Below, in pieces: positions 1 to 52,996 of a stretch of 52,996 nt of DNA. Source of the stretch: Williamsia sp. CHRR-6. Its GTDB lineage: Bacteria > Actinomycetota > Actinomycetes > Mycobacteriales > Mycobacteriaceae. Below the pieces are notes generated by a model, which was not told the origin of the DNA, ran no database searches, and saw only the letters and a program-made list of their open reading frames with translations. Location: contig NZ_JAHCSG010000009.1 of NCBI RefSeq assembly GCF_018474015.1, positions 1 to 52,996 of the forward strand, written 5' to 3'. The translations under genes were made by a program, and so were the position numbers. The first letter of the stretch is position 1. The number at the start of each line of letters is the position of its first letter.

Positions 1-127
1 GGCGATCCCCTGCCGAAACGGATGCGACACCCGCCAGACCGGGAACCGACGCGACTGGCGTACACGCTTCAACGTCGCCGTCTCCTCGGTCGGCGGCGCG
101 TCGAGCTCGTCGAGCACCTGCAACTCC
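1..127. repeat. Terminal direct repeat, copy at left end
   Basis: Bases 1-127 are identical to 52870-52996. An exact overlap of this length at the two ends of a contig is what a k-mer assembler leaves on a circular molecule. The repeat lies inside the toxin gene that spans the junction, and joining the ends restores one continuous reading frame, which supports circularity over a genuine biological repeat. Confidence 0.95.
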
Positions 128-231
128 GCCAGTAGCAGGTCCAGACGTTCGCGCTGCTCGGAGTCAGTTTTGGCGGCCTCCTCCAGCCGGTCCAGATAGG
201 CGTCGAATTCGCCCGACCAATCGATCAACAC
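1..231 (-). CDS. Toxin of toxin/antitoxin pair, 5' part (continues at right end)
   Basis: This is the N-terminal part of a gene that crosses the circular junction; the rest is at 52996-52702. Joined, it gives 132 residues beginning MLIDWSGEFDAYLDRLEE from GTG at 231 (TTG at 228 is an alternative). The N-terminal half is helical and charged. The C-terminal half (RFPVWRVSHPFR... VRLIVWFTDDNRAVVALFAGDKARMGD) has the beta-strand plus basic-residue pattern of RelE/HigB-like mRNA interferases. The next gene, overlapping by 4 bp, is a single-domain XRE antitoxin, so the order is toxin first, as in higBA. No Shine-Dalgarno sequence precedes GTG 231, and a good promoter puts the transcript start at or within a base of it, so the message is probably leaderless. 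The toxin family is inferred from pattern and context. Confidence 0.75.
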   Translation of the reverse strand, partial: MLIDWSGEFDAYLDRLEEAAKTDSEQRERLDLLLAELQVLDELDAPPTEETATLKRVRQSRRFPVWRVSHPFRQGIA

Positions 232-238
232 ACCACCG

Positions 239-273
239 ATATTAGCCTGGAGCGATATTGCTTGCAACCAATA
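239..273 (-). promoter_or_regulatory. Promoter and operator of toxin/antitoxin operon
   Basis: On the minus strand, TTGCAA (267-262) and TAATAT (244-239) are separated by exactly 17 bp, a near-consensus sigma-70-type promoter. The -35 box is itself a palindrome and sits inside a TATTG/CAATA inverted repeat (256-260 and 269-273), a plausible binding site for the XRE antitoxin. The predicted start is at about 232-231, i.e. on the GTG start codon. Confidence 0.7.
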
Positions 274-302
274 CCTTGCGGTTGGTCGGTGACTGCCGGC
301 GC

Positions 303-565
303 GCTGCGCACCCCGAATCGGAGCTCCCTGCGGTCGCACAGTGACCCCGGCCTAGCGGCCGGGGCGGGGATCTTGTTTCGTCCTTCTGGCCGTCCGATTG
401 TGACCGGCGTCGTCCGCCGCACAACCCCGCGACACTGTCGTGCCCTTCGGGTCGAGAAACTCTCAACCCGGCTGCGCCTGAGACTTTCTCGCTCGCGGGG
501 TTGTGCTCTGTCCTCCTGTGCCGGTCTTCATCTCCCTTGCCAGAAGGGCAAAAAAATTGGCGGAC
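303..565 (+). repeat. Large imperfect-hairpin element, copy 1 (before ardC)
   Basis: One of three related non-coding elements (others at 2035-2291 and 48284-48522), all on the plus strand just before a gene. Conserved parts in order: a GGAGCTCC-containing box (about 319-338), a local hairpin (CCCCGGCC 345-352 with GGCCGGGG 357-364), then nested stems P1 (CCTTCTGGC 382-390 / GCCAGAAGG 539-547), P2 (GACCGGC 402-408 / GCCGGTC 520-526), P3 (14 bp, 419-432 / 493-506) and P4 (454-464 / 480-490). The P1-P2 internal loop is 11 nt on one side and 12 nt on the other in every copy and is almost invariant. P3 and P4 differ in sequence between copies but still pair. It could act as RNA or as folded single-stranded DNA. 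Confidence 0.85.
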
Positions 566-584
566 ATGGGAGGTCGCACCAGTC

Positions 585-1559
585 ATGGGTACACGTCGCG
601 CACGCACAAGCAAGACCGCCGAGCAGGCAGCCGCCGAGCGTCGCGAGCGGGCCGAGCAGATGCAGGCCCAGATCGCCGCACAGGTCCAGACGATGGCCGA
701 GTCAATCGGCTGGCGTGAATGGCTCGACTACCTCGCGAACTTCCACAGCTACAGCCTGCGCAACATTCTGCTGATCGCCGCCCAGCGCCCCGACGCGACC
801 CAGGTCGCCGGATTCCGCACCTGGCAGTCCCTCGGACGACAGGTCCGCAAGGGCGAGAAAGCAATCCGCATCTTCGGGTTCAGCTCGAAGAAAGTCACCG
901 AGACCGACCCCGCCACCGGCGACGAGACCGAGACCCGCATCCCCCGGTTCCCCATCCTGAGCGTGTTCGACATCGCCCAAACCGACCCCATCGACGGGAC
1001 CGAGGACCGCACCGTCACCGAGCCCGGCGACATCGTCACCCACGTCCACGGCGACGACGAAACCGGCATCTACGACCGGGTCGCCGCCTTCATCACCGCC
1101 CAAGGGTGGACCATCACACGCGAGCAGATCCCCGGCACGACGAACGGATACACCCGCGTAGACGGCACCAAGCTGATCGTCGTCGACGCCGACCTCGCAC
1201 CCGCCCAAGCAGCGAAAACGATGATCCACGAGACTGCCCACGCCATGCTGCTGCACGCCGACACCGACGGCCACCGCGTCGACACCCTCGACATCGAGCA
1301 GCACCGAGGCATCCGCGAGGTCGAAGCCGAATCCGTCGCCTATGTCGTCGCCGCCCTCTGCGGACTGGACACCAGCGCCTACAGCGTCGGCTACATCACC
1401 GGATGGGCCGACGGCGACCCCGAGATCGTCACCGCCACCGCAACCCGAGTCCTCGCGTGCGTCCACACCATCGCCGACGCCCTACACCCGCAAAGCGAGG
1501 ACCACGACGACACCGACGACCAGGACGACACCGACGCCCACACCGCCGACGCAGCCTGA
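585..1559 (+). CDS. ardC: ArdC-like antirestriction protein
   Basis: A 324-residue protein with the ArdC layout: an N-terminal single-stranded-DNA-binding domain (about 25-130, with the signature around GWREWLDYLANFHSYSLRN and FRTWQSLGRQVRKGEKAI) followed by a zincin-type metallopeptidase-like domain. HETAH at 215-219 supplies two zinc ligands and the catalytic Glu; the acidic stretch REVEAES near 244-250 probably supplies the third ligand. ArdC of plasmid pSA protects incoming single-stranded plasmid DNA from host restriction and is a typical leading-region gene. The tail after about 310 is Asp-rich and low complexity. ATG 585 is preceded by GGGAGG at 568-573. The gene lies directly behind hairpin element copy 1, which may control it. 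Confidence 0.88.
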   Translation: MGTRRARTSKTAEQAAAERRERAEQMQAQIAAQVQTMAESIGWREWLDYLANFHSYSLRNILLIAAQRPDATQVAGFRTWQSLGRQVRKGEKAIRIFGFSSKKVTETDPATGDETETRIPRFPILSVFDIAQTDPIDGTEDRTVTEPGDIVTHVHGDDETGIYDRVAAFITAQGWTITREQIPGTTNGYTRVDGTKLIVVDADLAPAQAAKTMIHETAHAMLLHADTDGHRVDTLDIEQHRGIREVEAESVAYVVAALCGLDTSAYSVGYITGWADGDPEIVTATATRVLACVHTIADALHPQSEDHDDTDDQDDTDAHTADAA

Positions 1560-1604
1560 ACCCGCGCCGATTCACCACCCACCCAACAGGAGAGACACCA
1601 CGCC

Positions 1605-1898
1605 ATGAGCACCCGACAGAAATGGACCACCACCAGCGACGCCCTCTACGGCGTCATCACCCGAGTTGAGCTGATCGTGGTCCGCGACCCCGACGGCGAC
1701 ACCACCACCCGCCTGTTCCTCGACGGCCGCGAGATCCCCGCCGCGACCGTCACCGTCGACGCTGGCGCCGGATGGCACCGCGACGACTGGAACACCCATC
1801 GCGACAGCGCGGTCGCCGCCGCGAGCTGCCCCGCTGTGGCCACAGCGATCCGGGAAGCGTTCACCGACCCACCCGGGGCCGAGCACATCACCGGCTGA
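1605..1898 (+). CDS. Small hypothetical protein, ardC operon
   Basis: A 97-residue protein that I do not recognise. It lies 45 bp downstream of ardC in the same direction, with an AGGAG ribosome-binding site before ATG 1605, so it is probably in the ardC transcript. The sequence (VELIVVRDPDGDTTTRLFLDGREI...) suggests a small beta-rich fold followed by a helix; there is no signal peptide or membrane segment. Codon use (strong G/C at third positions) fits a real plasmid gene. About 135 bp of GC-rich non-coding DNA separates it from hairpin element copy 2. Confidence 0.65.
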   Translation: MSTRQKWTTTSDALYGVITRVELIVVRDPDGDTTTRLFLDGREIPAATVTVDAGAGWHRDDWNTHRDSAVAAASCPAVATAIREAFTDPPGAEHITG

Positions 1899-2034
1899 CC
1901 CCCTGCCCCGGTGCCGGGCCTCGACCTGGGTCCGGCCCCGGTGTCGGGGGCGTCGCCCATAAGGACCGGGCCTGCCCGGACCGTGCCACGGGTGGAGCGG
2001 CCTGTGGCCGCGCTAGCCCTGACGCCGTCGGGAT

Positions 2035-2291
2035 GCTGCGCACCCCGGATCGGAGCTCCCTGCCGGTCGCACTGCCGAAAAGCGTTGTTGCTTTTCCCTT
2101 CTGGCCGTCCGATTGTGACCGGCGTCGTCCTGCACACAACAGCGCGTCCGCGGCCTCCGGCGGGACCGACACCACTTTCCACACCCGCACTCGGCTGCGC
2201 CTCGCGTGGAAACTGCCGCCGCTCCCCTGTTGTGCTCCGTCCTCCTGGCCGGTCTTTATCTCCCCTGCCAGAAGGGCAAAAAAGTTGGCGG
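2035..2291 (+). repeat. Large imperfect-hairpin element, copy 2
   Basis: Second copy of the three-copy element. Stems: local hairpin AAAAGC (2078-2083) / GCTTTT (2090-2095); P1 CCCTTCTGGC (2096-2105) / GCCAGAAGGG (2267-2276); P2 GACCGGC (2117-2123) / GCCGGTC (2248-2254); P3 CACAACAG (2135-2142) / CTGTTGTG (2227-2234). P4 pairs TTTCCAC with GTGGAAA. The P1-P2 loop reads CGTCCGATTGT on the 5' side and TTTATCTCCCCT on the 3' side, like the other copies. The downstream gene starts 18 bp after the element. Confidence 0.85.
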
Positions 2292-2308
2292 TACGAGAGG
2301 AGCCAGAC

Positions 2309-2488
2309 ATGGCCGTGTTCCGAGGAATCAACCCCATCGCAGCGGGAGCCCTGGTCTGGGACCAGATCGCCGGACCCGGCGACATGGCATTCGACGACCT
2401 GACGGTCGAGGACCGCGCGGAACTCGTTGGCCTCGCCCTCGACGACACCGCGATCTGTGAGGCCGCGACGACCGAAATCACCGTCTGA
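2309..2488 (+). CDS. Small hypothetical protein downstream of hairpin element 2
   Basis: A 59-residue acidic protein (MAVFRGINPIAAGALVWDQ...) that I do not recognise. ATG 2309 has a strong GAGAGGAG ribosome-binding site at 2295-2302. It is the first gene behind hairpin element copy 2 and heads a three-gene run (2309-2860) of very small proteins. By position it is a candidate early-expressed accessory protein, for example a small inhibitor, but nothing in the sequence proves a function. Confidence 0.65.
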   Translation: MAVFRGINPIAAGALVWDQIAGPGDMAFDDLTVEDRAELVGLALDDTAICEAATTEITV

Positions 2489-2507
2489 CAAAGAAGGGCC
2501 AGAAGCC

Positions 2508-2681
2508 ATGATCACCACCGCGATCCGCTACGCCTGCGGGCACGGCGACTGGCACGACACCTACGCCGGCGCCCAGAACGACCCCGGCACCCGACCACCC
2601 ACCGAGCACGCCACCGACGAACAGCTCGCCCAGCTCCGCGCACTTCTAGCCGCGGACACCCCCGTGGAGACGAACCGATGA
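2508..2681 (+). CDS. Small hypothetical protein
   Basis: A 57-residue protein (MITTAIRYACGHGDWHDTYAG...) with an early Cys-Gly-His motif and an acidic C-terminal half. It starts 19 bp after the previous gene with AAGAAGGG as ribosome-binding site, and its TGA overlaps the next ATG by 4 bp (ATGA), indicating translational coupling. Function unknown. Confidence 0.6.
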   Translation: MITTAIRYACGHGDWHDTYAGAQNDPGTRPPTEHATDEQLAQLRALLAADTPVETNR

Positions 2682-2860
2682 CCGACACCACCACCGCCAG
2701 CGAGCGGGGCGCATACCTCCCGCACTGCGCCGACACCGCCTGCCGCGAAGGCCATTGCCGCGACTGTGGCACCCACACCATGTGGACCGCCGAGGCCTGG
2801 GGCAACGCCGTCGACTGCCCCGCCTGCGGCCGCCACGACTTCTACTCGATCGGGGACTGA
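2678..2860 (+). CDS. Small Cys-rich, zinc-ribbon-like protein
   Basis: A 60-residue protein with cysteines arranged as C-x4-C, C-x2-C and a C-terminal C-x2-C (HCADTAC, HCRDCG, DCPACGRHDFYS). The CRDC...CPAC pairs look like a small zinc ribbon, so a nucleic-acid- or protein-binding role is likely; this is inference. It is coupled to the preceding gene by an ATGA overlap. Downstream, 2861-3110 contains no gene I can support. Confidence 0.6.
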   Translation: MTDTTTASERGAYLPHCADTACREGHCRDCGTHTMWTAEAWGNAVDCPACGRHDFYSIGD

Positions 2861-3115
2861 CCAAGTCTCTACGCCGAGGGCACTACGCCGAGAACACACC
2901 GCCAACGCACTGTCGTGTCGACGCCAGCCAACGGAGTCCGCCATCCCTTGATTGGAGCTTATTTCGCGGCCCTATATCCCTCCGCAACATTGACACCGCC
3001 GACCGCCCCAAGTGAATTGCCGAATATCAGGAAATGACCAAACAATGGCTTATCCGCCCTGCCTCATCACCCGCGAGAACGTAACCAAATAGAAACAGAT
3101 AAATCGTCAAATAGA

Positions 3116-3144
3116 TTGCGCAACAACGCTGTTGGGCATAGAAT
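3116..3144 (+). promoter_or_regulatory. Promoter of nrdH operon
   Basis: TTGCGC (3116-3121) and TAGAAT (3139-3144) are separated by exactly 17 bp, within a stretch (about 2990-3170) clearly richer in A/T than its surroundings. Transcription would start near 3151, giving a leader of about 43 nt with GAGAAGGA before the nrdH ATG. The rest of the 333-bp gap 2861-3193 shows no other feature. Confidence 0.65.
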
Positions 3145-3193
3145 CGAGGTATCCCGCATACAGTCGACTCCAACCGAGAAGGATGCGAAACCA

Positions 3194-3433
3194 ATGACTG
3201 CCGTCACCGTGTACACCAAGCCTGCCTGCGTTCAGTGCAACGCCACCTACAAGGTTCTCGACAAGCAGGGAATCGCCTACGGCGTCGTTGATCTCACCGA
3301 GAATGCCGAGGCGCTGGAATATGTGATGAGCCTGGGTTTCGTGCAAGCCCCGGTAGTTGTGGCCGGTGACCAGTCGTGGGCAGGGTTTCGCCCCGATCGG
3401 ATCAAGGCACTCGCCGCCGCCCAGGCCGCGTGA
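3194..3433 (+). CDS. nrdH: NrdH-like glutaredoxin
   Basis: A 79-residue thioredoxin-fold protein. The redox-active CVQC is at residues 12-15, VQAPVVV carries the cis-proline, and the C-terminal GFRPDRI is the hallmark that separates NrdH-redoxins from ordinary glutaredoxins. NrdH supplies electrons to class Ib ribonucleotide reductase (NrdEF), normally via thioredoxin reductase. No nrdEF is on this plasmid, so it must serve the host enzyme; phages and plasmids of actinobacteria carry solitary nrdH genes, perhaps to raise dNTP supply after entry. ATG 3194 has a clear GAGAAGGA site; upstream in-frame starts lie inside the promoter. Confidence 0.9.
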   Translation: MTAVTVYTKPACVQCNATYKVLDKQGIAYGVVDLTENAEALEYVMSLGFVQAPVVVAGDQSWAGFRPDRIKALAAAQAA

Positions 3434-3448
3434 AAGGACTGACCCGTC

Positions 3449-3607
3449 ATGGCCATTGATTACGAACAGCGCGCCGCCTGGCACTGGGACCGCGCCGAGC
3501 AAGCCCGCGCCGATGGTGACCCGCAGCTCGCGGCCGAGCACGAGCACGCTGCCGGCATTTGCGAGCAGTTCGCCCACGAAGACGCCACCGGCACTGTGGC
3601 CGCCTGA
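3449..3607 (+). CDS. Small helical hypothetical protein
   Basis: A 52-residue protein, MAIDYEQRAAWHWDRAEQA..., 15 bp behind nrdH with GAAAGGAC as ribosome-binding site. It is rich in Ala, Glu and Gln and should be mostly helical with two aromatic/Trp residues near the start. No family recognised. Its position and strong ribosome-binding site support it as a real member of the nrdH operon. Confidence 0.6.
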   Translation: MAIDYEQRAAWHWDRAEQARADGDPQLAAEHEHAAGICEQFAHEDATGTVAA

Positions 3608-3666
3608 TCATTCCCCTCATGGACCCCACCGACATCGATCCGGATCCCGACAGGAGTGACGACGAT

Positions 3667-4275
3667 ATGACCGCAGCACTGAGTGAGCTGGGCGTCGAGG
3701 AGATCCCGCCGGCTGATGTCGACGAGCTCGATGACGCCTACACCGCAGGTGGATCGTTGGGAGATGACCCCGAAGTGGAGGTCGACGTTGCCACCGACCT
3801 CGAGCAAGAGCTGCTGTCCGCGCTGATGTGGGCTCCGCCGTCCCTCGCCCGCGCCGTCGCTGCGCAGCTCGACATCAAACACTTCTGGGTGCCCCAGCAC
3901 GCACGCATCTTCGCGGCGATCGCCGCCGTCGCCACGAACGCCGGGCCCTCTCCCGCTCTGGTCAATGCGCAGTTGCTCGCGACCGGTGGGCAGGGTGAGT
4001 TCAGCACCCGAAGTGCGCAGAAGACGATGCTCGCCCTTGTCGCTCCCACGCACCGGCCGGTCGCGGTGCCCGGCCAGGTGCGCTACCTCGCGATCGCCGT
4101 TATCGACGGGTGGTACCGCCGTGGCTACACCGCGCTGCTGACCGCGATGGACCAACGCCGCCAGGAAGCGCCGATCGAAGAGCTGTCCGGGCACTGGGCG
4201 CAGCTCACCGGATACCAGCAACGTGCCGAATCAGACTGGCTCACCCGACGCCAGGCCCTCACCGAAGTGGAGTGA
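3667..4275 (+). CDS. DnaB N-terminal-domain-like protein
   Basis: A 202-residue protein. After an acidic N-terminus (to about residue 38), residues about 40-105 (LEQELLSALMWAPPSLARAVAAQL... FWVPQHARIFAAIAAVA... ALVNAQLLATGG) match the pattern of the DnaB helicase N-terminal domain, which binds primase. There is no RecA-type ATPase domain, so it is not a helicase; it may recruit or block host helicase/primase during plasmid replication. ATG 3667 is chosen because AGGAG lies 10 bp before it; the in-frame ATG at 3619 has no ribosome-binding site. Confidence 0.65.
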   Translation: MTAALSELGVEEIPPADVDELDDAYTAGGSLGDDPEVEVDVATDLEQELLSALMWAPPSLARAVAAQLDIKHFWVPQHARIFAAIAAVATNAGPSPALVNAQLLATGGQGEFSTRSAQKTMLALVAPTHRPVAVPGQVRYLAIAVIDGWYRRGYTALLTAMDQRRQEAPIEELSGHWAQLTGYQQRAESDWLTRRQALTEVE

Positions 4276-4490
4276 TGACAATGACGATGACCGACACCGA
4301 ATATGGCCACGAGACAGACGGATACCGTCAGCGCCTCGCCTACGACCTCCACAAAGTTGACGGCCTGCCCCTGGCTGCGGTCGCCGACGAATTCAATGTG
4401 TCGCTGGCCGAGATCCAGGACTGGATCAACACCTACATCGCCCGCACCGACGCCGCAGCTGCCGCCGCGCAACCACCGCTGTTCGAGTGA
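4275..4490 (+). CDS. Small helix-turn-helix protein
   Basis: A 71-residue protein whose centre (YDLHKVDGLPLAAVADEFN, then VSLAEIQDWINTYI) has the spacing of a sigma-r4-like or transposase-type helix-turn-helix. It starts at an ATG sharing one base with the upstream stop (TGATG); ATG 4281 and 4287 are in frame and better spaced from GGAG, so the exact start is open. It is followed directly by whiB. Probably a small DNA-binding regulator. Confidence 0.6.
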   Translation: MTMTMTDTEYGHETDGYRQRLAYDLHKVDGLPLAAVADEFNVSLAEIQDWINTYIARTDAAAAAAQPPLFE

Positions 4491-4500
4491 GGAGACGATC

Positions 4501-4761
4501 ATGACGCCGTTCAAGCCGGCAGGCATTGGGAATGAGTGGGAGGCTGACGGCCTGTGCCGTCAGGTCGACCCCGACCTGTGGTTCCCAGAGGTCGGCGAAC
4601 GCGATACCGCAGCCAAACGCATCTGCGCGGACTGCCCCGTCACCGGCGAATGCTTGGACTGGGCGTTGGCCACCGACGAACGGTTCGGCATCTGGGGTGG
4701 CCTCTCGCCCGTCGAGCGACGACGCTTGACCCACCACGACACACGGCGCCGAGCATCATGA
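4501..4761 (+). CDS. WhiB-family iron-sulfur regulator
   Basis: An 86-residue protein with the WhiB pattern: first Cys in GLCRQVDPDLWFPE (residue about 18), then CADCPVTGEC (C-x2-C-x5-C), giving the four ligands of a [4Fe-4S] cluster, followed by GIWGGLSPVERRRL, the G[IV]WGG turn and basic tail of the family. WhiB proteins bind region 4 of the main sigma factor and reprogramme transcription, often in response to redox state. GAGGAG precedes ATG 4501. Plasmid- and phage-borne WhiB proteins are known to change host transcription; that role here is inference. Confidence 0.93.
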   Translation: MTPFKPAGIGNEWEADGLCRQVDPDLWFPEVGERDTAAKRICADCPVTGECLDWALATDERFGIWGGLSPVERRRLTHHDTRRRAS

Positions 4762-4765
4762 GCGC

Positions 4766-4811
4766 AGCACAGCACAGCACAGCACCGATGACACCGGTGA
4801 GCAGGTAGAAT
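4766..4811 (+). repeat. AGCAC pentamer repeat and promoter -10 before Fic operon
   Basis: Four exact tandem copies of AGCAC occupy 4766-4785. TAGAAT at 4806-4811 is a good -10 box for the VbhA/Fic operon, with start near 4818. The repeat ends 20 bp before the -10, so a change in repeat number would alter the region at and above the -35. I see no clear -35. Confidence 0.5.
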
Positions 4812-4846
4812 CGACCGTGAACCACCACAGGAAGAGGTGATCGTTG

Positions 4847-5032
4847 ATGGCCACCACCACACGCACTGACGATCAGATCCTCGCCGCCGTCGATGCCGGC
4901 CACGAGATGGCTGGCATGGTGGCCACCGACGCAGATCGAGCCGCCGCTCTGCGCGTGCTGCACGGTGAGACCACTCCCGAGCAGGAAGCTGCTGCGGTCC
5001 TCGCTGAAATCCGGTCACGCCACTCTCAGTGA
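4847..5032 (+). CDS. VbhA-like antitoxin of Fic toxin
   Basis: A 61-residue protein in the position and size of VbhA-type class I Fic antitoxins, small helical proteins that bind the Fic domain and push a Glu from the motif [ST]xxxE[GN] into its ATP site. The C-terminal half (LRVLHGETTPEQEAAAVLAEI) matches the conserved GE-[IL]T-x-E-[EQ] segment. The expected inhibitory motif should fall in AGHEMAG (residues 17-23), where the Glu position appears to be Ala. ATG 4847 has GGAAGAGG upstream; TTG 4844 is a weaker choice. The stop overlaps the fic GTG by 4 bp (GTGA... arrangement), so the two are co-translated. Confidence 0.75.
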   Translation: MATTTRTDDQILAAVDAGHEMAGMVATDADRAAALRVLHGETTPEQEAAAVLAEIRSRHSQ

Positions 5033-5871
5033 CCACGTCCTCATCATCCGGTGACGAGGCCGGGCAGGTTCCCGATAACCTGCCCGGCCTCTTGTCTGTC
5101 ACCGATCTTGAGGTGTTCGAGCGTCGCATGGCCTATGTCCGGGTGGCCGAGCTTGAACACGATCCCGCGATCGCCGACGGCGACTTCACGTTTGAGACCC
5201 TCCGCGAGATCCACGGATGGATTCTGCAAGACGTCTACCCATGGGCGGGGCAGCTGCGCACTACCGACACCCAGGCGATGGGGATGGCGCACTGTCGGCC
5301 GGCGTTCCTGGCCGACGAGCTGCATCGGGTGTTCGGCGGCATCACCACCGACCGTCCCTCCCACGTCGACCGGGAATCGGCGATCGCCACGACCGCCCAC
5401 CATTGGGGTGAGCTGACCGGGGTCCACCCGTTCGTCGATGGGAACTCGAGAACCCAGCGGGTGTTCTTCCACCGCTACCTCGCCGACGCGCGGTGGGACA
5501 TCGACTGGCGCGTCGTCGACGCCGCCGCGGTGCACGCAGCCCGCCACGTCGCGATGGCCACCACGGACTCATCGTTTCTCGCCGCCGAGCTCGCACCCGG
5601 GGTGGTGCGCTTGGGCGACACCGCGCCGGGGTCCCTGGCCGCCACCCAAGACACCCGAGATCCCGCGAGAGCGGTCGCGGTGTTCCGGGCGATGATGATG
5701 CACCGCCGGGCCGGGGGAACCGCGGAGACATTCAGAGCGCAGGCCGCGGCCGCAGGTCCGATGGCCGGCCCGTCCGGACAGGCCGCCCCCTCGCCGCCCT
5801 ACCGGGGGCGCAGCGAGCAGAGCACATCGGCACCGTCGCGGCCGGATCGGCCGCGCGGCCGGGGCCGCTAG
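5029..5871 (+). CDS. fic: Fic-domain protein (AMP transferase toxin)
   Basis: A 280-residue protein with an N-terminal Fic domain (about 20-200). The active-site loop is HPFVDGNSRTQR at 133-144, with His, Asp, Asn and Arg of the HPFx[DE]GNxR consensus intact; the usual GNGR is GNSR. The upstream flap region (YPWAGQLRTTD) is also typical. Fic proteins transfer AMP to hydroxyl side chains, for example on topoisomerases by VbhT and FicT, stopping growth. The C-terminal 80 residues are Ala/Pro/Arg-rich and probably disordered; there is no BID secretion domain. GTG 5029 overlaps the antitoxin stop. Confidence 0.88.
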   Translation: MTTSSSSGDEAGQVPDNLPGLLSVTDLEVFERRMAYVRVAELEHDPAIADGDFTFETLREIHGWILQDVYPWAGQLRTTDTQAMGMAHCRPAFLADELHRVFGGITTDRPSHVDRESAIATTAHHWGELTGVHPFVDGNSRTQRVFFHRYLADARWDIDWRVVDAAAVHAARHVAMATTDSSFLAAELAPGVVRLGDTAPGSLAATQDTRDPARAVAVFRAMMMHRRAGGTAETFRAQAAAAGPMAGPSGQAAPSPPYRGRSEQSTSAPSRPDRPRGRGR

Positions 5872-5878
5872 AGCGAGG

Positions 5879-6214
5879 TCACCACCGGTTGGGTGCCGAC
5901 GGGGTCTGGCGGGCAGCGTTTCCGCCGACGCCGGCGAACGCCACGAGCAGGAGTAGCGGCAGTAGCAGGAACATGGCGCACGCCGCGGCGAACGCAGCGC
6001 GCAGCAGGATCGGGCTCCAGGTCCGGGCGGGAACCCACCGCGGCCGGTAGCCCGGGCCGATCGGCGGGAGCCAATGACCCGGTCGGGGTCGGCGCACCAG
6101 GAACCCGACGAGGACGCTGAACGCGAATGTCGCCGCACCGAGCATGAGCCACACGGTGAGGAACACCGCGCCGAAGCTGGCGCTGGCGAGCATGGTGTCG
6201 ATCGCGTCGACCAT
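5879..6214 (-). CDS. Small two-helix membrane protein
   Basis: A 111-residue protein with two clear hydrophobic segments (about 12-40, AVFLTVWLMLGAATFAFSVL; about 72-95, AAFAAACAMFLLLPLLLLVA) separated by a Pro/Arg/Trp-rich loop (RRPRPGHWLPPIGPGYRPRW). Function unknown. ATG 6214 has GAGGAGA at good distance. It converges with fic (8 bp between stops) and lies after a terminator-like hairpin, so it may be transcribed from its own promoter instead of from the leftward operon above it. Confidence 0.7.
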   Translation of the reverse strand: MVDAIDTMLASASFGAVFLTVWLMLGAATFAFSVLVGFLVRRPRPGHWLPPIGPGYRPRWVPARTWSPILLRAAFAAACAMFLLLPLLLLVAFAGVGGNAARQTPSAPNRW

Positions 6215-6317
6215 GACGGTCTCCTCATCGGCTGGTGTGGTCTGTCGGTGGTATCAGAGTGCTCGGACATGACCGGGTGCGCCAGTGGCCGCGCGGGGAG
6301 TGTGACTGACGTGAACG

Positions 6318-6352
6318 GACGATCCCCGAACCGATGTGGGTCGGGGATCGTC
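6318..6352. terminator. Terminator-like hairpin
   Basis: A perfect 12-bp inverted repeat (GACGATCCCCGA, 6318-6329, with TCGGGGATCGTC, 6341-6352) around an 11-nt loop lies 17 bp after the stop of the leftward secreted-protein gene. It lacks a long T-run, which is common for actinobacterial terminators. Confidence 0.6.
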
Positions 6353-6368
6353 GTTCTCGCTGACGGGT

Positions 6369-7685
6369 TTACCGCCGAGCCGGCGGAGTCAGTTGTGGGA
6401 AGGTGATGTGCAGGCCGGGGAAGGCTTTCTGGGCTTGGCGGCTGAAGTCAGCGACGGCGTTGCTGACGGTGTCGCGGGCGGTTTGGGCGAGGAGTCCTGC
6501 CGCTTTGAAGGGGGCGTCGGCCTGGGTGTGGTTGATGTGGATCGGCACGTTGATGGCGCCGAGGGTGACCCGTCCGGTGACGTCGCCGTTCTTGGCGACG
6601 ACGTAGTCGACCTTCCCGCCGCCGGGTAGGTTCTTGCGGTCAAGGTGCAGCTCGTACTGGTTGGCGGTCGGGTTGGGCGGGTCAGCCCGGTAGGGCCGCT
6701 CGGTTTGGGTGCCGGGGGTGATGGTCGGGGCGTTGGGGTTTGCCCCAGGGTCACCGGCACCGACTTGATCGCCGACGACCGCACCGATGATTCCGCCACC
6801 GATGGCGCCGATGACGCCGGCGCCCAGGCCGATTGCGGCTGCGCCGCTACCGGCACCGATCAGTGCACCGGTGCCGATGTTGAACGGATAGGGCGGGACG
6901 AATGCACCGATCGCGGCACCAATACCTGTCCCTAGCAGTGCGCCGCCGATCGCTGCGGGTGCGGCGAGCACGGTGAATCCGATGGCGGCGCCGGCGGCGC
7001 CGCCAGTGACTGCGGCGGCACCGCGGCGGGCAGCTTGGTCCTTGGGTAGACCAACTGATTCCCAGAATTGAGCGATCTTTCCTTCGGCGACGCCAGCGTT
7101 TTGGTTGATCGCGGCGGCGTCTGCGTTGGACAGCTGCGCGGGTTTACGGGTGATGTAGTTGCCGATGCGGATGTAGCCGACCGGGGCCAGGATGGTGCGC
7201 GGCACAGGGGTGGGTCGCGGGGCGTGCAGGACTGCGGGTGCAGCGCTGCTGTAGGACGTCGAGTAGGTGGCCGGCGGGCTGTAGTAGACGGGTCCGGTGG
7301 GGCCGTAGAACGCTGGCGGTGTTTGCGGGCTAGGTACGGGGAGCACCAGTGGCGTGGATTCTTCGGGCAGGGTCGGGATGGCTGAGCCGCGCGGTGAAGG
7401 TGCCGGGGTGAATCCGCCCTGCCCGGTGGTGGGGGTGGTGAATCCGCCTTGGCCCTGCCCGGTACCGGGGGTGGTGAATCCGCCCTGCCCGCCGGGATCG
7501 GCCATGGCTGGGGCTGCGGTGCCTACTGCGGCGGCCGCGATCGCACCGAGTACACCGAGGGTGATTACACGGGTCGCTCGGTGGCTGGATGCGGTGGACA
7601 CGGCATCGATGTCGCACTGTCGACGACGGTGACGGCCGACCATATCCGGGGTGTCGTAGGGGCAGGGGGTAGCTGTTTTCGGCAT
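6369..7685 (-). CDS. Secreted glycine-zipper protein, transfer-associated
   Basis: A 438-residue exported protein. After a basic start, residues about 38-62 form a signal peptide (TRVITLGVLGAIAAAAVGTAAPAMA|DP). Then come three QGGFTTP-type repeats (about 65-95), a Pro/Tyr-rich stretch, and a central glycine-zipper region (about 215-310: AAVTGGAAGAAIGF, GGALLGTGIGAAIG, GGGIIGAVVGDQVGAG) able to insert in or pack on membranes. The C-terminal 120 residues look folded (ANQYELHLDRKNLPGG...). Similar glycine-rich exported proteins occur beside transfer genes on plasmids of mycolic-acid actinobacteria. ATG 7685 has GAAAGG; ATG 7643 is an alternative start. Function unknown; cell-surface contact or channel is a guess. 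Confidence 0.75.
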   Translation of the reverse strand: MPKTATPCPYDTPDMVGRHRRRQCDIDAVSTASSHRATRVITLGVLGAIAAAAVGTAAPAMADPGGQGGFTTPGTGQGQGGFTTPTTGQGGFTPAPSPRGSAIPTLPEESTPLVLPVPSPQTPPAFYGPTGPVYYSPPATYSTSYSSAAPAVLHAPRPTPVPRTILAPVGYIRIGNYITRKPAQLSNADAAAINQNAGVAEGKIAQFWESVGLPKDQAARRGAAAVTGGAAGAAIGFTVLAAPAAIGGALLGTGIGAAIGAFVPPYPFNIGTGALIGAGSGAAAIGLGAGVIGAIGGGIIGAVVGDQVGAGDPGANPNAPTITPGTQTERPYRADPPNPTANQYELHLDRKNLPGGGKVDYVVAKNGDVTGRVTLGAINVPIHINHTQADAPFKAAGLLAQTARDTVSNAVADFSRQAQKAFPGLHITFPQLTPPARR

Positions 7686-7757
7686 GGGGGTAGCGCCTTT
7701 CGTTGTGTGCTGAGAAAAAGAGATACGGGCGTTACTCGGCCCGGTCGAGCGAGGCGG

Positions 7758-8540
7758 TCAGCTGATGCGGACGTTGAGGAGGTTCTGCGCGATCAGTGTC
7801 CGGCCGCCGATGACGGTGGTCTGGAACCGCTGCTGATAGATGGTGGGTGTACCTCCTCCCGGCGGGGTTTCGGTGAGCGTCACGTCAAACAACCCTGACC
7901 CGCTGTCGACGATGCGGAGGCAGTGGCGTGTGCCGGTCGGGGTTTGGTCGATGGTGGTTTGGATGGCCTGGGGGGTGCCCATGTTTGCCGTGGGTGCGCC
8001 GGTGTCGCGGGCCTGGTCGCCCGAGCGGGTGACGTAGAAGGCGTAGTCGTATTTCTTGATGACTCCGGGGCCGCTGGAGTAGTCGCCGGCGTCGCGTCCG
8101 GTGGTCACGTTGTCTTTCGTGGCCGAGGGGCAATCGGCATTTGGGTCGACTGGTGAGGCGGCCGACGTTGTATTCGATGAGGTGATGTCGGGCTCGGGAG
8201 CGATCGCGTGCGGCGTGGTGTCACCGCCACCGATGCCACCCAGAGTCACTGCCACGGTGACCGCGGTGACGATGATCAGCGCGACTAGTCCGCCCGCGGC
8301 CAGTGCGGCATGGCGGATGTTGCGGCGTTGGGAGGAGCGGTCCGGAGCGGGCTCGCCGGTCCGCTCGACGGGCGGAATGGTGAGTGGAATGTCGGCGGTG
8401 ACCGGAATCAGTTCGACGGGCGGGGCGTCAGCGACGCCGGCGGCCGGGGCCTCGTCGATCGTCGGTGGGGCGACGGTTTCGGTGACGTCGGTGTTCCACG
8501 GTTCGGCGCTGGCCGGTGGGATCTCTTTGCTGCGTTTCAT
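7758..8540 (-). CDS. Membrane-anchored extracytoplasmic protein
   Basis: A 260-residue protein with a 77-residue acidic/Pro-rich cytoplasmic N-terminus, one membrane segment (about 79-104, AALAAGGLVALIIVTAVTVAVTL) and an outside domain with two cysteines. The outside part (KKYDYAFYVTRSGDQARD...; HCLRIVDSGSGLFDVTLTET) resembles small beta domains seen next to actinobacterial conjugation genes, but I cannot name the family with confidence. ATG 8540 overlaps the stop of the upstream gene (ATGA), so both belong to the leftward operon starting near 10333. Confidence 0.7.
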   Translation of the reverse strand: MKRSKEIPPASAEPWNTDVTETVAPPTIDEAPAAGVADAPPVELIPVTADIPLTIPPVERTGEPAPDRSSQRRNIRHAALAAGGLVALIIVTAVTVAVTLGGIGGGDTTPHAIAPEPDITSSNTTSAASPVDPNADCPSATKDNVTTGRDAGDYSSGPGVIKKYDYAFYVTRSGDQARDTGAPTANMGTPQAIQTTIDQTPTGTRHCLRIVDSGSGLFDVTLTETPPGGGTPTIYQQRFQTTVIGGRTLIAQNLLNVRIS

Positions 8541-8953
8541 GGTGGTGGGGTCCTGTGGCTTGATTCGGTGGTGACGGTGTCGGCTTTCGCGGCGAGGGCG
8601 GCGCAGATCCAGTCACTGAGTTGGGGGTGGTGTTCGCGTTGGGTCCACCAGGCGTCGCGGGCATCGGACCAGATGTCGGGGCGGCAGGTGAATGATCGGC
8701 GGGCGCGGGTGGCGGTGCCGGCGGGGGCTGGTTCACGGCGGCCGGGTGGGATGCGGGTGGGAGCGCTCCGGAGGGTTCCCCCAGTGTGGGCGCGGGTCGC
8801 GGTGACGCCCTCAGCGATCGCGGTTTCGAGCCATTCGGTCCACGCCGGGTAGGTGTCGAGGGTGTCGGCCCAGGCGCGCTTACACCTGTCCCAGAGGTCT
8901 TGGGGGCAGGAAAATGACTGCCGGGTACGTGTCCACTGTGTGCTGTCGGTCAT
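8537..8953 (-). CDS. Tandem-duplicated small-domain protein
   Basis: A 138-residue protein made of two related 42-residue units: TRTRQSFSCPQDLWDRCKRA... (about 8-50) and ATRARRSFTCRPDIWSDARD... (about 87-130). Both share R-x-SF-[ST]-C-x-x-[DE]-[LI]-W, a helical stretch, and a Trp-containing second helix. The pattern of a short strand followed by two helices suggests a ribbon-helix-helix-like DNA-binding unit covalently doubled, so a relaxosome or operator-binding role is plausible. ATG 8953 is chosen for AGGGGAAC upstream; the longer frame above it has no coding character. About 130 bp without a gene precede it. Confidence 0.7.
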   Translation of the reverse strand: MTDSTQWTRTRQSFSCPQDLWDRCKRAWADTLDTYPAWTEWLETAIAEGVTATRAHTGGTLRSAPTRIPPGRREPAPAGTATRARRSFTCRPDIWSDARDAWWTQREHHPQLSDWICAALAAKADTVTTESSHRTPPP

Positions 8954-9086
8954 GGGTGGGTTCCCCTGGGGTGGTTGCGGTATCGGGTGGTGGTCAGTCC
9001 CCCGATCCTTGCAACCATCGACACGATGACTATCCCCACCACCAGGCTCCCGGCACCATCGGTGGATGGGGTGTCGGCGTGGGTGG

Positions 9087-9851
9087 TCATCGGGTTCGGG
9101 CCGCCTGCTGAGTTCGCGCCGGCGCTCGGTGGCGTCCGCGGGTGGCCGACTGGACACCGTGTGACACCGCCGGTGACGTCGCTGGTGTGGTGGTGGCAGC
9201 CTGGAAGGGGCCGGCGGCAGCTAGCTCGGCTGCGGCGGTCCGGGCGTCGGCGGTGGGGGGTTCGGTGACGGCGGCTGTCTGGGTGAGGTGGCTGGCAGCG
9301 TCGATCGCGCTGAGGTGCTCGGTCATGACTCTGGTGATGTCGAGATAGTTGGCGGCATCGGCGGCGGCAAGGATCTGACCCGCTCCGCGTGTACGACCAC
9401 CGTCGGTGTAGCTGGTGTCAGCGACGAGTGCGTCGTGACTGACAGTGTTCAATGCCTGGATTTCGGAGCGGGCGAAGTCGCGGAGCGCGTCGCTGTCGGG
9501 TCCGGCGGCCGCTCGGATCGTGTAGGCCTCGGCGAGGATGTCGATGCCGTCGAGGGCGGCATCGGCGGTGCCCTGTGCGGCTGCATTGCGGACCTCGGTT
9601 GCGGCGGTTGTCGATTGGACATCCATCGCATGGCGGTAGGTGTCGAGGATGCTCGCGAAGGCTGCGTCGAGAACTGTGTCGACAGGATGGCCTGGGTCGT
9701 TCAGTGACGCCACGGTGGTGACGATCGACTCGACTAGTCGGGTCGCTCGAGTGTTCAGACCCGACACGCGGCTACGTGGGCCGTGCTCTATGGAATCGCC
9801 GCCGATGCTCGTGGCTAGGGACGACGGTTGTGTCCGCGGGTCGGGGGTCAC
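9087..9851 (-). CDS. Hypothetical helical protein, leftward mob operon
   Basis: A 254-residue Ala-rich protein, predicted mostly helical, with no signal peptide or membrane segment. It starts at GTG 9851, overlapping the stop of the upstream gene by 4 bp (GTGA), so it is translationally coupled. The last 45 residues are low complexity and basic. No family recognised; location next to oriT and mobC suggests a relaxosome or transfer accessory role. Confidence 0.65.
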   Translation of the reverse strand: MTPDPRTQPSSLATSIGGDSIEHGPRSRVSGLNTRATRLVESIVTTVASLNDPGHPVDTVLDAAFASILDTYRHAMDVQSTTAATEVRNAAAQGTADAALDGIDILAEAYTIRAAAGPDSDALRDFARSEIQALNTVSHDALVADTSYTDGGRTRGAGQILAAADAANYLDITRVMTEHLSAIDAASHLTQTAAVTEPPTADARTAAAELAAAGPFQAATTTPATSPAVSHGVQSATRGRHRAPARTQQAARTR

Positions 9852-10333
9852 GCGTTCTGCTCCACGCGGATGTGATCGTCGATCGCGGCGGCGCTGATCT
9901 CACGCACCGTCGCGGGCAAAGGCGGCTCGATCGCAGACACCGGGCTCACCGCAGCGGTGTCTGTCTGCTGCTCATCGGGGGCCAGCTCTTTCCGGGCGCT
10001 ACGCGCCCGCGCGGCCGCCAACGCCGACTCCGGACGCAACCCGATGTTGGCCAACGCTGCGGGCTTTGCCCCGGCTGCTTTGGCCTCCTCGAACGCCACC
10101 AGGAGTGCGTCTTCATCGCGCACCTGGCGGGCCGCGAGCTCCTTCTCCTGCACCTTGCGGTCGGCACGATTGGCCTCGTATGCCGCGACCGCGTCGGACA
10201 GTTCGGCGATCCGTTGCTCGATGCCATCGGAGATGATCTCGCGCCGATACGCCTCCAGTGCGCCTGCGGCTTTCGACTTGGCTGCCACCAGGTCTCCCTT
10301 CATTGTCCGGCTGTGAGCGCTCCCCACCACCAT
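9848..10333 (-). CDS. Coiled-coil protein, first gene of leftward mob operon
   Basis: A 161-residue protein (MVVGSAHSRTMKGDLVAAK...). Residues about 12-75 have the heptad-like charge pattern of a coiled coil (EAYRREIISDGIEQRIAELSDAVAAYEANRADRKVQEKEL). No family recognised. The chosen start is ATG 10333: no Shine-Dalgarno precedes it, but the promoter at 10339-10369 places the transcript start at this codon, so translation is probably leaderless. ATG 10303 is the alternative. The frame also runs upstream to 10384 but that would put the promoter inside the gene. Confidence 0.65.
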   Translation of the reverse strand: MVVGSAHSRTMKGDLVAAKSKAAGALEAYRREIISDGIEQRIAELSDAVAAYEANRADRKVQEKELAARQVRDEDALLVAFEEAKAAGAKPAALANIGLRPESALAAARARSARKELAPDEQQTDTAAVSPVSAIEPPLPATVREISAAAIDDHIRVEQNA

Positions 10334-10338
10334 CGATG

Positions 10339-10369
10339 AATCTAATGTATCTAATGGTTCTAATGTCAA
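10339..10369 (-). promoter_or_regulatory. Promoter with three phased TCTAATG operator repeats
   Basis: On the minus strand TTGACA (10369-10364) and TAGATT (10344-10339) lie 19 bp apart. The spacer and boxes are built from three exact copies of TCTAATG (plus strand; 10341-10347, 10350-10356, 10359-10365) repeated every 9 bp. Such short phased repeats over a promoter are typical of ribbon-helix-helix autoregulators, and MobC or the doubled protein at 8537-8953 are candidates. Confidence 0.65.
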
Positions 10370-10517
10370 GGGGTTGCCGCGCATCGGCGAGCGATTCCGC
10401 CGGCCGGGTAGCCGGGTGTGCGACAGCGGGAACCCCCCGCCGTCCTAAGCATTGTTGGTGGTGACCGCCGGAAAATCTGCCGGTTCCCTCTCAGGCGAAT
10501 GCGCCGGAGCAAGATAT

Positions 10518-10546
10518 GCCAAAACCCAGGGGTTTTGGCTTGCGCC
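10518..10546. other. Candidate origin of transfer (oriT hairpin)
   Basis: A perfect 9-bp inverted repeat, GCCAAAACC (10518-10526) and GGTTTTGGC (10531-10539) around CAGG, lies 140 bp before mobC in the only sizeable non-coding gap of the mobilisation region. Relaxases bind such a repeat and nick just 3' of it. Read on the plus strand the hairpin is followed by TTGCGCC, like the TGCGCC of IncQ nic sites. Read on the minus strand it is followed by ATATCTTGC, close to the ATCCTGC-type nic of MOBP plasmids. The relaxase looks MOBP-like, favouring the minus strand. The nick strand is not settled. Confidence 0.6.
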
Positions 10547-10687
10547 TGCGGCGGGCGGTCGCCAGACTCGGTGGTACGAGTCGCGGCCAGTGCGGTGGCT
10601 GGCCAGGTGTGGCGGGTGGTCGGGGGCGGAGACCGCGACCACGTGAGCGCCCCAGGCGGGGCGGGATGAGACGGAGAGGGACGGCAA

Positions 10688-11128
10688 ATGGCGACACGGT
10701 CGGCGCGGGGGCACCGCGCCCATGTGTCGGGTGCGCCGCGTACCCGTCGTGAGGTGTGGCTCTCGACTGAGGAGCGCACGGTGATCACCGCCGCGGCGGC
10801 GCAGGCGGGGTTGCGGCCGGGGGCCTACATTGCCCGGGAGGCGGTGCGCGCCGCGCGCGCGGACACCGCCGCTCGCAGCGACTCCCCCACTGCTGAGGCC
10901 GCACCGGCGGCCGGTGTCACTGTCTCCGGTGCCCGGGAAGTTCTCGACGAGGTGCGTCACCTACGCCGGCTGATGGGCAACGTCGCTGGCAACCTCAACG
11001 ACGTCGCCCGGCACGCCAACTCGACCGGCGAGCTGGTCGAGCAATCGGGGGCGATTCTGGATTTCGTGCGCCGCACCAACGAGCGCGTCGACGCCGAGTT
11101 GATGGCGATCCTGCGGAGGCTGCGGTGA
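10688..11128 (+). CDS. mobC: MobC-like relaxosome accessory protein
   Basis: A 146-residue basic protein. The N-terminal part (RREVWLSTEERTVITAAAAQAGL...YIAREAV) is a ribbon-helix-helix-like DNA-binding pattern, and residues about 90-110 (LRRLMGNVAGNLNDVARHAN) carry the GNLNQ[IV]A-type signature of Pfam MobC. MobC proteins bind oriT, help open the strand and assist the relaxase. ATG 10688 has GGAGAGGGACGG upstream. The stop overlaps the relaxase start (GTGA), as usual for mobC-relaxase pairs. Confidence 0.85.
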   Translation: MATRSARGHRAHVSGAPRTRREVWLSTEERTVITAAAAQAGLRPGAYIAREAVRAARADTAARSDSPTAEAAPAAGVTVSGAREVLDEVRHLRRLMGNVAGNLNDVARHANSTGELVEQSGAILDFVRRTNERVDAELMAILRRLR

Positions 11129-12771
11129 TCGGCAAGGTGGATCGCGGGTGGGATGCGCCCGGCCTGGTGTCGTATCTGATGGGTCCGGGCAAGCACAACG
11201 AGCACACCCGGCCGACGGTCATCGCGTCGTGGCAGAACGATCCGGGCGCGTTGCAGCCGTCGATGATCGGCGACGGCGATTTCGATTTCGATCCCGCCGA
11301 GCTGGCCGCGTTGCGCGCCCATGTCCACGCCCCGGCCGAGGCGGTCGGGTTGCCGCGCCGCCAGCCGGCCGAAGGCGAACCGGGCTTCACCAAGCACGGC
11401 TATGTGTGGCATACCTCGATCGCGATTCCCGCGGCTGACGGCGCTCTCGCCCAGGAGACGTGGGCGCAGATCGCCCGCGACGTGATGGAGCGGACGGGTA
11501 TCGCCGCGGCCGACGATCCGGGCGGGTGCCGGTGGATCGCGGTGCACCACGGGCGTAGCGCTGAGGGCAACGACCACATTCACATCGCGGCCACCCTGGT
11601 TCGCCAGGACACCGGGGCCCGGGTGCACCCCCGCAACGACTACCGCACCCTGCGATCGGTGATGCGGGAGTGGGAAGACCGTCTCGGGTTGACCGTCACC
11701 GCGCAGAACGCCCGCGACGCCGACCGGCCCGCGGCGCGCGGGGAGTTCGAGAAGGCCGCACGCCGCGCCGCCGACCCCGATGCGTTCGTCGCCTCACGCA
11801 CCGATCCGACAGAGACGATCCGCGGGCAGCTCCGCCAGGCCGTTGCCGACACCGCGGCCACGGCTAACGACACCGAAGAGTTCCTCGCCGGTCTGCGCAC
11901 CCGCGGTCTGCTGGTGCACCTGCATCACGATCGGGCCGGAGCGGTCGACGGGTATGCCGTGGCGTTGCCCGGTGACCGCAACCGGCAGGGCCGACCGGTG
12001 TTCTACGGCGGCGGGAAGCTCGCCCGGGACCTGTCGTGGCCGAAGGTGTCTGCGGAGTTCGCCCGCCACGGCGGTGTGGTCGCCGACCGTCCCGCCGAGC
12101 GGAGTTGGGATCTCGGGGTGACCCGCCTCGACGGTGCCCGCGAGGTCGTCACCCGCGCCCATCGGGCGTTCGCCCGCCAGCCGTATGCCGCCCAACGCGA
12201 TATCGCTGTGGCCGCGCACCGCATGGTCGCCACCTACGCCAAGGTAACCGCCGGCAATCCCGGGCCGAACGGGACACCCGATCAGACCGGGCCGCGTATC
12301 CAGTCGGTGTGGACCGGTCACCGATCGGCGCGGGCGGCGCGCATGGCCGCACATGCCCTCCACGACACCGGTCGCCCGCTGGCCGGGATCGCCGCCGACC
12401 TCAACGCCGCATCCCGCAACCTCCTCGCGCTCGGCGCACTCGGTGAGGGCGGCCCGGCGAAGACCGCGAGCGTCGCGCTCGCCGTCGCCCTGGCCGAGCT
12501 GGTGACCGAGATCGCCGCGTGGCATGACCGCACCGGCTCCCCCGCCGGCGGCACCGCGGCCCGCAAGAGCGTCAGTGCTCTGCGCACCCACACCGGGTGG
12601 GTCACCCAGTCCACCGCGGCGGCCACGCCCGCGACGTCGACGGCGACCCGTGATCCGCACCGCGCGGCGCACGCGTTGTCGCGGCGGCCACGTGGGGCAC
12701 CCCGAACCGATCCACCCACCCGACGCATCCCGCCCCCTCCCCCCGGACCGCAGACAGGACCTCGACGATGA
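11125..12771 (+). CDS. Relaxase (MOBP-type mobilisation nuclease)
   Basis: A 548-residue protein. The N-terminal 170 residues form the relaxase domain: candidate nucleophile Tyr17 in APGLVSYLMGPGK and the metal-binding motif III in VHHGRSAEGNDHIHIAATLV (His141/142, His151, His153). It nicks oriT, stays bound to the 5' end and pilots the strand through the secretion channel. The remaining 370 residues (RTGLLVHLHHD..., LPGDRNRQGRPVFYGGGKLARDL) match the C-terminal extension common in actinobacterial relaxases; the last 50 residues are Pro/Arg-rich. GTG 11125 overlaps mobC. I call the family from motif spacing; MOBQ cannot be fully excluded. Confidence 0.88.
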   Translation: MIGKVDRGWDAPGLVSYLMGPGKHNEHTRPTVIASWQNDPGALQPSMIGDGDFDFDPAELAALRAHVHAPAEAVGLPRRQPAEGEPGFTKHGYVWHTSIAIPAADGALAQETWAQIARDVMERTGIAAADDPGGCRWIAVHHGRSAEGNDHIHIAATLVRQDTGARVHPRNDYRTLRSVMREWEDRLGLTVTAQNARDADRPAARGEFEKAARRAADPDAFVASRTDPTETIRGQLRQAVADTAATANDTEEFLAGLRTRGLLVHLHHDRAGAVDGYAVALPGDRNRQGRPVFYGGGKLARDLSWPKVSAEFARHGGVVADRPAERSWDLGVTRLDGAREVVTRAHRAFARQPYAAQRDIAVAAHRMVATYAKVTAGNPGPNGTPDQTGPRIQSVWTGHRSARAARMAAHALHDTGRPLAGIAADLNAASRNLLALGALGEGGPAKTASVALAVALAELVTEIAAWHDRTGSPAGGTAARKSVSALRTHTGWVTQSTAAATPATSTATRDPHRAAHALSRRPRGAPRTDPPTRRIPPPPPGPQTGPRR

Positions 12772-14174
12772 CTGGACCCCGCACCACCACCATCACCGAT
12801 GAGCTCGCGGCGCTGCGCGAGACACCACACATGGGTGTCCCCCGCGAACAGGTCCTCGGCATGGCGATGGCCGCCCGCACACTGGCCAGTGGTCTGCGTG
12901 CGGTCCGCGAGGCACGCGGCCGGGCTGGATGGTCCGACGCCGAGCACGCCGCCCGTCTCGAGCTCGCCGCCGACGCCCACGGCATCGACCGCCTCACCCC
13001 CGCCCAGGCGCAGGAATGGAACCAGCGGGTCGCTGACGGCGACATCACCAGCCACCAGCACCGCCTATCGGGGATGACTATCTCGTTCGCTGACCTCGAC
13101 GACCACACCCAGGTCGTGCAAGCCACCCTCGACGACCGCACGGTCACCGTCGCGGCCGGGTCGGCCGACATGGGCGCACGGGTGCGGTCCTGGCTCGCTG
13201 ACTCCCCCAGCGACGACAGTCTCACCGAGCTGCGCGACGTCGCCCGCGAGATCGCCGAGGACAAGGTGCGGGGCGGCCTTGACGACACCCGGGCCAGCAC
13301 CACCGCCGCGGCGGCCGATGAGCGGACCGAGACACGCGGCCGCGACGAGGCTGAGACCCGAGAGCGGCGCGATCTGGCGGACCGTCTCGGTGACCGGGTC
13401 CCCGATCGGGTCACCGGTCACCCGTCGTGGGCGCGCGTGGAGAAGCAGTTCGATGACCTCATCACCGCCGGCGCCGACCCCGACACCCTCGCCGATGCGG
13501 TCGCCGGTCTGCGGTTCACCGAGCAGGTCCGCTCCCCCGCCGGCCTGGCGATGTGGCAGATGCGCAAGACCGCGGCCGGGCAACCCGGCCCCAGCGACGA
13601 AGACACCGCCCGCCGCGAAGCCGCGACGGAATGGCTCGCCACCGAAGCCCTCGACACCCCCGCCGATCGGGCCCGCGCCGCCCGCCTCATCGGCCAGTTC
13701 GACGACGCATTCGACGCCCAGCTCGCCGACAAATACCCCGGGCTGCTGTCGGTCGACGACGCCCACATCGCCGACCATATCGCCCGCGCCGACACCAACA
13801 CCGACGCCGCGGCCAAACACGAAGAGACCGCACGCGTCGACGAACACGCCCTCGCCACCATCGCGCCACCCGCGGTCGACGACACCCTCGACCGCGACAC
13901 CGAGCGCGCCGACATCGCGCTCGAACACGGCCAGAGCGTCGACCACGAACACACCGCCGACGACGAACGCGACCTCGCCGAGAACGCCGAATCCGACCGC
14001 GCCCGCCACGCCGCCGAACCCCCCACCGCCGAACGCGCAGCCGAACGCGCCGCCGCCGCACCCTCACGCACCGCCGACGGCAACGCCGTCCGCACCGCCA
14101 ACCCGCGGCCCCGCCGCGGCGGACCGGCCCGCGCGCCACAGCAGAACACCAACCGCCGTGCCCGGACCCGCTAA
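12768..14174 (+). CDS. Mobilisation-operon accessory protein
   Basis: A 468-residue hydrophilic protein, coupled to the relaxase by an ATGA overlap. Residues 1-180 contain helices around NQRVADGDITSHQHRLSG; residues 180-240 are Arg/Glu-rich and coiled-coil-like; the last 150 residues are dominated by Ala, Asp, Glu, Thr and Arg and are probably disordered. No catalytic motif is seen. Long acidic/basic proteins of this kind follow relaxase genes on actinobacterial plasmids; a role as relaxosome scaffold or docking partner for VirD4 is inference from position. Confidence 0.7.
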   Translation: MTGPRTTTITDELAALRETPHMGVPREQVLGMAMAARTLASGLRAVREARGRAGWSDAEHAARLELAADAHGIDRLTPAQAQEWNQRVADGDITSHQHRLSGMTISFADLDDHTQVVQATLDDRTVTVAAGSADMGARVRSWLADSPSDDSLTELRDVAREIAEDKVRGGLDDTRASTTAAAADERTETRGRDEAETRERRDLADRLGDRVPDRVTGHPSWARVEKQFDDLITAGADPDTLADAVAGLRFTEQVRSPAGLAMWQMRKTAAGQPGPSDEDTARREAATEWLATEALDTPADRARAARLIGQFDDAFDAQLADKYPGLLSVDDAHIADHIARADTNTDAAAKHEETARVDEHALATIAPPAVDDTLDRDTERADIALEHGQSVDHEHTADDERDLAENAESDRARHAAEPPTAERAAERAAAAPSRTADGNAVRTANPRPRRGGPARAPQQNTNRRARTR

Positions 14175-15039
14175 CACCCTGACGCTCGCCGACCGGATAG
14201 CAGTCTCGGCGGGACTCGTCCTCGCTTACATCCTTGCCTTCGGCCTCGGGATTTTTGCCTCGGTGGAGGCGCTTCTCGGTGCAGACCTGAGTATCCGGAG
14301 CAGCGCCACCGGCGGCCCCGGCTCCTACGACTGGGCGTACGTCATTGCGGAGAATTCCGCGACGGTGATCGCGCTTGTGCTCGTCGTGTGGGCTGGAGCG
14401 CTCACCGCCGGTGACGGGTTCCGCTGGCCACGCGCAGACCGGACCTCGCCGGTAGGGCCGGTGGTGATCGCCGCGGCGATCGCGGTCTACGCACTCGCTC
14501 TAGTCGCGGCGCAACTCATTCAACAAGCGATGCTCGCCCACGGAGCTGGACTCCCCGCCCCCGAAACCCGGTCCGGTACCCCAGTGTCGGCGTCGATGAT
14601 CCTTGCCGTCCACGCAGGAATCGGTGAAGAACTGATCGTCGTGGCCGGCCTGGCCATGGCCGTCGGTCTGTTCACCCGACGCGCTGTGATCGCACTCCCA
14701 ATCCTGATCGCTGCCCGGCTCGCCTATCACCTGTACTACGGCTGGTCAGTCGTTGCGCTCGTTCTGTGGGCGGCGGTGTCGGCATACATCATCTGGCGGT
14801 GGCGGTCCTGGACCATCCTCGCCGGGTTCATCGCACTGCACATCGCCTGGGACGCACTCATTCACTGGGATCTCTGGGCGAACGGCGACGCCATCAACTA
14901 CCTCTTCGGCGTCCCCGCTGTCGCTGTCATCGTGGCCTGCTTCGTCGTCGACCGCCGGTGGTGGTCGACACCGCCGACGGTCTCAGAGCAGTCGAAGGGG
15001 CAGGTCTCAACCGCGACCGTCGCCGCCGCCGACCATTAG
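14158..15039 (+). CDS. CPBP-family intramembrane protease-like protein
   Basis: A 293-residue membrane protein with about seven or eight hydrophobic helices. The C-terminal half has the CPBP/Abi pattern: EE in AGIGEELIVVAGLA (motif 1, but without the usual following Arg), a His in ARLAYHLYYGW (motif 2) and HIAWD in FIALHIAWDALIHWD (motif 3). CPBP proteins are glutamic proteases in the membrane, related to CAAX prenyl proteases, and some give immunity to bacteriocins. GTG 14158 overlaps the previous gene by 17 bp; no clear ribosome-binding site is visible, so the start is uncertain. Confidence 0.75.
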   Translation: MPGPANTLTLADRIAVSAGLVLAYILAFGLGIFASVEALLGADLSIRSSATGGPGSYDWAYVIAENSATVIALVLVVWAGALTAGDGFRWPRADRTSPVGPVVIAAAIAVYALALVAAQLIQQAMLAHGAGLPAPETRSGTPVSASMILAVHAGIGEELIVVAGLAMAVGLFTRRAVIALPILIAARLAYHLYYGWSVVALVLWAAVSAYIIWRWRSWTILAGFIALHIAWDALIHWDLWANGDAINYLFGVPAVAVIVACFVVDRRWWSTPPTVSEQSKGQVSTATVAAADH

Positions 15040-15048
15040 CGTCGAGAT

Positions 15049-15994
15049 GTGAACAAGATCCAGGTCGAGAACCGCGTCGGCAATCAGGTCACACGCGTCC
15101 TCGCCGGCCATCAGCTTGAGGACGACTACGTCGAGTGCAAGGGCGAGTGGTACGACGATTACCGCAAGTCGGCTCGTCAGATCGCCGGTCTGTGCAATGC
15201 AGCTCGCGGCGAGGACGCTACGTGGATTGTGGGCCTCGACGAGGACGCCCACACGCTCCGGCCGCTGCCGACCACCGAACATTCCACGTGGTGGCGCAGG
15301 TGAAGAAGTGGTTCGCCGACGACGTCGCGCCCGAGCTGGACACCGTCGTGGTCCTGGTCCCTGGCGGGTCGGTCGTCGCTCTGGTGTTCTCCACCGACCG
15401 CGCCACATACGCCGTGACCGTCGCGGACCACCAGGTGTCCCGGGAGGTTCCGGGCGGGAAGCAAATAGCACCACCACAGCAACCCGATCTCAACTTCTAC
15501 CCGTGCTGGTTCCGAATCTTAAAACGCCTGTCTTGGAGTTGATCGATCCCGAGGTGTCGTGCGTATCGGCCACCACTAGCCGACACGATGCGCTTTCAGG
15601 CGGATCTCTTCATCTCCGTCGCCGATCGGGCGATGCTGCCCAACCATCGCTGGTCGCTGACCATCTCGTCCGATGAATGGGAGGCGGAAGGGTGGGGTCC
15701 GCTGCGGCCTGAGCTGGAAATCAGCCGGGTCGGCTCGGACGATATGACGCCGGTCCGCGGCCCCTTGACCACTCAGGGATCTACGTCAACGGGGCCGGTC
15801 GGGTAGGGCTCGTGGCCGAGCTCGGACCCACCGACGCATGGACGTCCGATCATCGTCGCACCCTGCAAGTGCAACCGGAGCTGCGTGTTGTCCTCGACAT
15901 GCCTGTTGACGGGCAGCCCAAATCAGCGCGCACGGCCGTCACGCTGAGCCACACCCCGACGCACACCATCGGCGAATTGTGGCGTCACCGCTGA
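15049..15994 (+). pseudogene. Decayed AlbA_2 (Schlafen-like) domain gene
   Basis: Remains of a single gene. From GTG 15049 the frame gives VENRVGNQVTRVLAG..., DDYVECKGEWYDDYRKSARQIAGLCNAARGEDATWIVGLDED, the conserved core of AlbA_2-type putative DNA-binding proteins (E-x-K...ANAARG...GVDE). Near 15290-15300 it shifts to another frame, which continues QVKKWFADDVAPELDTVVVLVPGGSVVAL; near 15440 it shifts again (LVPNLKTPVLELIDPEV), meets a TAG at 15579 in the later frame, and resumes as MRFQADLFISVADRAMLPNHRWSL at 15588. The final piece reaches about 15994. At least three lesions mean it is not functional as a full-length protein. Confidence 0.75.
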
Positions 15995-16000
15995 CCGATC

Positions 16001-17461
16001 TCACTCGGCGTATATCCGCGGCAGCCGTTCGTTCCACAGCCGGACCGCATTCCGATAGCGCTCACTCTGCTCTGCGGCAGTGGCCAGCTGGTCGGGTGTA
16101 ACCCCGGCCTCAAGAAGCAGCCGGAACGTCAGCACCCAGCGGAGTGATTGAGTCAACGCGTACACCTCGAGAATGTCGGGTGCCGCCCCTGCATCGTCTT
16201 CGCCAAGACCATGCGCCGCGGCGACTCGCTGCGCTCGAACAGCTTCTTTCCACCGGCCGATCTTCCCCACCGCGGAGGGCACCGCTGCGGCAACAGGTTC
16301 GGCGAGCTGTTTGAGTCGTTGTGGGTAGGACTCCTCAGCCCACCAGCCCTGCAATGCCTCAATCAGGCTGTCTTTGACCGCATCGTCGACCTGCGATTCT
16401 CGAAGTGCTTCGGTTGCTTGAGCGATCTGTCCGTCCGAGAATCGAGTCGCAGCCGGATACAGCCGACGGTGGAGCATTTCCGCGACGGTGGCCAGGGTCA
16501 GTGCCTCGGTGTCGATGGTGGTGAACTCATCGCTCCATGCCGCCGCGAGGATCTGCGGCACGGGGGTAACACGCTGCGCCAGTTCCAGCCAGCGCGGCAG
16601 GAATTCGTCGCCGAGCACGCTTCGGTAGAGCAGTAAGTCGCCGGCGCTCTCCGGTGCGTCCGTCGCCACCTGATAGCCGAAGACCTCCACACGAACGTCG
16701 TCGTTCTTCACCTCCACGCGTCGAACCGAGCTCTCGGCCCCCGACAGCAAGGTCATCAGGGTCGCGATCGGCGTAGCTAGCCGATGAAGCGCGTCGGGCA
16801 GGGTGGGGGCGGTATCAACCGTGATGACCGCGGTTGTGTTCGTCGATACGCGAAAGCCGCCGAACTCCGGGGGCGACATGGTCGCCTGCGGCACCAACCG
16901 CAGCTGTCCTGGCTGGTCGACCAGGGCTGCAGTGGGGGAATCTGGAAGATCCAGCGTCCAAGACCGAGGCCCCTTCCCGTCGAGCGGCATGGTCTGCGAT
17001 GTGGTGCTTATGCCCGCCCATTCGTGAAGGTTGGTCACGTTGACGCGCACCTCGCCGAACGTTGTCCCTGGGTCCGCGACGTGGTCCCCGACGAGGCACC
17101 AGTCGGTACGCATCACCTGGTTCCCTGGGGCGTCCTGTCCGGGCAAAGAGAATCCGACAGACCGCCGGCGGGTCGTATTCACTCCCCATAGCGTGACTTG
17201 GTTCGGATTGACCGCCAGCGACCCCAGGACGACTGATTCAGCCGGCTCGTCTACGTGGCTCCCCACCAAACCATTGCCGTCCGGCTGCTCGACCCACTTG
17301 ATTGTCGGAGTGAACCCGGGGCTGACTTCCAGTACGGCGCGATCGTCGGTGAACCGGAGGATCCCTGTTCGCACGGGACTCAGCGGATCGCCGGCAGCAT
17401 CGACCATCTGAAACTGGCCGATGGACTCGGGTGTCGGATCTGGGAACCGCTCAAACGCCAT
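16001..17461 (-). CDS. ApeA-like HEPN-domain protein, candidate phage defence
   Basis: A 486-residue protein with the two-part layout of ApeA-type abortive-infection proteins. Residues about 20-330 are beta-rich, with the recurring hallmarks TGILRFTDDRAVLEV, ESVVLGSLAVNPNQVTLWG and FGEVRVNVTNLHEWAG of ApeA N-terminal domain 1. Residues about 340-486 are helical; RVAAAH (Arg412, His417) fits the HEPN R-x4-H ribonuclease motif, although the residue after Arg is Val, not the common Asn. HEPN nucleases cut RNA (often tRNA) when a phage is sensed. It stands alone between a pseudogene and the transfer locus; no clear ribosome-binding site precedes ATG 17461. Confidence 0.7.
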   Translation of the reverse strand: MAFERFPDPTPESIGQFQMVDAAGDPLSPVRTGILRFTDDRAVLEVSPGFTPTIKWVEQPDGNGLVGSHVDEPAESVVLGSLAVNPNQVTLWGVNTTRRRSVGFSLPGQDAPGNQVMRTDWCLVGDHVADPGTTFGEVRVNVTNLHEWAGISTTSQTMPLDGKGPRSWTLDLPDSPTAALVDQPGQLRLVPQATMSPPEFGGFRVSTNTTAVITVDTAPTLPDALHRLATPIATLMTLLSGAESSVRRVEVKNDDVRVEVFGYQVATDAPESAGDLLLYRSVLGDEFLPRWLELAQRVTPVPQILAAAWSDEFTTIDTEALTLATVAEMLHRRLYPAATRFSDGQIAQATEALRESQVDDAVKDSLIEALQGWWAEESYPQRLKQLAEPVAAAVPSAVGKIGRWKEAVRAQRVAAAHGLGEDDAGAAPDILEVYALTQSLRWVLTFRLLLEAGVTPDQLATAAEQSERYRNAVRLWNERLPRIYAE

Positions 17462-17507
17462 GCTCAGTGATGCTATTTGCGGTTCCCGCGCGGGTATGGG
17501 TCAACGG

Positions 17508-17819
17508 TCAAATGGGATGTGCGGTCGCGCTGATCTGACAGCGCACGCGGTTGAGCGCCGCCCAGTTGGGTGTCGTCACGTCGAGGTCACGCATCACCAG
17601 CGACAGACTCGCGCTGATCTGGTCGGCGACGTCGCGGGCCGGGAGCTCGCGGACGTGGTCGTTCCAGGTAGTGGGGTTGCAGCGGGCGAGGACGTCGCCG
17701 ACTTCTTCGAGCGTGACCGCGACCGTGGTGCCGGCCTGGCCCGCGGCGTACTCGTAGTAGCCGCGGGTGAGGTTCTGTAGTGCGGCAAGGATCGTCGCCG
17801 CTGTGACAGGTGCGGTCAT
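17508..17819 (-). CDS. Small hypothetical protein at end of transfer locus
   Basis: A 103-residue protein, helical, with no membrane segment; no family recognised. ATG 17819 is preceded by GAGAGG and lies 10 bp after the DUF4913 gene, so it is the last gene of the leftward transfer run. A longer frame upstream would overlap the DUF4913 gene and is less likely. Confidence 0.6.
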   Translation of the reverse strand: MTAPVTAATILAALQNLTRGYYEYAAGQAGTTVAVTLEEVGDVLARCNPTTWNDHVRELPARDVADQISASLSLVMRDLDVTTPNWAALNRVRCQISATAHPI

Positions 17820-17829
17820 GGGGTGCCTC

Positions 17830-18630
17830 TCATCTCTCATCACGTGGTGGATTGTTGGGGTCGGGGTGTGGGTGGCGGGTGTGGCCGGGCAGCTGGAATG
17901 TGTTGTGGGGCTGGGGAGCCCACGGACTTTCCGTGCCGTTGGTTCCGGCCACACCCACCGCGCCACCGTGTGGTCCGGTCGAGATTGGGAGTGGGACCAC
18001 CGATGGCGGGTTCATGGGGAGACCGGTGATCAACCCGGCTACGGCCGGCAGGCCCGGCGCGGTGGTGGGCAGGTAGCGGCGGTCGTGTGAGTTGGGCGGA
18101 CTGTGCTTTTCCGGGGTGCAGGCGTGGAAGGGGCCGCCGGCCCCGGTGAGCACGGCGACGTGGTGGTCGAAGTGGTCACGTAGGTACCCCGACAGTGCGG
18201 CTGCGCCCTCGGCGGCGGCAATGAGCTGCTGGGCGCGGAGCGCCCACAATCGGGTGATCGCCTCAGGGTGCAGATCCCACCGGGAACACCACCGGGTTCC
18301 CCCGCCGCCGCCGGCGGCGACCTTGCGTTCGCACCAGTCGCTGACGTTGGCCATCACCCACGGTCGGAGGACGTCGAGCACCGGGGGGCCGTTGTCGGCC
18401 GCGGAAAGTACATCAGAGCTGCCGCCGGCCTGCCCTTCGGAGTCGTCGGTCTCGCCGACGGCCGCGGTGTCGGGGTCGGCGACGATGTCACCGAGTGTGG
18501 CCAGTGTCGATTCGAGCTGCGCCATACCGTCGGCGTGGATCTCGGACTGGGTTCTGACGTCGTCGAGCTGGGCACGCATCGCGGCGAGGGCGTCGCGCAG
18601 ATCGGCGAGCTCGCGGTCGCTGTCACTCAT
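17830..18630 (-). CDS. DUF4913 domain protein
   Basis: A 266-residue protein. It begins with a coiled-coil stretch (SDSDRELADLRDALAAMRAQLDDVRTQ). Residues about 85-145 (LRPWVMANVSDWCERKV... RWCSRWDLHPEAITRLWALRAQQL) have the W...C.x.W...H-P-E-A-x-x-R-L pattern of DUF4913, found beside conjugation genes on actinobacterial plasmids. The C-terminal 90 residues are Pro/His-rich and probably disordered. ATG 18630 is used; in-frame GTG codons at 18645, 18642 and 18639 after GAGGCGA are equally possible. Role unknown. Confidence 0.78.
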   Translation of the reverse strand: MSDSDRELADLRDALAAMRAQLDDVRTQSEIHADGMAQLESTLATLGDIVADPDTAAVGETDDSEGQAGGSSDVLSAADNGPPVLDVLRPWVMANVSDWCERKVAAGGGGGTRWCSRWDLHPEAITRLWALRAQQLIAAAEGAAALSGYLRDHFDHHVAVLTGAGGPFHACTPEKHSPPNSHDRRYLPTTAPGLPAVAGLITGLPMNPPSVVPLPISTGPHGGAVGVAGTNGTESPWAPQPHNTFQLPGHTRHPHPDPNNPPRDER

Positions 18631-18672
18631 TTCCCCCACCACCACGACTCGCCTCGATTGGCCGTCATGGCG

Positions 18673-20427
18673 TTAGACCGCGCTGAGACGGTGGCGTAGA
18701 CGCGCACCGAGCGGGTTGTCGTCGCCGAGTTCCCGGATCGCGGTGTCGCGCACCGTCGCGGTGTACTCGCGGGCGTGCTTGGTGATCGCCGCGGCGTTGT
18801 CGGTCTCGCGGTACCACGGCAGCAGGTCGAGCAGGACCGGTCGCGAGCCCTGGCGAATCAGTAGGGCGTGGTTGCGGCTCAGGCCGGCGACCTCTTCCAG
18901 TGGCAGGATCGGTTCGCGGACCTGGCTGCGGTTCTTCGTTTTTCCGCCCGGTCCGATGCTCAGCGATTCTTTCCACACTTCGTGGGTGCCGACGAGGTCG
19001 CTCACCATGCGGGCGTCGTCGACGTTCTGTAGACCGGCACCGATGATGCGGCAGGTCGACGCACCCCACATCGCGGCCATGCCCTCACGGCCCCACACGC
19101 CCATGCCTTGCTGGTAGGACTGCAAGATCACGTCCACGAGAATGCCTTTCGAGCCCAGGTGCGACGCCTTGGCGGGCAGGTCGGGGATGCGGCAGATGTT
19201 CGCGGCCTCGTCGAGGACGATCACCGGTTCCGGGCTGATGCGCCCACCCGACGCCGACGCTGCGAGGTCGCCGAGCTTGAAGATCTGATCAACCATCGCT
19301 GCGACCACCGGGCCGGAGGACTCCGCCCCCTCCTGGGTCATGAGATACAGCGTCGGTGCGTCCTTCTCCTCCGGGGCGAACAGGGTCCACAGGTCCAGTT
19401 CGGGGATCTCGCGGGTGGGTGGGGTCTCCCACGTTGACGGTGGGGTGACCCAGCACAGGTCTGACTCGTCTTGCAGCGATTCCAGGGCCGCCGATGCGCC
19501 ACCCTGGATGCCGCCCAACGTTTCCTGCGGGAGTCCCCACTGGGCTTCCAGGGCGCGGGCGTGGCGGTGTAGGCCGTGATCGCGCAGCAGCTCCACCGGT
19601 TCGGCGGAGTATCCGTCGATCCACTCGATGACCTCGCGCATCGACCGGCCCGCGACGGCGGCCGCGAGCAGGGTCCGAGACAGCATCTGCTTGGACGAGG
19701 AGTCGAAGAACCCGGAGTTACCGCCGTCGGAGTTGTTGGTGCCGACCGCGGCCATGAAGTGGGTGGCCACCCGCTTGGCCGATTTGTAGTCGACGACGGC
19801 GGACAGGATGTTCCACCACCACATCTGGTCGACGAACGCGATCCGGCCCGGGTCGTAGGCGTAGATCGGCCCGACCTCTTTGCGCAGCGCGGCGGTCAAG
19901 ATCCACAGGTCCGGCTTGTTCGAGGTGGCTACCACTGCGCCGCGGGCGGCGAGGATGCGTGGAACCGCCTGTGAGCTGGTCTTGTTCGATCGCGGCCCCA
20001 TGATGATGAGGGTGAAGTCCTCGAGGGTTTTGTAGACCCGCTGCCCACCTTTGGTGGTGCCCTGGCGGCGGACGACGCCGATGGCCATCGCGACGTCCTC
20101 GGCGGTGAGCCCTGAGCGGGCCGGATCGTCGTCGCTGAGGCCGCGTAGCTCTGCGCCCTTGTCGATCGCCCCGGCACCCATGACGTCGCCGAGGTCACTG
20201 GCGTCGCGCAGCTTGCGGTCGGCAGGGCTCTGTAACCACCACGAGCGCGTCGCATACGCCACCACTGCAGTGGCGATGAGGACCACGACGACCACGGTGA
20301 CGGGAAGCCAGGTCGGCCATCCCAGCATGTTGTGGCCGATGATCGCGGCACCGATTGCGGTGATGACCGCCAGGCCGACGAAACCTATGGCTTGCATCTG
20401 TTTGTCGGCGGCCTGGTTGTTGCTCAT
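18673..20427 (-). CDS. virD4: VirD4-type coupling protein
   Basis: A 584-residue inner-membrane ATPase with two N-terminal membrane segments (about 12-32 and 41-62) and a large cytoplasmic RecA-like domain. The Walker A region is MGPRSNKTSS (about 143-152), with Asn where a Gly usually precedes the Lys, a variant also seen in other actinobacterial VirD4 proteins; Walker B is PVIVLDEAANI. The sequence GSKGILVDVILQSYQQ is also typical. Coupling proteins connect the relaxase-DNA complex to the secretion channel and drive export. ATG 20427 overlaps the previous gene by 4 bp. Confidence 0.92.
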   Translation of the reverse strand: MSNNQAADKQMQAIGFVGLAVITAIGAAIIGHNMLGWPTWLPVTVVVVVLIATAVVAYATRSWWLQSPADRKLRDASDLGDVMGAGAIDKGAELRGLSDDDPARSGLTAEDVAMAIGVVRRQGTTKGGQRVYKTLEDFTLIIMGPRSNKTSSQAVPRILAARGAVVATSNKPDLWILTAALRKEVGPIYAYDPGRIAFVDQMWWWNILSAVVDYKSAKRVATHFMAAVGTNNSDGGNSGFFDSSSKQMLSRTLLAAAVAGRSMREVIEWIDGYSAEPVELLRDHGLHRHARALEAQWGLPQETLGGIQGGASAALESLQDESDLCWVTPPSTWETPPTREIPELDLWTLFAPEEKDAPTLYLMTQEGAESSGPVVAAMVDQIFKLGDLAASASGGRISPEPVIVLDEAANICRIPDLPAKASHLGSKGILVDVILQSYQQGMGVWGREGMAAMWGASTCRIIGAGLQNVDDARMVSDLVGTHEVWKESLSIGPGGKTKNRSQVREPILPLEEVAGLSRNHALLIRQGSRPVLLDLLPWYRETDNAAAITKHAREYTATVRDTAIRELGDDNPLGARLRHRLSAV

Positions 20428-21095
20428 GCCACCGACCCCCGCCGGGTCTGGCCCGAACTTTCAGTGGCGGACGCGAGGAGGAACAGACGGTCGGCGATGA
20501 CGTGGCCGAGTGCGGTGTCGTCGGTGTGGACGATCACCGTCGAGGACTGTGCGCCGCGGACTTCCCGCCACACACCGTTTCCGCCCGTGTCGTAGCCGCG
20601 GGTGGGCCCGGTGATCGCTGCGGCGGCCGCAAGCAGTTCACGTCCGGCGAGGGCGGCGGCATGCCGCACGACATCGCGGTCTGGGGCGAGGTCACCGGCC
20701 GCGGCCGCCACACACAGAGCGAGATCGTCGTCGCCGTCGGCACCCAGAAGCTCGACGATGGTGGGGATGGCTCCGGCATCGAGGATGTGGGCGACGGTGA
20801 CCGGCGGCCACCCGACCAGCGCCGCGGCGTGCAACGCCCCGGTAAGCACGGTGGCGGCGTCAGGCACAGCGAGAGTGAGGTTCGCGGGCAGGTCTCGGGT
20901 GAGGTGATCGGCGGCGGTCGCAGCGACCGACTGATCGGCGCACATGTCGAGGAGTGGCCACCAGGATCGCTGGTCAGCGGTGACGGCGGCCGGGTCGGGG
21001 CTGATGACAGTGGCGGCCGGGTGCATGCGCAGGTAGGCGGCCAGGGCAGTGCGGGTGGGGGCCACCAGCACCGGTGGATAATTACGCGTGTTCAC
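20424..21095 (-). CDS. Transfer-locus protein between VirB4-like and VirD4 genes
   Basis: A 223-residue, Ala-rich, mostly helical soluble protein with no motif I recognise. GTG 21095 starts inside the end of the VirB4-like gene (14-bp overlap) and its stop overlaps virD4 by 4 bp, so it is co-translated with both ATPases. An adaptor between the channel ATPase and the coupling protein is plausible from this position only. Confidence 0.7.
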   Translation of the reverse strand: MNTRNYPPVLVAPTRTALAAYLRMHPAATVISPDPAAVTADQRSWWPLLDMCADQSVAATAADHLTRDLPANLTLAVPDAATVLTGALHAAALVGWPPVTVAHILDAGAIPTIVELLGADGDDDLALCVAAAAGDLAPDRDVVRHAAALAGRELLAAAAAITGPTRGYDTGGNGVWREVRGAQSSTVIVHTDDTALGHVIADRLFLLASATESSGQTRRGSVA

Positions 21096-22773
21096 GGGCG
21101 GGTCCTTTGTGGTCGAAGCTGGCGGTGACGCCGTTCCAGGCGGTATCGGTGTTGTAGAGGGCGGCTTCGGCGGGGTCGAACTCCATGACGACCGGAAGGC
21201 CCATGCGGGCACCGGATTTCACCAAATATTTTCCGCGGCCGGGGTGGCGCTGTCCGGGCACCCAGGTCGGGGGTGCCGACCAGCTGGTGACCATGGCCCG
21301 CTCCCGGCTGGTGAACGGGGTCAGCTCGTGCAGGCGCTTCATCTCTTCCCCGTCGAGGCCGCCGAGGACCTTGATGGCGTTGCGTGCGGCCATACCGCGG
21401 GCCTTGGCGCGGTCCTCGACGGTGGCCAGGGCGTCAAGGTCAGACAGCGAGTGCGTCGACTGTGCCGAGACGATCCCGCGGTGGCGGTTGAGTCGGGTCA
21501 TGCGGTCGGTTTTCTCGACCAGTCCCGGACCGGCCCGCAGGCCACGCCACAGCTCGTCTTGGGGTTGAAAGATGTTGCGGCGGTTCCCAGATGCTTGTTG
21601 GGCTTCGATGACCGCAGCACCCCAGGTCCAGGAGCAGAGCATTGCTGCGCCAACGACGTCGTCGCCGTCGTCTTCGATCGCTGACAGTGACAGTGACACT
21701 GCCGGTAGATCTTTGGTGACCTTGATCGTCGAGGGCCGATCGAACATTCCCTTGATGGGGCCGTTGTCGGAGCACAACAGGTGCAGGGTGTTGCGGAACT
21801 CGCGGATCTCACGCTGATAGGTCATGTCCTGCGCGCCGGGTAGTGCGGCGGGGACGGCCATAATTTTGCGCAGCGCATCGCTGCCGTGGTCGAGGGCGCG
21901 TAGCACGTCGGGGATGGTGGGTTCTTCGGTGCCGGCGGCATCGTCGGCGATCGCGGTTGCGGTGCCCAGCAGCAGTCGCTCGGTCGGGGTCAGCTCGGCG
22001 CGGCCGACGATCGCCAGCAGCGATTCCAGCAGGGCCAAGCGGCGACTGTTGGCCAACGATTCGAGCTGGTCGCGTTCGGCTCCGGTGGTGGCGGCGATGA
22101 CGGCGATCAGTGGGCCACGATCGAGGGGGTTGAGGGAATGCAGGCCCCGGCCGATGCGGAACACCTGACCGCCGATGGCGTCGACGAGTGGGGTGTATTC
22201 GTCTTTGAGATCGCCGGGGATGATGCCCATGAACCCGAATCCGACCAGCCCCATGAGTAGTCGTTTGAGGAACGATGACTTGCCGATACCGGGCTGTCCT
22301 TGCACCCAGATCCCAGTGTTGGTGACCAGGCCGTCGACCAGCCACTGCGCGGGGTCGAGACCGATTGGTTCGGCGGTGTGCAGGTTGCGGCCGATCGGTA
22401 CACCCCGCACCCGGGCGCCACTGGGTGCGGGAAACGGGTAGAAGCCGGGCATTTCCGCTGTTGTTGACTGCCACCAGGTGCCTGGTTCCACGTTGGCTGC
22501 CCAGCCACCGAACGGTCGGCGGAACCCTTTGGCTGGTGGTCGAGGTCCGAGTGCGGCGTTGAGCACATCGAAGGGCAGGTCGGTGGGAATGTCGTCGAAC
22601 GACACCTCGCCGGGTATGTCGGCGACTGCATCAGGGTGGGGTCCTAACCCCAACGCCCGCAACACTTTCTGTCCCATGGAGACGCGTTCGGCTTCAACCG
22701 CCACCGCGACATCGACGTCAGGGAGATGGGCGGGCCGTTCTGCGACCGCCTCAATGATCGAATGTGTTCCCAT
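21082..22773 (-). CDS. VirB4-like secretion ATPase
   Basis: A 563-residue ATPase. Walker A is GQPGIGKSSF (about 158-167), followed by LLMGLVGFGFMGIIPGDLKDEYTPLVDAIGG, matching the GD-x-K-x-E-Y region of TraC/VirB4-type ATPases of actinobacterial secretion systems. It should power pilus assembly and substrate transfer at the inner membrane. ATG 22773 follows GGAG at 8 bp and begins 3 bp past the upstream stop; GTG 22788 is the alternative. The SCO6880-like partner upstream provides the membrane part, as in known pairs. Confidence 0.85.
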   Translation of the reverse strand: MGTHSIIEAVAERPAHLPDVDVAVAVEAERVSMGQKVLRALGLGPHPDAVADIPGEVSFDDIPTDLPFDVLNAALGPRPPAKGFRRPFGGWAANVEPGTWWQSTTAEMPGFYPFPAPSGARVRGVPIGRNLHTAEPIGLDPAQWLVDGLVTNTGIWVQGQPGIGKSSFLKRLLMGLVGFGFMGIIPGDLKDEYTPLVDAIGGQVFRIGRGLHSLNPLDRGPLIAVIAATTGAERDQLESLANSRRLALLESLLAIVGRAELTPTERLLLGTATAIADDAAGTEEPTIPDVLRALDHGSDALRKIMAVPAALPGAQDMTYQREIREFRNTLHLLCSDNGPIKGMFDRPSTIKVTKDLPAVSLSLSAIEDDGDDVVGAAMLCSWTWGAAVIEAQQASGNRRNIFQPQDELWRGLRAGPGLVEKTDRMTRLNRHRGIVSAQSTHSLSDLDALATVEDRAKARGMAARNAIKVLGGLDGEEMKRLHELTPFTSRERAMVTSWSAPPTWVPGQRHPGRGKYLVKSGARMGLPVVMEFDPAEAALYNTDTAWNGVTASFDHKGPAREHA

Positions 22774-22775
22774 CC

Positions 22776-24263
22776 CTATGCTCCCCACCGCTCAGCGGCG
22801 TTGCGGGACAACCCTGATGCGGGGTCGACCCCCACACCCAGTGACGCCATGAAGGTGGCCTCCTGTGCTTTGCGGGCCCGACGCCAGCGCCCTTTGCTTT
22901 GGCCCTGGCGCTCTTCAGCGTCGGCGCATGCCGCGGCCAGCGTGGTCTCGTTGCGGACCGTTGTGGTCAGGTAGAACGTGAACCGGCCCAGCCCGGCACC
23001 AAGGGATTCCTGTTGTGCAGCTCGCCGGGTTTTGACCCGGTCGTCGTGTTCGCGTTGGGTTTCGTCTTTTTTCGTCTTCTGCGCCCAAATCCGGCGAAAC
23101 ACACCAGCATTGACTTCCGACTCGACCTTCTTCGACGCCTCAGCGGCGCTGTAGGGCCGGTAGATCATGCACAGTCGGCGGTGGTAGCGGCCGGGAGCGA
23201 CCAGCGGCAGCAGCGACCGGTACCGCACCACCCCACCCGGTGGGGCGGTGAACACCCACGACACCGAGTAGCCCGAATCATGGGCGTACACATCAGGGTT
23301 GGAGCCTTCGGTGCGCAATGGTCGGGCATCATTCCAGCGCCACAGTTCTTCGGTGTCGTCGAGTTCTGTGGTGCGTACGGCCGGGTCGAACGCGGCCCGC
23401 AGATACCGGATCAGTCCAGCGCGGGTCATCCGACCCATGACCGTCATCCCGCATGAAGCCAACGACGACTCGAATCGGGGGAGCATGTTGACGACCTCGG
23501 CCGCGCCGCGCTGCAACGTGTCAGGGACAGGGGTGGCCTTAGACAGGTTGAAGTTGATGGTCACCAGGCAGGTGACCTCAGCGGTGCGGGCTCGAGACTG
23601 GTTGACGAGTCGTTCCAAGACACCGCGGCAGAACTCGGGGGCAGCGGTGTTCTTGTCAAGCCGGTCGAGGGTGTAGGCGCGTTGGTTCATCCCACCGGCG
23701 GGCGCGGTTTCGGTGATGAATGCCAGCGAGTCGACCAACGGCATGTGCCCCAGCTCGGCGAGCAGCCCACCGAAGTTCGTGACCCACGTCAGGGCGTCAG
23801 CATCATCGGCGAGGGTCAGGCCGACTGGTGCAACCATCAATGGGGCTGTGAGCAGACCGGTCTGGCGGTTCCAGATCAACGCCTGGGTGCCGCCACGACC
23901 GTCCTCCACCTCGATCGGGCACAGCGGAGCCAACGGCCCGGGCAGGTTCTGCCCGCGCGGAAATTCTTCGAGGGTGTCATCGGCGTAGGCCGAGGCGTTA
24001 CCTGCCCCAGCGAACCGCAGCTGGAAGGCCAGCGACGTCATGATCGTGCGCCCGGAACTGGTGACGGGGATGACTGCGAGGGCGATCAGCAGGAACGCGG
24101 CCAGCGCGAGAACCCCGGTGACCGCGAGGCTGCCCAGGATCGGGGAAAACGACACCACCGTCACCGCAGTGAGAACGATGATCGTTTCCCGGGTTCCGAG
24201 TTTCCCGATCCCAAAGCCCCGCGGCCGGCGGTAGCCGGAATACCCAGGATTGGTGGTTGTCAT
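22776..24263 (-). CDS. SCO6880-family membrane transfer protein
   Basis: A 495-residue protein with two close N-terminal membrane helices (about 25-70, ETIIVLTAVTVVSFSPILGSLAVTG...ALAAFLLIALAVIPV), as in PrgI/VirB3-type components, followed by a large soluble domain. This matches the SCO6880 family, which precedes VirB4-like ATPases in actinobacterial conjugation loci. The soluble domain contains conserved GRYHRRLCMIYRPY and a charged helix near 420. ATG 24263 has AGGAG 8-9 bp upstream; GTG/ATG starts further up lack this. Confidence 0.82.
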   Translation of the reverse strand: MTTTNPGYSGYRRPRGFGIGKLGTRETIIVLTAVTVVSFSPILGSLAVTGVLALAAFLLIALAVIPVTSSGRTIMTSLAFQLRFAGAGNASAYADDTLEEFPRGQNLPGPLAPLCPIEVEDGRGGTQALIWNRQTGLLTAPLMVAPVGLTLADDADALTWVTNFGGLLAELGHMPLVDSLAFITETAPAGGMNQRAYTLDRLDKNTAAPEFCRGVLERLVNQSRARTAEVTCLVTINFNLSKATPVPDTLQRGAAEVVNMLPRFESSLASCGMTVMGRMTRAGLIRYLRAAFDPAVRTTELDDTEELWRWNDARPLRTEGSNPDVYAHDSGYSVSWVFTAPPGGVVRYRSLLPLVAPGRYHRRLCMIYRPYSAAEASKKVESEVNAGVFRRIWAQKTKKDETQREHDDRVKTRRAAQQESLGAGLGRFTFYLTTTVRNETTLAAACADAEERQGQSKGRWRRARKAQEATFMASLGVGVDPASGLSRNAAERWGA

Positions 24264-24327
24264 CAGTGAATCTCCTGTCGTACACACGATGTGGCGGTCA
24301 CAGAGCAGCGGGGGTGGTGGCGTGGGG

Positions 24328-26223
24328 TCATCGCAGGCCGGGTCCGGTGTCGTCGGTGGTGTCGGTCATCCCGTCTGCCATGGCCTGGGCCATACCGGTG
24401 ATCGAATCGCCGGCCGAACCGACGGCGTCCCTGGCGAGCATCGCCCCAGCGACGTACGGGTTGCCGCCGGATTCGGCTGCTACCGAACCCATCTCGCCGC
24501 CCCCGACACCTGTGGCGGCGGCACCGTCCCCGTCGGGGCCGCCGGATACCGGGATGCCTGTGTCGCCGGAGATACCGCCGGCGGCGTCGGTGGACTCAGC
24601 GCCAACGTCAGAACCCCCGAGGTCCGCGACGTCGGAGCCGCCGCCAACATCAGCCGCGCCACCCCCACCCCCGCCGGAGCCGGGGCTGTTGCCCGGGCTC
24701 GGGTCGGGTTCGGGTCCGGTCGTCGATGACTGGGGGCCGGTGGCGTCCATGTAGTTGGACTGTCCGTCGCCGCCGGAGGCACCAAAGGAACTGAGCACGT
24801 CCGCGCCGAGCTGCCCGGCGAGGCCCGCTCCGCCGGCGATTCCGGCCAATGCGGTTCCGGCCGACCCGCCACCAGATATGGCGGGCGAGATGAATGCGAA
24901 GAACTTCAGCATCACCGGCAGGGCGAGCATGGTCAAAGCGATCACCATCAGCCCAACCATCACCGCAGACAGGGATCGTTCGGTGCCCATCAGTTTCCAG
25001 CCCAGGGAGTACATGATCGCTGCAGCGGGCTTGTAGAGGACCAGGGCGATGAGCATGGAGCAGATGCGGGGGAACCACTGCCGACCCCACGACGACAGTT
25101 GACCCGCAGCAGCGAAGATCAGCATCGCGTAGAGGACGACGATCCCGGCCTGCCGGATGAATCCGAACAGCCACTGGATGCCGGAGAGCACCGCAGCCAC
25201 GATGCCCAACAGCAGCACCCCACCCGGATTGTGCAGGGTCGCGATCCCCAACATTTGTTGCATCTGGGGTCCGAATTGGTCGGCGCCGTCAGCGGTGACC
25301 TGGCGGGCGAAGTCATCCCCGGCATGCATGGCCCCGGCGAGGATCGTCGTCGACAACGACGCGATGAGCACGAATTTGATTGCCCCCATGCCCAACTCGG
25401 CAGCCGGTCCAGGGCGGCGGGTGAGGACCATCGTGATCGCTGAACCGATGATGCCCAACGCGATGATCATCATGACGACGGTCTGCACTGCGTGGCTGCC
25501 GGTGATCGCCAACCCGGAGGTGACGTCAATTGACCCGGTGCGCAACCACCACGACATCGACAGGGTCAGCAGATCACCGGCGAACTTTCCCACCGACTCG
25601 CAGGCCTGAGCGAACCAGTTGTCGAGTTCTTTCGTGGCCACCGCCACGGGGTTGAGTTTGTTCCAGTCGACGTTCTTCGTGACATCACCGGCGGTGGGGG
25701 TCACCGTCGCGCCCTGGGTGAGGCGTTGGAACCGGCCGTTGGCGTCGTACTGCATCGGCTTGGACTGCGCCCACCCGTCAGGCTTGTCGCAGACGGGGAT
25801 TTTGTGGTTGGCGATCGCACAGTCCAACACGTTGTCCCTGTTGAGGAGTCCTTTGTGGTCGGCATCGATCGTGGCGGGGGCGGTGGCGGAGACGCCGGCG
25901 AGCTTGCCGGTGGAGTCATAGATGTAAGAGGTGAACCCCTTCGAGTCGTCGGCGCCGCCATGGGCTGCGCAGTCGCCGAAATCAGGGTGCGCGGCGCACT
26001 GGATAGCGCTGAACCCGGGATGGCCGTCGACCGGTGTCAGCCACGTCTTCTGCTCACTGGTCAAAGGACCGGGATCGGCGGGTAGCCAGCCAGGGGTGGT
26101 GGCCGGGTCGGCGGCCGCCGACCCGGCGCAGGTCGTCACCACCGCCACGATGACGGCCCCGACCGCGGCGATCACTGAGGACGTGCGATGTCGGGTGCGG
26201 GGCGTTGGAATGCGACCCGTCAT
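24328..26223 (-). CDS. VirB6/TrbL-like channel membrane protein
   Basis: A 631-residue protein with a signal peptide (about 14-38), an extracytoplasmic region of about 190 residues containing cysteines, then six or more membrane helices between about 245 and 465 (e.g. VVMMIIALGIIGSAITMVL, GIVVLYAMLIFAAAGQL). The last 160 residues are Gly/Ser/Asp-rich and disordered. This layout fits polytopic VirB6/TrbL proteins that form the inner-membrane channel. It overlaps the preceding gene by 4 bp. Confidence 0.82.
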   Translation of the reverse strand: MTGRIPTPRTRHRTSSVIAAVGAVIVAVVTTCAGSAAADPATTPGWLPADPGPLTSEQKTWLTPVDGHPGFSAIQCAAHPDFGDCAAHGGADDSKGFTSYIYDSTGKLAGVSATAPATIDADHKGLLNRDNVLDCAIANHKIPVCDKPDGWAQSKPMQYDANGRFQRLTQGATVTPTAGDVTKNVDWNKLNPVAVATKELDNWFAQACESVGKFAGDLLTLSMSWWLRTGSIDVTSGLAITGSHAVQTVVMMIIALGIIGSAITMVLTRRPGPAAELGMGAIKFVLIASLSTTILAGAMHAGDDFARQVTADGADQFGPQMQQMLGIATLHNPGGVLLLGIVAAVLSGIQWLFGFIRQAGIVVLYAMLIFAAAGQLSSWGRQWFPRICSMLIALVLYKPAAAIMYSLGWKLMGTERSLSAVMVGLMVIALTMLALPVMLKFFAFISPAISGGGSAGTALAGIAGGAGLAGQLGADVLSSFGASGGDGQSNYMDATGPQSSTTGPEPDPSPGNSPGSGGGGGGAADVGGGSDVADLGGSDVGAESTDAAGGISGDTGIPVSGGPDGDGAAATGVGGGEMGSVAAESGGNPYVAGAMLARDAVGSAGDSITGMAQAMADGMTDTTDDTGPGLR

Positions 26224-26942
26224 CGCAGGCTCCGATCCTGAAATTGATGCCAGGCCGGGTCCCCGGTGATCGCAGCTGAGGTCACCGCGTCGGCGGGGCT
26301 GGGATAGTAGTTCGGCTGGTAACGCCAGTCACCGGAGATCCACACCACCGTGAGCCGGAAAATGTTGTATCGCCCGTCGGATGCTGCGGTAGCGATGTCG
26401 TAGGTGGCGGCCTGATCGTCATAGGGCTCATAGGCACGCCAGGCGAACACCCGCGGCAACACCTGGTTAGCGGCGAGGGTGGCCTGCAACCGTGCCGCCT
26501 GGGCCCGGACCTCGTCACGGTCAGCAGCGTCGCCGAGGACCTGATCGGCGAGGATCTCATCGGTGCCTGAAAGGGTGTACACCCGCAACGCGATTTGCAG
26601 CGCAGCGATCAACGCCCCATCGGGGGTGTGAGTGAACCCGCGGGCGGTCACCCCTTCCTGGACGCGGGGGCCGGCAGTAGCGGAGAACGGCAACTGCACC
26701 GGCCCGACCTGTAGCCACGTCACCGGCTGCGAGGTGACCGACGACGATGACGATCCGTTCGGCGACGCTGCCTGCCCTGTGGGCTGGCCTGCGGTGTCAC
26801 CCGTGGAACGGGTAGCCACCACGATCACTACGACAGCCACAATCGCTGCGACGCCGATGACTGCTGCGGCCACAGCGATGTACTGGCCGCGACGGTGGCC
26901 ACTGTCGGGGGTCTGCTGGAACTCGGGGCTGGTGAAACTCAT
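26220..26942 (-). CDS. VirB8-like membrane-anchored protein A
   Basis: A 240-residue protein with a short cytoplasmic tail, one membrane segment (about 20-44) and an outside domain that looks NTF2-like (VirB8-type). It is a paralogue of the next gene upstream: both share W-x-x-V-x-x-V-x-LPFSAT-x-GP, GALIAALQIALR and a C-terminal W-x-GGDWRY-type motif (here VVWISGDWRYQPNYYPSP). VirB8 proteins are scaffold parts of the secretion core. ATG 26942 has GAGGAC; the stop overlaps the VirB6-like gene by 4 bp. Confidence 0.75.
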   Translation of the reverse strand: MSFTSPEFQQTPDSGHRRGQYIAVAAAVIGVAAIVAVVVIVVATRSTGDTAGQPTGQAASPNGSSSSSVTSQPVTWLQVGPVQLPFSATAGPRVQEGVTARGFTHTPDGALIAALQIALRVYTLSGTDEILADQVLGDAADRDEVRAQAARLQATLAANQVLPRVFAWRAYEPYDDQAATYDIATAASDGRYNIFRLTVVWISGDWRYQPNYYPSPADAVTSAAITGDPAWHQFQDRSLR

Positions 26943-26960
26943 GGGCGGGTGTCCTCGTGT

Positions 26961-27701
26961 TCAGAAACGGGTGAACGTGTCAGGCAGTGCAGCGTCGGGT
27001 AACGGTGGGGAGTGGGAATCGAATTGGTCGCTGTAGCGCCAGTCGCCGCCCTCCCAGATCAATGCCGAACGCGAAAACCGCACCTGGGCGCCGGGGGTCC
27101 GTGGATAGGCCAGGTACACCGTTGCGTGGTTGTCGGCGAACGCTGAGACCCGAAACGCCACCGGTGCGGCCGCGAACTGGGCGATCACCGCGGGATCGGG
27201 TTGCGGGCCCGCCTCACGGGCGGCGACGAGTTGAGCCCGGGTGCTGTCGCTGACATCGGTTTGGGCGTCGACGACCGCCTGATAATCCGGGGAGAACGCC
27301 AACCGGAACGCGATCTGCGCGGCGGCTAAGACCGCGCCCTGCGGGGAGTTGGAGTACCCGCCGGTCACCGCACCCTGGATGCGCGTGGGTCCGTCGGTGG
27401 CCGAGAACGGCAGCGGAACGCCATCGACGCGCTGCCACGAGATCCCCTGTGGCGCAGCGGTGAGGTAATCCGGGTCGGCCGGGGTCAAGGTGCGGTGCGG
27501 GATCTGCGGCACCAGTGACCCTTTCGCCGCTGATGGGGCGGTCGAGGCTCCGACCCGTGAGCCGCCCACGCTGGACGGGGTGGGATCACAGGAGCGTGCC
27601 AACAGTGTCACCGCGACCGCTGACACCACAAGTGCCACGATCATTGCCGCTGACCTGCTGTCGAGTCGGCGTCGCCGAAACTCTCTGGTAGTCATCGCCA
27701 T
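26961..27701 (-). CDS. VirB8-like membrane-anchored protein B (paralogue)
   Basis: A 246-residue protein with one N-terminal membrane segment (about 18-36, AAMIVALVVSAVAVTLLA) ending in a Cys, a Thr/Ser/Ala linker, and an outside domain homologous to that of protein A (WQRVDGVPLPFSATDGPTR; GAVLAAAQIAFR; LIWEGGDWRYSDQF). The two genes are adjacent and arose by duplication; they may form a heteromeric ring. ATG 27701 has AAAGGA at 8 bp. Confidence 0.75.
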   Translation of the reverse strand: MAMTTREFRRRRLDSRSAAMIVALVVSAVAVTLLARSCDPTPSSVGGSRVGASTAPSAAKGSLVPQIPHRTLTPADPDYLTAAPQGISWQRVDGVPLPFSATDGPTRIQGAVTGGYSNSPQGAVLAAAQIAFRLAFSPDYQAVVDAQTDVSDSTRAQLVAAREAGPQPDPAVIAQFAAAPVAFRVSAFADNHATVYLAYPRTPGAQVRFSRSALIWEGGDWRYSDQFDSHSPPLPDAALPDTFTRF

Positions 27702-27734
27702 TCGGAGATTCCTTTCGTCGCCATCACGTGAGGG

Positions 27735-28244
27735 TCAGTCGGGAATGCCTGCGGTGAGCAGCATTCCGCCGATCGTGGAGGCGGATCCGACCAACATGCA
27801 GCCAGCCCAGATCCAGATGCTCGATTCCAGAGCGTTTTTCGCGATTGTCGAGCGGCCCTTGACCCCGACGATCATCAACCCGAACACCACTAGTGAGCCG
27901 AGGACGGCTGCGATCCCGAACCCGGTCAACGCGTAGCCGACGATCTGGGTGGAAAACTCGTCGAGGTTCTTCGGCGAGGTCGTATCCGAGCCGCCGAACT
28001 TCTCCCAATGGATCTGGCCCTGATTAGCGGTACCGAATTGGATCTCGTTACGCCCATCCGAGGGATCAGTCGATCCCCCCGGCGGGCTGGCTGGGGCCGT
28101 AGGGGCGGCGGGACCAGTCGACGGGCCCGACACGCCCGGCGGTGTGGGATCAGCCCACGCCGCCGGTGCACATGGGGTGGCGAGTAGCACTGCTGTGCTG
28201 GTGACTGCGAACACGGTCGCGGTCCACCGCCGACACCGGCCCAT
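27735..28244 (-). CDS. Exported pilin-like (VirB2-like) protein A
   Basis: A 169-residue protein: signal peptide (about 8-32, ending AAWA|DP), a Pro/Ser-rich linker, then two membrane helices (about 100-125 and 138-160) separated by a short basic loop (VGVKGRSTIAKNALESS). This is the VirB2/TrbC pilin layout. It shares the MIVG-x-[KR]GRS-x-x-AK-[ND]A motif with the next protein. ATG 28244 shares one base with the upstream stop (TGATG). Confidence 0.7.
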   Translation of the reverse strand: MGRCRRWTATVFAVTSTAVLLATPCAPAAWADPTPPGVSGPSTGPAAPTAPASPPGGSTDPSDGRNEIQFGTANQGQIHWEKFGGSDTTSPKNLDEFSTQIVGYALTGFGIAAVLGSLVVFGLMIVGVKGRSTIAKNALESSIWIWAGCMLVGSASTIGGMLLTAGIPD

Positions 28245-28582
28245 CAGGTGAACATGTCCAGGAGGCCGACGATGCTTCCCATGCCGATGATTCCGCCGAA
28301 GATCCACGGGAAGTGGCTGACCGCGTCTTTGGCGAAGTTCGAGCGGCCCCGAGCGCCGACGATCATGCCGCCGAACACAAACAGTGCCGCCCCGACAGCG
28401 AGTACGTAGATGAACGTCTTCGCCATGCCGAGGATCTGATTGACGCCGTTCTGAGCCTTGGTCGGCAGAGGAACCGGCTTGGGGTCAGGGAAGTTGCCGG
28501 TATCGGCTGGATTGATGCCGTGCGGGCGGTGGGCGTCCCACAGCGCGCTGGCCTGGGTGAGGGTCTCGATCGTGATGGACAT
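28244..28582 (-). CDS. Pilin-like (VirB2-like) protein B
   Basis: A 112-residue protein with two membrane helices (about 53-75 and 90-110) around the loop GGMIVGARGRSNFAKDAVSH, clearly related to the preceding pilin-like protein but without a classical signal peptide. In VirB2-type pilins the loop is cytoplasmic and the helices pack into the filament. ATG 28582 has AAGGA upstream. Confidence 0.7.
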   Translation of the reverse strand: MSITIETLTQASALWDAHRPHGINPADTGNFPDPKPVPLPTKAQNGVNQILGMAKTFIYVLAVGAALFVFGGMIVGARGRSNFAKDAVSHFPWIFGGIIGMGSIVGLLDMFT

Positions 28583-28602
28583 CGATTGCGTTCCTTATCT
28601 TT

Positions 28603-29355
28603 TCAGGAGGTGCGGCGCAGACCATCTGCGCCGGTCGAACCGAGTGCGGTAGTGCGGGGTTGGGGGGTTGATCCCCGCGGTCCCTGCCGTGACGGTGGCG
28701 CATCTGGTGCAACCGACCACCGGTCGTATCCCGCCGCCGGTGGTGGGGGTGTCGGTGGTGAGGGTGTCGGTGGCCACGCAGGGACCAGCGGCCCCGGTGA
28801 TGCCGCAGCGCTCGAGGCCTGCGGATTAGGCCACTGTCGCGGCACTACCGGTCCGGTCGCGATAGGCCACCCGTCACACACCGCTACGGGCGCCTCGCCC
28901 ATACCGGTGGTGTCGGTGGCCACGACAGTCGTCACCGCCGCCAGCAGCTCCTCGCGGCGGTGACGGGCGGTCAGTGCCCACCGGGGCGGGTGGTCGGCGA
29001 GGACCGCGTCACGGGCCGCGGCCGCCGGATCAGCCACCTCCCGTAACGCAGGAAGCCACGGAATCCACACCACTGCAGCAACATTTGGTTCCAGCATGCG
29101 GGCGCGGTCTCGCACCGCAGCAGGTGGCTTTTCGGCGCAATCAGCCACGATGACTACGACCGGGGACGTGGGTAGCGCTGCAGCCGCTCGGGTAATCGCG
29201 GCGAGCTGGTGGGCAACCGAGCGGCACACCAACACATCGGCAGGCATGCCAGGCGCCCATACCCCCGCATCGGAGACCCCGAGAAGACCTGCGACGATGG
29301 TGGTGCCCACTCCCCCGGCCAGGCCGACGATCACTGGTGGACGCATCCGGGTCAT
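28603..29355 (-). CDS. Degenerate MinD/ParA-like protein in transfer locus
   Basis: A 250-residue protein. The start VIVGLAGGVGTTIVAGLLG resembles a deviant Walker A (xKGGxGKT) of MinD/ParA ATPases, but both lysines are missing, so ATP hydrolysis is doubtful. The first 160 residues keep an alternating strand-helix pattern (VVVIVADCAEKP; VAAVVWIPWLPALREV); the last 80 are Pro-rich. Similar proteins sit between the lipoprotein and the pilin genes in related loci. ATG 29355 overlaps the upstream stop by 4 bp. Confidence 0.65.
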   Translation of the reverse strand: MTRMRPPVIVGLAGGVGTTIVAGLLGVSDAGVWAPGMPADVLVCRSVAHQLAAITRAAAALPTSPVVVIVADCAEKPPAAVRDRARMLEPNVAAVVWIPWLPALREVADPAAAARDAVLADHPPRWALTARHRREELLAAVTTVVATDTTGMGEAPVAVCDGWPIATGPVVPRQWPNPQASSAAASPGPLVPAWPPTPSPPTPPPPAAGYDRWSVAPDAPPSRQGPRGSTPQPRTTALGSTGADGLRRTS

Positions 29356-30020
29356 CGGGTCACCACCCCACACCCGTGTCGGCCGTCGTCAGTGACCGAC
29401 CAGCCCGCGCCGTCGCGGGTCATCGTCACCACAACAACCGGATGCCGATCCGGTAGCGGTGTGTCAGCGATGAAACTCTGGGTCACCGCGATCACCCGCA
29501 CTGCAACAGTGGCGGTGTCGGCGGGACGTTCCTCGCTTCCGATTGCCGCGCGGGTCTGTGCCCGGGCATGGACGCGGGCCAGCGCCGTCCAGTCCGCGTC
29601 AGGTGACCCGGTCGGGGGTGTCGCGGTGATTCGCTGCGCACACCGCCGGGTCATCAATCCAGTCGCCCGGACCGCCGCATCGAACGGGCTGCGGTCGGTG
29701 ATGGTGTTCCACCCCAACCAGATTCGCGCCGCAGCCACGCCCACCGACGATGGATCGGCACGGTCGACAGTCACACCGGGAGGCAATGTCGAAGGCACCG
29801 GCGGTGGGGTTGGGAACGTTGCTGATCGTCCCGGCCACGCCTGCACCGACGGGGCAGTGACCGGTGGCAACGACACCGTCGCCGCCGCAGATCGATCCTC
29901 CCGGCCACCACCAGTGGAGCTGCTCGAGCAGCCGGCGAGTGCGGTCAGAAGTACCGCCACACCCAGCGTGGCACACACCAAGCGTGTGTGGGTGCTGTCA
30001 CGAACCGAATCGACGAACAT
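29352..30020 (-). CDS. Transfer lipoprotein
   Basis: A 222-residue lipoprotein precursor. The N-terminus has a hydrophobic stretch and lipobox LTALAGC at about residues 29-35, then a Ser/Gly/Pro-rich linker (to about 85) and a globular domain (ARIWLGWNTITDRSPFDAAVRATGLMTRRCAQ...) of the NTF2/VirB8-like outside-domain kind. It would be anchored to the outer face of the plasma membrane. ATG 30020 lies inside the end of the preceding gene (23-bp overlap), behind GAGAGGAG. Confidence 0.75.
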   Translation of the reverse strand: MFVDSVRDSTHTRLVCATLGVAVLLTALAGCSSSSTGGGREDRSAAATVSLPPVTAPSVQAWPGRSATFPTPPPVPSTLPPGVTVDRADPSSVGVAAARIWLGWNTITDRSPFDAAVRATGLMTRRCAQRITATPPTGSPDADWTALARVHARAQTRAAIGSEERPADTATVAVRVIAVTQSFIADTPLPDRHPVVVVTMTRDGAGWSVTDDGRHGCGVVTR

Positions 30021-31062
30021 ACATCTCCTCTCCGTTCCACCCCGACAACGGCATGATCGACACTGTCTGTCCGGACTGTGGGGCGTTGAGCAGCATGTCG
30101 ACACCGTTTTGTGTGCCGTAGTAGATGCCGACGTGGTGGGTGTTTCCCCCACTGCCGAAATAGATTTCATCGCCCGGGGCCTTCTGGTCGAACGGAATGT
30201 CCTTGCCCCGCGGGTCATACAGTTGACCCGGATTGGACCGGTCACCGGTGTAGTGCGGCAGGATGATCGCACCGGCGGTGGCCTGGGCGATCGCGTAGAG
30301 AGTCAGGCCCGAGCAGTCGAACCCGGTCACCCCCACATCCGGTGCTGACCCCGGGGACGGGCCGTCTTTGGTTCCCCCAGCCCACGCGTAGGGGGTGCCT
30401 AACCACCGCAACGCCGCCTGAATGATCTTGCGGTTAACTGGACCCGACAGGCGGGTGTTCCCGCCGCCGGCGTACACGGCCGCATACTTCGGGATCAGCC
30501 GTCTGATTTTCGGTGCATACGACTCGGTCTCGCCGTTGTTGATGATCGGTCCACCGTTGGCCAACACGCAGCCATAGCCGCAGTTGTAGGCGGCCAAGAC
30601 AATATCGAGGAGATCACCCTTGATACGGCCCGACGCGATATCTGCGCGGGCCTGCGCGGCAGTCGCACAGTCAAAGTTGGCCTGCGCCAGAATCGCATCC
30701 GGAGGATCGAACGGCGAGACCGCGCCGTTGTGGTTGGCGTCCTGCCCGTACGACGGCCACGTGTACGGCATGAACTGCGACAGCCCCTGCGCCCCCGCCG
30801 GTGACACCGCCGCAGGATTCCAGCCCGACTCCACCTCGATCTGTGCAGCGATCACCGGCGCAGAAATGTCGGAGCACACTTTCCCCGCCTTGATGACCCA
30901 CGGCTCGAATTCCGGTGGGACAGTACCGGTTTTCAGACCAGCCTGAGACGGTGCCACACCCTCATCAGACGGCTTGTTAAACGGTGCAGCGATGACCGTC
31001 ACGATGATCACCGGGACCAGGAACACAATTCCCAGCACCAGCGCCAGTGATGTCTTTTTCAC
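29998..31062 (-). CDS. VirB1-like wall hydrolase (transglycosylase + NlpC/P60)
   Basis: A 354-residue two-enzyme protein. After an N-terminal membrane anchor (about 5-26), residues about 60-190 are a lytic transglycosylase domain with catalytic Glu78 in AAQIEVESGWNP and the GAQGLSQFMPYTW motif. Residues about 215-350 are an NlpC/P60 peptidase with the catalytic Cys in GVTGFDCSGLTLYAI and His in NTHHVGIYYG. It would cut both glycan strands and peptide stems to open peptidoglycan for the transfer apparatus. First gene of the main leftward transfer operon. Confidence 0.9.
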   Translation of the reverse strand: MKKTSLALVLGIVFLVPVIIVTVIAAPFNKPSDEGVAPSQAGLKTGTVPPEFEPWVIKAGKVCSDISAPVIAAQIEVESGWNPAAVSPAGAQGLSQFMPYTWPSYGQDANHNGAVSPFDPPDAILAQANFDCATAAQARADIASGRIKGDLLDIVLAAYNCGYGCVLANGGPIINNGETESYAPKIRRLIPKYAAVYAGGGNTRLSGPVNRKIIQAALRWLGTPYAWAGGTKDGPSPGSAPDVGVTGFDCSGLTLYAIAQATAGAIILPHYTGDRSNPGQLYDPRGKDIPFDQKAPGDEIYFGSGGNTHHVGIYYGTQNGVDMLLNAPQSGQTVSIMPLSGWNGEEMYVRRFGS

Positions 31063-31106
31063 CGCCTACACCTTCCCCAGCTCGCTTCGTCCCCGACCAG
31101 ATGCGT

Positions 31107-31137
31107 TGCAGAGTTTCTGCACTCATCGAGCATCGAG
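31107..31137. promoter_or_regulatory. Inverted and direct repeats before transfer operon
   Basis: TGCAGA (31107-31112) and TCTGCA (31116-31121) form a perfect inverted repeat around GTT, 45 bp before the hydrolase start. It is followed by two exact tandem CATCGAG heptamers (31124-31137). They lie in the 162-bp gap between cutinase and hydrolase genes and are candidate operator sites for the transfer operon. I could not define -10/-35 boxes. Confidence 0.4.
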
Positions 31138-31224
31138 ATGTACAACCGCGTCGGCCCGAAACTGGTTGCAGCGCACTCCCATACGCTGTACCCAGGCCCT
31201 GGCCAGGCGATCACCGTTAAATCA

Positions 31225-32694
31225 TCAGCTACTCTCGATCCGACCCAGCAGCCACTTCGCCAACCACTGCGTGGCCGAATCACCACGGCTATCGACCTTC
31301 ATGTGGGCATAGGACTGATGGGCGCCGAGCAGTGCATACGCCGTCACCTCCACCACCTGCGTGGCCAGCTCGTCGGGCTTGGTCAGCGACAGAAACGCGT
31401 CATACTCGGGCATATCGACGACCTTGCCGATATCGGAGAGCATCGACGACCCGAACACCACCTGCGCCAACTCCATTGGCAGAGAAGCCGGATTAACCGC
31501 GGCGGCCATCGACACCCGAGTCACCGCGCCGATCACCGACTGCACAGCCTGCTCAATGGTCGACGGGTCTGCGTTGACGACATGCTGCAACAACGTCAAC
31601 GCCCGGCCCGTCACATACGGGCCGATGTCCTGAAACCGAAGATTCAGCAAAGGCACCACAGCCGCAATCGCTTTCGACTTCCCCGACAGAGCACAAATAC
31701 CGTCCTGGGGCGCACAAAACGACGTCACCTTGTCCGCCAGCGTTCCGAACCCGTCCGGTCGGGCACCCACCACGCCCTGACCCACCACGTTGGGGCCAAC
31801 GAAGCTTTCCGCACCCGGCAAACTCACCGGCTGAGCCGAAGGCTGATCAGAATCAAGATTCGACGTTGTCTGAGTCCGGGCAGGATCAGACAACAATCCG
31901 GCCGCGATCACCGTCGAATCCGGTACCGGACCCCTACCGTTACCGATCGCCGACAACACATCACCCGCGATCAACGCGCCCTGCGAATACCCCAGCAACA
32001 CCTGCTTCGACGTCGGACACGCCGAAGCGATCGCCTTCATCCGTGCATTCACCGCATCAGTCCCAGCCTGCCGAGACTGACCCAACGTCAACGGATTCCC
32101 CGTGCCCAGCCCAGCCAATGGGCCGCCCACCTGCGCCACATACGGGACCTGCTCGAAACTCACCGACCTCCCAACCGACCCGCCGCCCACACCAGACGCA
32201 CCCGACGTAGTAGTCGGCGGCGCGGCTGGACTCGTCGTCGCCGAGGGTGTCATCGCATCCCACAACCCGCCCGACGTCGATGCTGTCGAAGGATCACCCG
32301 TAGACGTCGTCGACGGAGCAGTCGCACCCGCCCCACCCAGAAACGACCCCGACGAATCACCCGCAGCCGCGTCCTGACCCATCCCAGCCGTCGGAGCCGC
32401 GCCAATCTGAGCCGGAGCCACACCCAAAGCAACGATCGGCGACCCCTTCTCCACCGCCGCCCTCAACGGATTCGTCACCGCCGCCAACATCCCCGGCACC
32501 ACAGCCCGATCAGCCCGAGCGTTCGTCTCCCACGTCCCCGGCACCGCCAGCACGAACACGTCCTTACACGCCATCGTCGACGGAGCAGCATCCGCAGGCC
32601 CGGTCGCGGCAACGGTCACAGATGCTGCGGTGACAACGGAGCACAGCGCGACGATGGTCAGGGAGCGAACCGCAGGGTTCTTGTGGGCGATCAT
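31225..32694 (-). CDS. Secreted cutinase-family hydrolase with large insertions
   Basis: A 489-residue exported protein: signal peptide (about 10-37), then a cutinase-type alpha/beta hydrolase. The first strand VFVLAVPGTWE (about 46-56) and nucleophile Ser237 in LLGYSQGAL are clear; the acid is Asp331 in SFCAPQDGICALSG, and His459 in GAHQSYAH completes the triad. A low-complexity insert of about 90 residues (100-175) precedes the nucleophile region, and about 128 residues separate Asp from His, far more than in normal cutinases. In mycobacteria, cutinase-like proteins act on lipid esters. Placed at the head of the transfer locus it may act on the mycolate outer membrane. ATG 32694 has GGAAGA. 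Confidence 0.85.
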   Translation of the reverse strand: MIAHKNPAVRSLTIVALCSVVTAASVTVAATGPADAAPSTMACKDVFVLAVPGTWETNARADRAVVPGMLAAVTNPLRAAVEKGSPIVALGVAPAQIGAAPTAGMGQDAAAGDSSGSFLGGAGATAPSTTSTGDPSTASTSGGLWDAMTPSATTSPAAPPTTTSGASGVGGGSVGRSVSFEQVPYVAQVGGPLAGLGTGNPLTLGQSRQAGTDAVNARMKAIASACPTSKQVLLGYSQGALIAGDVLSAIGNGRGPVPDSTVIAAGLLSDPARTQTTSNLDSDQPSAQPVSLPGAESFVGPNVVGQGVVGARPDGFGTLADKVTSFCAPQDGICALSGKSKAIAAVVPLLNLRFQDIGPYVTGRALTLLQHVVNADPSTIEQAVQSVIGAVTRVSMAAAVNPASLPMELAQVVFGSSMLSDIGKVVDMPEYDAFLSLTKPDELATQVVEVTAYALLGAHQSYAHMKVDSRGDSATQWLAKWLLGRIESS

Positions 32695-33010
32695 GAAATC
32701 TTCCGCGCAGGCCCGACGTTCCGCGTGACCATCCGGTGGCCGACGGGGCAAGCGGGCCCATGTCCAGGTCCTAGTCCCACACAGCGAAACCCGGGCGGCT
32801 GTGCCGGGCAACCAGGTGCCGTGAAGTGAGAGAGTCCGTCGTGAGGAGCCTGTAAGGAAGTCAATTCATCCCAACCCAGAGCGATCGGGGCTTGCGCTGC
32901 GTGCATGGATCGCACATTAACACGTCATAAGGAGAAGTTCGACGCTCGGCGAGACTTGGACCAGTAAGACCCGCCGTATCTCCGATCTATGACCCCGTTA
33001 CGATCGTTTT
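32695..33010. promoter_or_regulatory. Divergent intergenic region, cutinase / HTH cassette
   Basis: This 316-bp gap separates two divergent units. On the plus strand TACGAT (32999-33004) ends 7 bp before GTG 33011, so the HTH gene is probably leaderless; TTGGAC at 32956-32961 is too far to be its -35. On the minus side I see only GGAAGA before the cutinase ATG and no convincing promoter. No other gene is supported here. Confidence 0.4.
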
Positions 33011-33802
33011 GTGATAGATCTGCGGGTATCATCGCCCACTAGAGCGTTTCGACACCTTGCGGGCGATAGTCTTCTGCGTGTGCTTGATCAGATCCCGCCA
33101 CCGCTGGCGTTTCTCGCCGACGCGGTGACTACGAGACGTCGGGCGCTCGGTCTCACTAGAATTGATCTCCACGGGGCTGGTGGTCCGTCCGACTCGACGA
33201 TGTCGAGGATCGAGAACCCTACTGTTTCCACTGCATACCCGCGGCCGAGCACGCTTGACCGCCTAGACACCGCGCTGCGCTGGAAAGCGGGCTCTGCCGC
33301 AGGTTGCCTCGATCTACGGGTACCCACTCCCCTGGAGGATGTCGCGGCACCCGCGCCGGTTGAGGACCCTCCAACACACAACTGGAACCCAGTGAGCGTC
33401 GGTCAGCGTTCCGATCCGCTTGATTTCGACTATGTGGCCGTACCTGTCGACGTACTGCGCGACGGACTGATGATCATCCAGCAGAACCTCACACCGGCCG
33501 ATATCGCCGGCGGAGCGACCGCGCTACGCCAGTTGATTCAGTTCGCGCAGAAGCTTTCCGCAGCGCACGCCACTGAGGTGCTAGAACGCATTGGGGGCCC
33601 CGGTCGTCCAATGCCAGGGTTTCTGCAGATCACGTTCGCGCCGTACCTCCTCGAGGAGGTTCCGTTCGACGAACCCAGTGAGCAGCAACGCGACGATCAG
33701 CGTTACCGCAGGTGGCTGGTGGGGGCGGCAGATGACGTCTCTGGTCGCTACGAGCGTCGCCTCGACAGGAAGCTTCGTGCCATAGCACTCGACGCGATCT
33801 AG
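33011..33802 (+). CDS. HTH (XRE-type) regulator of cassette
   Basis: A 263-residue protein. Residues about 34-95 (FLADAVTTRRRALGLTRIDLHGAGGPSDSTMSRIEN...STLDRLDTALRW) are an XRE-like helix-turn-helix with its SxxxxRIE recognition region. The remainder (about 130-263) is a helical domain of unknown function, ending in RYRRWLVGAADDVSGRYERRLDRKLR. GTG 33011 has no Shine-Dalgarno sequence; the promoter position suggests a leaderless message. First gene of a four-gene plus-strand cassette. Confidence 0.72.
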   Translation: MIDLRVSSPTRAFRHLAGDSLLRVLDQIPPPLAFLADAVTTRRRALGLTRIDLHGAGGPSDSTMSRIENPTVSTAYPRPSTLDRLDTALRWKAGSAAGCLDLRVPTPLEDVAAPAPVEDPPTHNWNPVSVGQRSDPLDFDYVAVPVDVLRDGLMIIQQNLTPADIAGGATALRQLIQFAQKLSAAHATEVLERIGGPGRPMPGFLQITFAPYLLEEVPFDEPSEQQRDDQRYRRWLVGAADDVSGRYERRLDRKLRAIALDAI

Positions 33803-33815
33803 CTAGACTGGAGGA

Positions 33816-34310
33816 ATGACGAACGCCGAGCTCGGGAGCGATCGGAACGACTCGCCCCCAACGATAGTGGGGCGAAGCGGTCTCGGTAAGTCTGAGTCCA
33901 TTGCGTATCGGCTCTGGTTGCTGATCGCACTCACAGGTCTGCCTACGGACGAGGACTCGACTTACGAGATCCTGGCTGAACGGCTGTCCCGCGAGGGTTG
34001 CTCTATCCGGCCGCGGACGATCAGAGCTCACCTCAGCGGAACGGTAGTCCCGACCCGGCGAGAACTTGACGCGTACGGCCCCGCCTGCGAATGGTTCGCC
34101 AACAACGCGGTACTCGCCGAAGACCCGCGCTACTACCTGAAACCGTTGATTCAGGCCGAGATGTTCATGTGCACGCACATCATCGGAAGCATCCCCCTCG
34201 CTCGCGGTCGTGATACCCCACACGGCCTGGACGCCATGTCCGTGCCTGAGCTGCGCGCGTACCGGGCCGAATTGCTGAGTAGCGGTCGCCTGGAACTAGT
34301 CAGCACGTGA
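33816..34310 (+). CDS. Second HTH regulator
   Basis: A 164-residue protein. Residues about 25-85 (SIAYRLWLLIALTGLPTDEDSTYEILAERLSREG... RPRTIRAHLSGTVVPTRRELDAYG) have an XRE-like helix-turn-helix followed by a helical tail (ALCEWF-like). Such proteins precede ImmA/IrrE-type proteases, which often cleave or antagonise them. The gene starts 14 bp after the first; GGAGGA lies directly against the ATG. Its stop overlaps the protease start (GTGA). Confidence 0.7.
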   Translation: MTNAELGSDRNDSPPTIVGRSGLGKSESIAYRLWLLIALTGLPTDEDSTYEILAERLSREGCSIRPRTIRAHLSGTVVPTRRELDAYGPACEWFANNAVLAEDPRYYLKPLIQAEMFMCTHIIGSIPLARGRDTPHGLDAMSVPELRAYRAELLSSGRLELVST

Positions 34311-34930
34311 GCCTCCTCTCCCGGCCACCACGAGTGTCTGGGAATCCCCCTGGTGGGGTGCCTCGCTCGCCGCAGCCCCGAGAGGTGGCCGATCAGCTCG
34401 TCCGGCGGATTGACCCCGGACCAATGTGGGACGTCGACCAGTTCGTCAACTCCGTAGCGCGACGACGTCGCCGCCCGATCACGGTCGTCGAATCGCCCGG
34501 CCTCGTGTCGCTCTCGGCTGGGGTAACTGGCCAGCTCTGGACTAGAACCTCGTCGGATGAGATATTGCTACCGCCAGGCCTCGAACCAATCGAGCGACGT
34601 TATGCGATCGTCCACGAAATGGGCCACCTACTGCTCAATCACCCGTCGCGGATGTCTCCAGACGCGTGGGTGGCGTGGTTCGACGCTCTCCCCCCGCACC
34701 TAGTGCGTCGGCGCATAGCCGCGCCCGCGTTCACGTGTGAGATGCACGTGTCAGCACTAGGCGGCGACACCGAAGCCCCGGTAGAAACCGCCGAGGAAGA
34801 GGCCGAATGGTTCGCATCGCTGCTGCTATCCGAAGTGGACGACAAACGTGCTCGAATCGCAGCCCGGCGCGGGGCGGACAAGACCAACAAAACGATTGAT
34901 CGACTAGCGCGCACTTTCGGCTACTACTGA
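34307..34930 (+). CDS. ImmA/IrrE-type metalloprotease
   Basis: A 207-residue protein with the zinc site HEMGHLLLNH (about residues 103-112; HExxH) and an acidic third-ligand region (ETAEEEAEWFASLLL, about 163-177), the same pattern as ImmA/IrrE (COG2856) proteases where E-x-x-A-x-x-FA follows HExxH. These proteases cleave or inactivate partner HTH repressors, as ImmA does with ImmR. GTG 34307 is coupled to the HTH gene by a 4-bp overlap, supporting a regulator/protease pair. Confidence 0.82.
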   Translation: MSLLSRPPRVSGNPPGGVPRSPQPREVADQLVRRIDPGPMWDVDQFVNSVARRRRRPITVVESPGLVSLSAGVTGQLWTRTSSDEILLPPGLEPIERRYAIVHEMGHLLLNHPSRMSPDAWVAWFDALPPHLVRRRIAAPAFTCEMHVSALGGDTEAPVETAEEEAEWFASLLLSEVDDKRARIAARRGADKTNKTIDRLARTFGYY

Positions 34931-34943
34931 TTTCGGAGACACG

Positions 34944-35882
34944 ATGTGGTTTCTCGACGTCGTCACCACCATCGGAGCAACCCTGTTGCTCGCGGTCGGA
35001 GTGATCCTCCTCGCCCGCTCAGGTCCGCCCCGCAAGCCGACCTCGGCCGGCCACTGGTTTGGCCTGGCCATCCTGCTTTTCGTTGCTGCCCGCTTCCTGC
35101 ACCTGCCCACGATCGAGAATGAGATGTCCAGGATCGCAGCCACTCTCGACGGACATCACCAGTGGTACAACATCCCGTACATGCTCACGATCACCTGCAC
35201 CACGGTCGCCATCGTCTATTGCGTTCCGGCGGTTGCCTGGCTCCTGGGCGCCAACGTCAGACTGTGGCCGCCACATATTTTTGCCGGCGGCTCGTTCGTC
35301 GTCATGATCGTGTCGTTCGCGGCGAGCGACCTGTGGAAACGACCGATCGACTATCTTCCCGCCGCCTTCGAGTGGGACACCGCGCAGATCGTGTTCTGGG
35401 GATACGTCGCAACCGCTATCGCGGCGGTAGGTCTGATAGCTCTCGCCCTCATCGCCGGAACGCTGCGAGACTTCCGCGGGCCCATCCGCCTCATGATGAT
35501 CCTCATCGCGTCATCCGCATGTACCGCGGTAGCTTTCGCCGCCCACATCGTGCTCCGCGTGTTCTTCGTCAAAGCGGCCCCAGGCATGTTTCCGCACAGC
35601 TACATCACAAATGGGTCGTTCATCGCGGTACTACTCACCACTCTGGTGACAGTGCAGCTGTTGGGCGCCTTCTTCGTCCCGCTGGTAGTTCGGCTACGCA
35701 TGCGGATTGTCTACTTCCAAATGCTGTGGCAGCAACGCGAAGAATGGAATCTGTCGCGGGAGCTCGATCACCGCAACGTCTTCGACGATCTGGAGATCCC
35801 GGAGACACGATGGGAATGCTGGCGAGCCGCTCGGACACCCGTCGTTGCCCGACGGATGCTGTTCGAGATGTCTACGGTATAG
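34944..35882 (+). CDS. Seven-helix membrane protein (MAB_1171c-like)
   Basis: A 312-residue integral membrane protein with about seven hydrophobic helices spread over residues 5-255 and a basic cytoplasmic tail (RMRIVYFQMLWQQREEWNLSRELDHRNVF...). The size, topology, tail sequence (LWxxL...) and position behind HTH and ImmA/IrrE-type genes match the MAB_1171c-like putative transporters of actinobacteria. The transported molecule, if any, is unknown. It begins 13 bp after the protease gene and overlaps the convergent methyltransferase gene by 11 bp. Confidence 0.75.
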   Translation: MWFLDVVTTIGATLLLAVGVILLARSGPPRKPTSAGHWFGLAILLFVAARFLHLPTIENEMSRIAATLDGHHQWYNIPYMLTITCTTVAIVYCVPAVAWLLGANVRLWPPHIFAGGSFVVMIVSFAASDLWKRPIDYLPAAFEWDTAQIVFWGYVATAIAAVGLIALALIAGTLRDFRGPIRLMMILIASSACTAVAFAAHIVLRVFFVKAAPGMFPHSYITNGSFIAVLLTTLVTVQLLGAFFVPLVVRLRMRIVYFQMLWQQREEWNLSRELDHRNVFDDLEIPETRWECWRAARTPVVARRMLFEMSTV

Positions 35883-36708
35883 CTCGCGCGGCAAACATCC
35901 ATGTGACCTCAGCGCCGATTTTGTTCTCGTCGTATGGGATCTGCCGGCCAACCTCAGGCGCGTACTGCGCGATTGATAGGGCGCTCTCGACACTCCATGA
36001 CGGACCGACCCACTCTGCGGGGGCAGACTCGATGACTGATTCGAAGGCATACCCGTTGCTACCGACCGCTAGGGACATAGCCTGCGTTTCGGCGTCGATG
36101 AGTGCCCCGCGACCGAAGTGAACGGCGAGAAGGTAGCTGCCCGGCGCAGCAATGTTGTTGATTCTTCTAAGGATTCGCTGGTTGGCCGACTCTTCGATAT
36201 ACATGAACAAGCCCTCCGCGATGAACACCGCGGGTTCTGAGGTGTCGAACCCGGCCGCTACCAGGCCATTCCCCCACGAGTCCGACGTGAGATCCGCCGC
36301 GATGCCGTGCCAATTCTTGTCGGGGCCGATCCCAAGGCCTTCTGCTTTCAGCTCTGACACATCGGAACGGTCGATCTCGAACACCGACACTCCTGCCTCG
36401 AGCCATCCGAGGCGAATCGCCCGGGTGTCCAGTCCTGCTCCCAGAATCACTACCTGGCGGATCGCCCTTTCGCCGAGCAGGCGGTCGCACCACGAGTCAA
36501 GGTAGTGCGTCCTCACCGCCAGCGACACGTAGACTCGCTGCCCCTCCACCTGTTCGAGCGTCACGTTTTCTATGCCCAGGCCAGCCGCCGCCACCAGCTT
36601 GCTGGCCAGCTCGTCGGAGAACAATCGGTCATCGCGAGCAGATTCGATGGCGCGCATCTGCGCGGTGATCACGGCCGTTGTTCCTACGCTGGACACATCG
36701 AGGGTCAT
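35872..36708 (-). CDS. Class I SAM-dependent methyltransferase (LCM/TIGR00027 type)
   Basis: A 278-residue methyltransferase. The SAM-binding motif I is VVILGAGLDTRAIRL (about 87-101), typical of the leucine-carboxyl-methyltransferase/TIGR00027 group; the acidic motif II VFEIDRSDV and post-motif AVFIAEGLFMYIEESANQRIL also fit. N-terminal SSVGTTAVITAQMRAIES matches the family. These enzymes are abundant in mycobacteria and some methylate polyketide or other natural-product carboxyl groups. It converges on the seven-helix gene; families of this kind are often neighbours of the HTH/protease/membrane cassette. Confidence 0.85.
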   Translation of the reverse strand: MTLDVSSVGTTAVITAQMRAIESARDDRLFSDELASKLVAAAGLGIENVTLEQVEGQRVYVSLAVRTHYLDSWCDRLLGERAIRQVVILGAGLDTRAIRLGWLEAGVSVFEIDRSDVSELKAEGLGIGPDKNWHGIAADLTSDSWGNGLVAAGFDTSEPAVFIAEGLFMYIEESANQRILRRINNIAAPGSYLLAVHFGRGALIDAETQAMSLAVGSNGYAFESVIESAPAEWVGPSWSVESALSIAQYAPEVGRQIPYDENKIGAEVTWMFAARAIP

Positions 36709-36861
36709 GAGCAGCGATATTACCGACGCCGCTACCCGTCATAAATCCGCCATAGGCTGAGGGGTGGACCAAACTCTAGCGGTCCCCGCGTGTCGCGCCC
36801 GTATCTGATTCACAGGCCATGCAAGGATTGGCGGCAGCAGGAACTCAGAGGAGGAGCGACG

Positions 36862-37284
36862 ATGGCACAACCGCATCTCGGTACGCGCCGCGGCTTTCTG
36901 GTGCGTGGCGTGCCCATCGAAGTTGACGTAGAACAGCTCGCTCATCAGGCCGGTTACAGCGCCGTCTCCCGCTACGGTGCGGACGTGTTCTGCGACCTGG
37001 CCGGATTCGACCAGCTCAAGCTGGGCCCCGACGTCACACTCCCCCTCAACGCCTTACCCATGCCACTCCCCACCAGGATCGTCTCTGGCGCACCGCGCAC
37101 GCACAAGTACACGATCCGCATCCCAGACCAGGTCAACGCCGAGGAACTAGCCCGGCGAGCGGGCTACAGCGCCGTCTCTCGTTTCGCGCGCGACACGTTC
37201 TGCACGCTTGCCGGCCGCAGTGACCTCCGCCTTGGCCCCGACCTGTTCGACGAGGGAGGTAGCCAGCTCTCGCTTTCCGCATAG
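36862..37284 (+). CDS. Internally duplicated small DNA-binding-like protein
   Basis: A 140-residue protein with two similar 45-residue halves: FLVRGVPIEVDVEQLAHQAG, YSAVSRYGADVFCDLAG (about 10-55) and TIRIPDQVNAEELARRAG, YSAVSRFARDTFCTLAG (about 83-128). Each has a short strand, a helix, the shared AGYSAVSR turn and a second helix, ending with LxLGPD. The arrangement looks like a ribbon-helix-helix or small HTH unit fused in tandem. ATG 36862 has GGAGGAG. It lies just before the replication gene and could regulate it. Confidence 0.7.
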   Translation: MAQPHLGTRRGFLVRGVPIEVDVEQLAHQAGYSAVSRYGADVFCDLAGFDQLKLGPDVTLPLNALPMPLPTRIVSGAPRTHKYTIRIPDQVNAEELARRAGYSAVSRFARDTFCTLAGRSDLRLGPDLFDEGGSQLSLSA

Positions 37285-37293
37285 CGAAAAAAT

Positions 37294-37327
37294 GACGGCC
37301 CCCCTGGCGGGAACCAGAGGGACCGTC
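37294..37327 (+). promoter_or_regulatory. Stem-loop before rep
   Basis: GACGG/CCGTC, CCC/GGG and CTGG/CCAG pair in register, separated by two C-A mismatches, around a 6-nt loop (CGGGAA). It sits 9 bp after the upstream stop and 18 bp before the TTG proposed for rep. There is no T-run. It may end the upstream message or control rep translation. Confidence 0.5.
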
Positions 37328-37345
37328 GAAGTCTGAGCCAGCGAG

Positions 37346-39307
37346 TTGGCGCTCACTGGTCTCGATATCCCCGAAGGGACTGTCTTGGATGACAGATCTC
37401 AGGATAGCTCGCACCCTTTGCGGTCGCTAGCTCCTGTTGAACGCGTGTTGCGTGACGGTTTGGTCACGCGGTGGGCTGATTTCTACGACCGGCTGGTCGC
37501 GGACCCCGTCGAGACGATCAAGGCTGTCCAACTCACCGCCGACGGCATGATCACACCGGTGATGTCAGGCACCGCGGCCGAGCTCATGGCCGCGGGAGAG
37601 GCCGCCGGCGCCGGCACCTCACCGTGGGCCGTCATCGCCCCGATCCGTTCCGAGATCCAGGTTGTCGACATCGACCGTTGCGCCGACCGTGTCCTGCAAC
37701 CCCTCCTCGACGCCGCCGAGACCGTCGGCGCGTCCCTGGCGCACCTGACAGAGTCCGGTTCGCCGGACAGCGTCCACGTCGGCGTCACGCTGCCCAGTCG
37801 CGCTGCGCGGCGGGAGTTTGCCCGCCGGGTCGAGGAGATCCGTCGGTGGGCCGGCGAGACGACAAAGGCGGTCGACCTGCGGTCCAGGAACGACGGTCTG
37901 CGCCTCCCGGGGTCTGCGTCACTCAAGCCCGGCGGTGGCATGTGCTGGCCCATCGACACCGACGGCCGGCGAATCACGGCTATCGCCGCGGCGGCACGGC
38001 TCGCCGACGCTCTCGACCAACCGCACCTCGACACCGGTGAACTCCTCCCCTCCCCTGCTGCCGCTACATCGGTGTGGGAGGAACTTGGAGAAGCCGACAC
38101 TGGCGAGCCTGCGGTCATCGCACCGCGCGCCTACCGGCCGCCAACCCGGATGACGGCCGAGCACTTCAAGACCCTCTCGGTGTCCCCTCGACAAGGGCTG
38201 CGATCGCACGTCGCACTCGCGGGAGCATGGGTGCTGTGGCGTCTCGGCGTCCGGTCCTGGCGGGCGGCGGCGAAGTACTACGCCATCTACCCGTGCTTCG
38301 AGAAGTGGCGTGAGCGTGACGCTGACGCCCGCGCCCGCAACCGACACCTCGAACCCGGGTGGGTCTCCTGGTGCCAACGGCACTGGCAAGACATAGCGCG
38401 ACGCGCGCAAGCTCACCGCCCGCCAACCGCGGCGCTGCACGAGCCACAGATCGCTGAGGCCCTTTCCGAGATCGCGCAGTGGGACGACCCAGACCTCGTC
38501 GCGGCCGCCGTTGCAGTGATCCGCCGACGATTCTCCGACGGCTACGGACTTACCCGTCCGATCGCTGTACGAGATCTCGCATCGTGGCTGGGACTCTCCG
38601 CAGAAACAGCCCGCCGACGGTTGCACCAGCTCGCCGAACGGGGGCTCCTGACAGTCACGCGACCCCACGACCGGCATACAGCCCCTCACGAGGCCACAAT
38701 CTGGACGCTGACTACTCCCGCTCGTACTTACCGATCATCTGTGAGTCATGACGTCACAGCCGCCCCCGGGGTAGCGACCATCCTCCACCCGGCATGGGTA
38801 GACTTGGGTCAGGCTGCCCGACTGGTGTTCAGTCACCTGTCCGTCACCCCCACCCCTGCTCAGGCCTTATCCGCATCCACTGGGCTCCCCACGGGAACGA
38901 AGCACCACGGCCTGCTCCGCGTGCTCCACTTGTTGGCTGAGCACGGTCTAGCGGCCCGCACAGGAAGCGGCCGCGCAACGCAATGGCTCCTCGGGGCCAC
39001 CGCCCTCGACGACGTTGCGCCCGCTTCGACCGGTCGTGCGGCGCGCGAGCACGTCCAGGCGCGGGTCATCCTGGACCGAGATGTCTGGCACGCACGCGGC
39101 CACTACGTTGCTGCGCGAGCTGTGCAGCGTCGGCGACGAGCTGTGGGGACTCGTCCAGCGAACGCGCCCGCACGCTTGCAGGATGCGCGCCGCTCTGGGC
39201 CACCCCAACCTGCGCTTGTCTTTTCATCGGAAGGGGCGACGAACCGCGTGCGAGCGGCCGCGGCTCGTCGACGCCGGCCGAAGAGACACGGAACCGTACC
39301 CGGCTAG
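37346..39307 (+). CDS. rep: Replication initiator, primase-like with HTH
   Basis: A protein of up to 653 residues. Residues about 40-240 resemble an archaeo-eukaryotic-type primase/polymerase: the metal pair is in EIQVVDIDRCAD (Asp108, Asp110), followed by a strand with HVGVTLPS and a later basic/hydrophobic core (GLRLPGSASLKPGGGMCW). Residues about 405-440 (IAVRDLASWLGLSAETARRRLHQLAERGLLTVTR) are a winged HTH. This layout fits plasmid RepA-type proteins of actinobacteria that both bind and prime the origin. The last 100 residues are Arg-rich. The start is unclear: TTG 37346 gives the longest frame; GTG near 37445 is possible. It stands beside partition genes. Confidence 0.72.
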   Translation: MALTGLDIPEGTVLDDRSQDSSHPLRSLAPVERVLRDGLVTRWADFYDRLVADPVETIKAVQLTADGMITPVMSGTAAELMAAGEAAGAGTSPWAVIAPIRSEIQVVDIDRCADRVLQPLLDAAETVGASLAHLTESGSPDSVHVGVTLPSRAARREFARRVEEIRRWAGETTKAVDLRSRNDGLRLPGSASLKPGGGMCWPIDTDGRRITAIAAAARLADALDQPHLDTGELLPSPAAATSVWEELGEADTGEPAVIAPRAYRPPTRMTAEHFKTLSVSPRQGLRSHVALAGAWVLWRLGVRSWRAAAKYYAIYPCFEKWRERDADARARNRHLEPGWVSWCQRHWQDIARRAQAHRPPTAALHEPQIAEALSEIAQWDDPDLVAAAVAVIRRRFSDGYGLTRPIAVRDLASWLGLSAETARRRLHQLAERGLLTVTRPHDRHTAPHEATIWTLTTPARTYRSSVSHDVTAAPGVATILHPAWVDLGQAARLVFSHLSVTPTPAQALSASTGLPTGTKHHGLLRVLHLLAEHGLAARTGSGRATQWLLGATALDDVAPASTGRAAREHVQARVILDRDVWHARGHYVAARAVQRRRRAVGTRPANAPARLQDARRSGPPQPALVFSSEGATNRVRAAAARRRRPKRHGTVPG

Positions 39308-39310
39308 TGA

Positions 39311-39572
39311 CGTTCTAACGGCACAACGGTATAACGGTTCGACACGCCAACGTCGTAACGGTAGTGATTTGACGTTCCGGCGTTAAAATGTTCCCACACT
39401 ACAACGGCACAACTTGACAACCCGACAACGGCACAATGCTAAAACATCAAGACTGCACAACGGCAGGCCATTGCAACGTTTAAGTGTTACACCGTTGAAA
39501 GGCCATTTGAGCACCGGGCGCTGCCGTCACCATCACAACGTTCCTACGTTCTGCGTTCATAACGCCAGAACG
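39311..39572. repeat. Partition site 1: AACG/CGTT tetramers on an 8-bp period
   Basis: About 18 AACG or CGTT tetramers fall in this A/T-rich non-coding stretch. Plus-strand AACG boxes start at 39317, 39325, 39333, 39349 and 39357 (all 8 bp multiples), then 39403, 39427, 39459 and 39475 (steps 24, 32, 16), then 39561 and 39569; CGTT at 39373 and 39381 are also 8 apart. A 12-mer ACAACGGCACAA occurs at 39401 and 39425. This is the organisation of ribbon-helix-helix partition sites, such as the ACTC boxes with 4-bp spacers of ParG. It may overlap the replication origin, since it follows rep. Confidence 0.8.
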
Positions 39573-39602
39573 TCCTGACCAAGATCGAGAGAGGACACGG
39601 CC

Positions 39603-40316
39603 ATGGCCAACATCGTTGTGTGTCATTCCCGCAAGGGTGGGGTGGGTAAAAGCACGCTCGCATACGAGCTGTCATGGCTCCTTGACGCTGTGCTCGTCGA
39701 CTTCGAGCATGACGGCGGCGGCGTCACCGCGACCTGGGGATACCGGCCACTCGAACGGCTCCGGGTCCCTGTCCTGGACGCACTAGAAAGCGGGAGGACT
39801 CCCCGGCCACTCAAGGGATTCCACAAACCGAGGCTCGTTCCCGGTCACCCCGAGCTTCTTGATCAGCCACATGGCCAGGAGGACGTCGCCACCGCCTTGG
39901 AGCAGTGGGCGGGGGAGTGGGACACCGACTGGGTCGTTGTCGACACACATCCCGGCGCATCGGCGCTCGCTCACGGCGCCCTGATGGTCGCCAACGTCGT
40001 GATGGTCCCGAGCCCGCTCAAAGTGAAGGACCTCGCGGCCCTAGAGCACCTTGTCGCCGACATGGCCGATTACCCGGTGGTGATCTCGCCAAGCATGGTT
40101 CCCGCTACGCCGCCCCCGCAGATGGTTGCGCGCCTTGAACGAGCCATCGAGGGAACGCCGGTGCAGGTATCCGCCCCTATCCCCGACAGTCGAACTGTCG
40201 GTACCAGGACCAAGCGCGTCGCGATCACGTCGGAGTCGCCGGTGCCGAAGAAGCTGGAGAAGGTCGCCGCCGCGTTCGACGACACGGCCAAGTTCGTGAA
40301 GGAGTACGTCCAGTGA
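39603..40316 (+). CDS. parA: ParA-type partition ATPase 1
   Basis: A 237-residue short (type Ib) ParA without an N-terminal HTH. The deviant Walker A is CHSRKGGVGKSTLAYEL near residues 7-20; Walker A' falls in VLVDFEHDGG and Walker B in WVVVDTHPGASA. ParA forms a nucleoid-bound gradient that moves the ParB-centromere complex. AGGACACGGCC precedes ATG 39603. The ParB-like gene follows with a 4-bp overlap and the phased array lies directly upstream, which is the standard order for ParFG-type cassettes. Confidence 0.93.
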   Translation: MANIVVCHSRKGGVGKSTLAYELSWLLDAVLVDFEHDGGGVTATWGYRPLERLRVPVLDALESGRTPRPLKGFHKPRLVPGHPELLDQPHGQEDVATALEQWAGEWDTDWVVVDTHPGASALAHGALMVANVVMVPSPLKVKDLAALEHLVADMADYPVVISPSMVPATPPPQMVARLERAIEGTPVQVSAPIPDSRTVGTRTKRVAITSESPVPKKLEKVAAAFDDTAKFVKEYVQ

Positions 40317-40852
40317 GCGGTCTCGATCAATTGAAGAGCCAGACGGCCAAGCGCAAGGGCGGCGGCCGATCTATGCCGCCGCCGCGTCACAAGCCTCGTC
40401 AGGAGCAGGTCGAGATCCCTGACGAGCAGGCGGCGTCACCAGTGACCCCAGTGCCCGACAGCGTCAAAGAATCCGCTCCGCCCCAACCGCAGACAGCGGC
40501 CCCCACACCGGCAGCGAAGGCCGAAACCGCTGGGGGCGATACCGCGCCGCGGGAGGTCCCCGCGGCGCCAGCTGAAAAGCCGCGGCCGGCGGCACCCGCG
40601 GCGGCCTCGGCCTCCGCCAAGCAGCGCAAGGTCGGGCCGACCACGATGTACTTCGATGTCGAGACTGACGACTGGCTCGAAGACGTCCTCGCCATCGGCC
40701 GCCGGGGGACACCCAAGGTGTCCAGCAAGAGCGCGATCGCCCGCCTGGCGATCCGCCAGCTCGCCAAGCGCATGACCGTCGAGCAGGTCGTCGAGGAGCT
40801 ACGTCGCGGCGCAGCGACATCCGGAAACCAAACAGGTCGACCACGGCTCTAA
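40313..40852 (+). CDS. Ribbon-helix-helix centromere-binding protein 1
   Basis: A 179-residue partner of ParA 1. Residues 1-30 are basic (LKSQTAKRKGGGR), 35-105 are Pro/Ala-rich and disordered, and about 107-165 (GPTTMYFDVETDDWLEDVLAIGRRGTPKVSSKSAIARLAIRQL) have the strand-helix-helix pattern of a ribbon-helix-helix dimer. The flexible basic N-terminus would stimulate ParA ATPase, and the folded C-terminus would bind the AACG array, as in ParG. GTG 40313 overlaps parA. Confidence 0.8.
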   Translation: MSGLDQLKSQTAKRKGGGRSMPPPRHKPRQEQVEIPDEQAASPVTPVPDSVKESAPPQPQTAAPTPAAKAETAGGDTAPREVPAAPAEKPRPAAPAAASASAKQRKVGPTTMYFDVETDDWLEDVLAIGRRGTPKVSSKSAIARLAIRQLAKRMTVEQVVEELRRGAATSGNQTGRPRL

Positions 40853-40856
40853 CCAG

Positions 40857-40924
40857 CGTTGTAACGCTAGAACGTTAGACCGTCAGACGCGCACATTGCC
40901 TCGAACGTGCGTTCGATATAGATT
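40857..40924 (+). promoter_or_regulatory. 16-bp palindrome, extra AACG boxes and promoter
   Basis: TCGAACGTGCGTTCGA (40901-40916) is TCGAACG and its exact complement around TG. AACG boxes at 40863 and 40871 keep the 8-bp spacing of partition site 1. TAGATT (40919-40924) is a likely -10 for the next gene, with start near 40931. The palindrome would cover the spacer above the -10, so a repressor here would block the promoter; protein 1 is a candidate because the palindrome contains AACG/CGTT. Confidence 0.6.
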
Positions 40925-40978
40925 AGCTCCAGCGTGGCCTGGGGGGACGTGGGAAGCGGAACCCCGGCCACGCGACAT

Positions 40979-41332
40979 ATGACGGTCTCTGTCGCGGAAG
41001 TCAGGAACGTTCCGGTGACACGCGACCCCGACCAGGCTCTACATCTGTTTCAAGCCACGGTCAGACAGACCGGGCCGGGGGAGTGGTCAGAGTCCCGCCC
41101 CCGTAACTGTTTTCGAGGCCACGACCTTACCCGGCCCCGCTCATTGCTGGTGGGGTGGGATTCGAGCATCGACCCTCCGCATCGGATCTGGATCTGCCGT
41201 ACGTGCGGCGACGTCATCCACAATCTCGCACCAGACCAGCAGCGCGAGGCGATGCGGCCGGTACGGCTCGACCACTGTCATCCACACCAGAGCCTGTCGC
41301 CGTTAGCCGGCGAGCCGCCGGCCGAGCATTGA
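40979..41332 (+). CDS. Hypothetical protein with C-terminal CxxC
   Basis: A 117-residue protein (MTVSVAEVRNVPVTRDP...). It contains NCFRGHDLTRPRS and, later, RIWICRTCGDVIHN, so one Cys/His-rich zinc-binding site is possible. No family recognised. The frame is open back to GTG 40934, close to the predicted transcript start, and that longer form (132 residues, leaderless or nearly so) is possible. It lies between the two partition cassettes. Confidence 0.55.
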   Translation: MTVSVAEVRNVPVTRDPDQALHLFQATVRQTGPGEWSESRPRNCFRGHDLTRPRSLLVGWDSSIDPPHRIWICRTCGDVIHNLAPDQQREAMRPVRLDHCHPHQSLSPLAGEPPAEH

Positions 41333-41349
41333 TCGCGGGGTAGTAGTGA

Positions 41350-41667
41350 GTGGGTTGCCCACCGGTGATGGACTGCCGACCCCGGCTGATGGACGGCACT
41401 CCGGCTACCGCCGGGCCTGCGTCCGACCACAACCCCGCGCCAGGCCCACACCCGTGGACAACCCCGTCAGGCGCCGGCCAGCGGTTCCACCTCAGCACCC
41501 ATTCGTCGCGGCGTATCGCCGGGCGCGGCACTGGTTACGTGCGGTGGCGAACCGAGAGTGGACGGATCTTGCTGGTTGATGCGCCGGCCGTGCTCCCGGC
41601 CTGGTCACCGCGGATAGTCACCGCGGATAGCGAGCTATCCATACCGCAATCCCGCAAGCGGTTTTGA
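41350..41667 (+). CDS. Uncertain small gene between partition cassettes
   Basis: An open frame of 105 residues from GTG 41350. The C-terminal half (RIAGRGTGYVRWRTESGRILLVDAPAVLPAW) looks protein-like, the N-terminal half does not. It contains a 13-bp exact tandem repeat (TCACCGCGGATAG at 41605-41617 and 41618-41630) and its end runs into partition site 2, so it may be non-coding. No ribosome-binding site is clear. Confidence 0.3.
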   Translation: MGCPPVMDCRPRLMDGTPATAGPASDHNPAPGPHPWTTPSGAGQRFHLSTHSSRRIAGRGTGYVRWRTESGRILLVDAPAVLPAWSPRIVTADSELSIPQSRKRF

Positions 41668-41852
41668 TCTCATACCCGCGTTACCGCTAGCCCGCATGCG
41701 GTAAGTATGGTTTACTGTTGTTCCCGCACTACCGCGACTGGCTTGCGGGGTCACGGTATTTACCGCAAGGCGTTTTGCGGTAAATACCGCATGCATGTTT
41801 GACCGCTCAACCGAGCGCGGTTATTGCCTCAACGCCGCATGACTGCATGCGG
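41644..41852. repeat. Partition site 2: CCGC boxes on an 8-bp period
   Basis: CCGC (usually ACCGC or CCCGC) begins at 41644, 41652, 41676, 41684, 41692, 41724 and 41732, every distance a multiple of 8 bp. A second set at 41763, 41787, 41803 and 41835 is again in multiples of 8 but offset by one base from the first. GCGG boxes lie between, making inverted repeats such as TTTACCGCAA/TTGCGGTAAA (41759-41768, 41775-41784). The array ends 25 bp before the second parA. The box differs from site 1, so the two sites should not cross-react. Confidence 0.8.
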
Positions 41853-41876
41853 TATTCGACGAGAAGGGGTACCAAC

Positions 41877-42464
41877 ATGATCGTCTCGGTTGTCAACACC
41901 AAAGGCGGAGTAGGCAAGACAACGTCGAGCCTGTTCATAGCCAACGAGTTTGCCTTGAGAGGTAAGCCAGTCACCTTCGTTGACCTCGACAAGCAGGGCT
42001 CAGCGACCTCGTGGGCCGACAAGGCCTCCGACCGCGGCACACCACTGCCGTTCAGGGTCGAGGTGTCGAACACGAAGCGGCTCGGGCGGTGGAGCGAGTC
42101 CCTAGACCCCGATTCGGTCCTTGTTATCGACACTCCGCCTGGGGACAGCGCGATCATTGACGCCGCAATCGATGCCGCGGACTTCGCTGTCATCCCCACT
42201 CAGCCGTCGGCGGCAGATACGGAGCGCGTCTGGGAAACGCTTCCCTCGCTGCCCAAATCCACGGTGTATGGCGTGCTCGTCACCGGTGCAACTCTCCACA
42301 CGAAGCTCCTCACCACCACCCTGGCCGCGTTTGATGAAGAAGACATCTCACGCTTCGACACTGTGGTCCGATTTCGGCAGGTCTACCGGCAGAGTTTCGG
42401 GCACCGACCCCCACACGACAGCACCTACTCAGACGTAATCGACGAGATCGTGAGTGCGCTATGA
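41877..42464 (+). CDS. parA: ParA-type partition ATPase 2
   Basis: A 195-residue minimal ParA with VVNTKGGVGKTTSSLFIANE at residues 4-23 (deviant Walker A), FVDLDKQGSATSW (A') and VLVIDTPPGDSAI (Walker B). It is unlike ParA 1 in length and sequence, so the plasmid carries two different partition ATPases instead of a recent duplication. GAGAAGGGG precedes ATG 41877, and the following small gene overlaps by 4 bp. Confidence 0.92.
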   Translation: MIVSVVNTKGGVGKTTSSLFIANEFALRGKPVTFVDLDKQGSATSWADKASDRGTPLPFRVEVSNTKRLGRWSESLDPDSVLVIDTPPGDSAIIDAAIDAADFAVIPTQPSAADTERVWETLPSLPKSTVYGVLVTGATLHTKLLTTTLAAFDEEDISRFDTVVRFRQVYRQSFGHRPPHDSTYSDVIDEIVSAL

Positions 42465-42688
42465 GTATCAAGAAGCCGGGAAACCCCAGCACAGAGGACA
42501 TGCGGCCGCGCAAGGCTGTAGCCACAAGCTTCACCCGACCATCCGACGGCGGATCTCAATCACAACTCACCGTGCGAATCGATGCCGGGCTCCACAAGCA
42601 GTTCAAGGCTGCCACGGCTATGGCTGACCAGTCGATGTCAGAAGTGATCGAACACCTCATCCGCGAATGGGTAGCCAGCAAGCGGTAA
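42461..42688 (+). CDS. Ribbon-helix-helix centromere-binding protein 2
   Basis: A 75-residue protein of ParG size. The first 33 residues are polar and flexible; residues 34-73 (SQLTVRIDAGLHKQFKAATA, then MADQSMSEVIEHLIREWV) are a clear ribbon-helix-helix with DNA-contacting strand LTVRID. It should bind the CCGC array upstream and stimulate ParA 2. ATG 42461 overlaps the parA stop. Confidence 0.85.
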   Translation: MSIKKPGNPSTEDMRPRKAVATSFTRPSDGGSQSQLTVRIDAGLHKQFKAATAMADQSMSEVIEHLIREWVASKR

Positions 42689-42773
42689 ATCCCGCAACAC
42701 CGCACGCGACCTTGGCGGGTGGTCGTCAAACTGACCCGCCAAGGTCGCTGAACACAGATTGGAGCTGTGCCTA

Positions 42774-43598
42774 ATGAGCGACGTTACAAGCCCGCTGGTG
42801 AGGCGGTTGGCGATTGTGCTCGCCGCGGTGGTGGCGGCCGGTATCGCTGTCGCCGCGTTCGTTCTGAGTTTCGCCGCGCTATGGGACGTGGCGACCCGAG
42901 TATGGCCGTCTCGCCACCTGAGCTGGCTGGGACCGGTGGTGGTCGATGCAACGATCTTGCAGGCCACGGTGAGTCTAGTTGCGGTGTCGTCGTCGACGCG
43001 GGTGGGAGAGCGGCGCTACTTCTGGGCGCTGCTGATCGGCGCCGCCTCCACTTCGGTCGCTGGCAATGCACTGCATGCTGTTGTGCCGGCTTCCCAGCCG
43101 CTTGCCTCGTGGGTTGCAGCGTTGATCGCGACGATCCCTCCGGTGTTCCTGTTGCTGAGCACACACTCGCTTACGTTGTTGATCCGGAGGCGACCGGAAC
43201 CGATCGGGGCGGCGGTCGTGACAGCTTCTGCGGTCGTCGAAGCCGGTAACGCACAGGCTGGGACCACCAACACTGCGGCCATGAACCCGGCGCCTATGGC
43301 CGTCGGCGAGGGTGTGGCACCTACGACTACGACATCTGATGGAAGGCAGGCAGCGGAGGTCGACGTTGCACCGGTGCTGCCTGCCAGTGATGCCCGGCCG
43401 TTCCTTGAGCCGGCGCGTGCACTGCGTGAGCTCCACAATTTCGACACCCCGACCAGCCGGATAGCGGCGATTCTGCACCACCTCCACACCAACCCCGACG
43501 CCTCGCACCGCGAGCTCGGCACAGCTGGAAACGTCCACCACAACACCGCAGCAAAAATCGTCAACGCCTACCACGAAACAGAACTCGTTTCGCGGTGA
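42774..43598 (+). CDS. DUF2637 membrane protein
   Basis: A 274-residue protein with four membrane helices in residues 10-145 (LVRRLAIVLAAVVAAGIAVA..., SFAALWDVATRVWPSRHLSWLGPVVVDATILQ) matching DUF2637, a family common on actinobacterial plasmids and related to spread/segregation functions by location. A Thr/Ala-rich linker leads to a C-terminal helical domain (about 215-274, TSRIAAILHHLHTNPDASHRELGTAGNVHHNTAAKIV) resembling an HTH, so it may link membrane and DNA. GGAG lies about 9 bp before ATG 42774. Confidence 0.8.
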   Translation: MSDVTSPLVRRLAIVLAAVVAAGIAVAAFVLSFAALWDVATRVWPSRHLSWLGPVVVDATILQATVSLVAVSSSTRVGERRYFWALLIGAASTSVAGNALHAVVPASQPLASWVAALIATIPPVFLLLSTHSLTLLIRRRPEPIGAAVVTASAVVEAGNAQAGTTNTAAMNPAPMAVGEGVAPTTTTSDGRQAAEVDVAPVLPASDARPFLEPARALRELHNFDTPTSRIAAILHHLHTNPDASHRELGTAGNVHHNTAAKIVNAYHETELVSR

Positions 43599-43637
43599 CG
43601 TGACCCCCGGGGGAGCTGACGATTGGAACCGTGCCTG

Positions 43638-43763
43638 ATGCAAGTCGTTACTGAACCGCTGGTGAGGCGGGTGGCGAGTGTGTTCGCCACCCGCCAGGCG
43701 GCCGACGCAATCACAGTCGGGGTGCAGACGATCTTCGCTACCGCGCAGCGGGTCTCGGCATGA
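43638..43763 (+). CDS. 41-residue leader-like fragment of the DUF2637 gene
   Basis: A short gene, MQVVTEPLVRRVASVFATRQ..., whose first 60-70 bp including the ribosome-binding region repeat the start of the DUF2637 gene (MSDVTSPLVRRLAIVLAAV...; both preceded by GATTGGA-x-C-x-GTGCCT). It is a truncated duplicate of that 5' end. Its TGA overlaps the TetR ATG by 4 bp (ATGA), so it probably now acts as a translational lead-in for TetR. Confidence 0.55.
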   Translation: MQVVTEPLVRRVASVFATRQAADAITVGVQTIFATAQRVSA

Positions 43764-44254
43764 GCCGCCCTGCACGTGGTCATGGACTGGTTGCACTGCT
43801 CGATGCCACTGCATCGCTGATCGCCGATAGGGGAGTGGGTGGCCTGAGAATCCGTGACGTCGCTGCTCGAGCAGGGCTGTCTGTGGGGTCGGCTACGTAT
43901 CACTTCGAGACGCGCGAGGATCTCGTGTACGCCGCGCTACTCAGGCACACCACCCGTGTCGAGCACCTGGTGGCCGAACACGGCCAGGATGCGATCGCAG
44001 CCGTCTACGGAGATCGTGACTTGGCGCTGCTCACCGTGGAGCTCCACCTACACGCGGCCCGTACAGGTGGTGACGCACTCGACTTGTCCCGCCGCTTTCG
44101 CGATGCGTTCACCGAGTACATCGACCCATCGAGCCTCGCTGTACTCGATGGCGCCGCGATCGACTGCGCTGGTCGGCATCGAGGCGCTCCCGACCGCTAC
44201 CGCACGGCGATGGGACCGATCATCGACGCCGCAGTCACACCATCACTTCCATAA
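43760..44254 (+). CDS. TetR-family regulator
   Basis: A 164-residue regulator. Residues about 8-55 (LVALLDATASLIADRGVGGLRIRDVAARAGLSVGSATYHFETREDLV) are the TetR DNA-binding domain with the Y-H-F signature. The ligand-binding domain is short but helical. Its target and ligand are not visible; the coupled upstream peptide and the nearby DUF2637 gene are candidates for its regulon. Confidence 0.88.
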   Translation: MSRPARGHGLVALLDATASLIADRGVGGLRIRDVAARAGLSVGSATYHFETREDLVYAALLRHTTRVEHLVAEHGQDAIAAVYGDRDLALLTVELHLHAARTGGDALDLSRRFRDAFTEYIDPSSLAVLDGAAIDCAGRHRGAPDRYRTAMGPIIDAAVTPSLP

Positions 44255-44285
44255 GCTCGCTGAAACCCGAGACAGGAAAAGCCTT

Positions 44286-44528
44286 ATGAACTTCCAACAC
44301 AAGAGTGTCCACATCGTCAGAATCGTCGATGTGACAGCCGCGGGTGACACACATGTCTGGTACGTCGGCCCCTACGGTCACAGTGACGCCACCCAGGCCG
44401 CGCGGTCCCTCGAGGTGGCGGCCGCTCACAACACGGACCGTGAATGTGTCGTCGAGGCACTGTTCTCCAACAGCGAATGCCTCCGAGTTGTCGGCGGTGA
44501 CCGCGTCACGCTCGGATCGCTGCAATGA
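44286..44528 (+). CDS. Small hypothetical protein
   Basis: An 80-residue protein (MNFQHKSVHIVRIVDVTAAGDTHVWYVGP...) with AGGAAAAG before ATG 44286, 31 bp after tetR. It has a beta-rich first half and a helix (ATQAARSLEVAAAHN). No family recognised; it converges with the endonuclease remnant. Confidence 0.6.
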   Translation: MNFQHKSVHIVRIVDVTAAGDTHVWYVGPYGHSDATQAARSLEVAAAHNTDRECVVEALFSNSECLRVVGGDRVTLGSLQ

Positions 44529-44590
44529 CCACGGGCAGCACACGACGCGGGGAAACGACCAGCGTTTACGGACGGGTTTACCGCCGCCGG

Positions 44591-45432
44591 TCAGAGCAGT
44601 CGGCGGATTCGTGCTGCCTCGGCGATGTCTTCGCGGAACTGATCGAGGGTGGCCAGGGTGTACATGCCGTCGATCTGTTCGGTCGCCCACAGTGTGTGGA
44701 TGCGGCCGAGGTCGGCCTTTCGTGACTTCCAGCCGATCCCGTCGATGACGGCGATGACGAACTGGCGGGGGAGCCGAACCTCCGCCATTTCCACGATTTC
44801 GCGGACGGCGTCGGCCAGCTTGCTGCCGGTGGAGTCAAAGCCCTTCGCAGCGACGACGATTGCGGCGTCGTCGCTGTCGGGGATGACCAGGTCGCAGGGC
44901 GCGGTACGCCCGTTGCGTCCAGTGAACCGGGTCCGCGTCCTGTAGGTCAGGCCCAGATCTACGGCGATGGCCTCAATCCCGTCTTCGACCTTGCGGCCCG
45001 AGGCTCCGGCCCGAGCGGCGGTGACGCGGGTCCCGGCGCGGGCGACGAGCACGTCACCGAACCCGTACTGGCGGCCGACTTGCACGGTGAGGGATCGCAG
45101 GAGATCAAAATCCCGGTCGAGCCAGCCGATGAGAGCGGACGGTTCGCGCAGGGCGAGGGTTTTCGCCCCGGAGGTGTCGAAGGCGTCTCGCATGGCGTTC
45201 TTGAGCTTCTCCTGCGAGAGGCCAACGACGAGGCCGAGGACGGGCACCGAGTCGGGGTGTGTCTGGACCCATGTCGCGACTGTGGCCACGTCGAACTGGG
45301 GGGGAGGAGCGCAAGGGATTCGGCGGCGGTGCGGATCGCTTCTGCTTCCGGTGTCGAGGCTGTGGGGTCGACGTGGCCGGTAAGTCGCCCCAGGGTGCTG
45401 AGGTAGTCGTCGAAGGGGACCGCCGTGCTCAT
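44591..45432 (-). pseudogene. Frameshifted type II restriction endonuclease
   Basis: A gene of about 280 codons directly after a DNA adenine methylase (TGATG overlap). The first 43 codons (MSTAVPFDDYLSTLGRLTGH...) are followed by a run of seven C on the coding strand (45304-45298); one more C would restore the frame into DVATVATWVQTHPDSVPVLGL and on to 44591. The C-terminal half has the PD-(D/E)xK-like region CDLVIPDSDDAAIVVAAKGFD (given in part), with Ala where Glu is expected before Ala-Lys. A truncated product could start at GTG 45289. Either a real loss of function, a slippage-controlled gene, or a sequencing error in the C-run. Confidence 0.7.
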
Positions 45433-46490
45433 CAGTCCCGTCCGATGAACAGGTACTCGCTCACGTCTCGCCGGGTGGCGGCTGCGTGGGTGCCAAAGCT
45501 GTACTTGTGGTCGATGGCGACGGTCTCCACATGGGGTTTGACCTTGCCCAGCAGATCGACGATGCGGGTCGCGTCGGGGATCGCGTTAGAGGAGTAGGAG
45601 AGCACGATCGCCCCGGCGTCGCTGAAGTGCTCGAAGGTCCGCAGCAACGCGTCCTCGATGGTGCGTTTGTAGGCGAACGGGGTGAACTGCTTTTCGAGCT
45701 TCTTGGTCTTGGTGTCCTCCATGATGGTCACCCCGCGCCAGTACAGGCTCAGGCCTTCAAGGAAGTGATAGCGCTTGATGTAGTCGTTGTCGTCGGTCGG
45801 CGGGGCGTACGGGGGGTCGAGGTACACCAGGTCGACAGGCTCGTGGGCCAGGTCGAACACGCTGCCGGTTACCGCGCGGCTGCGGGCGCCGTTGCTGAAC
45901 ACGGTCGCGTTGTACTCAGCGACCCGTTCGCGGAAGTGTTCGCGCAGGGTCAGCCGGAGGTCTCTGCGGCCGTCTGCGTAGCGGTTAGAGTCGGTGAAGG
46001 TAAACACCCCGCGAGGCTGTTTACGCGCCGCTGAAAGCACGAGAGCGGCTATGGCGAGGTCGCGGCGGTACCCGGTCAGAAGGTCGATGTGTGACCACGC
46101 CGAATCCAGGAACGCCCGGTCGGCGGCGGTGAAGTAGAGGCCGTCGAACGTCGACTGGATGAAGTCACGGTCATCAGCCGGCGGCCCGCAGATCTGATCG
46201 ACCAGCTCGCCGTCAAGACGAACGCTGGAATTGGCGACCGTCGCGCGGGCAATGGAGCCGGGGAAGTGCAGGTAGTCGTTACTGGTGACCTGATAGCCCT
46301 GGTTTTTCAGGAGGTAGGACACCACTCCGGATCCGGAGAACGCATCGATCGCAGTGGCGCCGCCGATGTCGGCGAACGTGCGTTCCAGGTGCGGGACCAA
46401 CCGATACTTCGACCCCATGTAACGCAGACGAGGGAACTGCTGGGTGCGCGCAACGACTTGCGCCGAGGTCAGCACTGCTCGCGGGGTCAT
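45432..46490 (-). CDS. DNA adenine (N6) methyltransferase
   Basis: A 352-residue Dam-like methyltransferase. The SAM-binding motif is AIDAFSGSGVVSYLL (about 48-61; FxGxG), and the catalytic DPPY is at 225-228 in LVYLDPPYAP, the order of the D12 class. An early YMGSKYRL segment is typical of the class. It would protect the plasmid against its partner endonuclease or related host enzymes. ATG 46490 is taken as start after GGTGGG; the frame continues to 46547 without a better site. Confidence 0.88.
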   Translation of the reverse strand: MTPRAVLTSAQVVARTQQFPRLRYMGSKYRLVPHLERTFADIGGATAIDAFSGSGVVSYLLKNQGYQVTSNDYLHFPGSIARATVANSSVRLDGELVDQICGPPADDRDFIQSTFDGLYFTAADRAFLDSAWSHIDLLTGYRRDLAIAALVLSAARKQPRGVFTFTDSNRYADGRRDLRLTLREHFRERVAEYNATVFSNGARSRAVTGSVFDLAHEPVDLVYLDPPYAPPTDDNDYIKRYHFLEGLSLYWRGVTIMEDTKTKKLEKQFTPFAYKRTIEDALLRTFEHFSDAGAIVLSYSSNAIPDATRIVDLLGKVKPHVETVAIDHKYSFGTHAAATRRDVSEYLFIGRD

Positions 46491-46663
46491 GCCCACCAGC
46501 TTTCCATGACCTCGTGGCCCAGACGGACGTAACGCTGGGCGCGTCACACCGTGTTGCTGGACCTCGGACTGCCTGCGATGTTTTAGCCGGGGCCGCCGCC
46601 ACCCGTCCGCAGACCACCGATACGGTGGCGCGCCGGGAGGTACTAGGGCGGAGAACCTGGGTG

Positions 46664-47299
46664 ATGGATTTTCATGACTACCTTTGGGTCGAGGACTTCG
46701 GGTGGTTCACCTCAGATGGCTACTCGCTGGCTCTGATCGAGGCGAGCACGGCGGAAATGGCTCTTGCCGGCCTAGGAGCCAGCGATGACAAGATCGTCCG
46801 TCCTGGTGCTCAGACGGCGATACAAGATGCCTACGACCTCGGGGAACGGCTGGGTGTCAACGGTGTCGACACCCAGCTCATCGCTGCCGCGGATCTCGAG
46901 GGATGGGCGATACTCCTGCAAGCGCCGGGCTTTATTCCGATCTCCCCAGGTCCGATGAAAGCTATCGTGGCCGAGCGCAATGCCGTGGCCCATGGCGCCG
47001 ACCGTTTCGTGTGGTGGTCGGGCGGAAATGAGCGGATCTCGTTCGAGCCGCTTCTGCCGCGGTCCGATCTCCTGGGGGTCCTGGCCGACCGACAGCCTGC
47101 CGACGCCCGAGAGGAGATCATCAGCCTGATCGTGGAGGTTGGTGGCATCGACCTTGATGAGAACCCCGACCGCGAGATCCACCACGTTGCGGGATCGTTT
47201 GCATTGGCGGAACGGCTCACCGGGGTCCGGGTGACTGAGCAATTCTTGCGTGAGGCCGAGTTCACGGTCGCCGCAGTCGAGGTTGGCGTGGGGCTGTAA
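46664..47299 (+). CDS. DUF6461-like protein
   Basis: A 211-residue protein with the layout of DUF6461: an opening WVEDFGWFTSDGYSLALIEAST followed by ALAGLGA, then WAILLQAPGFIPISPGPMKAIV, RFVWWSGGNERISFEPLLPRSDLLG. This family is widespread in actinobacteria and has no known function; members look like immunity or structural proteins. GGAGA lies about 10 bp before ATG 46664. It diverges from the methylase gene. Confidence 0.7.
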   Translation: MDFHDYLWVEDFGWFTSDGYSLALIEASTAEMALAGLGASDDKIVRPGAQTAIQDAYDLGERLGVNGVDTQLIAAADLEGWAILLQAPGFIPISPGPMKAIVAERNAVAHGADRFVWWSGGNERISFEPLLPRSDLLGVLADRQPADAREEIISLIVEVGGIDLDENPDREIHHVAGSFALAERLTGVRVTEQFLREAEFTVAAVEVGVGL

Positions 47300-47468
47300 G
47301 TGCCTGTTGCGCAGCGCTGCACCTGTTCGCCGGCGACGGAAACGTTCAACAACGAACGAACAACTCTGGCCGGACCCTTGTCTCGCGCTACCGCACCACC
47401 GCCCTATGCGACTACCTAGCTAGACGCCCAGCAACGCCGCCGCGATCTTTCCTTCGGCGACTGCTCCA

Positions 47469-47753
47469 TTGGCCCGGTCGCTGCGACCCGCGGGGTTGAC
47501 CGTCGCCTATCTCACCTCGGCCGCAGCCTGGGCGGCCGTCGACATCGCCCGCCAGACGTCACCGACGCAGACCGTGGCCACCGTCGGCGTAGCGCTACTG
47601 GGGATGGGGTGGGCAATCGCGCTGCACCGCAGCGGACACCGGTTCGTTCACGCCGCTGCCCGCCGCTACGCCCACGAATTGTTCAAGGCCGCTTACACGC
47701 TGCCCCGCATCGCCGCAGGAAACCCGCCGACCGCGCCCCGATTGGCCCCGTGA
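47469..47753 (+). CDS. Small membrane protein
   Basis: A 94-residue open frame from TTG 47469 with two hydrophobic segments (about 9-27 and 36-53). It is followed by two tiny frames linked by GTGA and TGATG overlaps, which makes a real operon more likely. Start codon and ribosome-binding site are weak. Function unknown. The preceding 169 bp hold nothing I can name. Confidence 0.4.
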   Translation: MARSLRPAGLTVAYLTSAAAWAAVDIARQTSPTQTVATVGVALLGMGWAIALHRSGHRFVHAAARRYAHELFKAAYTLPRIAAGNPPTAPRLAP

Positions 47754-47812
47754 GTACCCACCCGTCGCCGATAGACAGCCCAGGTTCGGCAAACTTCGGA
47801 GAATGGGCCTGA
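47750..47812 (+). CDS. Possible 20-residue peptide gene
   Basis: GTG 47750 opens MSTHPSPIDSPGSANFGEWA, starting in the stop of the membrane-protein gene (GTGA) and ending in a stop that shares a base with the next ATG. Only the overlaps support it. Confidence 0.25.
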   Translation: MSTHPSPIDSPGSANFGEWA

Positions 47813-47913
47813 TGTGGATCGCCGCCCTCGTGGTGCTGATTGTGACCCGTACTCGGGTTCGCCACGTGACCGGCCCGGCACCCCGGGCTTTCTGCCTCGT
47901 AGTTGACAGATGA
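47812..47913 (+). CDS. Possible 33-residue membrane peptide gene
   Basis: ATG 47812 opens MWIAALVVLIVTRTRVRHVT..., one short hydrophobic helix with a basic tail, coupled by TGATG to the previous tiny frame. Size and sequence are like small membrane-active peptides, but support is limited to the overlaps. Confidence 0.3.
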   Translation: MWIAALVVLIVTRTRVRHVTGPAPRAFCLVVDR

Positions 47914-48283
47914 CAGCGTCAACGACTCGATGAGTCGCGCGTAGAGCGGGCGCGAGGTGAGTGCGCCGCCGCGCTCCAAGCGGTCCGGGTGATGTCTGGT
48001 TTGAATTCGTCCCAGTTGTGCGCCGATAACAAATCTTATGTCAGGTCCTCGAAAGCCCCTGCCGTTGGGCGCTCGGGATCGCCGCGACGAAATCGCCGAA
48101 CAGAACCGGGCCGCAGGACAGTGCGCGAGCAGCAGCGAGACGGCGGTGCGGCGCTGCCGTGACTTGATGCACCGGCGTTTGCTCGGCAGTGCATTGCGCG
48201 TTCGAAACGTGCATATGTGCGATTCGCTATCCTGAGGTGTGGGCCCCGCGCATTGGCAGCTTGTCGACGCGTTAGACCCGGCC
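47914..48283. other. Non-coding gap
   Basis: 370 bp with no gene I can support. An open frame at 48038-48235 has no ribosome-binding site and an amino-acid make-up (many Arg and Cys) typical of a chance frame. The A/T-rich point near 48030 (AACAAATCTTATGTC) could be a promoter for the following hairpin element. Confidence 0.4.
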
Positions 48284-48522
48284 ATCGGAGCTCCCTGCGG
48301 TCGCACTGGGAAAAGCATTCTTGTTTGCCCTTCTGGCCGTCCGATTTTGACCGGCGTCGTCCGCCGCACAACAGCGCGTTCGCGGCCTCCGGCGGGACCA
48401 GCACCAGTTTTCAAACCGTCCTCGCTGCGCTCGTGAAAACTGGTGCTGCTCCCCTGTTGCGCTCTGTCCTCCTATGCCGGTCTTTATCTCCCTTGCCAGA
48501 AGGGCAAAAAAATTGGCGGACA
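48284..48522 (+). repeat. Large imperfect-hairpin element, copy 3
   Basis: Third copy, 35 bp before a DUF4192 gene. Stems: P1 GCCCTTCTGGC (48327-48337) / GCCAGAAGGGC (48495-48505), 11 bp; P2 GACCGGC (48349-48355) / GCCGGTC (48476-48482); P3 GCACAACAG (48366-48374) / CTGTTGCGC (48454-48462, one mismatch); P4 14 bp perfect (48400-48413 / 48434-48447). The P1-P2 loop is again 11 nt (CGTCCGATTTT) and 12 nt (TTTATCTCCCTT). P4 here is quite different in sequence from copies 1 and 2 yet pairs perfectly. Confidence 0.87.
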
Positions 48523-48556
48523 CCGGGTCTGCCACCGTTTTCGAGGGAGCCTCACC

Positions 48557-49492
48557 ATGACCGAGCCCATCCGCATCACCACCGCCGCCGACCTCGTCGC
48601 CTCGATCCCCGCCCTGCTGGGGTTCGTCCCGACCGAGTCGATGGTGATGGTCGTCCTGCGCGGTGAGCGGGTTCTGTTCACCGCCCGCCACGACCTGGCC
48701 GCAATCACCAACGGCCACGACGCCGCCACCCTGGCCGAGACCATCGCCGCCAACGGTGCCGAGCGGGTGTTGCTCATCGGGATCAGCGCCGAGCCCAGCA
48801 TCGCCGCCCACACCGAGATGGTCGGGCACCTCGCGGGATACGCGATCGACGTCCACCGGCAGATCCACGTCAGCACGTGCGGGCACGCCACCGAGTACAT
48901 CGATTACGAAACCGGCGAGACCGGCATGACCCGCGACTACCGCGACAGTGCATACACCGCCCACACCGCCGTGGAGCACGGCCAGGCCGTCCGGGCATCG
49001 CGCAAGGACTTCGCGGCGATGTTCGCAACCACCACCGAGGCCGCGCCGGTCGACCCGCAGACCATCGACCCCGCACAGGTCGCGCGGGACATGGCGGCGG
49101 CAGTCACCGCCAACACCGACCCCGGCCCCGAGCTCGCAGCGCAGTTCGGCGCACTCATCGGGGACGTCAAGAAGCGAGACGCCATGCTTCGGCTGGGTAT
49201 CAGTCAGACCGGCACCGCCGCCGTCGTCATGGCCCGCACTGCAGCGCACCTGCGGTCACACGCCCGCGCCCGCGTGCTCGCCCTCGCGATGTACTTCTTC
49301 TACGTCGCGGGCAACGGAGCAGCAGCCGGTATCGCCGCCGCCACCGTCACCGACGAGGGACTCGAGCCGACCAGCTTCATGCAGCTACTCGACCGGTCAC
49401 TGCGGGCCGCGATGCACCCCGACGGGTTGAGTGACCTCATGCCCACCCAGGAGGACGCCAGCACCTACCTCGGCGCCCCGTTCCCGATCTGA
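48557..49492 (+). CDS. DUF4192 protein
   Basis: A 311-residue protein beginning ADLVASIPALLGFVPTESMVMVVL, the signature of DUF4192, found in many actinobacteria and their plasmids. The rest alternates helices and strands, with a helical C-terminal half (ARVLALAMYFFYVAGNGAAAGIA). Its function is unknown. It is the third gene preceded by the hairpin element, alongside ardC, so it may belong to a group expressed on plasmid entry. ATG 48557 has GAGGGAG. Confidence 0.87.
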   Translation: MTEPIRITTAADLVASIPALLGFVPTESMVMVVLRGERVLFTARHDLAAITNGHDAATLAETIAANGAERVLLIGISAEPSIAAHTEMVGHLAGYAIDVHRQIHVSTCGHATEYIDYETGETGMTRDYRDSAYTAHTAVEHGQAVRASRKDFAAMFATTTEAAPVDPQTIDPAQVARDMAAAVTANTDPGPELAAQFGALIGDVKKRDAMLRLGISQTGTAAVVMARTAAHLRSHARARVLALAMYFFYVAGNGAAAGIAAATVTDEGLEPTSFMQLLDRSLRAAMHPDGLSDLMPTQEDASTYLGAPFPI

Positions 49493-49494
49493 CC

Positions 49495-49545
49495 GGTCGG
49501 GTGGGTATCGGCCCCAGGGAAGCGGGAGCCGATACCCACCCGACC
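49495..49545. terminator. Bidirectional terminator hairpin
   Basis: A perfect 18-bp inverted repeat (GGTCGGGTGGGTATCGGC, 49495-49512, with its complement at 49528-49545) around a 15-nt loop, starting 2 bp after the DUF4192 stop and ending 10 bp before the convergent gene's stop. The position between two convergent genes and long stem make a terminator very likely even without a T-run. Confidence 0.8.
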
Positions 49546-49555
49546 ACACGGCAGT

Positions 49556-49711
49556 TCAGTCCAGACCCGGCGCCTGCCGGAACGACACATCAGACCGCTG
49601 CGCCGCCGGCCGCGCACCCTCAGCCACCAGCACCTCGACATCCTCCACAGAGGGCACCGGCACCGCATCCGACACCGCACGACGCAACTCACGCTCAACA
49701 GGACTGGACAT
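49556..49711 (-). CDS. Small hypothetical protein
   Basis: A 51-residue frame, MSSPVERELRRAVSDAVPVP..., acidic, with one helix and a strand (VEDVEVLVAEG). It converges on the DUF4192 terminator. No strong ribosome-binding site. The terminator placement argues that a gene ends here. Bases 49712-49863 hold nothing I can name. Confidence 0.45.
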   Translation of the reverse strand: MSSPVERELRRAVSDAVPVPSVEDVEVLVAEGARPAAQRSDVSFRQAPGLD

Positions 49712-49863
49712 GTCCACCACGCTAACCGGCCGCCCCCGCCCGCCGGCCATACAACTCCCGCGTGGCGACGAGCCGCCGACAGGCTCCGCCCGCCGGCGGT
49801 GTCGCTGGCGCGACAAGGACCGGGCCTGGCGGCCCGGGCTGATGCCCCACGAGGCAGCGGCGG

Positions 49864-50350
49864 CTACGCCGCCGCCGTCTCCACCACCAACAGCCGGCCG
49901 GGAGGAACTGTCATGTAACCCGTTCCGTCAACGTCAACCGACAGCACCCAACCAGCGATGGCCGCGCGAGTGGCGTCCTCGTCGACCTCCAGATCAGCGT
50001 CGCCGTGCAACAACCACTGAGTCGTCGTGTATGCGACAGGATTACGGACCTGTGCAACCGGCGTCGGCAGTCCGATCAACGACTCGAGCTCGGGAGCCGG
50101 GGACAAGTTGAACCACACCCGAGTCGACTTCCGTTTTCCCAGCTGCGATTCCGCGAAGTCGAAGTCAGCGCGCGCGACGTACATGACCGTCTTGTCCCGC
50201 TGATCGACCGCGACGAGGTGATCGACGCGCAGAGCGGACCACCTCGGAGATGTCTTGACCAGCGTCGATGTTCTTCAAACCGTTGTCCTCGGAGATGAAG
50301 ACGAAGATCGTCTCGCCGTCCGCGTCGTACGTGGTCGCCTCGCTCACCAC
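49864..50350 (-). pseudogene. Frameshifted hypothetical gene
   Basis: Two frames that read as one protein: from GTG 50350 or 50347, VVSEATTYDADGETIFVFIS..., DISEVVRS, then near 50240 a shift into RVDHLVAVDQRDKTVMYVARADFDFAES and on to 49864. Removing one base restores about 160 residues. The downstream part could be made alone from ATG 50184. TATAGA 9 bp before GTG 50350 suggests a near-leaderless start. Family not recognised. Confidence 0.55.
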
Positions 50351-50639
50351 GAATCCGCTTCTATAGCAGATACATGATCTATCCATCGAGTACATCTTTT
50401 AACCTCAGTGCTGCCGCGTCCCTGGCGACCTCCCGGGCAAACGCCGCTCCCGCCCAGCGCCCTGGCCTGGTGTTGCGGTCGAGGTGGCCGCCGGGCGTCA
50501 CCTGTGGTGGTCAGGAAGGGCTGGCGTGCTACGTGTGACAGCAACGCCCCTGAGGCGGAACTGCGTTCGAGAGTGTGTGGAGCGTGTCGGGTTCCTGCCA
50601 GACTGCAGTGACGCCTCACCCTTCCGAACGGACCGCAAC
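50351..50639. other. Non-coding gap
   Basis: 289 bp between divergent genes. Apart from the minus-strand -10 (TATAGA) close to 50360-50370 I see no promoter, repeat or gene. Frames open here read into the UPF0489 gene but lack coding character before 50640. Confidence 0.4.
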
Positions 50640-51410
50640 GTGACCCCCTCCTCCCGCCCGTCCATAGCGCCCCAGCGCGTCCTCGACATCGACCTGGACT
50701 TTTTCGTCACCCCGCCCGTGCACTTTGCCACCAGCGACGGCCCCCGGCCGTCGTCGGAGGACCACTCGGTCTGGCCGCTCGCCCACGCCACACGATTCCT
50801 CCGCGACACGTGCGGCGTGACCCAGAAGCTCCCCGGATTCGTTACCACAACCCACGATCAACTGTTCTTCCAGTGGCGCGATGCCCTCGAGCGAGACATC
50901 CTCACCCCTCCGTTCCACGTCACCCATCTCGACGCACACGCCGATCTAGGACTGGGCGAGAACGGGTACACGTACCTGATGACCGAACTGCTGTTCACGC
51001 CGCCTACTGATCGGCCGTACGCGGTTCAACCCGACGGGCGGACCGGCATCACCGAAGGCAGCTTCCTGCTGTACGCCATCGGATGCCGATGGATCAGCGA
51101 CCTCACCTACGTATACGGGGACGGCGGCGGAAGCGACGAGCTGCCGTACGCGATGAAGTCATTCGATGCCCGCGCCGACGAGATCCAGCTTCCGGCAATC
51201 CGACCGGAAGAATTCAGGAGATCGAGCACGAGCGGTCAGCCGCCCGAGGCGGAATCCCACGAACCGGCCATCCCCTACCACTCAACGCACGCTGAGCGCT
51301 TCGTCACGACCGAACCCTACGACTTCATCTGCCTGACAAAGTCTCCCGGCTTCACCCCGCCGACCGCAGACCCGCTATTCGACCTAATCCTCAGCGAGTT
51401 CTTCGCATAA
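50640..51410 (+). CDS. UPF0489-family protein
   Basis: A 256-residue protein. Early RVLDIDLDFFVTPPVHF (about 13-29) and FHVTHLDAHADLGLGENGYTY (about 94-113) are the paired Asp/His-rich motifs of UPF0489 proteins, which look like a metal-dependent, arginase/deacetylase-like fold; the D-x-D-x-D and H-x-D-A-H-x-D residues would bind two metals. A later segment (TEPYDFICLTKSPGFTPP) is also conserved in the family. No enzyme activity is known to me. GTG 50640 is chosen because the upstream frame reads as non-coding. Confidence 0.75.
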   Translation: MTPSSRPSIAPQRVLDIDLDFFVTPPVHFATSDGPRPSSEDHSVWPLAHATRFLRDTCGVTQKLPGFVTTTHDQLFFQWRDALERDILTPPFHVTHLDAHADLGLGENGYTYLMTELLFTPPTDRPYAVQPDGRTGITEGSFLLYAIGCRWISDLTYVYGDGGGSDELPYAMKSFDARADEIQLPAIRPEEFRRSSTSGQPPEAESHEPAIPYHSTHAERFVTTEPYDFICLTKSPGFTPPTADPLFDLILSEFFA

Positions 51411-51474
51411 CAAGCCCAAGCCCGTCCCCATTGCCCTCTGTGATGAAGCGGGCTGATGGAATGGACACCGGTGG

Positions 51475-51838
51475 TCAGGAGTTGTGTGCCGCGGCGTAGG
51501 AGTCGCGAATCGGAGTGGGGATTCTCCCCCGGTCAGGAACCTCGATGCCATTCGCGCGCGCCCAGGACCGGATCGCGGCGGCATCATTGACACCCGGAAC
51601 ACGCGCGCCGACAGGGCGAATCGCGGTGCGGCGTGCCACCGACCCGCCGGGACACGTTCAACAGCTGCGCCACGGTAACTGAGTCGTCGCCTGCCTCAAT
51701 CGCAGCGAGACGCTCACTGTTGGTGTCGAATTCGTAGTCCACGCCGCGCCAGGACCAGACCACTGTTGTGGCCTGGTCTGCGGTGATCTTGGTGTCGTCG
51801 AGATCGTCGACGTAGATGGTGTTCACGGTTTGCGCCAT
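51475..51838 (-). pseudogene. lsr2: Frameshifted lsr2 (nucleoid-associated protein)
   Basis: ATG 51838 opens MAQTVNTIYVDDLDDTKITA..., VVWSWRGVDYEFDTNSERL, the N-terminal dimerisation domain of Lsr2. Near 51640 the frame shifts; the other frame gives AAAIRSWARANGIEVPDRGR and IPTPIRDSYAAAHNS, the C-terminal DNA-binding domain with the RGR AT-hook-like motif, to TGA 51475. The 364-bp span is 121 codons plus one base, so a single extra base separates the two halves. As read, the product lacks the DNA-binding domain. Lsr2 is an H-NS-like silencer of A/T-rich foreign genes; plasmid copies can reduce the cost of carriage. Confidence 0.85.
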
Positions 51839-51926
51839 ATGTGATCGCCCCCAATGCTGGTGTCTATCGGTTAGGCCCCCACCCAGTCCGACACGGTACA
51901 GAACAGGCGCACGAGTTCGCCGAAAG

Positions 51927-52352
51927 TCACGACGCCTGGTTGCGGCGGTTCCAGTCCTCGACGTCGGTGGCTTCCTGCTCCCGTCGCACCCTGTCGTCGC
52001 GGCGGGCACGCAACTGTCGGGCGTACTCGGCGGGATCAGAATCGCGCAACGTCAGCCACGTTCTGCACCTCGGACACATATCTGGATCATCGGGGTCCAC
52101 AGATGTCGGCAGGATTACCCGCACACGGGCCCCGCAGACCGCTTCGTAGTGCTCCCAATATGAGCTGAATAGTGGCTCGCGCATCGAATCCAGGACCGTC
52201 AAGGAACGGGTGCGCACCCGGCGATCGGGGTGCACATCGACCGCGTGGACTTCGCCCGGGTCCGCGGGCAGAACCGGGTCGATCTTGTGGTCGACGGGGT
52301 CACGCCGTTCGTCGTAGTGCCGCAACGCTGCCCGCGTCCCGGTGATTCTCAC
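51927..52352 (-). CDS. Hypothetical protein in toxin/antitoxin operon
   Basis: A 141-residue hydrophilic protein. The centre (HYEAVCGARVRVILPTSVD..DMCPRCRTWLTLRDSD) contains three Cys and a His in the spacing of a small zinc-binding site, and the C-terminus is a charged helix (RQLRARRDDRVRREQEATDVEDWNRR). GTG 52352 overlaps the antitoxin stop (GTGA), so it is the third gene of the operon. Function unknown. Confidence 0.65.
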   Translation of the reverse strand: MRITGTRAALRHYDERRDPVDHKIDPVLPADPGEVHAVDVHPDRRVRTRSLTVLDSMREPLFSSYWEHYEAVCGARVRVILPTSVDPDDPDMCPRCRTWLTLRDSDPAEYARQLRARRDDRVRREQEATDVEDWNRRNQAS

Positions 52353-52702
52353 GGTTGCTCGCCCCCGGTCGCGGGCAACGCGACCTCGATGGTCTGCTCC
52401 CCCAATCGTGCTGTCAGCACGACATCCTTCGCGCCCGCCGCCGCCAAGTAACTCGCCAACGTGGACAGCAGCACATCGCCCCTCGACTCCAAACCCGACA
52501 CCGCTGCCTGCTTGATGCCCATTCGTTGGGCCAACTCGGTCTGCGTGAGGTGCGCGGCCTGGCGCACTGCCGCCAGCCCCATGGCGTGCACCCGGTCGGC
52601 CTGGTCCATCTCGACGCGGATCGTCTTCACACGCTCGTTGGTGTCCGGGTCGCTCAGCAACCCCGCCAGCCGATCATTGCCCCGCACGAAACGCTCAGCC
52701 AT
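52349..52702 (-). CDS. XRE-family antitoxin
   Basis: A 117-residue protein with a helix-turn-helix at about residues 48-95 (GLAAVRQAAHLTQTELAQRMGIKQAAVSGLESRGDVLLSTLASYLAAAG), the pattern of HigA-type antitoxins, followed by a short C-terminal strand region. It should neutralise the overlapping toxin and repress the operon at the inverted repeat 256-273. ATG 52702 is chosen; GTG 52705 lies directly before it and overlaps the toxin stop. Confidence 0.82.
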   Translation of the reverse strand: MAERFVRGNDRLAGLLSDPDTNERVKTIRVEMDQADRVHAMGLAAVRQAAHLTQTELAQRMGIKQAAVSGLESRGDVLLSTLASYLAAAGAKDVVLTARLGEQTIEVALPATGGEQP

Positions 52703-52996
52703 CACCGCTCACCTCTCTCGTCCTTGGTCTGCATCAACCACGCTTCCACTGCTGCGTCGGCCCGCGGCCCGACGCTGTCGTAGAACACATCACCCATCCG
52801 CGCCTTGTCGCCGGCGAACAGTGCCACCACCGCCCGGTTGTCGTCGGTGAACCACACGATCAGCCGCACGGCGATCCCCTGCCGAAACGGATGCGACACC
52901 CGCCAGACCGGGAACCGACGCGACTGGCGTACACGCTTCAACGTCGCCGTCTCCTCGGTCGGCGGCGCGTCGAGCTCGTCGAGCACCTGCAACTCC
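52702..52996 (-). CDS. Toxin of toxin/antitoxin pair, 3' part
   Basis: The C-terminal part of the 132-residue toxin whose start is at 231 in the left end of the window. This part carries the basic core (KRVRQSRRFPVWRVSHPFRQ) and strands expected of a RelE/HigB-type fold. The frame runs off the right edge and is completed by bases 128-231 after circular joining. The stop overlaps the antitoxin start. Confidence 0.75.
   Translation of the reverse strand, partial: ELQVLDELDAPPTEETATLKRVRQSRRFPVWRVSHPFRQGIAVRLIVWFTDDNRAVVALFAGDKARMGDVFYDSVGPRADAAVEAWLMQTKDERGER
52870..52996. repeat. Terminal direct repeat, copy at right end
   Basis: Identical to bases 1-127; see the left-end copy. The unique circular length is 52,869 bp. 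Confidence 0.95.

Follow-up and report, generated by a model that had tools for sequence, protein, structure and literature searches.

Three structured elements, E1, E2 and E3, stand shortly before genes in the window analysed here (the whole stretch of 52,996 nucleotides, contig C9 of a 3,998,357-bp genome in 14 contigs), and the question raised by this locus is what such elements do. An earlier note on the same DNA had read them as an actinobacterial equivalent of Frpo, firing plus-oriented genes while a transferred minus strand enters the recipient, with a cis-acting RNA element as the main alternative. Frpo1 and Frpo2 of plasmid F reportedly go back to Masai and Arai in 1997. Work in vivo, in the part of the source available, describes the stem-loop formed by the transferred strand (T-strand) of Frpo as bringing the -35 and -10 boxes together (PMC9849209), and passages of two other papers cover the same precedent (PMC7690428 and PMC11541004). 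According to the sections available, the proven single-strand promoters belong to enterobacterial plasmids and further candidates are predicted in other elements (PMC7690428, PMC9849209, PMC8708921, PMC11541004). A single-stranded-DNA promoter is expected to form a stem-loop on the T-strand, to lie in the leading region with the T-strand as template of the downstream genes, and to present a -35 and a -10 box with proper spacing. A cis-regulatory RNA leader is expected to carry its structure on the sense strand.

The elements and their family

The three elements were found where the earlier note had placed them (303-565, 2035-2291 and 48284-48522), and they align as one family along their length. 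Its structural description could also be reproduced: the internal loops keep 11 nt on the left arm (E1 391-401) and 12 nt on the right arm (E1 527-538) in all three copies, stem P3 changes its letters with pairing kept (CCCCGCGA/TCGCGGGG in E1 versus ACAG/CTGT in E2), and the announced gene distance of 18-35 bp corresponds to start codons lying 20, 18 and 35 bp past the element ends (565 to the ATG at 585 for E1, 2291 to 2309 for E2 and 48522 to 48557 for E3). The span 303-565 given to E1 takes in a left extension with a GCGCAGC box of its own (303-309). The three elements share one strand and lie within a single stretch of about 7 kb of the circular molecule described below. The hairpins of the window are 166-179 nt long, and the T-strand of E1 folds at -48.9 kcal/mol (DNA parameters). 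The features are listed below.

303-381, minus strand: left extension of E1, situated 3' to its hairpin when the T-strand is read; mini-hairpin motif GCGCAGC at 303-309; columns conserved among 102 upstream sequences
382-547, minus strand: hairpin of E1 on the T-strand; P1 382-390/539-547, P1b 402-408/520-526, P2 419-432/493-506
397-402, minus strand: -10-like hexamer CACAAT of E1 on the non-template (3') arm, then CGGA (393-396)
419-424, minus strand: -35-like hexamer TTGTGC of E1, within duplex P2, 16 nt from the -10
471-477, minus strand: d(GCGCAGC) GNA mini-hairpin motif near the apex of E1, on the T-strand
527-538, plus strand: template-side loop of E1, TTCATCTCCCTT, the promoter element proposed earlier; here taken as the template strand of the bubble
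2035-2291, minus strand: E2; P1 2097-2105/2267-2275, -10 CACAAT 2112-2117, -35 TTGTGT 2134-2139
2035-2041 and 2194-2200, minus strand: GCGCAGC motifs of E2
48284-48522, minus strand: E3; P1 48329-48337/48495-48503, -10 CAAAAT 48344-48349, -35 TTGTGC 48366-48371
48424-48430, minus strand: GCGCAGC motif of E3

No Rfam match was obtained in the window at the gathering threshold. BLAST against plasmids retrieved 63 records with E1 and 57 with E3, belonging to Rhodococcus, Prescottella and Nocardia with a short Streptomyces match as sole exception; the annotated feature beneath the listed matches is mostly 'none'. No match to E1 was found in the phage collection. A model, R1, and the alignments A2 and A3 were built from 31 elements (3 of the window and 28 of plasmids). 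R1 matches all 20 plasmid records, themselves chosen from BLAST hits, together with the window's genome, and 65 of 401 genomes of the host family (own included), spanning 12 of 31 genera; in a phylum-wide draw it matched 2 of 396 genomes, that of the window itself and a second one from the host family. The model search and BLAST have produced many further copies in other plasmids and genomes, so that a lack of such copies, named beforehand as a refutation, did not occur. Counts from the host-family search are to be taken as 'at least', with at most six candidates scored per genome and not every match listed. Rows regarded as shadows or weak (5 of 70 and 9 of 120) were dropped from the counts of exact strings, positions and gene distances, and position counts and fold energies further exclude 4 of the 83 new non-redundant elements, whose sequences were too short. 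Two groups were distinguished: sub1 (94 elements: 28 seeds and 66 new) and the diverged sub2 (13 elements).

The pairing is well supported. Standard pairs fill 97.4% of 899 cells in A3 (31 sequences) versus 31.0-44.1% with partners slid by 1-3 columns, and double changes occur at 15 of 29 pairs. A5 has 120 rows, is fitted to the model and contains a few rows that are shadows from the opposite strand; there, standard pairs fill 94.6% of 3195 cells versus 32.0-37.9%, with double changes at 25 of 29 pairs. Stem P1b, for instance, passes from GACCGGC/GCCGGTC to CGTCGGC/GCCGACG or GACCTGC/GCAGGTC. Since pairing lies far above the slid-partner controls and double changes are present, the structure of the element, as judged from these alignments, is not a product of chance.

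Some copies deserve separate mention. The Nocardia asteroides plasmid W14 carries eleven copies on one strand (95017-118462, a part of which is also found in L019 and L123); they fall within the ~26 kb that precede the relaxase on the circular map, which makes this leading region unusually dense, and a twelfth match, a weak one, merely shadows one of these copies. A decayed copy of the element's inner part (G000:C2:381086-381204; L060, L002) is 95% like E1 over 114 bp; it lacks most of the left arm and is located on a large contig directly behind what appears by eye to be the end of a transposase-like frame. At many loci a conserved left extension is present ~75 nt left of the hairpin (GAGCTCCGCTGCGCTCCG ... 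GAAAAG..TTCTTTT); its function is unknown.

Genes behind the element

The genes under the three elements of the window are the following.

585-1559, plus strand: ardC under E1; ArdcN and M78-like peptidase domain, Pfam PF08401 and PF06114
2309-2488, plus strand: 59-aa ORF under E2; no Pfam match, member of a cluster of 3 downstream ORFs
48557-49492, plus strand: DUF4192 gene under E3; Pfam PF13830, E 7.5e-33

Across the family, an ORF start lies within 160 nt downstream in 153 of 154 distinct cases, at a median distance of 39 nt (quartiles 35-42), the start codon having been chosen by a mechanical search; a Shine-Dalgarno-like run accompanies 132 of the downstream picks. These picks form 39 clusters, the largest of 30, 21 and 20 members, and represent many different proteins, the number of clusters being an upper estimate because some picks look like wrong frames. 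Cluster representatives match DUF4192, ArdC, ParB_N (below cut-off), DUF932, LPD29 and DUF2786, and four of the ten representatives, that of a 187-aa family included, match nothing.

These figures bear on the possibility that the element is mainly a single-strand initiation site, whose T-strand would recruit RNA polymerase or primase for the second-strand primer, gene expression being secondary. Frpo is described in the available passages as doing both in vitro (PMC7690428, PMC9849209), and the fold of the present element sits on the T-strand as well (see below), but a primer site requires neither the eleven copies seen on one plasmid nor a narrow distance to the start codons of so many different proteins. 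As the main role of the element, priming is considered improbable.

Strand carrying the fold

The minus strand folds more stably than the plus strand in all 31 seeds and in all 79 new elements examined. The mean energies of the seeds, minus versus plus, are -96.7 versus -79.8 with RNA parameters and -50.2 versus -41.3 kcal/mol with DNA parameters. The minus strand is rich in G, and dinucleotide shuffles account for -10.7 of the -16.8 difference (RNA) and -4.1 of the -8.9 difference (DNA), so that composition makes up about two thirds of the gap in the first case and nearly half in the second. After shuffling, every one of the 31 seeds keeps a negative gap (mean z -1.6 and -2.1), and 68 of the 79 new elements lie beyond the mononucleotide-shuffle mean, 11 failing to do so.

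Wobble pairs can be used to discriminate between strands, as an A.C cell on the plus strand is G.T on the minus strand. In A2, the nine P1 pairs, P1b and ten P2 pairs hold 53 A.C versus 1 G.T cells on the plus strand, and all 37 outer pairs of the minus-derived set give a ratio of 73 to 12 in the same direction. A pair set derived from the plus strand over the whole element is balanced (63 G.T versus 57 A.C on plus), which counts against a preference, and the test was for this reason repeated on P2, the helix holding the -35, with partners picked by Watson-Crick score alone. The T-strand wobbles then amount to 98 G.T versus 6 A.C in the 74 sub1 elements that could be placed (20 of 94 could not).

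The motif GCGNAGC provides a further measure. It is present on the minus strand in 91 of 107 non-redundant elements (14.0 expected) and on the plus strand in none of the 107 (7.1 expected); a looser form gives 102 versus 12, with 46.9 and 31.0 expected. In the upstream stretches it occurs on the T-strand in 99 of 146 and on the complement in 4 (6.2 expected), while across the entire window it is present on both strands. GNA-loop mini-hairpins with G-C pairs are very stable DNA structures according to the portion of the source available (PMC4686876). By these sequence measures the fold belongs to the minus strand, base composition explaining a part of the stability gap.

An RNA leader acting in cis within the gene's mRNA (attenuator or riboswitch) would agree with the narrow distance directly before the start codon and with a structured, covarying region. 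Its structure should nevertheless stand on the sense strand, and energies, wobbles and GCGNAGC all designate the mRNA complement as the better fold, with an energy gap that composition explains only in part. There is, moreover, no promoter-like excess upstream, and a leader would not predict an orientation tied to the relaxase gene (next section). With the fold on the strand complementary to the mRNA, this alternative is disfavoured and is judged very unlikely. A small RNA read from the minus strand, away from the gene, and resembling an open promoter as 6S RNA does would account for a minus-strand fold with an open-promoter-like bubble; its own promoter, however, would have to be accommodated in the ~40-nt gap or inside the gene, the GCGNAGC mini-hairpins are a motif of DNA stability, the distance on the gene side is narrow and Rfam offers no match at the gathering threshold. 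This reading is held to be just as doubtful as the leader.

Direction of transfer

The two ends of the contig overlap exactly over 127 bp (window 1-127 and 52870-52996), and the contig was therefore taken to be a whole plasmid, circular and 52,869 bp long, of type MOBP on the basis of its relaxase. The transfer features are listed below.

10507-10539, minus strand: predicted oriT, 5'-inverted repeat-TATCTTG^CTC; predicted nick between 10509 and 10510
10688-11128, plus strand: small ORF directly upstream of the relaxase (mobC-like position), from the ORF list; no NCBIfam match
11125-12771, plus strand: MOBP-like relaxase; PF03432 E 6.8e-11, above cut-off; NF041893 TraI_MobP below its cut-off
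18676-20427, minus strand: coupling protein
30001-31062, minus strand: lytic transglycosylase/NlpC-P60 protein

GAGCAAG followed by an inverted repeat is found upstream of the relaxase in 18 of 21 MOBP loci, with one chance-like match on the opposite strand; the letters of the inverted repeat vary among these loci and the left flank GAGCAAG is kept. The 21 loci that served to define the motif are also those on which it was counted, and some of them are near-identical. The TATCTTG^CTC of the window resembles YATCCTG^Y, which we take to be the MOBP nick consensus, and the nick position was placed by this likeness. Leftward from the predicted nick on the minus strand, E2, E1 and E3 would be met after about 8.2, 9.9 and 14.9 kb. 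Transfer of the minus strand, which had only been supposed, is thus supported by a conserved oriT-like motif that places the nick so that this strand leads towards the elements.

Several other nick assignments were discarded. The opposite reading of oriT (plus-strand TTGCGCC, right of the repeat) was set aside as the right flank is not kept across plasmids whereas the left one is. A generic scan for ATCCTGY was useless, with 12 matches versus 10.55 expected, and nothing on nicks was found in PMC9791958. In MOBF plasmids the nick could not be located, the repeat test being positive in 1 of 20, and a conserved CACACCTC block is accordingly not claimed as the MOBF nick. The polarity of these plasmids consequently rests on the relaxase gene.

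Orientation was assessed on 203 elements taken across records and genomes, 147 of which share their contig with a relaxase match of TrwC or MobA/VirD2 type. The set comprises the plasmid-record rows with E up to about 1e-10 and all listed host-family genome rows, on MOBF as well as MOBP plasmids; weaker plasmid-record rows were left out, namely two from W11, the C2 fragment and rows that merely shadow the same hairpins from the opposite strand. All 147 elements are oriented like the nearest relaxase gene on their contig (145 without the duplicate molecule W03 / G141:C2), and a spread of hits over both strands, named beforehand as a refutation, did not occur. The relaxase-bearing contigs are uniform in 63 of 65 cases, the two others carrying relaxases on both strands. 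Gene strand is generally mixed, only 15 of the 38 annotated genes of L006 being on the strand of its relaxase. In linear numbering 111 elements lie upstream and 36 downstream of the relaxase, a split without meaning for circular contigs, of which there are some. Contigs with more than one element have all of them on one strand in 52 of 55 cases, the three exceptions being due to weak copies carried by two Nocardia plasmids, of which one occurs in duplicate. These weak, shorter opposite-strand copies (L010 20890-21033 and record W13 44454-44598) are the only such cases among the contigs examined. The elements would therefore be located in the leading region, as given by the predicted nick in the window and by relaxase gene orientation elsewhere, and the T-strand would be the template of the downstream genes, a polarity predicted from the oriT motif in MOBP plasmids and inferred from relaxase gene orientation in MOBF plasmids.

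The plasmid of the window carries additional genes of interest. An ApeA-like protein (16001-17461, minus strand) with ApeA_NTD1 and HEPN_Apea domains is likely encoded by an anti-phage defence gene. A Fic/VbhT-like adenylyltransferase (5029-5868, plus strand) scores below the cut-offs of its models; on plasmid L009 a Fic gene is preceded by a VbhA-family antitoxin. A D12-class adenine DNA methyltransferase (45435-46547, minus strand) lies near E3 on the opposite strand. Repeats rich in ACAACGGCACAAC (window about 39374-39570), just 5' of a ParA-like gene (39603), resemble iterons or a partition site.

Promoter-like letters in the fold

The 3' arm of the T-strand reads TTG-N16-.A.AAT-CGGA, with the -35 in duplex and positions -11 to -1 in an open loop. 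The -35 is located within P2, -12 is paired, -11 to -1 are unpaired and the 9-bp downstream duplex P1 starts at +1; every base of CACAAT except the first lies inside the 11-nt loop 391-401 of E1, and in the three copies of the window the stretch separating -35 from -10 is paired only in part. In the 94 sub1 elements the -35 is conserved solely as TTG (T94, T88, G86), and the best-kept letters of the -10 are A-11 (93) and T-7 (94). A-11 and T-7 are the bases flipped out by sigma in open complexes. The discriminator CGGA follows the -10 (C89, G90, G85, A89), whereas at -12, where the -10 begins, T occurs in a single element of the 94 and C is the usual letter. The spacer measures 16 in 76 of the 90 sub1 elements in which it could be placed (4 of 94 could not). 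In sub2, TTG, A-11 and T-7 are kept in 13 of 13 with a spacer of 18 and different intervening letters. The full string TTG-N16-.A...TCGGA-N-GG occurs exactly in 93 of 151 distinct elements, and in 35 of the 83 new non-redundant ones.

A loose promoter pattern is present on the T-strand (left) arm of 84 of the 94 sub1 elements versus 2.3 expected, 10 failing, and on the right arm, read as duplex towards the gene, in none of the 94 versus 8.3 expected from shuffles. Restricted to the new sub1 elements, the pattern is found in 56 of 66 on the T-strand arm and in none of the 66 on the other arm. The template loop facing the -10 loop is the less conserved of the two. The proposal in the earlier note that the loop TTTATCTCCCTT is the exposed promoter element could not be maintained, since this loop lies on the template side, is the less conserved one and is accompanied by no promoter pattern towards the gene; the promoter-like letters lie in the opposite loop and stem (E1 397-402 and 419-424). 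A palindrome bound by protein, as a relaxosome, partition or repressor site that recurs ahead of leading genes, would fit multiple copies of inverted repeats near transfer genes but is the least credible reading, since a site bound as duplex predicts neither arm letters that change with pairing kept, nor loops of different conservation, nor the strong strand asymmetry.

An upstream promoter of the duplex was also searched for and rejected: TTG-N-TANNNT is found in 1 of 102 upstream sequences versus 1.8 expected. TANNNT by itself is scarce over the 150 nt upstream (10 of 102 versus 52.0 expected).

Proposed mechanism

In our judgement it is very probable that each element is a single-stranded-DNA promoter for leading-region genes, although this rests on sequence analysis without transcription data. 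The predicted T-strand stem-loop is in place, and a putative -35 and -10 are presented with proper spacing, the first base of the -10 rarely being T. The actinobacterial equivalent of Frpo put forward earlier, with a transferred minus strand and plus-oriented entry genes, is consequently supported by several sequence tests, its promoter loop being the detail that was wrong. As the promoter letters are on one arm and the template of the gene on the other, the state of the strand alone would set the direction; within duplex DNA these letters face away from the gene. With somewhat less assurance, we favour the joint proposal that the elements form a separately evolved class of single-strand promoters, widespread in the Rhodococcus-Nocardia family, in which the T-strand fold is built like an already open polymerase complex, and that transcription would run towards the gene when the DNA is single-stranded and away from it when the DNA is duplex.

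The single-strand promoter would operate as follows. In the recipient, the hairpin of the T-strand would bring its two distant arms together, and GNA mini-hairpins would probably aid folding of the strand against SSB. Host RNA polymerase with the main sigma factor is inferred to bind this pre-opened promoter and to use the other arm as template, starting near the first P1 base, at about E1 539. Transcription would then leave the hairpin at its base and continue along the single strand as template for ardC, DUF4192 and similar genes, presumably giving early and transient expression with protective genes on before the second strand is made. Synthesis of that strand would remove the fold, hence the promoter, and expression would be shut off upon duplex formation. 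In addition, the transcript may serve as primer for the second strand, a role likewise proposed for Frpo.

If this is correct, actinobacterial plasmids of soil and patient origin switch on ArdC and little-studied proteins (DUF4192, the 187-aa family and others) at entry. DUF4192, the 187-aa family and similar families would then be testable anti-defence candidates, the element serving as a marker for more, and its compact, strongly covarying fold would offer a model for the base-by-base study of open-complex geometry.

Comparison with known systems

6S RNA is an RNA acting in trans on polymerase, a folded strand that mimics an open promoter. Unlike 6S RNA, the present element has features that point to DNA and to the gene behind the bubble. 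The EGeRS1 regions of pLS20-type plasmids resemble it as repeated control regions before establishment genes of a Gram-positive plasmid, in the excerpts available (PMC8708921). The pLS20 authors argue there against a single-strand promoter on the ground that the transferred strand is the non-template strand (PMC8708921), a criterion that the actinobacterial element would pass, its predicted transferred strand being the template. The ssi sites and the single-stranded promoter of ColIb-P9 share with it a folded T-strand, a leading region and anti-restriction and anti-SOS genes, as far as the available sections go (PMC9849209, PMC7690428), and belong to a different host group. Actinobacteria and Rhodococcus are absent from the accessible main text of a leading-region survey (PMC11541004), and no report of a single-strand promoter in Actinobacteria was found in the literature as represented by titles, beginnings of abstracts and passages.

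The closest likeness is to Frpo of plasmid F, with which the element shares a leading region, a T-strand serving as template, more than one copy and a place before establishment genes. The leading region of F contains gene classes in common (ssb, ParB-like, DUF932), and, as a control, each Frpo copy was found to fold more stably on its T-strand than on the complement (without shuffles). The two differ in size, Frpo1 and Frpo2 being a repeat of 473 bp versus hairpins of 166-179 nt in the window, in the 11/12-nt open loop with the -10 found in the actinobacterial element, and in GCGNAGC, which is absent from both Frpo copies. By pattern, the promoter boxes of Frpo gave no TANNNT match in the fold computed here and loose ones only, which were not used. 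R1 did not recognise Frpo in the leading region of F (best E 0.016), and a search of the E. coli genome collection with E1 returned nothing; the two are regarded as the same kind of element and not as the same family. The best reading of these sequence comparisons is that the actinobacterial element would work like Frpo by anatomy, without a detectable kinship of sequence.
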